DNA of 35,636 nucleotides from a virus. The notes beneath the pieces were generated by a model, which saw only the letters and a list, made by a program, of their open reading frames with translations, did not search any database and was not told where the DNA came from. A program made the position numbers and the translations under genes. The stretch is taken from the IMG/VR virus record IMGVR_UViG_3300022188_000029, positions 1 through 35,636 of that record. One strand, given 5' to 3'. This document shows positions 1 to 35,636 of the stretch, piece after piece; the stretch's first letter is position 1, and each line of letters opens with the position of its first letter.

Positions 1-312
1 TGTACAAAGAGGAGGCCCTATACACCTATGCATATACATAGAGAGAGACCACGTATACGGGCGTATACCGTAACTATAGACTATACTATACTATACTATA
101 GTAATATACTATACCGTAATATAATATGTATAGGCGTATACCGTAACACCATGCTATAGTAATATAATATAATATAATATGATGTAACAATCGACCAATT
201 GAAACGGGAATTTTCTTTTGTAGTCATATATTATAGTGAGTTTAACACGGGATCCAAAAAGAAGTTTATAAATATTATATCTATAGTATAGTATATAGTT
301 ATTATTATATTT

Positions 313-775
313 GAAACAGTGAGCAGTTATATCTATTATATTTGTTATAGACCAGTACCACCACGGTATAGTATAGTATATAGTTATAAACCAGTATAGC
401 AGTACCGTATATGCACCATATATATATATATATATATCTATAGTATATAGTTATATCTATAGTCTATAGTTATAGTCTATGAAACAGTATGCAGTTACGC
501 AGGCGTATAGTATAGTATAAAGCCACGTTATAGTTATAGTTATTATAGTCTATAGTATATATAGTCTATGAGGCGGTATGTAGGGGTATAGTATAGTGGG
601 TTTATAGTTTATAGTCTATAGTTATGTATTATTGATGCATTGATGTGATATTTTTATTCTCCCGCCCGGGCTAAAATTGGGGCAGTGGAGTACAGGCGTA
701 TAGTCTATAGTACAATTATTATAGTTATAGTATAGTTATAGTATATCTATTATATTTGAAACAGTAAGCAGTTAT
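313..775 (+). repeat. Three dispersed 18-bp iteron-like repeats
   Basis: The 18-mer GAAACAGTnnGCAGTTAy occurs three times in the same orientation: 313-330 (nn = GA), 481-498 (AT) and 758-775 (AA). The first and third copies are both preceded by TATATTT. Direct repeats of this length in an AT-rich gap are typical of initiator or repressor binding sites. The spacing (168 and 277 bp) is wider than in classical iteron arrays, so the function is an inference. Confidence 0.6.
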
Positions 776-985
776 ATTTATATTTATGAAAATAAGTGAA
801 AATATATATCCAATTATATCAGGTAGTTATAAAATAAATGAAAATAAATGAAATTTAATTAATGAATATGATTCAGTGAAAATTGAGCCAAAGTGGCCGT
901 TTATCTAATTATAACGGTGGGTTACGGCGGTTTTAGGTGTATATGGGGTATTAATGTAACCATTAAAGGTATATAGGGAGAAATA

Positions 986-1018
986 TTCAATTGATTAAAT
1001 TGTGTTTTTTTTCAATTG
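986..1018. promoter_or_regulatory. Operator-like dyad and direct repeat upstream of early promoter
   Basis: TTCAATTG occurs at 986-993 and again at 1011-1018, 25 bp apart. The first copy forms an inverted repeat, CAATT (988-992) with AATTG (998-1002). The second copy lies six bases upstream of the -35 box of the promoter at 1024. The position suggests a regulator binding site, but no protein in the window can be assigned to it. Confidence 0.4.
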
Positions 1019-1023
1019 GGTAC

Positions 1024-1051
1024 TTGACAAAGGTGGTATAGTGATTATATT
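1024..1051 (+). promoter_or_regulatory. Sigma70-type promoter of the early operon
   Basis: A perfect -35 box TTGACA at 1024-1029 is followed, 16 bp later, by TATATT at 1046-1051. TATTAT at 1048-1053 gives an alternative 18-bp spacer. The first early gene starts about 33 bases downstream with a good ribosome binding site, so this is the most likely start of rightward early transcription by the host polymerase. Confidence 0.7.
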
Positions 1052-1083
1052 ATATATAGAAAAGAAAAAAATTAGGAGAAATT

Positions 1084-1299
1084 ATGAAATTATTTAAAAG
1101 CAAAAAAGAAAGAGAAAGAGCAAAAGAATTACGTGAAGAATTAGCGAAAGTGGGTAGGTGTACAGAGAGAGCGTACAGCAGAAAAGATGAAAGAGGTTTC
1201 AACATTATAGATGTTTTTATAATTACGGTTTTAACGAGTGTTGCGGTTGTTACGTTTGTTATGGTCAATTATAGTTTAGCAAAGTGTATGGCCGTGTAA
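1084..1299 (+). CDS. Small predicted membrane protein
   Basis: This is a 71-residue protein of unknown family. Residues 1-38 are highly charged and lysine/arginine/glutamate-rich, predicted helical. Residues of about 40-66 form one hydrophobic segment (FNIIDVFIITVLTSVAVVTF region) followed by a short tail. It is therefore probably a single-pass membrane protein with a cytoplasmic basic N-terminus. The start is preceded by TTAGGAGAAATT, a good ribosome binding site, and the gene is the first one after the promoter at 1024. First-position early phage membrane proteins often target the host or block superinfection, but nothing in the sequence proves that here. Confidence 0.65.
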   Translation: MKLFKSKKERERAKELREELAKVGRCTERAYSRKDERGFNIIDVFIITVLTSVAVVTFVMVNYSLAKCMAV

Positions 1300-1344
1300 C
1301 GAGAAAGTATTATATAAATTAAATTAAATTAGGAGAAAAAAAAG

Positions 1345-1761
1345 ATGATGAAGAAATTTAAAGTTTTAAAAGAAGGCGACGATTGTGGACAAAGTTTTAG
1401 TGTTGATGAGAAGTATGTTGTAACAAAGAAGGCGTGTTGTGTGAGGGGTGTTGGTTACGACGACAGTTGTTTATGGCCCGAGGAGTGTTTGTTTGAGGAG
1501 ACTGGGGAGTGTTTATGCCCGGAGGACATGTATTGGACCCCGACGAGCCGCGTGTTGGTCACGTGTGTTGAGTATCCGAAATGCGACATTGTTGTAAACG
1601 ATGTGCGGACCGACGATGTGGTTGTTGAGGTTGAGGAGGTTGAGGTGGCAGTTGGTTGGGACGACTTAGACGAGGACCTGGAGCCTTATGTGGAGACGCC
1701 GCCGGTTGGTTTTGGTGCCATAAAAGCCCTTAAAAACGTATGGCGGTGTGTTGCCGCGTAG
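1345..1761 (+). CDS. Cysteine-rich hypothetical protein, paralogue of the next gene
   Basis: This 138-residue protein is of no family I recognise. The N-terminal half is rich in cysteine (CC, DDSC, EEC, CLC), which suggests metal binding or disulphides. The C-terminal half is acidic and valine-rich (a VVVEVEEVEV run). Residues of about 20-50 resemble the gene at 1973: both have a TKKAC motif followed by a D-S/D-C and an E/D-C cluster, so the two look like diverged duplicates. The gene is clearly GC-richer, with G/C-ending codons (gag, gtg, ccg, gac), than its AT-rich neighbours, which suggests a different history. Two adjacent ATG codons are possible starts; the ribosome binding site is TTAGGAGAAA. 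Confidence 0.65.
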   Translation: MMKKFKVLKEGDDCGQSFSVDEKYVVTKKACCVRGVGYDDSCLWPEECLFEETGECLCPEDMYWTPTSRVLVTCVEYPKCDIVVNDVRTDDVVVEVEEVEVAVGWDDLDEDLEPYVETPPVGFGAIKALKNVWRCVAA

Positions 1762-1775
1762 TCGTATAAAGTGTT

Positions 1776-1839
1776 GCCGGGGGGACGCCCATATATGGAC
1801 GCCGCCCCCGGCCCCTTAGAGGGGCGAGTGTTATGCCCC
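1776..1839 (+). ncRNA. Structured intergenic RNA element, copy A
   Basis: A strong GC-rich fold lies directly after the preceding stop codon. Stem I pairs 1776-1783 (GCCGGGGG) with 1805-1812 (CCCCCGGC). Stem II pairs 1811-1816 (GCCCCT) with 1820-1825 (AGGGGC). Stem III is an alternative pairing of GGGGC at 1821-1825 with GCCCC at 1835-1839, and it cannot form together with stem II. The same arrangement with different bases recurs at 2404-2466. There is no U-run after the stems, so a simple intrinsic terminator is unlikely. A switch, an antitermination (put-like) site or a processing signal is possible. Confidence 0.5.
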
Positions 1840-1972
1840 GTATTAGAAAAAGTATCGTATATTATATTGGAGAAAGTATTGTACCTCGATTTTTAGAGTA
1901 TCGTATATCGATTTTCGAGAGACAAAAAGTATCGTGTATGCAAATAAAATAAAATAAACAGGAGATTAAAAA

Positions 1973-2395
1973 ATGAGTAAAATTAGAAAGTTTAAAATAT
2001 ATGACCATACAGTTAAAGAAGAAATAATTATCGGATTTGATGAAAGCGAAATAAAGACAAAAAAGGCGTGTGAAGCGAATGAAAATTATGGTCATAGTGA
2101 TTGTACTGTCGCAGATTGTTATGCTCTGAAAAACAAACATAGTGATTTTTTTGAAGACATGCGAAAAGTATTGGCATTAGAAGATTTTTTGAAAGAAAAC
2201 AATATAAATTGTGGTTACGAGCTAAGTGGTTATGTTGAAGACAGCGAGTATGATGAAAACATTGACATTATAGAAGTTAAAGAGTATATGAAATTACATG
2301 AGTACCACCCGACAATTATTTATGCAGAGTATAAAGGGTATGATTTGATTTTAGAAGACAAACGTTACGACATTGTTGTTGAAGAAGTGTATTAA
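1973..2395 (+). CDS. Hypothetical early protein, paralogue of the gene at 1345
   Basis: This 140-residue acidic protein has no recognised family. It shares with the gene at 1345 the N-terminal pattern of an acidic strand, TKKAC, then a cysteine after H-S-D and a D-C pair (residues of about 25-50). The rest is rich in D, E, Y and I and looks like a mixed alpha/beta small domain without signal peptide or membrane segment. The start ATG follows AACAGGAGATTAAAAA. The flanking intergenic DNA on both sides carries the structured elements and AAAGTAT(C/T)G repeats, so gene and element appear to have been duplicated together. Codon use is AT-rich, unlike the GC-rich paralogue. Confidence 0.65.
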   Translation: MSKIRKFKIYDHTVKEEIIIGFDESEIKTKKACEANENYGHSDCTVADCYALKNKHSDFFEDMRKVLALEDFLKENNINCGYELSGYVEDSEYDENIDIIEVKEYMKLHEYHPTIIYAEYKGYDLILEDKRYDIVVEEVY

Positions 2396-2403
2396 ATTAA
2401 ATT

Positions 2404-2466
2404 GCCGGTGTGGGCGTCATATAGATGCCTCGCCGGCCCCCTAGAGGGTGAAGAGTATTATGCCCT
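2404..2466 (+). ncRNA. Structured intergenic RNA element, copy B
   Basis: This is a second copy of the fold at 1776-1839. Stem I pairs GCCGG 2404-2408 with CCGGC 2433-2437. An inner stem pairs GGCGTC 2413-2418 with GATGCC 2424-2429 around an ATATA loop. Stem II pairs CCC 2439-2441 with GGG 2446-2448. The alternative stem III pairs AGGG 2445-2448 with CCCT 2463-2466. The primary sequence differs from copy A, yet the order of stems and the alternative pairing persist, which supports selection on structure. Confidence 0.5.
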
Positions 2467-2570
2467 ATGTTAGCAAAAGTATCCTATTCATTATATTGGA
2501 GAAAGTATCGTATATCGATTTTTTAAAAGCGAAAAAGTATTGTACTATTAAATTAGAAGGAGCAAAAATT

Positions 2571-2984
2571 ATGGACATGACGATGAGAAATGAGTTAGAA
2601 AATGAATTAGAAATGAAAATGACAGACAAATTAAAAGTTATGAAATTAAAGAAAGAAGAGTTGTTAGATGAATTATGTAACATGTACGTAGAAAAAGGCG
2701 GAGTAACCTCAAAAGTATCGGACAGGTTATGTAACGCGTGTTTAGAAGAGAAAAGAATAAACGCAGAGTTAGTAGAAATGAGAAATGAGAAAAAGGAGCA
2801 CGAAAAAGAAGTGTTAGAAAAAATAATGAGAGAATTAAGTATTAAAGAGTCTGACGCAGAATATGAAGGAGTAAGTAGTTTTACCGATGAAAGGGGGGTA
2901 GGACATCACACCTTTAAATATATTGAAAAAGAAGAAGAAGTTTATAAGGGACAATTACAGAAACAATTAGAGGAGTGGAAGTAA
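2571..2984 (+). CDS. Coiled-coil hypothetical protein
   Basis: This 137-residue protein is unrecognised. Residues of about 3-40 and 55-100 are dense in E, K, L and M with heptad-like spacing and are predicted as coiled coil. Two cysteines (around the RLCNAC segment) lie between them. The C-terminus is again charged. I chose ATG 2571 because AGAAGGAG lies nine bases upstream. An in-frame extension upstream to 2448 is open but runs through the repeat DNA (AAAGTAT(C/T)G copies) and lacks a ribosome binding site, so it is probably not translated. It is followed by a gap with four more repeat copies before the HNH gene. Confidence 0.65.
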   Translation: MDMTMRNELENELEMKMTDKLKVMKLKKEELLDELCNMYVEKGGVTSKVSDRLCNACLEEKRINAELVEMRNEKKEHEKEVLEKIMRELSIKESDAEYEGVSSFTDERGVGHHTFKYIEKEEEVYKGQLQKQLEEWK

Positions 2985-3132
2985 ACGAGAAAGTATCGGG
3001 GTATGTGTCCGAGCAAAAGACGTGTACCTCGATTTTTTAAAAACGAAAAAGTATCGTGCTCGTATTGGTGAAAGTATTGTATTCTATATTAGAAAAAGTA
3101 TCGTAAATGAAAATATAAAGGAGTAATTTATT

Positions 3133-3678
3133 ATGGAAACAAAAAGAAAAGTAGGACGTCCCAAAGGCCATAAATTATCTGACGAATCGAAGGCTAAAAT
3201 ATCGGCTAGTAAAACAGGGTATAAACACGACGAAGCCACCAAAAAGAAAATAACTGAAAGCGTGTTAAATTATTACGAAAGTATCGGTTATGAAAAAAAA
3301 ACAAATGAAACTATTTGTGAAGGCTGTGGTAAAGTATTCATTAGCAAAAATAAATATATACCAAGACACTTCTGTGATGTCTGCTTACCGATTATGATGA
3401 ATAATAAAGGTGGAACATATAAAAAAGCACGTGGTAAAATTCAAAGAAAAAAACCATATCGGGAGTGGAGGGAGAAAGTATTGGCACGTGATAATCATAC
3501 GTGTGTTATGTGTAATAAAAAAGGAAACAGCGTACATCATTTAATCGATTTACTAGAAATTATAGATAAACCTGAAGTATTGTATGACGTAAATGTAGGA
3601 GTAACAATCTGCCGGAAATGCCATAATAAAATTCATTGGGAGGAGAAGTTAGAGAAATGTGCAGCAACAATCGAATAA
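3133..3678 (+). CDS. HNH homing-type endonuclease with NUMOD3-like N-terminus
   Basis: The protein has 181 residues. The N-terminus (about 7-45) has the pattern GRPKGHKLSDESKAKISAS and then a second K-H-D-E-x-T-K-K-K copy, as in NUMOD3 DNA-binding repeats of homing endonucleases. Residues of about 60-85 form a zinc-ribbon-like CEGC...CDVC module. The C-terminal HNH domain follows: REWREKVLARDNHTCVMC, VHHL and an ICRKCHNKIH end, giving two CxxC pairs and the HH and H residues for metal and catalysis. It probably nicks or cuts DNA as a free-standing mobile endonuclease. The start has AAAGGAG upstream. The zinc module is shared with the HNH protein at 5476. Confidence 0.85.
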   Translation: METKRKVGRPKGHKLSDESKAKISASKTGYKHDEATKKKITESVLNYYESIGYEKKTNETICEGCGKVFISKNKYIPRHFCDVCLPIMMNNKGGTYKKARGKIQRKKPYREWREKVLARDNHTCVMCNKKGNSVHHLIDLLEIIDKPEVLYDVNVGVTICRKCHNKIHWEEKLEKCAATIE

Positions 3679-3689
3679 TGGGAGACAGT

Positions 3690-3866
3690 ATGTCAAAAAG
3701 TATGGTAGTGTCTAAAAAAATAACAGTTGCAAAATATTTGGACAAGCTAAGTTTAACCGAGCATTTAGTATTGTTAAGGAAGTTAACAGAGTTAATTATT
3801 GAGGAGGAAGAAAACAATGGCCGACATCCTAACAGAGGAAGAACTAATCGAAATACTAGGGGTTAA
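3690..3866 (+). CDS. Small hypothetical protein overlapping the next gene
   Basis: This is a 58-residue basic protein with no recognised family. I chose ATG 3690 because GGGAG lies six bases upstream; the frame is also open further upstream, inside the end of the HNH gene. Residues of about 10-45 look helical (AKYLDKLSLTEHLVLLRKL), ending in an E-rich run and a basic R/N/G tail. The last 50 bases overlap the helix-turn-helix gene at 3817, and the E-rich run (GAGGAGGAA) is that gene's ribosome binding site, so the tail may be shaped by the overlap. Translational coupling with the next gene is likely. Confidence 0.5.
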   Translation: MSKSMVVSKKITVAKYLDKLSLTEHLVLLRKLTELIIEEEENNGRHPNRGRTNRNTRG

Positions 3867-4002
3867 TAAAATAATTATAGCTAAATATAGAAAAGCAGGA
3901 TTAGCATTTTGTAGACTATCGAAAACAGAAAGAGTATATATTGTGAAAGATATTTTGGATTTTATAGTGGAGAGAAGAATACGGGTCAGTGATGATTCGT
4001 AG
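3817..4002 (+). CDS. Small helix-turn-helix DNA-binding protein (excisionase/MerR-like)
   Basis: This 61-residue protein has the layout of small helix-turn-helix proteins: LTEEELIEILGV-NKIIIAKYRKAGLAFCRL then ERVYIVKDILDFI. This is the helix, turn, recognition helix, beta-hairpin wing and final helix seen in excisionase-type and MerR-like DNA binders. I chose ATG 3817 since GAGGAGGAAGAAAACA precedes it. It would bind DNA as a small regulator or as an architectural protein. With no integrase visible in the window, an excisionase role cannot be argued, and a transcriptional role is more likely. Family assignment is by pattern only. Confidence 0.65.
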   Translation: MADILTEEELIEILGVNKIIIAKYRKAGLAFCRLSKTERVYIVKDILDFIVERRIRVSDDS

Positions 4003-4028
4003 CGTATGCGTAGAAACAGTATAGAGTG

Positions 4029-4064
4029 GTCGTAGGAGAGTGTACAGAAGCGTACAGACACGAC
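4029..4064 (+). other. Intergenic hairpin
   Basis: GTCGT at 4029-4033 pairs with ACGAC at 4060-4064, and inside it TGTAC at 4041-4045 pairs with GTACA at 4052-4056. It lies between two early genes and has no following U-run. It may be an RNA processing or operator site; function unknown. Confidence 0.35.
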
Positions 4065-4140
4065 TATTTACTAGGGGTATACTATGGTATGCATAAACAA
4101 CTAAACAACGATTAGGGCCATATAAAAAGGAGTAAATAAA

Positions 4141-4347
4141 TTGAAAAAAAAGACAACGAAAACTACGAAACCGACCTCGAGGAGCAAGAAGGTAAACAAT
4201 GATTATATTTTTTCAGTAATTCAACTAGAGAGATTAATAACTGCACGAGAAGAAGAGAGCTTTCTCAATGAAAGATATATAAATAATTGGAAACTTTTCG
4301 ACAAAACAGGATCGCGGTATATATTTATATCAAGAGACAATGAATAA
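4141..4347 (+). CDS. Small basic hypothetical protein
   Basis: This 68-residue protein starts at TTG, preceded by AAAAAGGAGTAAATAAA, which gives a good ribosome binding site. The first 20 residues are a run of K, T and R (MKKKTTKTTKPTSRSKK), likely disordered and able to bind nucleic acid. The rest is a short helical and beta segment with many charged residues and no cysteine. No family is recognised. It lies between the helix-turn-helix gene and the winged-helix gene in the same early operon. Confidence 0.55.
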   Translation: MKKKTTKTTKPTSRSKKVNNDYIFSVIQLERLITAREEESFLNERYINNWKLFDKTGSRYIFISRDNE

Positions 4348-4385
4348 ACTATCCTGCCTTATAAATAGAGGGAAAAATAATTAAA

Positions 4386-4442
4386 TAAGGCGACGACGGT
4401 TATAAAGGGTAGGTGTGCCTATGAGACACCTGCCCCGCCTTA
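4386..4442 (+). ncRNA. Strong two-stem structured leader before the winged-helix gene
   Basis: The outer stem TAAGGCG 4386-4392 pairs with CGCCTTA 4436-4442. The inner ten-pair stem 4407-4416 pairs with 4426-4435 with one G-U pair, around a nine-base loop. On the 3' side the two stems abut, while 14 unpaired bases lie on the 5' side. The structure ends 25 bases before the start codon of the next gene, so it lies in its leader. It is not followed by a U-run. It may control translation or mark an origin-like site. Confidence 0.5.
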
Positions 4443-4467
4443 AATAACTACATAGGAGATAATAATA

Positions 4468-5127
4468 ATGATGGAATATGAACACTGGTTACGATACCAC
4501 GATAGAGATGATGGGAATTGGTCGAAAGAGTGTTATGAAAAAGAATATAAGACCAAAACTAAAGAGATTGAAAGTTATGAGGAGTTTATCGAGAAACATT
4601 CATATCTCGATAATACACATGGTAAAAAACAGTATGATGAGTATTTGCAGAGTCAAAACAAACAAATAAGAAAAGGACGAAAGGATGAAAAGAAAAAAGC
4701 TAGCGAGAATACTAATTTATTTAGACGGGAAGCAGGACATAAGAAATTAAATTTAAATGGATCAGTGAGGTTTGAGATGGGAATTTTATCAAAGAAAGGA
4801 TTTCAAGACGCAATGAATGTTTCACCTATATTATTCCTGTATATTAGAGATAAAGCAGTGAAGTCTATAAAACAAGAAGATCCCCTTCGTTTGTATTATC
4901 ATTACTATACTAAACAGAAAAAAATAGCATGGCAGGGGAATATATCTATGTTAGCGGAGATATTCAATATAACTAAACCGACAGCATTTAGAGCATTTAA
5001 AAAGTGGGTCGATATGGGAGCAATTAAAAAAGAGAAGTGCTCAGTTGAAGGGTATAAAGATAAAGTTATATATATTGTTGGAGAGGTTAATGATGCAGGA
5101 CAAAACAAATTTTATACCGATGATTAG
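4468..5127 (+). CDS. Winged-helix DNA-binding protein, possible replication initiator
   Basis: This 219-residue protein has two parts. Residues 1-85 are very charged (E, K, Y, D) and probably helical or disordered. Residues of about 130-208 look like a winged helix: a helix around YYHYYTKQKKIAWQGN, then NISMLAEIFNITKPTAFRAFKKWVDMGAIKKE (helix, turn, recognition helix, helix) and a beta hairpin ending IYIVGEV. This layout is common in phage and plasmid replication initiators and in DnaD-like or Rep-like proteins, but no catalytic motif is visible and it could equally be a regulator. The start follows CATAGGAGATAATAATA. It is the only candidate replication protein in the window. Confidence 0.55.
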   Translation: MMEYEHWLRYHDRDDGNWSKECYEKEYKTKTKEIESYEEFIEKHSYLDNTHGKKQYDEYLQSQNKQIRKGRKDEKKKASENTNLFRREAGHKKLNLNGSVRFEMGILSKKGFQDAMNVSPILFLYIRDKAVKSIKQEDPLRLYYHYYTKQKKIAWQGNISMLAEIFNITKPTAFRAFKKWVDMGAIKKEKCSVEGYKDKVIYIVGEVNDAGQNKFYTDD

Positions 5128-5371
5128 AATAAAGTTATTGTCCATATATGTAAGTATGTGTATCGTATTTACAACCATGAGGTCCATATTTGATAACACG
5201 GTAGTTCACCAATGGACCCAATTCGGGTGTATCGTTAATAAATTCAGTAGTTTACGGCTGACTCTCTCTTCCTCTCTATCTCTCGTTCTTACGAGATTGA
5301 GTGGTTTTCTAAAACTAAAAGAGCTAAAAACTGGCTTTATCAAGAAACAATGGAGTACTGATGGAAAATAA
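5090..5371 (+). CDS. Doubtful small reading frame downstream of the winged-helix gene
   Basis: A 93-codon frame starts at ATG 5090 (or 5093) after GGAGAGGTTA and overlaps the end of the winged-helix gene by 38 bases. The C-terminal half is low-complexity serine and leucine coming from a pyrimidine tract (CTCTCTCTTCCTCTC), and no family is recognised. The ribosome binding site is the only positive sign. The region may instead be non-coding: it also contains an inverted repeat GGTCCAT 5181-5187 with ATGGACC 5212-5218 and a hairpin TCTCGT 5281-5286 with ACGAGA 5291-5296. Confidence 0.25.
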   Translation: MMQDKTNFIPMIRIKLLSIYVSMCIVFTTMRSIFDNTVVHQWTQFGCIVNKFSSLRLTLSSSLSLVLTRLSGFLKLKELKTGFIKKQWSTDGK

Positions 5372-5475
5372 TAGTATTGAGAAAGCCGTCCTTACTAAAA
5401 GAAACGGCCTGGAAGAACGATAAAATATCTTTAACATAATAATAATTGTTACGCTAAATTAATAGGAGATTGATA
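5372..5475 (+). other. Intergenic segment with small hairpin
   Basis: No gene is seen. GCCGT 5385-5389 can pair with ACGGC 5404-5408, a weak stem. The segment after it is AT-rich and leads into the ribosome binding site of the next HNH gene. I do not find a convincing promoter here. Confidence 0.3.
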
Positions 5476-6096
5476 ATGGACATTTATGAGCTTATAGAAC
5501 GCAAACAAGAGGCGGAAAACAGGATAGATTTATTTATAAATAGTTTACTAACTAAACCTAATATCTCAGGAGATGATATAGAGACTATTAAATTTTTATA
5601 CCATGATGGTTATATACAATTTAGATATATAAAGGAGGCTCTTGGGTTCAGTCACCACAAAACTCTTGACTTACTTAAAAAAGACGCTGAGTCTATATGT
5701 GAAGGTTGTGGTGAGATTTTCATATACAAAAGAAACAAAACAACTCAAGCTCCTAGATTATGTGATGGGTGTGAGGTGTCTCAACAAAAAATAACGGAGA
5801 AGGAGGATTCAGAATATTCGAAGCGTTGGGATATGGAGAATGAAATTAGACAGGCTAATTATAAAATTAGACGAAAAGAATTAGATGATATGACATATAA
5901 AGAGTATTTACAAACACCTGAATGGAAAGAAATAAGGACTAGAGCATATAGAAGGGCTGGGTTTACTTGTGCACTTTGTAATAATGGCGGCCAATTAAAT
6001 TGCCATCATAGAAATTATACACGAAGGGGGCACGAGCGTCCAAACGACTTGATAGTTTTATGTGAGGACTGCCACCAAAGACACCACGGTCATTAA
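5476..6096 (+). CDS. HNH endonuclease with zinc-ribbon module
   Basis: From ATG 5476 (TAGGAGATTGATA upstream) the protein has 206 residues; a TTG two codons earlier is less likely. Residues of about 45-70 suggest a small helix-turn-helix (FRYIKEALGFSHHKTLDLL). Residues 75-99 form a CEGC...CDGC zinc ribbon, nearly the same as in the HNH protein at 3133. The C-terminus is a classical HNH domain: EYLQTPEWKEIRTRAYRRAG, CALC, CHH, LIVLCEDCHQRHH, with paired zinc cysteines and the catalytic histidines. It is expected to cleave DNA; the isolated position in the early operon suits a free-standing homing endonuclease. Confidence 0.88.
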   Translation: MDIYELIERKQEAENRIDLFINSLLTKPNISGDDIETIKFLYHDGYIQFRYIKEALGFSHHKTLDLLKKDAESICEGCGEIFIYKRNKTTQAPRLCDGCEVSQQKITEKEDSEYSKRWDMENEIRQANYKIRRKELDDMTYKEYLQTPEWKEIRTRAYRRAGFTCALCNNGGQLNCHHRNYTRRGHERPNDLIVLCEDCHQRHHGH

Positions 6097-6156
6097 CAAA
6101 CATTCACAGTGTTGAGCGTAAATTAATAGTATTGTAACAGGATAATAGGGGGTAAT

Positions 6157-6426
6157 ATGAAAAAAGCAACGGTTTACAAGGTTAAATATATAAGTGATGT
6201 TAGAATAATTAATGACGGTACAGGTTGGTGGGCAGTAGCAGGAGACATTTGTGATCATTTAGGTTACAGTGATTGTGACAAAACCTTATCAGAGCATGTT
6301 GAAGATGAGGATAAAGACCGTGTTGTGATTCTGAATGATGATGGCAGTTTAGAAAAAGTGAGTATAATAACCGAGTGGGCCGCACAACTCTTACATAAGA
6401 TAAAGCAGGATTTAAAAGAGAAATAG
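6157..6426 (+). CDS. Short BRO-N domain protein
   Basis: This 89-residue protein matches the BRO-N/phage antirepressor N-terminal pattern: VRIINDGTGWWAVAGDICDHLGY, then a helix and EHVEDEDKDRVVI. BRO-N domains bind DNA and occur at the start of phage antirepressors. Here the usual end of the domain (the ESGLYRL-type strand and the KFRRWV helix) and the C-terminal effector domain are missing, as the sequence ends in a charged helix (LLHKIKQDLKEK). It is therefore a short or truncated member. The start has AGGGGG upstream. A second, broken BRO-N start lies at 7461 on the other strand. Confidence 0.75.
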   Translation: MKKATVYKVKYISDVRIINDGTGWWAVAGDICDHLGYSDCDKTLSEHVEDEDKDRVVILNDDGSLEKVSIITEWAAQLLHKIKQDLKEK

Positions 6427-6458
6427 TATCGTATAATAGTAAATTTAAGGAGGGGTTT

Positions 6459-6929
6459 ATGAAACACGAATACAGCTTTGAAGATATTTATTATAAAACA
6501 GCATTTCTAAGAAGACGTGTCGCTTATTTAGCTGATTTATCTTATTACAGCGTTGACGACGTAAAACAAGACCTTAGATTGGCTATTTTAGAGCAACAAC
6601 CAAATGTTAGTGATTTTAAAGAGCTAAGAAAGTTTTTAACGGCGGTACTAAGAAAAATGATTAATAAAAATACTATTGAAAATAAAGTTATTGATGATGA
6701 TATAGATATCGATAGACTAGGTAGTGAAGAGATAGTAGAAGTAGGTGATAGTATTGATACAGAAATAATAGACAAACTTAAAGAGTTATTAGGAGAAGAT
6801 GATTACGATTCTATGATTAATTATAGAAGTTTAGCCGCTGCAGCAAGAGATAAGAATTTAAATTATAATATATTACAGAAAAGAATTCAAAGAAAGAAAA
6901 ACCTAAGTAAACAATTGTTATCGTTATAA
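6459..6929 (+). CDS. Sigma-factor-like regulator, candidate late-gene activator
   Basis: The 156-residue protein has two regions like a small sigma-70 family protein. Residues of about 8-75 resemble region 2: a helix with RRRVAYLADLSYYSVDDVKQ then DLRLAILEQ, an F-x-E-L-R-K-F-L helix and a basic KMINKN stretch. After an acidic linker (DDDIDIDRL...), residues of about 110-150 resemble region 4, with AAAARDKNLNYNILQKRIQRKK as a helix-turn-helix. It is the last gene of the early operon and faces the late block, a typical place for a late transcription activator. The ribosome binding site AAGGAGGGG is very strong. The assignment is by pattern; no strict motif proves it. Confidence 0.5.
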   Translation: MKHEYSFEDIYYKTAFLRRRVAYLADLSYYSVDDVKQDLRLAILEQQPNVSDFKELRKFLTAVLRKMINKNTIENKVIDDDIDIDRLGSEEIVEVGDSIDTEIIDKLKELLGEDDYDSMINYRSLAAAARDKNLNYNILQKRIQRKKNLSKQLLSL

Positions 6930-6935
6930 ATAATA

Positions 6936-6982
6936 TATAGTACAGTACACTAGTATTAGTATTAGTATCGTACTGTACTATA
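6936..6982. terminator. Bidirectional terminator-like inverted repeat between convergent operons
   Basis: A perfect 13-bp inverted repeat pairs 6936-6948 (TATAGTACAGTAC) with 6970-6982 (GTACTGTACTATA) around a 21-base loop containing tandem TAGTAT units. It sits between the last rightward gene (stop 6929) and the first leftward one (stop 6994), where transcripts collide. No long U-run follows on either strand, so it may end transcription only weakly or bind a protein. Confidence 0.55.
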
Positions 6983-6993
6983 GTATTATAGTA

Positions 6994-7275
6994 TCATATA
7001 CAGTTAGTTAACTTGTATCCGTCTTTTCTATATTTCTTGATGAAGTGTTTTTCTAGTTTACGTGCTTTCTTTCTAGTGTTAGTTTTACGTATAGTAACCA
7101 TTTTAAAAGCGATACCGTTATTCATTAACCTCCTGGCCTTTTTATATTTAGGTAATTGGTTACCGTGTAATATAGCTTCTTTATGCTCTCTCTGTCTTCT
7201 TACTATATTATTTGTTTGTCCTACATAGTAAGGTCTGTTTCTGTTGTCTATGAATTTGTAAATGGAGTATATCAT
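6994..7275 (-). CDS. GIY-YIG family endonuclease
   Basis: This 93-residue protein is almost entirely a GIY-YIG nuclease domain: IYSIYKFIDNRNRPYYVGQT gives the two tyrosine strands, NIVRRQREH gives the conserved arginine and the following helix, and a C-terminal LEKHFIKKY supplies the conserved glutamate. This family makes single- or double-strand cuts, and stand-alone phage members usually are mobile or homing endonucleases. ATG 7275 is preceded by AAAGGAGATTAG. The gene overlaps the end of the zinc-ribbon frame at 7208. It is the last gene of the leftward block before the convergent terminator. Confidence 0.85.
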   Translation of the reverse strand: MIYSIYKFIDNRNRPYYVGQTNNIVRRQREHKEAILHGNQLPKYKKARRLMNNGIAFKMVTIRKTNTRKKARKLEKHFIKKYRKDGYKLTNCI

Positions 7276-7461
7276 CTAATCTCCTTTTATCTTCACATTC
7301 ACTACATAGCTTTTTATGGTTTCTAGTAATGTAAATAATGTAGGTCTTTTTATTACAACATTCACAAGTTATTTCTTTTCCCCCCCCCAAGCTTTACCGT
7401 CAACATCAATTACTCTAATACTACCAAACTCTTTACTTTCAATTGTTATCATTTTATTCAT
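7208..7461 (-). pseudogene. BRO-N start fused to a zinc ribbon, split by a run of nine G
   Basis: ATG 7461 has a fine ribosome binding site (TAGGAGAAATAAAA) and encodes a BRO-N-like start (ITIESKEFGSIRVIDVDGKA W). It then meets nine G (plus-strand C at 7380-7388) and stops at 7369-7371. In the frame one base away, a 60-residue open frame continues with TCECC...LCSEC, a zinc-ribbon-like module. One additional G would join the two into one 84-residue protein. The options are a sequencing error in the homopolymer, a real frameshift, or slippage that turns the gene on and off. The end overlaps the GIY-YIG gene by 68 bases. Confidence 0.5.
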
Positions 7462-7494
7462 TTTTATTTCTCCTATTTATTTTTGATGCAGATA

Positions 7495-7523
7495 AACTTC
7501 TGCTTCTATTTATTACAGAAGTT
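7495..7523 (-). other. Hairpin downstream of the resolvase gene
   Basis: AACTTCTG at 7495-7502 pairs with CAGAAGTT at 7516-7523, directly after the resolvase stop. A competing small stem (GCAGA with TCTGC on the plus strand near 7484-7503) overlaps one arm. There is no U-run on the minus strand, so it is not a standard terminator. It may be a processing or attenuation site before the BRO-N gene. Confidence 0.35.
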
Positions 7524-7525
7524 AG

Positions 7526-7993
7526 TTAATTGAGTCTATTTTCATAACAAATTAATTGGGATATAGCGTCAGTTATATCGTTATACTTATTAAATGACCA
7601 CTCTTTATCTTCCCAACCGAGTAAAGAAATTACCTCATCAAAAATTTCCCTTTTCGTTTTAACCTTGAAATATGCCCGAACTGTACTCGTATGCATTATT
7701 TCGGTATCTATACCAGTGAATGCTTTATTACATTCTTGAGCAACTCCTGAAAATTTAGCTAATAATTTTAATGTTTTCATATTCCGCCCGCCGAAAATAT
7801 CCTCCATCACTATGTGCGTGGGGCGGTATTTCGATAAAATGTTTATCAACTCATTTCTGAATAACACCAACCTTTCACCTTCCGTGCTTTTGTTCGTCGT
7901 CTTTATCAATCCAAACTCTAGTTTATTTTGAAATTTAACGGCATAACCAGTTGAGGCAGCTGAGATGTCTAAACTTAAAAGTATCCTACTCAT
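7526..7993 (-). CDS. RuvC-like Holliday junction resolvase
   Basis: This 155-residue protein has the RNase H-fold layout of phage RuvC-type resolvases: strand 1 with the first acid (LLSLDISAASTGYAV, D9), a glutamate after the fourth strand (IVMEDIF, E64), and the C-terminal acid pair in YNDITDAI (D139, D142). These residues bind the two catalytic metals. It would resolve branched DNA left by replication and recombination before packaging. The start has AATAGGAGAAAGTTATA upstream. It follows a 207-bp gap with palindromes (8113-8162), so it may have its own promoter. Confidence 0.82.
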   Translation of the reverse strand: MSRILLSLDISAASTGYAVKFQNKLEFGLIKTTNKSTEGERLVLFRNELINILSKYRPTHIVMEDIFGGRNMKTLKLLAKFSGVAQECNKAFTGIDTEIMHTSTVRAYFKVKTKREIFDEVISLLGWEDKEWSFNKYNDITDAISQLICYENRLN

Positions 7994-8200
7994 TATAACT
8001 TTCTCCTATTGTGGTTAAATGTCTCTCAGGCGTCCGTAAAGGCCCCTAGAAGCGACGATCTATTGTTAAGCCTTATCCTTGTATAGATACTAGTGAAATA
8101 CTCGTATTCTGTTTTGGCAATGTTGCCAAAGGTCCAACCTTGCAGAATTAATTCCGCAAGGTGTCATGCAACATTACCTTCAAACATAGTAATAATATAA
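7994..8200. promoter_or_regulatory. Intergenic region with two strong dyads
   Basis: No gene is supported in this gap. Dyad 1 is TTTGGCAA (8113-8120), two bases, then TTGCCAAA (8123-8130). Dyad 2 spans 8137-8162: ACCTTGC, an inner GAATTAATTC palindrome and GCAAGGT, with only one unmatched pair. Both are symmetric like operators. No U-run follows them. They lie upstream of the resolvase gene, so they could control a promoter for the 7993-6994 genes. Confidence 0.45.
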
Positions 8201-8770
8201 TCATATAGTGTAACAATGTTCTCTATAAATTTTTATAAAATCACATAAGAATGACCACTTAACGACTATAAAAGAATTATTATCTACTGTGTTCTTATTG
8301 ATATAAACACTGTTCTTATAATTAGTGGATAAACTATTATTGTGTTTAAAAGCTGCCACCTTCTCATATAGAGCCTTTGTTTCAATAGCAGCGATAGATA
8401 TTAATTTATTGCTACCAAGATCAACATAAGCCTGACTCGTCCATTTTGGATAAACACCGTCCACAGCTATTTCATGTATTCTTTTTATATACTCTGTTTC
8501 AGAACCATTTGCCCTTTTATATCTGATTGTAAATGTATCCCATGATTTTTGAGTTGGTTGTATTCTACTTGCTATACCATACTTTTTACTATTTATGTTT
8601 TGTATTAAATCATATCCATATTTGATATCTAATAGTGTTATATTACTACTATCTTTTTCAAGAGAATATATTTTGCCGCCGATCAATCTTTCTAAAGGCT
8701 CTCTGATCAACCCAAAACTATTAGCAGCGTTCTTAAAATCAATATCAAAGCTGTTGTTTTTTGTACTCAT
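8201..8770 (-). CDS. Hypothetical protein, possible nuclease-like partner of the methyltransferase
   Basis: The 189-residue protein starts at ATG 8770 (AGAGGTGTTAACT upstream) and overlaps the end of the methyltransferase gene by 26 bases, so the two are translated together. The segment KYGYDLIQNINSKKYGIASR followed by IQ and TFTIRYKR has the look of a conserved D...(E/Q)-x-(K/R) core of PD-(D/E)xK nucleases, and an AAIETKALYE motif lies near residues 150-160. I do not recognise the family for sure. If it is a nuclease, the pair could be a restriction-modification unit; it may also be a partner that guides or controls the methyltransferase. Confidence 0.5.
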   Translation of the reverse strand: MSTKNNSFDIDFKNAANSFGLIREPLERLIGGKIYSLEKDSSNITLLDIKYGYDLIQNINSKKYGIASRIQPTQKSWDTFTIRYKRANGSETEYIKRIHEIAVDGVYPKWTSQAYVDLGSNKLISIAAIETKALYEKVAAFKHNNSLSTNYKNSVYINKNTVDNNSFIVVKWSFLCDFIKIYREHCYTI

Positions 8771-9983
8771 AGTTAACACCTCTTTTAACTGCTATATCAA
8801 TCATATCCTGATCTATTTCACAACCAACTGCAAATCTACCTAACTTAGTAGCGGCTACTAATGATGTACCAGTACCAGCAAAGCAATCGAAAACAGTGTC
8901 ACCCTTCTTAGTTGTATGCCTGATTAAACGCTCCAACAAAGGTAAAGGTTTCTGCCACATATGATGACGATTATTTTGACGACCATCGGGAGCGTTAACA
9001 TCATGCACTGCCCATAACTCATTTGTTATTGAGCAATTTAATTCAGGAGCTTTCGGCATTCTGTAATACAAAATAGCCTGCCAATTTAATTTATATTTAT
9101 TCTTTGGAGATTTACCTAATGTATTTCTGTAAGTCCACACCAATACTTGTGTAGGCATCGCTACATTTAAATAAGCGTTTAACTCTTCTGGATAAGCACC
9201 TACAAAAATAAAAGCAGAACCTGTTTCTTTCACATAAGATAACTTTTCTGGTAGCCATTTAACAAACTCATTTATGTCATCTATATCAGTAGAATATGGG
9301 GGATCAGTTATTAACAAATCACATACTGTACTAAAACTCTCATAAGATGACTTGAATAATCGTGACTCAATTATATCGTTTGTGTATTCTTCTGCTACCT
9401 CTGCTTCTGCTGAAAGAATCTCTTTCTGTTTATCCTCATTCTTTATTTGATTGTATACTTTATTAATGGTAGTATCACCTGCTCGTAATTTATCTAAAGT
9501 TTCTTCATCAGCCACTGCTTTGATTTTCTCGATTCTACTTATAGTGTCATGAGAAATACCAGTTTTCTCTGCTATTATTTTTTTTGTATCGTGTGGTATA
9601 CATTTGTCAGAATTCTGACAAAGGTCAGTCCGTGTACCTTGTTTATCTTTACCAATCTTCGACAACAACTCCTTCATCTCCAAACCCAATTCACCTCTAA
9701 CATATGTAATTATATTTCTACGCCCAAGCTGGTTTTGTATAATCCAAAGTTTAACTTCATCAAAGGTATCGAAATCTTTTGATATTGTTTTGAATTCTAA
9801 GTTATGTTTTTTAGCAATCTTATAACGATTATGACCATCAACAAGTGTCTCACCCCAAACAATTAAAGGCTCTCTAATGCCCTCCTCTAAAACACTCTTT
9901 TCTAATAAACTAAACTCTTCGGTTGTTAAAGCCGGTATTAAATTCTCAAATTCCTCTATAACTTTTAATTCGTGTTTATCCAC
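8745..9983 (-). CDS. ParB-like domain fused to N6-adenine/N4-cytosine DNA methyltransferase
   Basis: This 412-residue fusion starts at GTG 9983 (TAGGAGGAAAC upstream). Residues of about 15-90 are a ParB-type N-terminal domain with VDGHNRY at 48-54 and GRRN at 87-90. A helix-turn-helix follows (about 131-155, KKIIAEKTGISHDTISRIEK). The C-terminal half is an amino-methyltransferase: DPPY at 227-230 and the AdoMet-binding FDCFAGTGTS at 365-374, so the catalytic motif comes before the AdoMet motif, as in the beta class. It would methylate an adenine or cytosine amino group in phage DNA, probably to resist host restriction. ParB-methyltransferase fusions are known in phages. It is preceded by a terminator-like hairpin at 10059-10100. 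Confidence 0.88.
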   Translation of the reverse strand: MDKHELKVIEEFENLIPALTTEEFSLLEKSVLEEGIREPLIVWGETLVDGHNRYKIAKKHNLEFKTISKDFDTFDEVKLWIIQNQLGRRNIITYVRGELGLEMKELLSKIGKDKQGTRTDLCQNSDKCIPHDTKKIIAEKTGISHDTISRIEKIKAVADEETLDKLRAGDTTINKVYNQIKNEDKQKEILSAEAEVAEEYTNDIIESRLFKSSYESFSTVCDLLITDPPYSTDIDDINEFVKWLPEKLSYVKETGSAFIFVGAYPEELNAYLNVAMPTQVLVWTYRNTLGKSPKNKYKLNWQAILYYRMPKAPELNCSITNELWAVHDVNAPDGRQNNRHHMWQKPLPLLERLIRHTTKKGDTVFDCFAGTGTSLVAATKLGRFAVGCEIDQDMIDIAVKRGVNYEYKKQQL

Positions 9984-10058
9984 GTTTCCTCCTATTATTT
10001 TATTTTAATTAAAAAAACCTCTACCTAACTATACGGCGGATACATTATTCATCCACAT

Positions 10059-10100
10059 AAAAAAAGCCCTAATACTTTTTACAGTAAAAGAGCCTCTTTT
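10059..10100 (-). terminator. Candidate terminator of the late operon
   Basis: On the minus strand, AAAGAGGCUC (from 10100 down) can pair with GGGCUUUUUU, ten pairs with some G-U, followed by a run of U at 10059-10065. It lies between the last late gene (stop 10135) and the methyltransferase gene (start 9983). It would end or reduce late transcription before the DNA-modification genes. Confidence 0.5.
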
Positions 10101-10134
10101 ATTATGGCCTGAGGGGGACGCAGACCAAGATATT

Positions 10135-10341
10135 CTATAATATTTTGTCGATTATAATATCTAACTTTCCCTCGATCACACTTAATCTTTCTGCTGTTGT
10201 ACAATTTTTCTCCTGCTCCTCTTTAATCTCCTCTTCTAGTGAGTTAAGTTTATTCTTACCTAACCTGATAAAGAAACAATTACAGAATAATATTATACTT
10301 ACACTGAATTCGACTAGTCGCTCTTCTATATAATCAAGCAC
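10135..10341 (-). CDS. Small membrane-anchored coiled-coil protein, possible lysis protein
   Basis: The 68-residue protein starts at GTG 10341 (TGTGGAGACTCAATT upstream). Residues of about 11-28 (EFSVSIILFCNCFFIRLG) are hydrophobic and could cross the membrane. The rest is a heptad-rich acidic coiled coil (KLNSLEEEIKEEQEKN, then IEGKLDIIIDKIL). The layout of one membrane helix plus coil resembles several small phage proteins, including holin- or spanin-like and DUF2730-type ones. Its place at the end of the late operon suits a lysis role, but no endolysin is next to it. The role is an inference. Confidence 0.5.
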   Translation of the reverse strand: MLDYIEERLVEFSVSIILFCNCFFIRLGKNKLNSLEEEIKEEQEKNCTTAERLSVIEGKLDIIIDKIL

Positions 10342-10370
10342 AATTGAGTCTCCACAATGTTGTTTGTTGT

Positions 10371-10472
10371 TTAAAGATGAGGACCCTTTTCACCTTCAAA
10401 ACTAAGGTCTTCGGTTTTAGCCACGAAATAAAACTCCCTATCTTCTGCTTCTTTAGAATTAGTATCTTCCAT
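10371..10472 (-). CDS. Very small acidic protein
   Basis: A 33-residue frame starts at ATG 10472, eight bases after GGAGG, and ends TAA 10371-10373. The sequence is charged (E, D, K) and has no recognisable domain. It sits in the otherwise empty gap between the structural gene at 10493 and the membrane protein at 10135. The strong ribosome binding site and position support translation; function is unknown. Confidence 0.5.
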   Translation of the reverse strand: MEDTNSKEAEDREFYFVAKTEDLSFEGEKGPHL

Positions 10473-10492
10473 TGATCATACCTCCATTAATT

Positions 10493-10822
10493 TTATAACG
10501 CTCTTATTCTATCGAAGTTTTTAATCCATATATCGCCGGTATTTAAAGTTAAGGTAAATATTATTGAATATAATCCTGCTCCGGTCGAGGGATAATCTAA
10601 ACCCACCGTAATTTTATTAGCAGCTGTGGTTATTATAGTACAGAAAGACTCGACAACTACACCATTAGTATCTACTGTTTCCACCGCCGCACTAGCTATA
10701 GTAGTACCGTAAGGTATAGACCCTATACCGGTCTCTGTTTCTGCTGCAGCAATTATAAAATTATATTTATTATCTGCGGCCCCACTTCTTAGTGTTATTT
10801 GTTTTGTGCCTTTAAAGTCCAT
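10493..10822 (-). CDS. Small beta-sandwich structural protein, fibre-tail adaptor-like
   Basis: The 109-residue protein is rich in T, V, I, A and G in alternating strands, and has the pattern of a small Ig-like or adaptor beta-sandwich (ASAAVETVDTNGVVVES, then ITVGLDYPSTGAGLYSIIFTLT and GDIWIKNFD). Similar small proteins lie next to tail fibre genes in many phages and link or decorate fibres. The start has AAAAGGAGCCAACT upstream. It follows the two large appendage proteins in the operon. The exact role is an inference from position and composition. Confidence 0.5.
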   Translation of the reverse strand: MDFKGTKQITLRSGAADNKYNFIIAAAETETGIGSIPYGTTIASAAVETVDTNGVVVESFCTIITTAANKITVGLDYPSTGAGLYSIIFTLTLNTGDIWIKNFDRIRAL

Positions 10823-10842
10823 AGTTGGCTCCTTTTATTATA

Positions 10843-10998
10843 TTATGCAACATCTTTTGCAACATGATGAAAGATGATTGTATCAGTAAAATAGTTTAAC
10901 TGCCTGTCTTTACTACAAAAAGTATAAAACACAATAATCCGCCAACCGAAAGGCCAATAGTTTACAGGTTGACTGTTTGTCGGTGCATGTAAATACAT
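10843..10998 (-). CDS. Small hypothetical protein coupled to the appendage gene
   Basis: A 51-residue frame starts at ATG 10998, which shares one base with the stop of the upstream gene (TAATG), with GGAG seven bases before it. It is aromatic- and histidine-rich (YWPFGW, VFYTF, YFTDTIIFHH). A weakly hydrophobic segment lies in the middle (WRIIVFYTFC). No family is recognised. The TAATG junction, as at several real gene boundaries in this operon, supports it being translated. Confidence 0.5.
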   Translation of the reverse strand: MYLHAPTNSQPVNYWPFGWRIIVFYTFCSKDRQLNYFTDTIIFHHVAKDVA

Positions 10999-12800
10999 TA
11001 TTCGTCTCCATCTAGGTTAATACTAAACCTATTACCACTATCATCCACGGTTGCACTTATTCTATTTTTTGAGTCAGCCAGATCTCTAAAGTTAACTAAC
11101 TCGGATCCACCACCACTGCATAGTCCGGCCAAGGCAGCAAACATTATTCTCTTCATTTGTATATTTGTTAGTGTACCTTCTGTAACTGAATTCTCTATAG
11201 CAGTTACTATATTGTCTGTAAGGGCTCCATCTATAATTGCTTGATTGGTTGCGGCCGATACTTTACTAATTTCATATCTAGCGTCATCAATAATTTCTCC
11301 CCCGCCGGCAACAAAACCACTCACCGTGTTATCTGTTATAGTAAAACTCCCTCTAATCGTTATTGAGCCTCCAGTACAGCTAGAATCTATAACCAGTTGC
11401 CCCTGCCCATCAAGATTAAAATTGTCCCCATCTTTTAAATTCTTTATAATAATTCCACCAGAATAATGTCTCATCTTTACACTGACAATATCGACCGATA
11501 TAACATTTATAACGGGGAGGTCTTCTCCTGTCATTATACTGAAGCAGTTATCAAATGAGTATCCTCCACCAGCCGATAAGTTTAGTTCGCCGCACAAAGC
11601 ACAATTATAAGCGTGTATATCTTCTGCAGTTATACTACATAAAGTACATTGTTTAAATGTAGTACCGTCTCCCGTACAGGTTCCTGAAACATTTGCCCCG
11701 GCGAAGAAAGTATTGTTACAAGATTGATTATTTAGATCACAATCCCACTCATACCCATTAGCAGTAAAGTTATCACAGTTAGATGGTAGTACAACAAGTG
11801 ATCCGTTTGTAACCTCATAACTTTTAATATTAGTTTGACTAGAAATGGTTAAAGCTGCTGTTACTGTAGATACGGGGTTGTCTGCAACACCGTCGATATA
11901 GCTTACAGTATTTTCATTATCAACAGAGCTATCAAACCAAACTGACCCTTTAGCATAACCAACTGATTGGTAAATAGTTGCATAAGAGCACAGTATTCTA
12001 TCAACACTTACACTAATGCCATCTGTACTATAACCCCTAATTTCAACTTCACCTTGATTACTTCCAGTCCCAACATGTCCGATTGTCAAACTGAATGTTG
12101 TTTTTATTATGTCTGTTCCATTTATACCGATAAAAGAGCCTACTTGATCCCAGCTTCCGTCGTCCCAATTCCAAGCAAATATAGAAAAGTTATCGCTCTT
12201 ATTATTAGCATAACCTTCCCAAACAATGCTCACAGGCACACCATTAGCACCGACATTAAACTGATAGTAAAAATCTATAACTCCACCTGATTGTGTTATT
12301 GTATGTACAACAGTATCAAGCTCTTTTGTTACTGTATAGTCGTTTGTTTCAACTCCAGCCGTTATAACTGCTGCTCTTGCTACAACACTTGTTGCTGTTG
12401 TTCCTGAGCTGAGATAAGCTATTCTTTCAGTGTCTTCTGTTATAGCTGCCAACTCTGTATCATATTCATTTGGTACAGCAAAGCCAGTTGCAGTTGTCCA
12501 ATTATTTTGGTTTGTTTGTAACTCGTTGGTATCACTCAATATATCGTCAGGATATCCGCCCAAGGTAAACGCCCCTGCCTGCTCTTCAGTATCTGTAGAT
12601 GCTACATAAAAATAATTAGTTAATCCTGTTGGACTAGGATCAAAGTTATATTTAAAATATCCTGTGATCCCCAACTCACTCATAGCTGCAGCATTTATAA
12701 TTACGCTATTATCCGAAGCATAATAAATTGTTATAGTTGCTGTATCTCCCGTATTAAACTTTACCCATATAAAAGGGTTTTCTGTTGATGCAAATCTCAT
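10998..12800 (-). CDS. Large tail appendage protein with a beta-helix-like middle
   Basis: This 600-residue protein is probably a tail fibre or baseplate-edge structural protein. Residues 1-80 form a beta-rich start (WVKFNTGDTATITIYYASDN). A middle part has a GSVWFDSSVDNENTVSYIDGVADNPVSTV motif, typical of phage proteins that enter a right-handed beta-helix, followed by short repeating strands rich in N, C and G (many CNN, CTLC and CALC turns). The C-terminal 30 residues (a VNFRDLADSKNRISA-type end) resemble other phage tail proteins. The ATG shares one base with the upstream stop (TAATG) and has AGGGGGTGATATA. Receptor binding is a possibility. The cysteine content of the helix is unusual. 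Confidence 0.6.
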   Translation of the reverse strand: MRFASTENPFIWVKFNTGDTATITIYYASDNSVIINAAAMSELGITGYFKYNFDPSPTGLTNYFYVASTDTEEQAGAFTLGGYPDDILSDTNELQTNQNNWTTATGFAVPNEYDTELAAITEDTERIAYLSSGTTATSVVARAAVITAGVETNDYTVTKELDTVVHTITQSGGVIDFYYQFNVGANGVPVSIVWEGYANNKSDNFSIFAWNWDDGSWDQVGSFIGINGTDIIKTTFSLTIGHVGTGSNQGEVEIRGYSTDGISVSVDRILCSYATIYQSVGYAKGSVWFDSSVDNENTVSYIDGVADNPVSTVTAALTISSQTNIKSYEVTNGSLVVLPSNCDNFTANGYEWDCDLNNQSCNNTFFAGANVSGTCTGDGTTFKQCTLCSITAEDIHAYNCALCGELNLSAGGGYSFDNCFSIMTGEDLPVINVISVDIVSVKMRHYSGGIIIKNLKDGDNFNLDGQGQLVIDSSCTGGSITIRGSFTITDNTVSGFVAGGGEIIDDARYEISKVSAATNQAIIDGALTDNIVTAIENSVTEGTLTNIQMKRIMFAALAGLCSGGGSELVNFRDLADSKNRISATVDDSGNRFSINLDGDE

Positions 12801-14569
12801 TATATCACCCCCTGATCTATATTTATTTTACTTCTCTTTAATCGTATAACCCAATCTATTTTATCGTCTATAGTAACTGTTTTCTTATAAGTATCATAAC
12901 CCTTTTTCTTAATTGTTAAAGTAAATGGGTTGTAATCTGTTTCAGCAGTAATGCCAGGTAAACTACCGGATTCGTTTTTATAATTATTTGTTTCAATAAC
13001 TGTTTCACTGATAACTCCATTTGTATCTGAATTAAGATAAAGATGATTCTTAAATAATTGTCTTGAATTTTGGAGGTTATCATCTGTACCGAGCTGTCCT
13101 CTATCTACTGTAAAAGTTGAATAACTTCCTGAAACAATTTTAACTATTTCACAGCCTACTTTAGCGTAATCACCGATATTATATCCATCTACTGAGGGTC
13201 TAAAATCATCTAATTCTCCTTGTGACATTGTAGTAATTATTCTACCGGTTTCGATATAGAAAGCATTATTATTATTAATATCTTTTAATTCAACTTTAGC
13301 ACCATCAATATTATTACCCGCTTCATCGGTTATTTTTAAATTGAAGGTATAACACCTTGAAATCTTAGGTCCTCTGCCTACCAAGGTTGCTCCCCAATAC
13401 CAATCCCAGGTATCGGTTTCTGCATCAATAATAACTGAATCGTATTCCCCGGAATTACTGTCACAATATCCTATGTACTGAGCATCTAAAATAATAGGAT
13501 TAACTACATAAATAGCGTGTGCCACTCGTATAGCTTTTGCTCCAGCTTTATTATAAATAACTGGCCTAATAATAGAAGCATCCGTATAACAACTAGCAGA
13601 CCCAACAGATAGTGTGCTTCCTATTAGTGTGTTGACCCACCTTGGGCCATAACCCGCCTCTGATTGTCCGCAAAAACCTACGGTTTGTATAATACTGTTA
13701 TAATTAACTCCCAATGTATAGAAAGAGAAATCTAAAAAACAGTTGTATACTTTAGTTAGTAGACCACTAGAATCGCTGAAGTAAGAAGATAATATTCTGT
13801 TTCCTTTAATAGCACAACCGTCTTTAGTTGATTTATCATCTTCACTTATTAATGTGCCCAACTCTATTTTCGAATTAGCCTTCTTAGCCCAAACCAGTCC
13901 GTCTATTTCAATAAACTTTGAGTTGTCTTTTATTGTTGTAACGTCTGTATCATTAGCAAATCCAATAAAAATATGGCAATTAAAGTAATATGATTGAGTA
14001 CCCATCTTTGATACTACTCCCCAACTACCCACCACGTCTGCGTCATAACAAGCTTCACAGAATTCTTCAACAACAGCACCGGGATTTGAGATTGTAATAC
14101 CACCATCCCGTGCTTGTATCCTTTGTGTTGATTGAGCACCTCCTTCTGTAGGAGTATTTATGGCTGAAATTCTTACCCGCACCCAATCACAATTCTGTCC
14201 ATTTATATTCCAAGTCCTGGGTTTAGTTGTTATGGTATCCCAGTTTACTTCGTTTTCTCCTAGGTTGGTTAAGTTGTTAGTGTCGTCGATGATGTTTGGT
14301 AGTGCCATCCAAGTAGAGTTGTTTGCATAATATTCCCAAGCGAGTGTTTTACTCGTACAGGTGAAAGCTGTTCCAATATAGAAATTAAGCCCTTTAAACC
14401 ATAATCGAGGGCTCTTAAAACCAAAATAAATACAATCATCAACTACAGCATCATCATCAAACAAATCAAAAGCAATGTCGTCTTTAAGATTATCGCTGAA
14501 TACGGTGCCGCCACTGGTTGCTCTATAAATATACTGTATATCGCATAAATTATTATAGGTAATGCTCAT
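12800..14569 (-). CDS. Large tail appendage protein with C-terminal Ig-like domain
   Basis: The 589-residue protein begins with a jelly-roll-like region (about 10-150: FKGLNFYIGTAF, LAWEYYANNSTWMALPN, DWVRVRISAI). A middle part has repeated short strands that look like a parallel beta-helix (residues about 160-400). The end, about 410-575, looks like a carboxypeptidase-regulatory or Ig-like fold: LKITDEAGNNIDGAKVELKD, then FTLTIKKKGYDTYKKTVTID. Such parts occur in phage fibres and baseplate proteins. It lies between the small coiled-coil genes and the next appendage gene and likely works with it. The start has AAAAGGATATAGT upstream. Function is inferred. Confidence 0.6.
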   Translation of the reverse strand: MSITYNNLCDIQYIYRATSGGTVFSDNLKDDIAFDLFDDDAVVDDCIYFGFKSPRLWFKGLNFYIGTAFTCTSKTLAWEYYANNSTWMALPNIIDDTNNLTNLGENEVNWDTITTKPRTWNINGQNCDWVRVRISAINTPTEGGAQSTQRIQARDGGITISNPGAVVEEFCEACYDADVVGSWGVVSKMGTQSYYFNCHIFIGFANDTDVTTIKDNSKFIEIDGLVWAKKANSKIELGTLISEDDKSTKDGCAIKGNRILSSYFSDSSGLLTKVYNCFLDFSFYTLGVNYNSIIQTVGFCGQSEAGYGPRWVNTLIGSTLSVGSASCYTDASIIRPVIYNKAGAKAIRVAHAIYVVNPIILDAQYIGYCDSNSGEYDSVIIDAETDTWDWYWGATLVGRGPKISRCYTFNLKITDEAGNNIDGAKVELKDINNNNAFYIETGRIITTMSQGELDDFRPSVDGYNIGDYAKVGCEIVKIVSGSYSTFTVDRGQLGTDDNLQNSRQLFKNHLYLNSDTNGVISETVIETNNYKNESGSLPGITAETDYNPFTLTIKKKGYDTYKKTVTIDDKIDWVIRLKRSKINIDQGVI

Positions 14570-14570
14570 A

Positions 14571-14678
14571 CTATATCCTTTTAATTACAAAAGTTTTTAT
14601 GTTGTCGAGTATTTTTTGTTTCTTATCTCTCTCTTCAATAGTACTAGAATGATCATGTAGCATTTCATTATGGTGCAT
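14571..14678 (-). CDS. Very small helical protein
   Basis: A 35-residue frame begins at ATG 14678 and ends in TAG at 14571-14573, two bases before the next start codon. It has a histidine-rich start (MHHNEMLHDH) and a charged helix (EERDKKQKILDNIKTF). The ribosome binding site is weak (AAGAAG). The tight junction with the downstream gene, whose own ribosome binding site lies inside this frame, is the main support. Confidence 0.4.
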   Translation of the reverse strand: MHHNEMLHDHSSTIEERDKKQKILDNIKTFVIKRI

Positions 14679-14687
14679 TAAGGCTTC

Positions 14688-14870
14688 TTAGTTATTAGGA
14701 TATTCTTCATCAATACCAATAACAGGGTCTATATTAATTATATGCTCCAGCTCCGTTATTTCCTTTTCTAACTCATTGATACGAATCTCTTGCCTGTTTA
14801 ATTGATACTGATAAACTATATTCTTGTCTTTCGACTTTTCGTAAATAGTTCCATTTAGTTTGATTTCCAC
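14688..14870 (-). CDS. Small coiled-coil protein
   Basis: The 60-residue protein begins at GTG 14870, three bases after the stop of the deacetylase gene, without a clear ribosome binding site, so it is probably translated by coupling. Residues of about 20-45 (YQYQLNRQEIRINELEKEI TELEHIIN) form a coiled coil, and the end is acidic and proline-containing. It is unrecognised. A similar size and position is common for small phage proteins encoded next to fibre genes, where they may be chaperones; this is an inference. Confidence 0.55.
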   Translation of the reverse strand: MEIKLNGTIYEKSKDKNIVYQYQLNRQEIRINELEKEITELEHIINIDPVIGIDEEYPNN

Positions 14871-14873
14871 AAT

Positions 14874-16859
14874 TTATGTTTTAGTATAAAGATTAATAAT
14901 ATCCCAACCTTCGCCGTCATAAACAAATGTTGCTCTTTGATTTTGACCAACAGTTTGGTTAAGCCCCACAGGAGTAATAGTATAAGCCTCACCTATCTGC
15001 CAATCGTTTGAAGTACCTCCAGAAAGGTTTGCGGTTACTGTGTCCACAGTATTTGTTGTTATAATCCCAGAGCTTCCATCAGGTGTATTAGTTAATGTTC
15101 TACCTACGAGCTGTCCATCAGCCCAAGCCTCACTTGAGTCGGTTAGAATAAGTGCCCCATTAGAACCATCATGACTACCCACACTTGTAAATGTTGGATC
15201 AAATGTCAATGTTTCATCAGCATCCGCTTTATTAGTAACTGTTACCTCATAAAAAGGGTCAAAGTCATGTGCAGGATATACATTTCTATCAGTACCACCA
15301 GGATCAAGGATTAAATGTTTCCCATGCCAAAAATAAAAAACCAAACCATTAGATAAAGTTGCGGTATATCCTGAGTCATCTATCTGTTTTGCTCGGGGTT
15401 TAAATTTTTCAGGGTAACAATCAAGTAAATCACGTGCAGTAATTACTTCTGAAAAGTTTTCTTCTATCCAATCCAGAAAAGCTGAAAAATTAGTTGTGTC
15501 TGTTATAGCATGAAATACAAACTGTATTACACCACCTACTTTTTGATCTAAAAAATGTGTGGCCATTGAAGGAATAGTGTGGTCTGGGTCATCTATAGTA
15601 ATTGTTGTTGAAGGATAGAAATTAAACCTCGGGTCCATCATAATACATCCTGATTTTCTGGTCAATTCAGATAAGTATTCATTAGAGGTATACCCTGGAT
15701 TCATAAATAAACCTACATCTTTCGTCAGCCCATAGTGTTTAAAAAACAATTGCTGACCAACAAAATTATATAAGGTATCCGCCTTATTCATAGTGTCAAA
15801 CTCATTATGAGTAACACTATGATTAACAACATTGTGGCCGTTGTCCTGCATATTCTTTATATCCTCAACACTTATGTGTGATACTGAATCATTTAAAATA
15901 TAAAAAGGGCGTGTAATAGCAAAACAACCTTTCCAGTTTTTTCTGTCTAAGAAATTAGCACCTATATTCCAATGCTCATTTGAGCCGTCATCAAAACGCA
16001 GAATAGCAACATTATGTGGTTTTGTACGAATGAAACGAATGTTATCTACATATGCTGTTATCTCCTCAGAATAATCAGATCTTCGATAAAAAATCAAATA
16101 CAACCTATAAAGAGTTGTACTATCAAAAACACCTGCATCTCTAGAGAAAAAGGGGAAATATACTGTTGTTCGAACTTTACCAATATCATGGGTATAATAA
16201 TGCTCTGATGCACTAGTAACTGCACCAGTATCACCATAATACTGGGTTCTTACCCTTTCAATTTGTGAAGATTCAAATTCCATATCAATTAACATTCCTT
16301 GATATTTACTGACATCTAAGGGCCCAAAATCTTTTTTTATATAAGTATAGTCAGCGTTTTCCGTTAATTTAAAACATTCTGTTCCTTCAAAATGTTTAGT
16401 ACTGTCAAGCGAAAGTGATCCAGTTGTTGTCCACTCAGCATAGGAACTACAATCATCCCAAGAATCGACGATAAATTCTCCTGAAAGATTATTCTCAAAA
16501 ATAACCTTCACATTTCGTTTATCACTCAATACGTCAGAAGCATTCCGAACTAATGAGTAGTATTCTTTCTCATGCCCAGGCGGGACATTCACAACATATG
16601 GATTTGCAAATCCATTTTTGAGGGTGCCGTTTGCCGTGCCACAACTATCAATCACACTTTGAATTGTTACTGAATCTTCTACACGTTTAATTTGTGTGGA
16701 AGTATTAACTTTGCTATCTAATGCTGTTTGAGTTGTTGTGCTTATTGGTAATGATCCAGCAATAGCTGTATGAATAGTATTAGCATCACTTACATCAGCA
16801 AATAATAATTTATCAGCCCCAACAGGTGTTGTAGTGCTGTATTCATGGAATACTCCCAT
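14874..16859 (-). CDS. Tail-associated polysaccharide deacetylase (NodB/CE4-like)
   Basis: This 661-residue late protein carries a NodB-type deacetylase domain at about 280-480. RFDDG at 288-292 matches the TFDDG motif (base and metal aspartate), HSVTH at 347-351 supplies the two metal histidines, NPGY at 387-390 matches the third motif, and H450 in VFHAI is the likely acid. An N-terminal fibre-like part (1-55) and a jelly-roll or carbohydrate-binding-like domain (about 130-278, ending YVDNIRFI) precede it. C-terminal beta repeats follow (570-655). Its place among tail fibre genes suggests it removes acetyl groups from a host surface glycan during adsorption. The ribosome binding site is AAGGAGAAATAAATT. 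Confidence 0.8.
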   Translation of the reverse strand: MGVFHEYSTTTPVGADKLLFADVSDANTIHTAIAGSLPISTTTQTALDSKVNTSTQIKRVEDSVTIQSVIDSCGTANGTLKNGFANPYVVNVPPGHEKEYYSLVRNASDVLSDKRNVKVIFENNLSGEFIVDSWDDCSSYAEWTTTGSLSLDSTKHFEGTECFKLTENADYTYIKKDFGPLDVSKYQGMLIDMEFESSQIERVRTQYYGDTGAVTSASEHYYTHDIGKVRTTVYFPFFSRDAGVFDSTTLYRLYLIFYRRSDYSEEITAYVDNIRFIRTKPHNVAILRFDDGSNEHWNIGANFLDRKNWKGCFAITRPFYILNDSVSHISVEDIKNMQDNGHNVVNHSVTHNEFDTMNKADTLYNFVGQQLFFKHYGLTKDVGLFMNPGYTSNEYLSELTRKSGCIMMDPRFNFYPSTTITIDDPDHTIPSMATHFLDQKVGGVIQFVFHAITDTTNFSAFLDWIEENFSEVITARDLLDCYPEKFKPRAKQIDDSGYTATLSNGLVFYFWHGKHLILDPGGTDRNVYPAHDFDPFYEVTVTNKADADETLTFDPTFTSVGSHDGSNGALILTDSSEAWADGQLVGRTLTNTPDGSSGIITTNTVDTVTANLSGGTSNDWQIGEAYTITPVGLNQTVGQNQRATFVYDGEGWDIINLYTKT

Positions 16860-16862
16860 AAT

Positions 16863-17255
16863 TTATTTCTCCTTATTTTTAGGCCATATGATATTCATAG
16901 CTTTATCTTCATCAATTAGAGTTTCTGGTAAGTCTCTTAAAGATTGTCTGTATTTAATTAATTCTGTTTGCTCATCTTTTGTTAATAGTGCGTTGGTATC
17001 TGATAACATTAGGTGGTCGGTTTCCTGTAATCGTTTGTTTCTTTTAGGTCTGACCTCATCCTCAATATAATTACTGATATCGAAATCCCACTTTTTAGTT
17101 TCCTCACTCATTTTATGATAATCGGTTTTGGGGCCGAATACTATAAATTTACCATCAACATGTAAATGCTCTTCTCTCACCCTGTATCCTTTTTCTTTAT
17201 ATATAGATACAAGGTCATCTTTTTCTTTTTGTGTTTTGTATTGTTTTTTTATCAT
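16863..17255 (-). CDS. Phage tail assembly chaperone-like protein
   Basis: The 130-residue protein starts at ATG 17255, with TTGAGGAGTATT before it; an upstream TTG at 17267 is less likely. The C-terminal half has the pattern of the Phage_tail_APC family: RNKRLQETDHLMLSDTNALL, then EQTELIKYRQSLRDLPET, that is R-N-x-x-L-x-x-x-D, D-x-L and YRQ-x-LRDLP. The N-terminal half is charged. Such small proteins are encoded beside tail fibre genes and are thought to help fibre assembly or attachment. Here it lies between the LamG fibre gene and the deacetylase gene, so it may serve either of them. Confidence 0.72.
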   Translation of the reverse strand: MIKKQYKTQKEKDDLVSIYKEKGYRVREEHLHVDGKFIVFGPKTDYHKMSEETKKWDFDISNYIEDEVRPKRNKRLQETDHLMLSDTNALLTKDEQTELIKYRQSLRDLPETLIDEDKAMNIIWPKNKEK

Positions 17256-17267
17256 AATACTCCTCAA

Positions 17268-19355
17268 TTAATCCTGTATTATTCCCGGTGTTAGTGATTG
17301 ATCTGCGTATATTTTAAAATTCATTGCCATGGCTGTAGCATTTGTATAATACTTTTGAATATATAATTGAACTAAATCTCCGGCGGACCAACCGGATATT
17401 GTTTGTGAATAATTGACCCAAGATCCCCATTCTAACCAATGTTCCGTACCTATTGCTGAGCCGTTTCTATAAATTCTACCTTTAGCTCCTTCATGATAAT
17501 CCGTTTGCCCCAAAAAATCAATTCTAAGTGACCCACCTCGTGGTAAATAAATTTCTTTTACCTTTACATACACACGATAGTTAGTACTTATATTTCGTTG
17601 TTGTGCAGCTACAGCAATCATTATATTACCCGATGAATAATCCGTCAAATTATCTGGTTGAATAATCCTACCACCAACAAGAACATCTGACCCATCAAAT
17701 CTAAGATATTTAGTTGGACTCCCCACTGAAAATTTATAAGCACTGCCCGAATAGCCTTGAAAAAACCCCGTGCCGGTCGCATAATTAGTCTGCCCACCCC
17801 GTACAAAACCGCTGGTATCTATTGTTATATTACCAGCCGTGATTGTTCCAAGGTCTGCAAAAATACCTGACAAGTTTACAGCATCTATTTCATTTGATGT
17901 TACTGCGTCAGCATCAATTTGAGTAGTAGTAACACAATTCGCATTTAACTGGGCTGTGTCCACAGTATCAGTCTGTATATTACCACCATCTATTGTTGTT
18001 TGTCCTGTCATCTTCCAAGCAGCTATAGTGCTTGAAGCAACACCACCGACATTTGATGTATCGGCCGCCGTGTTATCTCCTGTTACATCAGCGGGTGCTT
18101 TATTCCCAGCAGGATAAAGATAAAGTGCTTTAATCTCTTCTTCTGTTAAAATTGCACCATAAACTCTTATTTCATCAATAAGACCATAAAAACCACTGTC
18201 AGAACTAACAGAAGTCCATTTTCCTATAACCCAGTCAGTATTGTTTTGTGCTGCAGCGGGCCCTGTCCATTCTGGTGATTGTTTTACACTATTAACATAA
18301 AGTATAAACTCAGTACCATTATGTAATACAACTAAATGATGTAATGCTGACCCAGGAGTTAAAACATTGCCCCAAGTATATGCTACATTACTACCAGCAC
18401 CATCACCAACATGTAACATTATTGCTGAGCCGTTTTGACTTAAAGCGGTACCATAAACATTCCCTGAGAAATAAAAATTACTTACAATACCTCTAATGCC
18501 CTCAATAGTATCACCAGGTTTAACCCACACAGATATAGACATGTTACCATTAATAGCAGTATCACCACAAAGTACATGTTCTTGGTATGTGTTATCAAAG
18601 CTTAAACAATTTCCAACGACTCCAGAAACCCAATTAGCCTCTTCCATACCAACAAGAGTGCCATCATTACTATTAACACTTCTATCATAAGCTGTATCCC
18701 CAGTACCTTCATCAAAATTCCAGTAACCAATTAAATTTTCATCTGTAGGTAAGTTTGGCTTATCTATAATATTATCATAACCAGTGGTGCCACTTTCAAA
18801 AGTAACCGTGGCGTTTATATATAAATCTCCTACTGCATCAAATTCTAATTTAGGGTTAGCATTACCACCAACATAAATCAAATCATTATCTAAATCTATC
18901 CGTATGCCCTCTGACCCTGAAAAATTAGGCGATTGTATCGATCCACTTGCCAAATCACCAAGCTCTGCAGATATTGCCTGTAAATTGTCTGCAGTTACTT
19001 GTTCCGCGATAACTTGTCTCATAAAAATTAGCTCATACAGTGTTGTGCTGGTGCTGTTGGTGAGATATAATCTGCAATACCGTGCGGCTACCATAAGAGG
19101 AAATAATGCAACACTTTTACCTGCTGCAATTGTCCAGTAAGCCGCTGCTGCATCTACCTTATTAGTCGCGGCCAATAAAGTATCATCATCTAGCGTATGA
19201 TCATTTTTCGCCTTGAGAAAGCTCCAGTCATTATCATCATCACCACCGATATCTGAATAAGCAACATAAACATGTGCTGCTCCACTAACATATAATGTTA
19301 ATCTGTCTATCAAATCGCTTATAGAAAAGGAGTATTGTACAAATTTATCAGTCAT
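17268..19355 (-). CDS. Tail fibre protein with LamG/concanavalin-like lectin domain
   Basis: This 695-residue protein starts at ATG 19355 with GGAGGAG upstream. Residues of about 115-140 (VIAEQVTADNLQAISAELGDL) resemble the helical segment after the central fibre of lambda-J-type proteins. Residues of about 205-420 form a LamG/jelly-roll lectin domain: NLIGYWNFDEGTGDTAYDRS, LSFDN, MSISVWVKPGD, LHHLVVLHNGTEFILYVNS and the YGLIDEIRVYGAILTEEEI end. The C-terminal part has ITAGNITIDTSGFVRGGQTN and a GYSGSAYKFSVG motif seen in other phage tail fibres. It likely binds a host surface sugar. It lies next to the I-J fusion, whose fibre it may extend. Confidence 0.75.
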   Translation of the reverse strand: MTDKFVQYSFSISDLIDRLTLYVSGAAHVYVAYSDIGGDDDNDWSFLKAKNDHTLDDDTLLAATNKVDAAAAYWTIAAGKSVALFPLMVAARYCRLYLTNSTSTTLYELIFMRQVIAEQVTADNLQAISAELGDLASGSIQSPNFSGSEGIRIDLDNDLIYVGGNANPKLEFDAVGDLYINATVTFESGTTGYDNIIDKPNLPTDENLIGYWNFDEGTGDTAYDRSVNSNDGTLVGMEEANWVSGVVGNCLSFDNTYQEHVLCGDTAINGNMSISVWVKPGDTIEGIRGIVSNFYFSGNVYGTALSQNGSAIMLHVGDGAGSNVAYTWGNVLTPGSALHHLVVLHNGTEFILYVNSVKQSPEWTGPAAAQNNTDWVIGKWTSVSSDSGFYGLIDEIRVYGAILTEEEIKALYLYPAGNKAPADVTGDNTAADTSNVGGVASSTIAAWKMTGQTTIDGGNIQTDTVDTAQLNANCVTTTQIDADAVTSNEIDAVNLSGIFADLGTITAGNITIDTSGFVRGGQTNYATGTGFFQGYSGSAYKFSVGSPTKYLRFDGSDVLVGGRIIQPDNLTDYSSGNIMIAVAAQQRNISTNYRVYVKVKEIYLPRGGSLRIDFLGQTDYHEGAKGRIYRNGSAIGTEHWLEWGSWVNYSQTISGWSAGDLVQLYIQKYYTNATAMAMNFKIYADQSLTPGIIQD

Positions 19356-19356
19356 T

Positions 19357-19488
19357 TTAAGCTATCTCCTCCTTATTAGGTAATCTGAAATCTAGTTTAG
19401 CACTCTTCTGTTGGTTGTAAATTTTGGCAACCACCTGTAAGTTGTCGGGGTGGTGTAACCCGCATTTTGTACATGTCCTATAATCCAC
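19357..19488 (-). CDS. Small CxxC protein ending in a KLDFRLP motif
   Basis: A 43-residue frame starts at GTG 19488 after AAGGGGGTAATT and stops just before the fibre gene. It has RTCTKCGLHHPDN near the N-terminus, a CxxC zinc-ribbon-like start, and ends KLDFRLPNKEEIA. The end is shared with the small protein at 24683, and the 23 bases at 19377-19399 are identical to 24703-24725. The CxxC start resembles the short zinc ribbon seen before many HNH domains. It may be a tiny zinc protein or a leader that couples translation to the fibre gene. Confidence 0.6.
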   Translation of the reverse strand: MDYRTCTKCGLHHPDNLQVVAKIYNQQKSAKLDFRLPNKEEIA

Positions 19489-19498
19489 AATTACCCCC

Positions 19499-22400
19499 TT
19501 AAGTTACTATATATATGATGCCACCCGAATCTGTTGACCTGTCATAGAGAGTCGCAAGGTCTTCTTGAGTATTCCCGTCGCTATCTGACATAATTATACT
19601 TCCGTTTAATTCTGCCTCAACATCTACGATTCCAAGCTTTAAAGGCGTTTCACTCACTACTGATGATTTTACGCCGGAGCCAAAAACATCATGTGGTAAT
19701 ACTTGTACATAATACAATAAGTCAGTATCCAATTCGGCCACTAAGAATATTAAAGTCTCAGCTCCCACTGTACCGACCTTGGTCGTCGGAGGATCGTTAG
19801 TATCAACGAATATATCAAACTTATCTAAATCATTATCATTTCCAACAATATTACTCCAATCTACTAATACTCCTTTAAAGGTCGCCGATATATTGGGGCT
19901 CATTCCTGTATAATCTGGTATTGGATTACTTGCTACTAATACTGCTCCAACTTCGGAAAGTTTATCATAAACATCTTTTACATAAGCAATAAATTTAATG
20001 CTTCTTGAAGCTATACCATTATCCTCTTCATTGTGATCAAAAATATAAGTATAATTATTCTCGGTTACATTGACTTCTCGTAACAAAACATCACCTTCAA
20101 CGACACCACTACCATCACCAGCAGTGGTAATAATACCTCCAACACTATCGAGAATGTTATCTAAAGTGCTATCTAAAAGGTTGTTTGTTACAGGAGTACC
20201 ACTGGTACTATATATCTTTATAGTATAACACTGAAACCGACCTAAGGTCATATCATTGGCGTCCCATTCAATTTCTATATTTCTCCCATTAAATGTCGAG
20301 CCGCCTCCCAGTACTTGAAGACCGGTTATATCAGGTAAAGGATCTGGGTCTGTTAAAATCTCCCCGGAGCTAGAGACCCACGCCGACTTGTCTGAAACCC
20401 CATTAGCCCTTATTCTCCAATATAATGTACCTGAAGTAACCGGCTCATATGCATAAGATGTTTGTTCTGTTGTTGCTTCATGTTCATACATACCCGATTC
20501 TGTTGTTGTCTGTACTTCATAATTTACTAGTCTAGTATCATCTGAATGAGTCCAACTAAATAACACTCCAAACAGATCATTTTCTCCGTCTACATATGTA
20601 TATCCTTCTGCAGACAAATCGGTTGGTGGGTCTAAAGGCCCGGTTTCAATATTTGTATAATGTTTTTCATCAAAAGTGATACACTGATCTATAGCATCGT
20701 ATTTATTATTATCGTGTAACACCGCCTTAACTTTTATCTCTTCTTCTTTCATATTCATACTAACAATTTTAAATAGTCTCTCATCAAAACTACTTGAGTT
20801 TATTGAAAAGTTACTCCACGCCTGCGGTACATCTCCTGATGCGATAGTTGTTATATCTAATGTATCTGTTGTTGAAGCAGAAGTAGTTATATCTGTTGTT
20901 ACTAATTCGCCGGCCGCGTTTATTAACCTTATAGTATATGTTTTACCAACCTCTAGTTCTATCTCTGCGTCTATAACAATTTGTGTTGTGGTTGCTGACT
21001 TTACTTTCCCGCCCAGTCTTTTTGTAATATAATGAGAATCATTTATAATAACTACTTCGCCAGGTGTAACATTTACTTGATCGAATGAGCAGGTATACTC
21101 TACCATTTCTCCTTGATTAATTTCGGTGTATAAATGCCACTTCCCATACCGTTGTGCTTGGGCCCTGCTAGTACATCCATATGCTGTTATGCTTTTCTTC
21201 TTCAATCCATATCTTTCAATACCATCTTCATCTGCAATAACCTCAACTGCTTTTCTATAAAGATCATCAGGATCATTCCATGTTACACTAATTTCAGTTA
21301 TTTTATTTTCTAAAGCAGTTCCTGAATAATTAAATAATCCATCTTTTACATTGGCGTTAGTAATTACTTGCGTTGGTAATCTATATTTATCTTGTACTAC
21401 TGTAACTTGCCCATCATACCACAATGGTAATGCTCTGAATACAGATGCTATAGTCGCTAGTAATTTCATAGCGTCGACTCTTTTGTTGATAACCATGTTT
21501 ATAGTAAACCGTGGTTCTACTCCACCCTTACCATCATCAACCATCACATCACATATCTGAGCACATGTATATAAATCCCACTTATTAATAGCATCTAAAT
21601 TACAACCATATCTACTGTTATTCAATATATCATAGTATACCCATGCTGGGTTGTTAGTATAACCAACTAAAAAAGTACCATCCCAAACACCGGTGTATGT
21701 TCTAGTTACTGTATCATAGTTTGAAGGGTATTTTATTTTAATACCTTTGACTTCATATAATCTTTTAGGTAATTTCTGCCCAAATTGTGCCGCATCTGCT
21801 GTAAATCCTATTAATGCTGTGTTATAATATGGTAACTTTTCATTTATTAACTCAACATAATCTAGCCAATATATACTATCTGCGTTACTGGTACTAGTCG
21901 ACTCATCCTGTGTTCTGTCTAGTTTTATTTCCCAGGGTCCTGCTCCATAATTACTTAATGGTGGTAACTGATATGTTTTGTAATAAGATGATTTACATCT
22001 ACCATAGATCGAAAAGATCTTATAATGTGTACCATTAATCCATACAGAAAACTCGACTTTCTTTTCCCTTGTTTTTCCTTTCGATGACATATGATATAAA
22101 GACGGTACATGTACTGTAATTTGACACTCGTCAACATCTGTATTAGTAATAGTCTTAACTATAGGCGTTTCAAACACTAATTTAGTATTAAAGCTAACTG
22201 TTGTTGCTGATGAATACGCTGGTAAATATGTTTGGTCAGGTGTACCATACTTTATTATTGTGCTAACACCTTTAAAATTATACCCATAATTATCTTTATA
22301 TTGTGTCTCATTTAAATAAATAGATTTTTCATAATCAGCATTAGCAAAGCCCTCTATCTCACCTTCACTAATTACATCGATTACTTTCATAGTTGCGTTT

Positions 22401-22894
22401 GATGTTAATCCTTTCGAGTTACCGGTATCCTCGTTTGTTAATGATGCTGATACAACAGTCGACCCGCACATTACTTTACCATATACTAAAGGTATTGGTC
22501 CACCTTGTTTTACAGTATTATCACCACCTCCAAAGTCGGAACTCTTACCAAAGTCTTCTTCTTCCGGCATCTCAGGCGTAAACAGAATCATAGTAGCTGC
22601 GAATGCGGCTATGAATATTATTACCATAACCCACCAAGCGATGTTGCCATCAATAGATGGTGTTATATGAAAATCCCCATTAGGAAAAGATAAACTCAAT
22701 TCCTGTTCAGTCATTGTATTTTCTTTACCATCATGTATATTAGTAATCTGATAATTACTACCTTTTATATCCTCTATGAAGTTGGGGTAATTTACAGCCA
22801 TAGCGTTTATAAACTCAGCCACTGACTGTACATCTAATTGCATCTCGTGTCCATATTTTGTGGCTAGATCACCATATAAAAAGATAGTTTTCAT
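19499..22894 (-). CDS. Tail tip fibre protein J fused to tail assembly protein I
   Basis: From ATG 22894 (GGGAGAAATA upstream; the GTG at 22906 is less likely) the protein has 1131 residues. Residues 1-80 match the ubiquitin-like start of lambda gpI (FLYGDLATKYG, then AEFINAMAVNYPNF). A hydrophobic helix lies at 86-105, then the GGPIPLVYGKVMCGSTVVSA end of gpI at 131-150. The gpJ part follows without a break: VIDVISEGEIEGF at 171-183, then YTGVWDGTFLVGYTNNPAW, and RYGKWHLYTE. The C-terminal third has fibronectin-III-like domains. It forms the central tail fibre that contacts the host receptor. In lambda, I and J are separate genes. The ATG shares one base with the K stop. Confidence 0.9.
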   Translation of the reverse strand: MKTIFLYGDLATKYGHEMQLDVQSVAEFINAMAVNYPNFIEDIKGSNYQITNIHDGKENTMTEQELSLSFPNGDFHITPSIDGNIAWWVMVIIFIAAFAATMILFTPEMPEEEDFGKSSDFGGGDNTVKQGGPIPLVYGKVMCGSTVVSASLTNEDTGNSKGLTSNATMKVIDVISEGEIEGFANADYEKSIYLNETQYKDNYGYNFKGVSTIIKYGTPDQTYLPAYSSATTVSFNTKLVFETPIVKTITNTDVDECQITVHVPSLYHMSSKGKTREKKVEFSVWINGTHYKIFSIYGRCKSSYYKTYQLPPLSNYGAGPWEIKLDRTQDESTSTSNADSIYWLDYVELINEKLPYYNTALIGFTADAAQFGQKLPKRLYEVKGIKIKYPSNYDTVTRTYTGVWDGTFLVGYTNNPAWVYYDILNNSRYGCNLDAINKWDLYTCAQICDVMVDDGKGGVEPRFTINMVINKRVDAMKLLATIASVFRALPLWYDGQVTVVQDKYRLPTQVITNANVKDGLFNYSGTALENKITEISVTWNDPDDLYRKAVEVIADEDGIERYGLKKKSITAYGCTSRAQAQRYGKWHLYTEINQGEMVEYTCSFDQVNVTPGEVVIINDSHYITKRLGGKVKSATTTQIVIDAEIELEVGKTYTIRLINAAGELVTTDITTSASTTDTLDITTIASGDVPQAWSNFSINSSSFDERLFKIVSMNMKEEEIKVKAVLHDNNKYDAIDQCITFDEKHYTNIETGPLDPPTDLSAEGYTYVDGENDLFGVLFSWTHSDDTRLVNYEVQTTTESGMYEHEATTEQTSYAYEPVTSGTLYWRIRANGVSDKSAWVSSSGEILTDPDPLPDITGLQVLGGGSTFNGRNIEIEWDANDMTLGRFQCYTIKIYSTSGTPVTNNLLDSTLDNILDSVGGIITTAGDGSGVVEGDVLLREVNVTENNYTYIFDHNEEDNGIASRSIKFIAYVKDVYDKLSEVGAVLVASNPIPDYTGMSPNISATFKGVLVDWSNIVGNDNDLDKFDIFVDTNDPPTTKVGTVGAETLIFLVAELDTDLLYYVQVLPHDVFGSGVKSSVVSETPLKLGIVDVEAELNGSIIMSDSDGNTQEDLATLYDRSTDSGGIIYIVT

Positions 22895-23622
22895 TATTTC
22901 TCCCACCTGTATATATTCTCTATCATATTCATATACCCGTAAACAGGTTCTCTGGTGGATAGTTTACTGTTTAAATGATGTAATATTAATCCATTTCCTA
23001 TATAAACAGCTAAGTGGTTCGTTACCTTACCCTGTATGTTCATTGTTATTATATCACCTTTTTCAATATTATTTATATCTGTTTTGATAAAATCATTTAA
23101 GTTATTATTAATTATATCTTCAGCCGGCTTCAAAATACCCCCCACCTCTCGGTCATTCCAGAATCCATATTCTCTAATTATATTGGGTAAGTTTATATTT
23201 AATTCTTTATAGTAATAATCTCTAACTATACTAAAACAATCGTATGCTCCAAACACGAAAGGCCTACCTAGTAAATCCTGTCTTACATTACCTCCGAAGA
23301 ATATATCACTAGAATATTTACCATTTTTCAAAAACATAATACCACACTGTACATCTGCCCTTTTCTGTAATTGTTGATCTTCAGCAGAAACATGCGGGCT
23401 ATTGTTATGTGAATGTACTATACAACATAAATCATCTGCGTACTTTATATACTCACTAACTGATATACTGAAATTATTTATTTTATCTTTTGCAATATTC
23501 TCAATTGGTATAAACCTGTACTCATCATCTTCTATTATAAACCCGCACATCTCTTCTGGGGCCTTCTCCTCTGCATAAATTTTACACTGCTCTATAATAT
23601 CATTACTATAATATTTTATCAT
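22894..23622 (-). CDS. Tail assembly protein K-like: JAMM peptidase plus NlpC/P60 domain
   Basis: This 242-residue protein matches lambda gpK. The N-terminal domain is an MPN/JAMM metallopeptidase with an E at 23-24 (EEMCGF), H70-S-H72 and S79-x-x-D82; the spacer between HSH and S is short. The C-terminal domain is NlpC/P60-like with the catalytic C129 (GAYDCFSIVRDYY), H203 (NHLAVYIG) and H215/H216. In lambda-type phages it takes part in tail tip assembly and may cut peptidoglycan when DNA enters. The ATG overlaps the stop of L by four bases (ATGA), and the stop overlaps the J start. No other wall-cutting enzyme is visible in the window. Confidence 0.88.
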   Translation of the reverse strand: MIKYYSNDIIEQCKIYAEEKAPEEMCGFIIEDDEYRFIPIENIAKDKINNFSISVSEYIKYADDLCCIVHSHNNSPHVSAEDQQLQKRADVQCGIMFLKNGKYSSDIFFGGNVRQDLLGRPFVFGAYDCFSIVRDYYYKELNINLPNIIREYGFWNDREVGGILKPAEDIINNNLNDFIKTDINNIEKGDIITMNIQGKVTNHLAVYIGNGLILHHLNSKLSTREPVYGYMNMIENIYRWEK

Positions 23623-24332
23623 AGGTTACCTCTCGCAACTGATGGGAATGCTCTAGTCGGTAATTCGTCTGATGTTAAAGGGTATCTTAATTCACAATCA
23701 CTTAATCTTTTACCACAAACATCTTCTGCTGGTTCACTAGTTGTGTCGCCATTAGCTTTAAAGTAATTAGATCCTGTATATGGACATGTAACATTAGTAT
23801 AAACAAAATCAGGTCCTGTTGTATAATATCTATATGTGTGGGTACAGGTGTCTCGTAATATCTGCCTGCCTGGTAATATTAAACTTTCTAGATCTATACT
23901 AGTAATCAATTCAAACTGTATTACTTTATTATTCTGTAATTTCTTTTGGTTTATAATATATGTATCGATAGGAAACTTAACCGTAGGGTCAGCGAAAGGC
24001 TCACCATCTAGATACTTTGAAAGTGTGCGTACTCTAATCACCAACGCACCTAACAAATCACCATACTCTATTATTTCCGATGCAATAATACTATCAACAT
24101 TAGATATTGCTAGTGATGGCCTTGGTAACTTACCTGTATTCGATAATTCAAAACCCTCTGCATGTATATCTATAGGAGTATACTCATCACCATCAAAACT
24201 AATTGTATTACCGCCTGAAAGAGTTTGTGTAAAGTACCACTTCTTCGCTGCTCCTAATCCTGTTGCGTCTATTTGAAAAAGGGTTACTATTTCCCCTATG
24301 TTTGGTTTTTGTATATCACTGTTTAATGCCAT
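23619..24332 (-). CDS. Minor tail protein L-like, with four-cysteine cluster
   Basis: The 237-residue protein matches lambda gpL: SDIQKPNIGEIVTLFQIDATG at the start, ADPTVKFPIDTYIINQK in the middle, LPGRQILRDTCTHTYRY and the final cysteines. The four cysteines C163, C183, C206 and C213 correspond to those that bind an iron-sulphur cluster in lambda gpL; the C206-C213 spacing is the same as in lambda as I remember it. It caps the tape measure and joins the tail tip. It lies between M and K, as in lambda. The ATGA overlap with K suggests coupled translation. Confidence 0.88.
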   Translation of the reverse strand: MALNSDIQKPNIGEIVTLFQIDATGLGAAKKWYFTQTLSGGNTISFDGDEYTPIDIHAEGFELSNTGKLPRPSLAISNVDSIIASEIIEYGDLLGALVIRVRTLSKYLDGEPFADPTVKFPIDTYIINQKKLQNNKVIQFELITSIDLESLILPGRQILRDTCTHTYRYYTTGPDFVYTNVTCPYTGSNYFKANGDTTSEPAEDVCGKRLSDCELRYPLTSDELPTRAFPSVARGNL

Positions 24333-24341
24333 AATAATCCC

Positions 24342-24683
24342 TTAATACTCGAATACTTCTATAAACGAAGCGTCTAATGAATCGTTATCATTATGAGAAT
24401 ATGTCCTAGACCAATCTGTACATATATATTTCTTTGATGAGCTGGCTCGTGGTGCAGTCCAATCGAATGATTCACTTCCTTTTCTGGCCATGAAAAAGTC
24501 TTCTAGTGTTGTAATATCGGCTGCTGGTCTGTTAGTCCAACTTATACTCCATTCTTCTCGCATGTTATTGATCCCATCGGTAGCTCTTTGGGCGTACCCG
24601 TCACCAAGATCAGTAGTTAATACATTTGGCGTAATATTCTTACTTATGGCCATGTCGTGACTTATGCTTGGTAAAGTTGCCAT
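24342..24683 (-). CDS. Minor tail protein M-like
   Basis: This 113-residue protein has the pattern of the phage minor tail protein family (lambda gpM): LGDGYAQRATDGINNMREEWSISW, TLEDFFMARKGSESFDWTAPR and an acidic EVFEY end. gpM is a beta-rich tail-tip protein placed on the end of the tube next to gpL. It lies just upstream of L with nine bases between them. The ATG shares one base with the stop of the small gene at 24683 (TAATG), with GAGGAGG as ribosome binding site. Confidence 0.88.
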   Translation of the reverse strand: MATLPSISHDMAISKNITPNVLTTDLGDGYAQRATDGINNMREEWSISWTNRPAADITTLEDFFMARKGSESFDWTAPRASSSKKYICTDWSRTYSHNDNDSLDASFIEVFEY

Positions 24684-24784
24684 TATCCGGCCTCCTCAAT
24701 TATAGGTAATCTGAAATCTAGTTTATTACTCTTACTGAAACAGATCAATTCTTTTTCAACTTTATATTTAGTACACCTCTTCAT
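24683..24784 (-). CDS. Small protein ending in KLDFRLP, degenerate zinc ribbon
   Basis: A 33-residue frame begins at ATG 24784, one base after the tape measure stop (24786-24788), with GGGAG six bases upstream, and ends with TAATG over the M start. The start RCTKYKVEKELICFSKS resembles the CxxCg...K-x-L-x-x-F zinc ribbon but with Tyr in place of the second Cys. The end KLDFRLPIIEEAG is like that of the gene at 19357. Both the tight spacing and the shared end support a real gene. Its product may be tiny and regulatory. Confidence 0.6.
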   Translation of the reverse strand: MKRCTKYKVEKELICFSKSNKLDFRLPIIEEAG

Positions 24785-24785
24785 A

Positions 24786-27434
24786 TCATCTCCCTAGTAT
24801 TCCACCAGACCGCCTCTCATTGACTAAGATTCGTTTAACTCTCTCCTCAATCACCGTTGCGATCTCATCTGCCTGTTTACGGTCGTCTATCTTATTACTA
24901 CTATCTTTCGCATAAAGAGATATGTTGTTTGTTACGCTTATGCCACCCGCCCCGCTCAATTTTACGGGGATCTTTCCTGATGGTATAGGCACATGAGCTT
25001 CTCTAATGTTTCCTGTTTGGTACACACCCTTAGCATTTGATATACCACCTACATCGTATGACGGTGGTTTAGCTGAAGCAATCATCGCCGTCTGTGCTCC
25101 TGCCAATGCTGCTATAACTCCTATAAATGCTGGTTTTGCTGGTACTGGAATTAACGGCTCTGACAACACCCCCAAAATAGCCATTGCTGTTTGTATACCA
25201 GCAGTTGCAATTGCAGATGCTTTGTACATCAAAAAAGCCTTCTTACTTTGTTTACCGCCCGCTTCAGCTATCTGTTGGAAAGTACTAGCCATACCTCCGG
25301 TCAGCGTGCTTAAATGACCTAATTCGGCTGTTGTTTTTGCCAGACTTATTTCTTTACTTTTAGCAGCATATAAAGTCTTAATTTCAGTCTCATCCCTCCC
25401 AGCCTTTTCCCAACCCTTTTTCTCTTTATCCACATCTTCTTGCTGTAATTCAAACTTAGTCTTACCTAATGCGTCGTGTTGTGCTCTGAAATCTTTAATT
25501 ACAGTCTCTTTTTCTTTTTCGGCATCACTTTTTATGCCCCCTGCTGCAGCCATTTTTGCGTCTCTTAAATCTTTCAGCTCCTCTAACGCTTCTGTTTGTC
25601 CTGCATACTTCTGTAACTCTTTATCGTACCACGCCTCAATCCTATCCTCTTCTGCTTTCCTTGGTTGATCATTTAATTCTAACCACTCAATATTATAATC
25701 CCTTATAGCATCTAATTTGTCCTGTAATGCTCTGGTTGCTTTATCTGTTTCGACTTTTACCCTCGCTGCCTCCAATTTATCTAATTTATCTTTTTCTAAT
25801 TTATAAGCTTTTGTTAGTTTAATTTTACTTTTTCCTACTAAGTCAAACAATTTAACATCTTTTTTATATCTTTTTTCTAAAGTAGCTAACTGCTCTTTAT
25901 AACTTATTTTAGTTAATTTCTTTATAGTAGCTATTGATTCTTTAGCCCTTTTTTCAGCATTTATTATATCATTTTCTGTTGGGTCTAATTTGCGTTTAAT
26001 TCCAGCTCGTCTCTCCATACTTAATGTTGGCATAGCTGCAGCTACAGGTGCTGTTTGACCTTTTTTATAAGCAATTACTGCTGCCCTTCCCCTCTCTTCC
26101 ATAATTTTCTCTATTCTCTTTTTCTCTGCTTCTTCTTCTTTAGAAGAAAAGAAAGAGAGGACGCTTGCTACAAACCTCTTTTGAATAGGCTGCTTTGTGG
26201 TTGTTGTCTCGCCCTTTGTAGTTTCCTTTTCAAAAGGCGACCAGTCTTTAGGAAGTTTATCACCGTTAACCATATCATTAATTCTATCAAGTATTTCGCT
26301 TAATCTAGTGATGAGGCTTGTTATTGGGGTTAAAGCAAACTGAAATACAGCTATAAAAGAGCTTCCTAAAGACAACTTGAGGTTCTTAACAGAAGCTTCA
26401 AGTGCTTGGAATTTCTCACTAGCTGTCATTCCCTCTAATCCAATTCTTTCTATTAATTCTCTACCTTTACGGAGCGTCTCGTTTAAGAAAGCTTGTTTCT
26501 TTTCTGCTTCAGTTAAATTCTTAACACTTTTTCCTATAGATCTTGCGTAATTCTCATTGGCCTCTTTTACTTGTATAACAATTCCTAAGTTATCGAGAAT
26601 CATTCTTGAATGACGAGCTACACCTAATGTAATATCTTGAAACGACTTAGTCATAGTCTGCCCAGTCATTCTAGAGGTGGCTCTCGCTATCTCCATCATT
26701 TCTGCTAGATTCCTTGGATCAATTCCCATCATTACTGCTGTGCCTGCTTTCTCTACTAATTCAGCATTATCAATTGCTCCAGCAGCTAACTTACCCATAT
26801 CTTCTAATATTAGTCTACTTACATTACCATAACTTCCTGCTATGTTAGAGAAAGCATCTATCTGTGCATTAAATCTTGCAGATGACTTTGCGAAACTATA
26901 TGTTACAAAGGCAGCTACCCCAGTGACGGCTGTTAATGCTGTTAATGCTTTTTTGTGTTTTTTAATAGCCGTTGTTAACTTTTTCCAACTCGTTACACTC
27001 TTCTTTACTGCTTTACCACTTTTGCTGGTCGCTCCGCTGTTTTTCTTTGTTGCTCCGCTGTTTTTATTTAACACTGTACTATTCTTATTTACTGCTCCTG
27101 TTGCTTTCTTCGTGTTAGTTAAAAAAGACAACAGTGGTTGGTTATATTTAGTGATTTCAGCATTTAGTTTAGTAACGTCTTTAGACAACTTGGAGGAGCC
27201 CGCAGACGCACCAACAAATGCTTTAGACATTTTAGAAGCACCTACAGACGCCGAAACAAAACTAGTAGTAGCAACAGCACCAACAGTTGCCATAGAGGAC
27301 GAGACGGCAGCACCACCAGTAGTAACTGTAGCAAACGAGCCTTCCAGTCCTTTAATAGCCGTTGCTACTCTTTTAATAGAAGCCACCCCTTTAGTGCTGT
27401 CTACTTCTAAACTTAATTTTATCCCTTTACTCAT
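24786..27434 (-). CDS. Tape measure protein
   Basis: At 882 residues from ATG 27434, it is a long helical protein that sets tail length. It has a low-complexity S/A/T/V/G region (about 30-90), then N-K-N-S and T-K-K-N-S repeats (about 115-145). Basic helices and a hydrophobic ALTALTAVTGVAAFVTYSFA segment follow, with a tail-length-type domain after that (FNAQIDAFSNIAGSYGNVSR). A long coiled coil fills the middle, with an alanine/glycine/isoleucine-rich segment near 790-820. I chose 27434 since GAGAAAAACAC precedes it and since TMP genes overlap the end of the chaperone frame; the upstream ATG at 27470 is inside the chaperone extension. The start overlaps the extension by eight bases. Confidence 0.88.
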   Translation of the reverse strand: MSKGIKLSLEVDSTKGVASIKRVATAIKGLEGSFATVTTGGAAVSSSMATVGAVATTSFVSASVGASKMSKAFVGASAGSSKLSKDVTKLNAEITKYNQPLLSFLTNTKKATGAVNKNSTVLNKNSGATKKNSGATSKSGKAVKKSVTSWKKLTTAIKKHKKALTALTAVTGVAAFVTYSFAKSSARFNAQIDAFSNIAGSYGNVSRLILEDMGKLAAGAIDNAELVEKAGTAVMMGIDPRNLAEMMEIARATSRMTGQTMTKSFQDITLGVARHSRMILDNLGIVIQVKEANENYARSIGKSVKNLTEAEKKQAFLNETLRKGRELIERIGLEGMTASEKFQALEASVKNLKLSLGSSFIAVFQFALTPITSLITRLSEILDRINDMVNGDKLPKDWSPFEKETTKGETTTTKQPIQKRFVASVLSFFSSKEEEAEKKRIEKIMEERGRAAVIAYKKGQTAPVAAAMPTLSMERRAGIKRKLDPTENDIINAEKRAKESIATIKKLTKISYKEQLATLEKRYKKDVKLFDLVGKSKIKLTKAYKLEKDKLDKLEAARVKVETDKATRALQDKLDAIRDYNIEWLELNDQPRKAEEDRIEAWYDKELQKYAGQTEALEELKDLRDAKMAAAGGIKSDAEKEKETVIKDFRAQHDALGKTKFELQQEDVDKEKKGWEKAGRDETEIKTLYAAKSKEISLAKTTAELGHLSTLTGGMASTFQQIAEAGGKQSKKAFLMYKASAIATAGIQTAMAILGVLSEPLIPVPAKPAFIGVIAALAGAQTAMIASAKPPSYDVGGISNAKGVYQTGNIREAHVPIPSGKIPVKLSGAGGISVTNNISLYAKDSSNKIDDRKQADEIATVIEERVKRILVNERRSGGILGR

Positions 27435-28064
27435 GTGTTTTTCTCCTCTCTGTTTCTCTCTGTGCTGCAAGTGCTGTATTCAAAAATATCATTATTTTCT
27501 GAGTAAGAATAATTCTCTCATCTTGCTGTACTTCTTCAATGTCATATACTACTAATATACTACTACCGCTAATCCCTCCCATCCCATCTATAAGTATCGA
27601 GGAGTAATTGTCTATTAAATACATAACCTTTCTGTTTTCAGCAGAGACTCGCGGCTTATCGCATTCCTTACAATTAGGCTTTGTGCCTAACATTTCGCAC
27701 TTCTTAATACATTCACTACAAGATAGCCCACCACTATAACGCCAGTCTGCTACCTCTATTAGTTTTTTATGTCTTTATCCAAACCGTTTAATACTTCTCT
27801 CGACTTCTCATAAACAAAGAATTTAACATCTTCATAAAAATCAAAGAGATACATCTTATTCTCATCATTACATTCAAATTCAGTTTTACCATCCTCTTCA
27901 GTAAGACCCTTCCATCCACATAAACAATACATAAATTGAGTAGTAAGCTCCTCTACTGTCGTCTCACCGGCAGATGCGGAAAAACGAAAAGGCCTTATTT
28001 CAAACGCAACCTTGCCTTTAAATTTAAACCATGTTTTTTCTGTCTTCTTTTTTAATATTTTCAT
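27427..28064 (-). CDS. Tail assembly chaperone long form (gpGT-like) by -1 frameshift
   Basis: Reading 101 codons from ATG 28064 and then slipping back one base at 27762 gives a 212-residue protein ending at 27427. The extra 111 residues continue without a stop as LIEVADWRYSGGLSCSECIK and carry five cysteines (C-x2-C-x3-C-x8-C-x2-C) that may bind zinc, then a helical end. This copies the lambda G/GT arrangement: the short form coats the tape measure and the long form recruits the tail tube protein. The extension alone has an in-frame ATG at 27693 but no ribosome binding site there, so frameshifting is the better reading. Confidence 0.8.
27759..28064 (-). CDS. Tail assembly chaperone short form (gpG-like)
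   Basis: This 101-residue protein lies between the major tail protein and the tape measure, the place of gpG. It has a TWFKFKGKVAFEIRPFRFSA start, a YCLCGWKGLTEEDGKTEFEC middle with an N-x-E-N-K-x-x-L-Y strand, and a charged helical end. Its last codons contain the slippery heptamer A_AAA_AAC just before TAA. The ribosome binding site is AAGGGGGGATTAATTA. It would bind the tape measure protein until the tail tube polymerises around it. Confidence 0.8.
   Translation of the reverse strand: MKILKKKTEKTWFKFKGKVAFEIRPFRFSASAGETTVEELTTQFMYCLCGWKGLTEEDGKTEFECNDENKMYLFDFYEDVKFFVYEKSREVLNGLDKDIKN
27762..27768 (-). promoter_or_regulatory. Programmed -1 frameshift slippery site A_AAA_AAC
   Basis: On the minus strand the codons ATA AAA AAC TAA form a canonical X_XXY_YYZ heptamer, A_AAA_AAC, exactly in frame and immediately before the zero-frame stop at 27759-27761. 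A slip of -1 reads AAA CTA ATA GAG and continues open to 27427. A stimulatory structure downstream was not evaluated by folding. Confidence 0.85.
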
Positions 28065-28087
28065 TAATTAATCCCCCCTTCATTTAA

Positions 28088-28507
28088 TTATGATGTTCTG
28101 TGATATGCTCCAACAAACTTGAAATCAACACTAGCTTTTATAGTTGCTGATGTTGCCGGTGCTGGTGTGAAATTAGTAAAGTAAACCCCTGCTTTCGTAT
28201 CTGTTACTGTATCTGAAGTCCAATAATCTGATGCTGAAATATAAATCCTGAAATCAGTTATTTTAGTACCACTAATTGATGCAGACTCAATCTCTGCCTG
28301 CCCTGTTGAATCAGCCAAGTCCTGTACGAAAGTCATACTTCCGGTTACCGGAGCAAAGCCAGTATCAAAACTGGAATAATAATCGTCTCCAAATACTTTA
28401 ATATCCTCGAACTCTTTACCTATTCCTGTTAAAGACAGTTCTGTAACATAAAGAATAGTGTCTGTACCAAGCGTGGCTTTTACATTCTTACTATATTCTG
28501 TTGCCAT
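28088..28507 (-). CDS. Major tail tube protein
   Basis: The 139-residue, beta-rich protein has a conserved major tail protein look: a KATLGTDTILYVTELSLTG start, GIGKEFEDIKVFGDDYYSSFDTGFAPVTG, then a Q-D-L-A-D core and a final strand. Its place, after the tail completion gene and before the tail chaperones, fits the tube subunit. The ribosome binding site is AAGGAGACCAAAATT and the gene has gaps of about 20 bases on both sides. The length is typical of small tube proteins. Confidence 0.78.
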   Translation of the reverse strand: MATEYSKNVKATLGTDTILYVTELSLTGIGKEFEDIKVFGDDYYSSFDTGFAPVTGSMTFVQDLADSTGQAEIESASISGTKITDFRIYISASDYWTSDTVTDTKAGVYFTNFTPAPATSATIKASVDFKFVGAYHRTS

Positions 28508-28528
28508 AATTTTGGTCTCCTTAGTTTT

Positions 28529-28957
28529 TTATATTTCTTGCATATATTTTATATCAATGTCCATATCTATATAAGAGCATGGGGCGGAGGCACCACCCTC
28601 TATAATACCTATGTCTTTTACATAACTGCTGTCTTTGTAAGTGAAATCGTATTTAAAGAAATATTCTAAATCATGTAAAAGTAAATAAATATCTGTGTAA
28701 TCTTCATACTCGTTTGAATCCATATAAACATATAAACAAATAGTTAAAGTCCTTAATTGATTACTTCCATACTGCTCTTCATCAACGATATCCTTTTCCA
28801 AAGAAAAACAAACACAGGGCTTATTTGTAATTACATCCCATTTAAATACTCCCTGTTTAACTTCACTAATTGAAGATTTATAAGGGGAATTACTTGGATT
28901 AATTACAAGCCCCAACTCTTCTTTCAATTGTGAAAGTATATCGCTTCTTTTACTCAT
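28529..28957 (-). CDS. Tail terminator/completion protein
   Basis: The 142-residue protein lies between the HK97 gp10-like protein and the major tail protein, the usual place of the tail terminator (lambda gpU-like). It has a beta-alpha pattern with YGSNQLRTLTICLYVYMDSN and YTDIYLLLHDLEYFFKYDF, ending in an acidic strand (YIDMDIDIKYM). The start at 28957 has GGAGGAAATTTA upstream and overlaps the upstream gene by eight bases. The assignment rests mainly on order and fold pattern. Confidence 0.65.
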   Translation of the reverse strand: MSKRSDILSQLKEELGLVINPSNSPYKSSISEVKQGVFKWDVITNKPCVCFSLEKDIVDEEQYGSNQLRTLTICLYVYMDSNEYEDYTDIYLLLHDLEYFFKYDFTYKDSSYVKDIGIIEGGASAPCSYIDMDIDIKYMQEI

Positions 28958-29348
28958 TAAATTTCCTCCAAATAGCTTCTCTAATGGTAGAGGATGCGTT
29001 GTCTAAATTATCGCCAGATAATGCTGGTCTAAGAAACGGCCTGATGCCTTTATTACTACCAACACCCAGTAACTCGTGTGTTATTCCATAAGAAACCATT
29101 GTCCCAATCCAACCAATATTATCTCTTACACCGTGAGTAATACTAGAGCTTAGTCTCCTAGTACGATTCACTAGAGGCCCTGGAGGAGGTCTGACTGGGC
29201 CACTATCAGCAAAACCTTCTTTAGACGCTAAAGAAGCACGCTTCATTGCCTCCCTCAAACCAGCTCTCAATCCTAGAGTAAGCCTTTTAGGCATTCCGTC
29301 TAAAAAGTCTCTACTTTTTTCATTTAATTTGATATTAAAATTTAACAT
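28950..29348 (-). CDS. HK97 gp10-like tail completion protein
   Basis: The protein of about 132 residues resembles the HK97 gp10 family: RDFLDGMPKRLTLGLRAGLREAM, a basic P-V-R-P-P-P-G-P-L loop with NRTRRLSSSI, and the HELLGVGSNKGIRPFLRPAL motif near the end. It helps to complete the head-tail joint. I chose ATG 29348; an ATG at 29360 is also possible. It overlaps the connector gene upstream and the terminator gene downstream, as expected in this cluster. Confidence 0.82.
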   Translation of the reverse strand: MLNFNIKLNEKSRDFLDGMPKRLTLGLRAGLREAMKRASLASKEGFADSGPVRPPPGPLVNRTRRLSSSITHGVRDNIGWIGTMVSYGITHELLGVGSNKGIRPFLRPALSGDNLDNASSTIREAIWRKFNE

Positions 29349-29893
29349 AAACCTATCCATTTATATTTATTCATCACTAATAAATTCTTCTTCAAAAACC
29401 CTTTTTCTACATAAGTGACATTGCCATCACCAGTACTTCTTGCTGTTATATCGAAACTTGTACGATTCTTAAACTTCCTACCTGTTTCTTCAACACATAC
29501 TTGTTTCAAATCCAAAGGAGTTGTTGTATAGCCTCCAGTATAAACAATCTTAACTGTTTTATTACCAGCAGTTGTTTTATAATTCTTCATTATCAACGCA
29601 TCTTCTGTGTTTGTGTAATCGGCTGCGTCTATAATAGCGTCTTCATTGAAGGTATAATTTGTGCTGCTCCACATTCCACTAATAGATGTAATAGGAGTAT
29701 TGCTCAAGAAATACAGTTGTTTATCACCATTATTATACTCTGTTGTTTCGGTAGAAAGAATCGACCTGTTAATATATGTCTCAATTTCTGTTGAAACATT
29801 GTTAATAAGCTCCTCAATAACGTTATCATCAGTAGCTTTCGCACCAACTATTCCTAAGTAATCTTTAACATTGCTTAAAGTACATAAGCTCAT
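29342..29893 (-). CDS. Head-tail connector (gp6-like adaptor)
   Basis: This protein of 183 residues from ATG 29893 (AAAAGGGGGCTAAAA upstream; TTG 29911 is less likely) resembles gp6/Phage_connect adaptors: a LSNVKDYLGIVGAKATDDNVIEELINNVST EIETYINRSI helical start, TTPLDLKQVCVEE in the centre and an extended K-rich end. Adaptors form a ring below the portal. It lies between the small cysteine protein and the gp10-like gene. The fold call is by pattern and order. Confidence 0.78.
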   Translation of the reverse strand: MSLCTLSNVKDYLGIVGAKATDDNVIEELINNVSTEIETYINRSILSTETTEYNNGDKQLYFLSNTPITSISGMWSSTNYTFNEDAIIDAADYTNTEDALIMKNYKTTAGNKTVKIVYTGGYTTTPLDLKQVCVEETGRKFKNRTSFDITARSTGDGNVTYVEKGFLKKNLLVMNKYKWIGLC

Positions 29894-30029
29894 TTTTAGC
29901 CCCCTTTTCAACTAACTGTGGTACTTGTTTAAATTTCGGTATTTTACACATACACTCATCTGGCACCTCTATTGCACTGATTATTCTCCCACAGTTAAGG
30001 CAAAGCCATACTAATTTATTTCTTAACAC
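29865..30029 (-). CDS. Small cysteine-rich protein (zinc-ribbon-like)
   Basis: From GTG 30029 (AAAGGAGAAATT upstream) the protein has 54 residues; TTG 30071 would extend it through a hairpin. It has WLCLNCGRIISAIEVPDECMC, a CxxC...CxC arrangement like a small zinc ribbon, then a basic and proline-containing tail. Such tiny zinc proteins often sit behind the capsid gene in this kind of phage; the role is unknown. It overlaps the start of the connector gene by 29 bases. Confidence 0.6.
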   Translation of the reverse strand: MLRNKLVWLCLNCGRIISAIEVPDECMCKIPKFKQVPQLVEKGAKNELMYFKQC

Positions 30030-30047
30030 CAATTTCTCCTTTAGTTT

Positions 30048-30083
30048 TAAAGTGGGGGGCCGAATAAACAACCCCCTCCTTTA
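30048..30083 (-). other. Hairpin downstream of the major capsid gene
   Basis: Plus-strand TAAAG 30048-30052 pairs with CTTTA 30079-30083, and GGGGG within 30054-30059 pairs with CCCCC 30072-30076, with two unpaired positions. It lies just after the capsid gene stop. The minus strand has no U-run after it, so it may stabilise or process the capsid mRNA or end transcription only in part. Confidence 0.45.
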
Positions 30084-30095
30084 CTTTTATAAAAA

Positions 30096-31259
30096 TTAAT
30101 CAGACCTTTTTAAAGTAGCAAACGCATTCGCAGATACAATATTACCATCTGCAGAAAGACTTGAAATTATTTGAGTCTGACCTTCTTTCATAAGTACATA
30201 TGGATTGACATCTATCGTCATACCATCATTTATTGCGATTATATAATGTTTCGGTGAGCCAAAAGCCATAACCAACGCCCCGTCTGCGGGATCAGAAGCA
30301 ATAGCAGGTACGATATGTACTGGATAACCGTCAATATATTTAGTTGTCGTAGTTGAAAGATCCCTATTAAACAGCGGATAATCATTAGTATCTGTAAGTT
30401 TTACCACATGTTTAAAAGTAGTCCGAGGCATCATCCAACATAAATCAGTCAGGCCTCTTTCAGCTTCAACATCAAACTCTAAGTCCATCAGTTTACTATA
30501 AGTAATAGATCCATCAGCCAAAGCACCTGAAATAGTTGCAGAAGCTGTACCACCAGTAGAAATATCAGTAGTGAATTCTGTTTTACTAAAAATTTCACCA
30601 TCTATATTCTGCCCAATACTTTCAGCCAGAAAAGGCTCTACAAGCTGTCCAACCACATCAAAGTTTGCTTGTTTAAGGACGTTGTTATAAATTGTTTCAT
30701 AACCACCTATCCGTTTATCAATAGTAAATGTCAACTGACCCAAAGTTGTGGCAGCCTCAGCATTTGCAGTACCATACGCCTGAGCATCGACTGTGGCCTT
30801 GGTGCCCTTAACAGGCATCTTTAATACTTCACCAGGATACTGTATAACTCTACATTCTGAAAGACCAAAAGAGCTCAGCTCAGCCAGCCCTAAAAGTGCA
30901 TTAGAATATTCAACCGGGATCGCGTAAGCACCAGTATTTCCACTAGTTAATGCTTTAATTATGATCTCTGCGGCCTCATCACCAGCAGCTTTTGAGCAAC
31001 TAATTTTAAAGTTTCTTGTTGCCTTAGTTGTGTCATAACCCTTGAATGTATATTCATGAGTGCCTGTATTCTGAGCAAGTTTAAAAGTTTTCTCCTGCAT
31101 CGCGTCCAACTGAGTTTTCAGCTCTTTGTTGTCCTCAAGTACTTTTATATTAGCTTCCTCAGCGATCGCTGCTTTCTCCTGAAGGGCTGTTATATCAGTA
31201 CCAACCTCGTCAGTAATAAGCTCTTTCAGTATTCCCTTCAATTCTTGTTTCTTATCCAT
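30096..31259 (-). CDS. Major capsid protein, HK97 family
   Basis: This 387-residue protein fits HK97-type capsid proteins. Residues 1-65 form the helical delta (scaffold) domain (KKQELKGILKELITDEVG, then a coiled coil AAIAEEANIKVLEDNKELK). The core follows, with SGNTGAYAIPVEYSNALLGL near 110 and SSFGLSECRVIQYPG. The segment TIDKRIGGYETIYNNVLKQA, the GLTDLCWMMPRTTFKHV helix and LVMAFGSPKHYIIAINDGM near the end are also typical. The protease gene next to it would remove the delta domain during maturation. The start has AAAAGGAGAAATTAAC upstream. Confidence 0.92.
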   Translation of the reverse strand: MDKKQELKGILKELITDEVGTDITALQEKAAIAEEANIKVLEDNKELKTQLDAMQEKTFKLAQNTGTHEYTFKGYDTTKATRNFKISCSKAAGDEAAEIIIKALTSGNTGAYAIPVEYSNALLGLAELSSFGLSECRVIQYPGEVLKMPVKGTKATVDAQAYGTANAEAATTLGQLTFTIDKRIGGYETIYNNVLKQANFDVVGQLVEPFLAESIGQNIDGEIFSKTEFTTDISTGGTASATISGALADGSITYSKLMDLEFDVEAERGLTDLCWMMPRTTFKHVVKLTDTNDYPLFNRDLSTTTTKYIDGYPVHIVPAIASDPADGALVMAFGSPKHYIIAINDGMTIDVNPYVLMKEGQTQIISSLSADGNIVSANAFATLKRSD

Positions 31260-31355
31260 GTTAATTTCTCCTTTTAATTTAGTTTATTTTTATTTCATAT
31301 ATTTTATATAACGATATGATAAACATATGCTGAGCAAAAGCTCGCTGTTTTCTCG

Positions 31356-32102
31356 TTATTTCAAATCTTTAATAGCGTCCTCGTAATCAAACGTGTCAAC
31401 TAAGAATTCATCATAAAGCTTTGTGTAAGTGTCTACTGTCTCAGTCTTCTGCTCAAATATCCTTAACTCAAGCTCCAATATCTTCTGCTCAAGCAGCTTA
31501 ATCGTGTCATCCTTCTCATCAACCTGTTTAATTGTTTTAGTTACTAATGCGTCTTCATCAAAATCTTTGAGTTGAGATACTAATTCTTTTGCTTCCAATT
31601 CATCGATGCACTTAGCCTCTATTGCGTCTGTAATGCCCTTAGAGCTCAATAAGGCATTCGGATTGCAGCCAATACTTACAAGACTTAACTCTAACAACTC
31701 AACATTTGTGTAAGTAACTGCAGGCTCTCCTTTTGAAGAGTCTCCCCAAACAATTGATTTATATTCAGGCTTGAAGCCAACACTTGTGGCTTGCATATAT
31801 CCATTCTTATACAGCTTATATACAGAATCCCCTAAAGAAGATACAGATGCTTCGGGAAACTGGACTTTAAACTTCAATTTACCCTGTGATTTCCATACTT
31901 TAGTACACTTAGCTATCGGTAAATCGTAGCTATTATGATTAAGCAGGATAACAGGATTACTTTTGAAAGCGGTTAACTCCCATGCTGATAATTTTATTAC
32001 TTCATCATCTCTATCAACTGTTTCATCACTACCAACAAAGATCAGCGTCCTATCCTCTTCAGCTTTAACTTCTTGTGTAGAAAACTTTGTTATCTTATTC
32101 AT
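31356..32102 (-). CDS. Prohead protease, HK97 family (peptidase S78-like)
   Basis: The 248-residue protein has the S78 layout: FVGSDETVDRDDEVIKLSAW, PVILLNHNSYDLPIAK with catalytic H56, and YMQATSVGFKPE with the nucleophile S107, then LLELSLVSIGCNPNA. It cleaves capsid and scaffold during head maturation. Residues 160-240 form a long coiled coil, which may act as an inner scaffold before self-cleavage. The ATG overlaps the portal stop by eight bases. A gap of 96 bases with no open frame separates it from the capsid gene. Confidence 0.9.
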   Translation of the reverse strand: MNKITKFSTQEVKAEEDRTLIFVGSDETVDRDDEVIKLSAWELTAFKSNPVILLNHNSYDLPIAKCTKVWKSQGKLKFKVQFPEASVSSLGDSVYKLYKNGYMQATSVGFKPEYKSIVWGDSSKGEPAVTYTNVELLELSLVSIGCNPNALLSSKGITDAIEAKCIDELEAKELVSQLKDFDEDALVTKTIKQVDEKDDTIKLLEQKILELELRIFEQKTETVDTYTKLYDEFLVDTFDYEDAIKDLK

Positions 32103-33633
32103 TTATATTCTCCATTAATAATTTCTTTACTATAGATTTATTGAATTTGTATATCTGTATTATGTTTTTACTAAACTTTTGTTTATCCTCATCGAATGAT
32201 TTGGCTATCAGGCTCATTGTATTAGCTGTTATACTCTCCATATCTACTTCAACGTTGTCCAATGTTTTAGAGTCCTCTACGATTAACTTGTTTATATCCA
32301 TTATACTGTGTTTATTACTGACTAATTTCAATACCTTATGCAGTTGTTTACTGAAATAACTGTTTAACTCTTTCTTCATTTGCAATTGTTTCTTTTGATC
32401 CGTTTCAATTATTTTTACTGCTTGATCAATACTTTTATCTGGATCAGTTATCCCTGCTGCTTCTCTTACTTCTATAACCTCTAAATCAGAAGCTGGTTTT
32501 AAATTACCAGGCACAAAGCGTGTATCGCCTATTTCATCAATGTCATCTAGCCCCAAGTCTAAATGTGCATTTATCTCATTAGTTGTATAGCCGAGCCTGT
32601 GTAAACTCTCAGCACGCTTTAAAACTTCATTCTTATCTTCTTGAAGTACAGATATTTCATCATACGAAAACTCACATCTATAATTCGGAAATCTCTTTTT
32701 AAAGAAGGCTTGATTGAAAGCGTCTTTTATTCTTTTTGATGCAGGAAGCAGTGTCTTAGTCCATAATTGTTTCTCAGCTGTTAAAGCCAAACTTCTATCT
32801 ACTTGGTCAGTACATCCGAAAACACTCTTGTGTAGCGAGTAGCCACTTAAAATACGGTCACGGAGATCCTTATTTCCTTGCAAGAATTCAAGGTCTCTCA
32901 TTGTCTGTATTAATTCATTATACTTAATCCCACTTGGTAATCCGAGGGTCTTGCCAGCTTTGGCCGGTCCTGCATGCTCCTCATTAAATTGGTCAACCAA
33001 AATATCCATTTGTTTAGGAGATATTTCTCCATTATCATCAGTTAAGATACCACCAATCTTTCCGAAGTTTTGAAAGAATTTCTCATTGAATTCTCTGGCT
33101 GAATCATATATTAGTAAATCCTTTTCTAAAACGGTTGAAGGAGCGAGGCCTCTCTTATTGTCAGGAGACATTCTTCTACAATAGATTAATTGATCTTTGC
33201 TTATACTTAATTTGTTGTCCCACTTCCAAGAAAGAGTGTTGCCGAGTTTATCAATTTTATCAATCTTCATTAATTGAGGATTGACTGGCTCAAGTGTTAG
33301 GGGGTTTTCTTCATCAATGTATATCATAAATTCGCCCCTGTACCAATAGTAAACATAAGCTTCGTACAGAAGGGCAGATAAGGATAATTCGGGGTGTGGC
33401 TGGTGTATATTGAAACCACCTGGTAGTTTAAAATCGAGTGGCATCAAGGTGTTGCCTTTATATATCTTAAGGGGGAGCATCGACGCCCCATCTGCTAATA
33501 TATTTATCGACCCATATACTACGTGATTGTTTTCATAGGCATCCTTAACGGCATTCTTATTGATAGTCAGAAAGTTATTACCAACTACTCCTGCAAGGTC
33601 TGAATTCAAGTTTTTCTCTACTAATATAGCCAT
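32095..33633 (-). CDS. Portal protein, HK97 family
   Basis: The 512-residue protein has typical HK97-type portal features: a YGSINILADGASMLPLKIYKG start, LSLSALLYEAYVYYWYRGEFMIYID, LTLEPVNPQLM, RRMSPDNKRGLAPSTVL, then FNEKFFQNFGKIGGIL and VFGCTDQVDRSLALTAEKQLW. It forms the twelve-part ring through which DNA enters and leaves the head. The C-terminal third (about 400-512) is charged and helical, longer than the minimum portal core. The start follows ACGGAGAGTTATAT. It lies between terL and the protease, as in HK97. Confidence 0.92.
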   Translation of the reverse strand: MAILVEKNLNSDLAGVVGNNFLTINKNAVKDAYENNHVVYGSINILADGASMLPLKIYKGNTLMPLDFKLPGGFNIHQPHPELSLSALLYEAYVYYWYRGEFMIYIDEENPLTLEPVNPQLMKIDKIDKLGNTLSWKWDNKLSISKDQLIYCRRMSPDNKRGLAPSTVLEKDLLIYDSAREFNEKFFQNFGKIGGILTDDNGEISPKQMDILVDQFNEEHAGPAKAGKTLGLPSGIKYNELIQTMRDLEFLQGNKDLRDRILSGYSLHKSVFGCTDQVDRSLALTAEKQLWTKTLLPASKRIKDAFNQAFFKKRFPNYRCEFSYDEISVLQEDKNEVLKRAESLHRLGYTTNEINAHLDLGLDDIDEIGDTRFVPGNLKPASDLEVIEVREAAGITDPDKSIDQAVKIIETDQKKQLQMKKELNSYFSKQLHKVLKLVSNKHSIMDINKLIVEDSKTLDNVEVDMESITANTMSLIAKSFDEDKQKFSKNIIQIYKFNKSIVKKLLMENINE

Positions 33634-33648
33634 ATATAACTCTCCGTT

Positions 33649-34830
33649 TTATTGTTTTGTGCCAGTCTGTAGTTGATAACTCGGTTTTGTATAATGTGAA
33701 TATAATCCGTACCTTAGTGCTGCTATTGCATCGTCGAAAGTAGTAGTTATGGGCGTTTCTTCAAACCCTCCATCTGTATTAGCCTTCCACTGATATGTTT
33801 CTAGCTCTCTGATCAAATCTTCAGAATCTCTTGTGATATGAAGCTTATGTCTTTTAACAAAATCAATGCTGTTATTCAGTGATCCTTTGGGTTTTTTAGC
33901 ATTCTTCATGTCTATATTAAATCTTCTGGCTTCAGCTATTCGACCAGGCTCAGCACTATCAGCTATAATAATGGTGTCTTCTGGTAAATTCTTTGCTATC
34001 CATTCTATTAAATCTAAATTTGTTTGTTTATCTTTATAGTAAACAAGCTTAACAAATACATCTAATCCATCCTTCACTAGCTTTACAATAGCAGTCTTAT
34101 GCGTGAAACCGAAGTCTAGCCCATATATATACTCGGATTCGGGGTACTTGTCTGGTAGTCCGTCAATCAGGTCCCAGTTATTGAAGATGTTTGCTTCATT
34201 GATCTTTAACGGAAAGCCTAACCATATATTATTATACCTATCTAGATCTGTCTTCTTGCACCATTCTAGCTCTTCTATAGATTCTTGTGATAGATACTCA
34301 TTATCATAATAGTTAACTTTACGAAGGATTGCGTTTGGGCGTTGATTTAAAACGAAGTCAACATAAACCGCATCAGTTAGCTTGTTTGGATTGAAAGTGA
34401 ATAATAATTGACTGCCGGGTTTTCTAATTGTCGGTATTAAGAAGTCGATAGACACCTGGCTTATTGATGTAGCCTCATCGCACCAGACCAGTGACACGTT
34501 TTCAAGTCCTTTGATTGATTCAGGATTATATTTCAAGCCCCTGAAAATTATCTTGGAGCCGTTTCTACCAATGATTTCGTTATTAGTACTTTTAAAAAAT
34601 GATCTTAAACCCATCCTGTTTATAGTCCCCTCTAAGAGCTCCTTACTTGAGTCCTTTATGGACGTTTGAATCTCTCTTGCACACAGAATGATCATCTTTT
34701 CTTGTGTTGCCCTTATGATTACGTACATCGCAGCAGCATAACTCTTACCACCAGCACGGCCTCCATAATAGACCAGGTACCTCTGACCACTAAACATACC
34801 CCTGAATACACTGGGAAAGTTTATATTCAC
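33649..34830 (-). CDS. terL: Terminase large subunit
   Basis: The 393-residue protein starts at GTG 34830, overlapping the terS stop by four bases. The ATPase domain has Walker A YGGRAGGKS at 22-30, Walker B LVWCDEA around D118-E119, and a coupling FTFNPN at 144-149. The C-terminal RNase-H-like nuclease has D239 in YGLDFGFTH, D291 in ADSAEP and D366-D367 in FDDAIAALRY. It packs DNA into the prohead and cuts it. The type resembles PBSX/SPP1-like Terminase_3 proteins, which often package by headful, but packaging type cannot be proven from this. Confidence 0.93.
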   Translation of the reverse strand: MNINFPSVFRGMFSGQRYLVYYGGRAGGKSYAAAMYVIIRATQEKMIILCAREIQTSIKDSSKELLEGTINRMGLRSFFKSTNNEIIGRNGSKIIFRGLKYNPESIKGLENVSLVWCDEATSISQVSIDFLIPTIRKPGSQLLFTFNPNKLTDAVYVDFVLNQRPNAILRKVNYYDNEYLSQESIEELEWCKKTDLDRYNNIWLGFPLKINEANIFNNWDLIDGLPDKYPESEYIYGLDFGFTHKTAIVKLVKDGLDVFVKLVYYKDKQTNLDLIEWIAKNLPEDTIIIADSAEPGRIAEARRFNIDMKNAKKPKGSLNNSIDFVKRHKLHITRDSEDLIRELETYQWKANTDGGFEETPITTTFDDAIAALRYGLYSHYTKPSYQLQTGTKQ

Positions 34831-35102
34831 TCGGCACCTTTATCAAAACTAATTGTTAGGTTGTTATCTGTAGTTTTACGGTCAATCTGCCTCTTGATTT
34901 CGGCGTCGTGCCCCAGCATCCTGGCACGTCGCTCTGCTATCTTAAGCAGCCTATCTATCGCAGCAGTGTCGCCCTCACTGGCCTTGTCCCAAATTGCTTC
35001 GGCCATAAGATCCAACCTTTTCAATTCTATTGCTACAAGGTCTTCAACGCCTTCACCAGCAGCTAATTCAGAATTCTTAATCTTAGTTTTAGGATACTTC
35101 AA
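34827..35102 (-). CDS. terS: Terminase small subunit
   Basis: The 91-residue protein starts at TTG 35102. Residues 20-70 (EDLVAIELKRLDLMAEAIWDKASEGDTAAIDRLLKIAERRARMLG) match the central part of small terminase subunits, which form a ring to bind DNA. The usual N-terminal helix-turn-helix is missing, so it is short. The ribosome binding site AAAGGAG at 35112-35106 lies in a palindrome with CTCCTTT, which includes the first bases of the start codon and could reduce translation initiation. It lies just ahead of terL with an ATGA-type overlap. Confidence 0.78.
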   Translation of the reverse strand: MKYPKTKIKNSELAAGEGVEDLVAIELKRLDLMAEAIWDKASEGDTAAIDRLLKIAERRARMLGHDAEIKRQIDRKTTDNNLTISFDKGAE

Positions 35103-35177
35103 AGGAGCTCTCCTTTAGCATCAAGTTTTATAATACAATCTTCTGGTACTATGTAATCTAGTTTAGCAGACTTTCAT
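35099..35177 (-). pseudogene. Broken copy of the KLDFRLP small gene ahead of terS
   Basis: ATG 35177, with AAAAGGGATAT before it, stops after four codons (ATGAAAGTCTGCTAA). In the frame one base away a sequence continues as KSAKLDYIVPEDCIIKLDAK and ends at TGA 35099-35101, overlapping the terS start. The AKLD and xxVP parts match the ends of the small genes at 19357 and 24683, and the DNA TAATCTAGTTTAGCA (35154-35168, plus strand) is shared with the 19377 copy. A one-base insertion seems to have broken it; a programmed slip is less likely. Confidence 0.4.
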
Positions 35178-35636
35178 ATATCCCTTTTTTGTTTAGTAAC
35201 TATATTAGTGGTATAGTAGTATAGTAATAATATTAACTAGTATAACGATATTAATAGTAAAAACCTACCCTTTATTGCTTGCTTAAGCTTGGGGTTTTTA
35301 GTAAAAAAGTGATATTTTTTTATTTTTTAAGATTTTATAATAATATCGATATGCTATTAGCTTTTACAATAAAAGATATGAAACAGTTGGTTTTTAATAC
35401 TTTTTTGAATTATTTTAAGGTTTTTTCTATTATTATTGTGAAAAAGTGGCGTTTAGTATGACATTTTTGTCCTGCTAGAATAAGGGGATTTAAATTATGT
35501 GTTGAGACGAAAGAAACAACTCATGGTTTCTATCCTATTGTTATAGCGGGGGATATATATTTTACTAATTGTTATTTGTTTATAATTATATTTGAATGAT
35601 TTTAATGATTTCTAATAGTTTTTAAGTCTACTGTAT
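35178..35636. other. Non-coding right end of the window
   Basis: No gene is supported here. It contains TATAGT-rich repeats near 35210-35250 like those at 1-1023, several T-runs, a GCTTAAGC palindrome at 35280-35287 and a small inverted repeat AGAAAC/GTTTCT near 35512-35532. A 60-codon frame at 35279-35461 has neither a ribosome binding site nor a normal composition. If the molecule is circular, this joins the left repeat region and would hold the promoter of the late operon, which I cannot place with confidence. Confidence 0.5.

Follow-up and report, generated by a model that had tools for sequence, protein, structure and literature searches.

An oriented array of short direct repeats, with hairpins added in two spacers, in the early operon of an unclassified tailed phage

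In this analysis, we have shown that the early operon of a tailed phage carries an array of short, asymmetric direct repeats (AAAGTATYG), all in one orientation, and that the G+C-rich hairpins found in two of its intergenic spacers are an addition to this larger array. The window, that is, the whole stretch of DNA that was analysed, is the 35,636-base virus record IMGVR_UViG_3300022188_000029, from an unclassified bacterial virus with lambda-like tail genes (a gpJ-type tip protein and an NlpC/P60 tail protein). Its structural genes run leftward, and rightward transcription of the early operon would start from a predicted, near-consensus sigma-70 promoter at 1024-1053 on the + strand (TTGACA, 16 or 18 nt, TATATT/TATTAT; 11/12 in a consensus scan). 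We tentatively propose, with a probability of about 0.38, that the array is bound by a phage-encoded regulator, probably a winged-helix DNA-binding protein of small size (candidate, ORF 3814-4002), and that the hairpins behind stop codons are an added mRNA-end feature. In appearance, the array is closer to a landing strip for a viral control protein than to a proven RNA switch.

AAAGTATYG occurs 17 times in the whole window, against an expectation of 1.3, and 13 of these copies fall between 1300 and 3720, where local dinucleotide shuffles give 0.12; all 13 are on the transcribed (+) strand. The sequence-only reading had already described AAAGTAT(C/T)G repeats, and these are real and far above chance; however, they had been undercounted, and further copies are present at 2990-3103 and inside genes. 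The repeat consensus is GARAAAGTATYG[T/G]. The array occupies the spacers that follow ORFs 2, 3, and 4, all on the + strand. Spacer 2 (1849-1934) has AAAGTATYG at 1849, 1873, and 1926 and AGAGTATCG at 1895; spacer 3 (2476-2542) has AAAGTATCC at 2476 and AAAGTATYG at 2502 and 2534; and spacer 4 (2990-3103) has AAAGTATYG at 2990, 3048, 3071, and 3095. Within these three spacers, the units are mostly 22 to 32 nt apart (22, 23, 24, 26, 31, and 32), with one gap of 58 nt, and the spacing shows no helical phasing. A degenerate unit, AAAGTATTA, lies in spacer 1 just 3' of the stop codon (1304-1312, +; PWM score, 16.2), and weaker units are found further along the operon at 6423 and 6962. When about 100 fetched loci were compared, the 8-mer AAAGTATC ranked first, bar one low-complexity coding repeat; that repeat, in locus L007, had seemed to form an analogous array and was rejected. 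A distant terminase relative (L072) has, at 6927-7197, seven direct GGGTAACG repeats, several of them about one helical turn apart, in an operator-like arrangement.

Four copies of AAAGTATYG are inside ORFs: AAAGTATTG at 2165 in the small ORF 1973-2395, AAAGTATCG at 2712 in ORF 2571-2984 (+), to which no family was assigned, and two at 3278 and 3475 in the HNH endonuclease ORF 3133-3678 (+). They use two codon phases, and only 1 of 2,000 synonymous shuffles reaches four copies. Intragenic copies of such a dense, testable array suggest selection at the nucleotide level. The spacers may be under constraint, or genes may have been swapped in and out between spacers that stayed constant; the former is favoured, since the repeat is also found inside genes.

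Superimposed on the array is a duplicated, structured intergenic module, the existence of which is supported by our results. Homologous modules of about 120 nt lie at 1774-1900 and 2402-2529, each 3' of one small ORF. The elements at 1776-1839 and 2404-2466, which had been regarded as similar, are homologous both in the hairpin part (alignment score of 45 versus a shuffle maximum of 26) and in the tail (67 versus 33). From 5' to 3', each module consists of a G+C-rich hairpin, a CCCYTAGAGGG...TTATGCCC stretch, and an AT-rich tail that contains AAAAGTATC and ATTATATTGGAGAAAGTATYGTA and then TCGATTTTT. A shared segment had been noted after the repeats, and TTATATTGGAGAAAGTAT is indeed identical in both modules. 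The tails are about 85 to 90% identical, whereas the adjoining ORFs can barely be aligned.

The G+C-rich hairpins are at 1776-1812 (module 1) and 2404-2437 (module 2), both on the + strand, and few folds on either strand of the 35.6-kb window are stronger. They are followed by CCC-GGG-CCC toggles at 1812-1839 and 2437-2466 (+), in which the GGG is able to pair with either CCC, so that the mutually exclusive third stem proposed from the sequence is present in both modules (1821-1825 with 1835-1839, and 2445-2449 with 2462-2466). The loop of the third stem of module 1, when aligned with the repeats, is itself a degenerate repeat unit. The proposal that the stems differ in sequence while keeping their position and pairing held in part: both copies fold, but copy 1 is interrupted on the + strand, copy 2 is bulged, and opposite strands are favoured (copy 1, -33.8 kcal/mol antisense and -23.1 sense; copy 2, -24.6 kcal/mol sense and -16.2 antisense). 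Counted by eye, only one fully compensated pair distinguishes the copies, a change from G-C to A-U at the base of the third stem, and this stem also has one C-G to U.G change; with only two copies, covariation cannot be shown. With a model built from both copies, a third module was detected at 3065-3097 (E of 0.004, a rough value); it is partial in that only the G+C stems are missing. Since this partial module retains the repeats without the hairpins, it is the repeats, and not the stems, that form the common denominator. Strong folds also lie directly 3' of the early stop codons at 1761, 2395, 2984, and 4002, including a 15-bp hairpin in spacer 4 (2995-3033, +) that has four G.U pairs and is weaker on the antisense strand; three of the four post-stop hairpins tested fold better in the sense than in the antisense orientation.

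The two small ORFs that precede the modules, at 1345-1761 and 1973-2395 (both +), exist as described, and their relatedness is weak but collinear: BLASTP aligns them in two pieces, in order (E of 0.003 and 0.046), and shuffled sequences reached the observed similarity in 36 of 2,000 local and 15 of 2,000 global comparisons (P of about 0.01 to 0.02). The TKKAC...DxC pattern is kept in both, with a second Cys 11 residues after TKKAC and a third 5 to 6 residues further on. On this sequence evidence, they are probably paralogues. Family scans matched neither ORF to a known family, and the predicted structure of ORF 1973-2395 was unusable (pLDDT of 35). ORF 1345-1761 and its hairpin have a G+C content of 0.49, and the ORF has a GC3 of 0.54, compared to 0.26 to 0.33 in the neighbouring early ORFs; this deviant base composition suggests a different origin.

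If the array acts at the DNA level, a phage-encoded regulator would recognise the asymmetric repeat site, and by occupying the array it would hold back early transcription or set its timing. The most likely binder would be a small winged-helix protein, arranged head to tail on the DNA, such as the 62-amino-acid HTH/excisionase-like product of ORF 3814-4002 (+), which matches PHROG 1763 (E of 0.00095); its predicted structure is H-H-E-E-H (pLDDT of 62), with weak matches to Cro, BldC, and Xis structures. The link between the repeats and this ORF is suggested by position and by the weak evidence from the modelled fold. The post-stop hairpins would probably be a separate layer that protects or defines mRNA 3' ends between cistrons or slows the polymerase. 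We prefer a DNA-level array because the recurring unit is a fixed 9- to 12-mer and not a fold, because the repeats are no more accessible than background in the predicted RNA (0.10 versus 0.125), because the two strong folds favour opposite strands, and because the gene for a small winged-helix candidate lies next to the array, directly downstream. Taken together, these four grounds are not decisive.

Against the preferred reading, the unit spacing lacks helical phasing, and no repressor gene of a known type was recognised among the ORFs scanned. An RNA-level signal would also be just as likely to have a single orientation parallel to transcription, and that orientation is in part a consequence of strand composition. 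On the early mRNA, many GARAAAGUAUYG sites might be recognised by a small RNA or an RNA-binding protein, with the hairpins stabilising the polycistronic message or taking part in its processing (3'-end protection or RNase III type); we regard this as a real but minority possibility. Every copy is on the sense strand of one operon, and the two strongest degeneracies (R before and Y within the repeat) are those that G.U wobble would tolerate with one partner strand; however, the T/G position that follows misfits a single pairing partner, and the accessibility values given above show no excess. The strong folds after several early stops, and the better sense folding of most of those tested, are as this explanation would have them, but a G-rich sense strand alone predicts a sense advantage, and copy 1 is better folded antisense. 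A more particular form, in which an early message with more than 12 sense copies of a 9- to 12-nt motif and with post-stop hairpins acts as a sponge or multisite target that captures a small RNA or an RNA-binding protein of host or phage origin, seems improbable; if true, such an RNA address extending across the operon would differ from nut, put, and SAS. The sequence-only reading had taken the modules to look like a conserved regulatory RNA, which we could not establish: there are two copies with almost no covariation, no homologue was found, the copies favour opposite strands, and there is no Rfam match. Its suggestion of a put-like, cis-acting antitermination RNA is, in our judgement, very improbable. 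The phage HK022 put elements do resemble the elements here in having two stem-loops in about 65 to 70 nt (about 63 nt here) and two copies per phage on early transcripts (PMC9378689), and since putR lies about 270 nt from its promoter (PMC9378689), distance alone does not decide the matter. The sequences show no similarity, however, with local alignment scores of 12 to 14 against the putL/putR regions of AF069308, which is shuffle level, compared to 20 for putL against putR, and the geometry differs: the linker here, of about 8 nt and C rich, competes for the third stem. HK022 has one put element per early operon, downstream of PL and PR (PMC9378689), whereas here both copies are in one operon, after stop codons, about 720 and 1,350 nt downstream of the sole strong promoter. 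In addition, copy 1 folds poorly on the + strand, and the early operon is without a convincing intrinsic terminator to overcome, none having been found at the hairpins either.

An origin had been listed as a further option, and on this point the earlier reading fared better, in that the larger oriented array fits a protein-binding or origin-type element at least as well as a regulatory RNA. An iteron origin is conceivable because an initiator-like ORF (4468-5127, +) with a C-terminal winged helix follows the array; the repeats would then be iterons for its product, with AT-rich DNA and hairpins nearby. The direct repeats 22 to 32 nt apart and the kilobase of AT-rich repeat DNA upstream are in keeping with this explanation, but iteron origins are normally compact, the repeats here are spread over 1.6 kb, in four spacers and three genes, and the initiator assignment depends on a weak match to PHROG 8102, a replication-initiation family (E of 0.002); we consider an origin unlikely. 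About as unlikely is the suggestion that the spacers are recombination linkers, constant gene boundaries that allow early genes to be swapped, with the pattern a by-product of duplication and exchange and with no regulator involved. Such linkers would account for well-conserved tails beside genes that barely align and for the aberrant GC3 of ORF 1345-1761, but they leave unexplained the four exact intragenic copies, in two codon phases and beyond the synonymous expectation.

Oriented short repeats recur in phage early operons, and their function is only partly understood; the array described here could reveal at which level, DNA or nascent message, such arrays act. The SAS/ESAS repeats of Cluster K mycobacteriophages are short, asymmetric, and present in 11 to 19 copies among the nonstructural genes, nearly all in one orientation (PMC3203893). 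Likewise, the 13 copies here are asymmetric, share one orientation, and are confined to the nonstructural region, and in both cases a subset has an inverted repeat just upstream. Unlike SAS, which abut translation starts, the repeats here are tens of nucleotides upstream of the Shine-Dalgarno sequence, in arrays, and inside genes, and the SAS consensus GGGATAGGAGCCC has no sequence similarity to AAAGTATYG (consensus GARAAAGTATYGK). The stoperators of Cluster A mycobacteriophages are also asymmetric, oriented with transcription, and in many cases intergenic (PMC9283540), as are the units here (13 of 13 on the + strand); however, stoperators are distributed genome-wide and are bound by a known immunity repressor (PMC9283540), whereas the present array is a 2.4-kb cluster of close-set units, and the ORFs scanned in the window, a record that may be incomplete, include no recognisable repressor gene of a known type. 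Proteins of the BldC, Xis, and RdfS type bind direct repeats or form head-to-tail filaments (PMC5859096, PMC11963761), and in the case of BldC, which has a winged-helix fold, the direct repeats are AT rich and the protein occupies them head to tail (PMC5859096). The likeness lies in a directional array on AT-rich DNA with a small winged-helix protein, here the candidate binder, encoded beside it; the BldC repeats, however, are 9 bp long and nearly contiguous, while the units here are mostly 22 to 32 bp apart.

Searches for relatives of the region, in phages (DNA and protein) and plasmids (DNA), found none, and in IMG/VR either small ORF, their alignment, the initiator-like ORF, or the terminase retrieved no relatives or only distant ones. 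The terminase has at most 38% identity to GenBank phages, and its closest relatives in IMG/VR are about 39% identical over most of the length and 46% identical over a partial match. A scan for the pattern TATTGGAGAAAGTATYGTA gave four matches, none with surrounding repeats, and the pattern TAGAGGGN{2,8}AGTRTTATGCCC had no match in IMG/VR and seven in GTDB, which are chance matches, several carrying one common coding motif and none having a comparable upstream hairpin. The covariance-model check that had been proposed, with the two-copy model run over 949 kb of fetched loci, produced nothing significant. Rfam models, of riboswitches or other curated RNAs, gave nothing at gathering score in the window and nothing on the elements at E values up to 10. 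No tRNA or tmRNA was found.

Several other features of the window were observed. The noncoding kilobase upstream of the early promoter (1-1083) is AT rich; it contains several copies of GAAACAGTRWGCAGTTATAT as well as repeats of the TATAGTATAGTTATA type, which occur in either orientation. The early operon encodes two HNH endonuclease ORFs (3133-3678 and 5470-6096), in the former of which NUMOD3, a motif of homing endonucleases, gave a borderline match. The operon ends with a Bro-N (antirepressor-type) ORF (6157-6426) and with ORF 6459-6929, which weakly matches phage sigma factors. A long AT-rich hairpin (6930-6993), with AGTAT repeats in its loop, lies where the early and late operons converge and folds strongly on both strands. 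A large ORF in the tail region (14874-16859, -) contains a polysaccharide deacetylase domain, and a ParB-like/DNA methylase fusion is encoded at 8745-9983 (-), its best full-length relative being in the archaeal virus Methanoculleus virus Blf4/L4768 (34% over 95%). Finally, at 4407-4458 there is a hairpin, GGGTAGGTGT-GCCTATGAG-ACACCTGCCC, the loop of which, CCTATG (4418-4423), is complementary over 6 nt to CATAGG (4451-4456); the latter overlaps the Shine-Dalgarno sequence of the initiator-like ORF 4468-5127, and the two could possibly form a pseudoknot translation switch.
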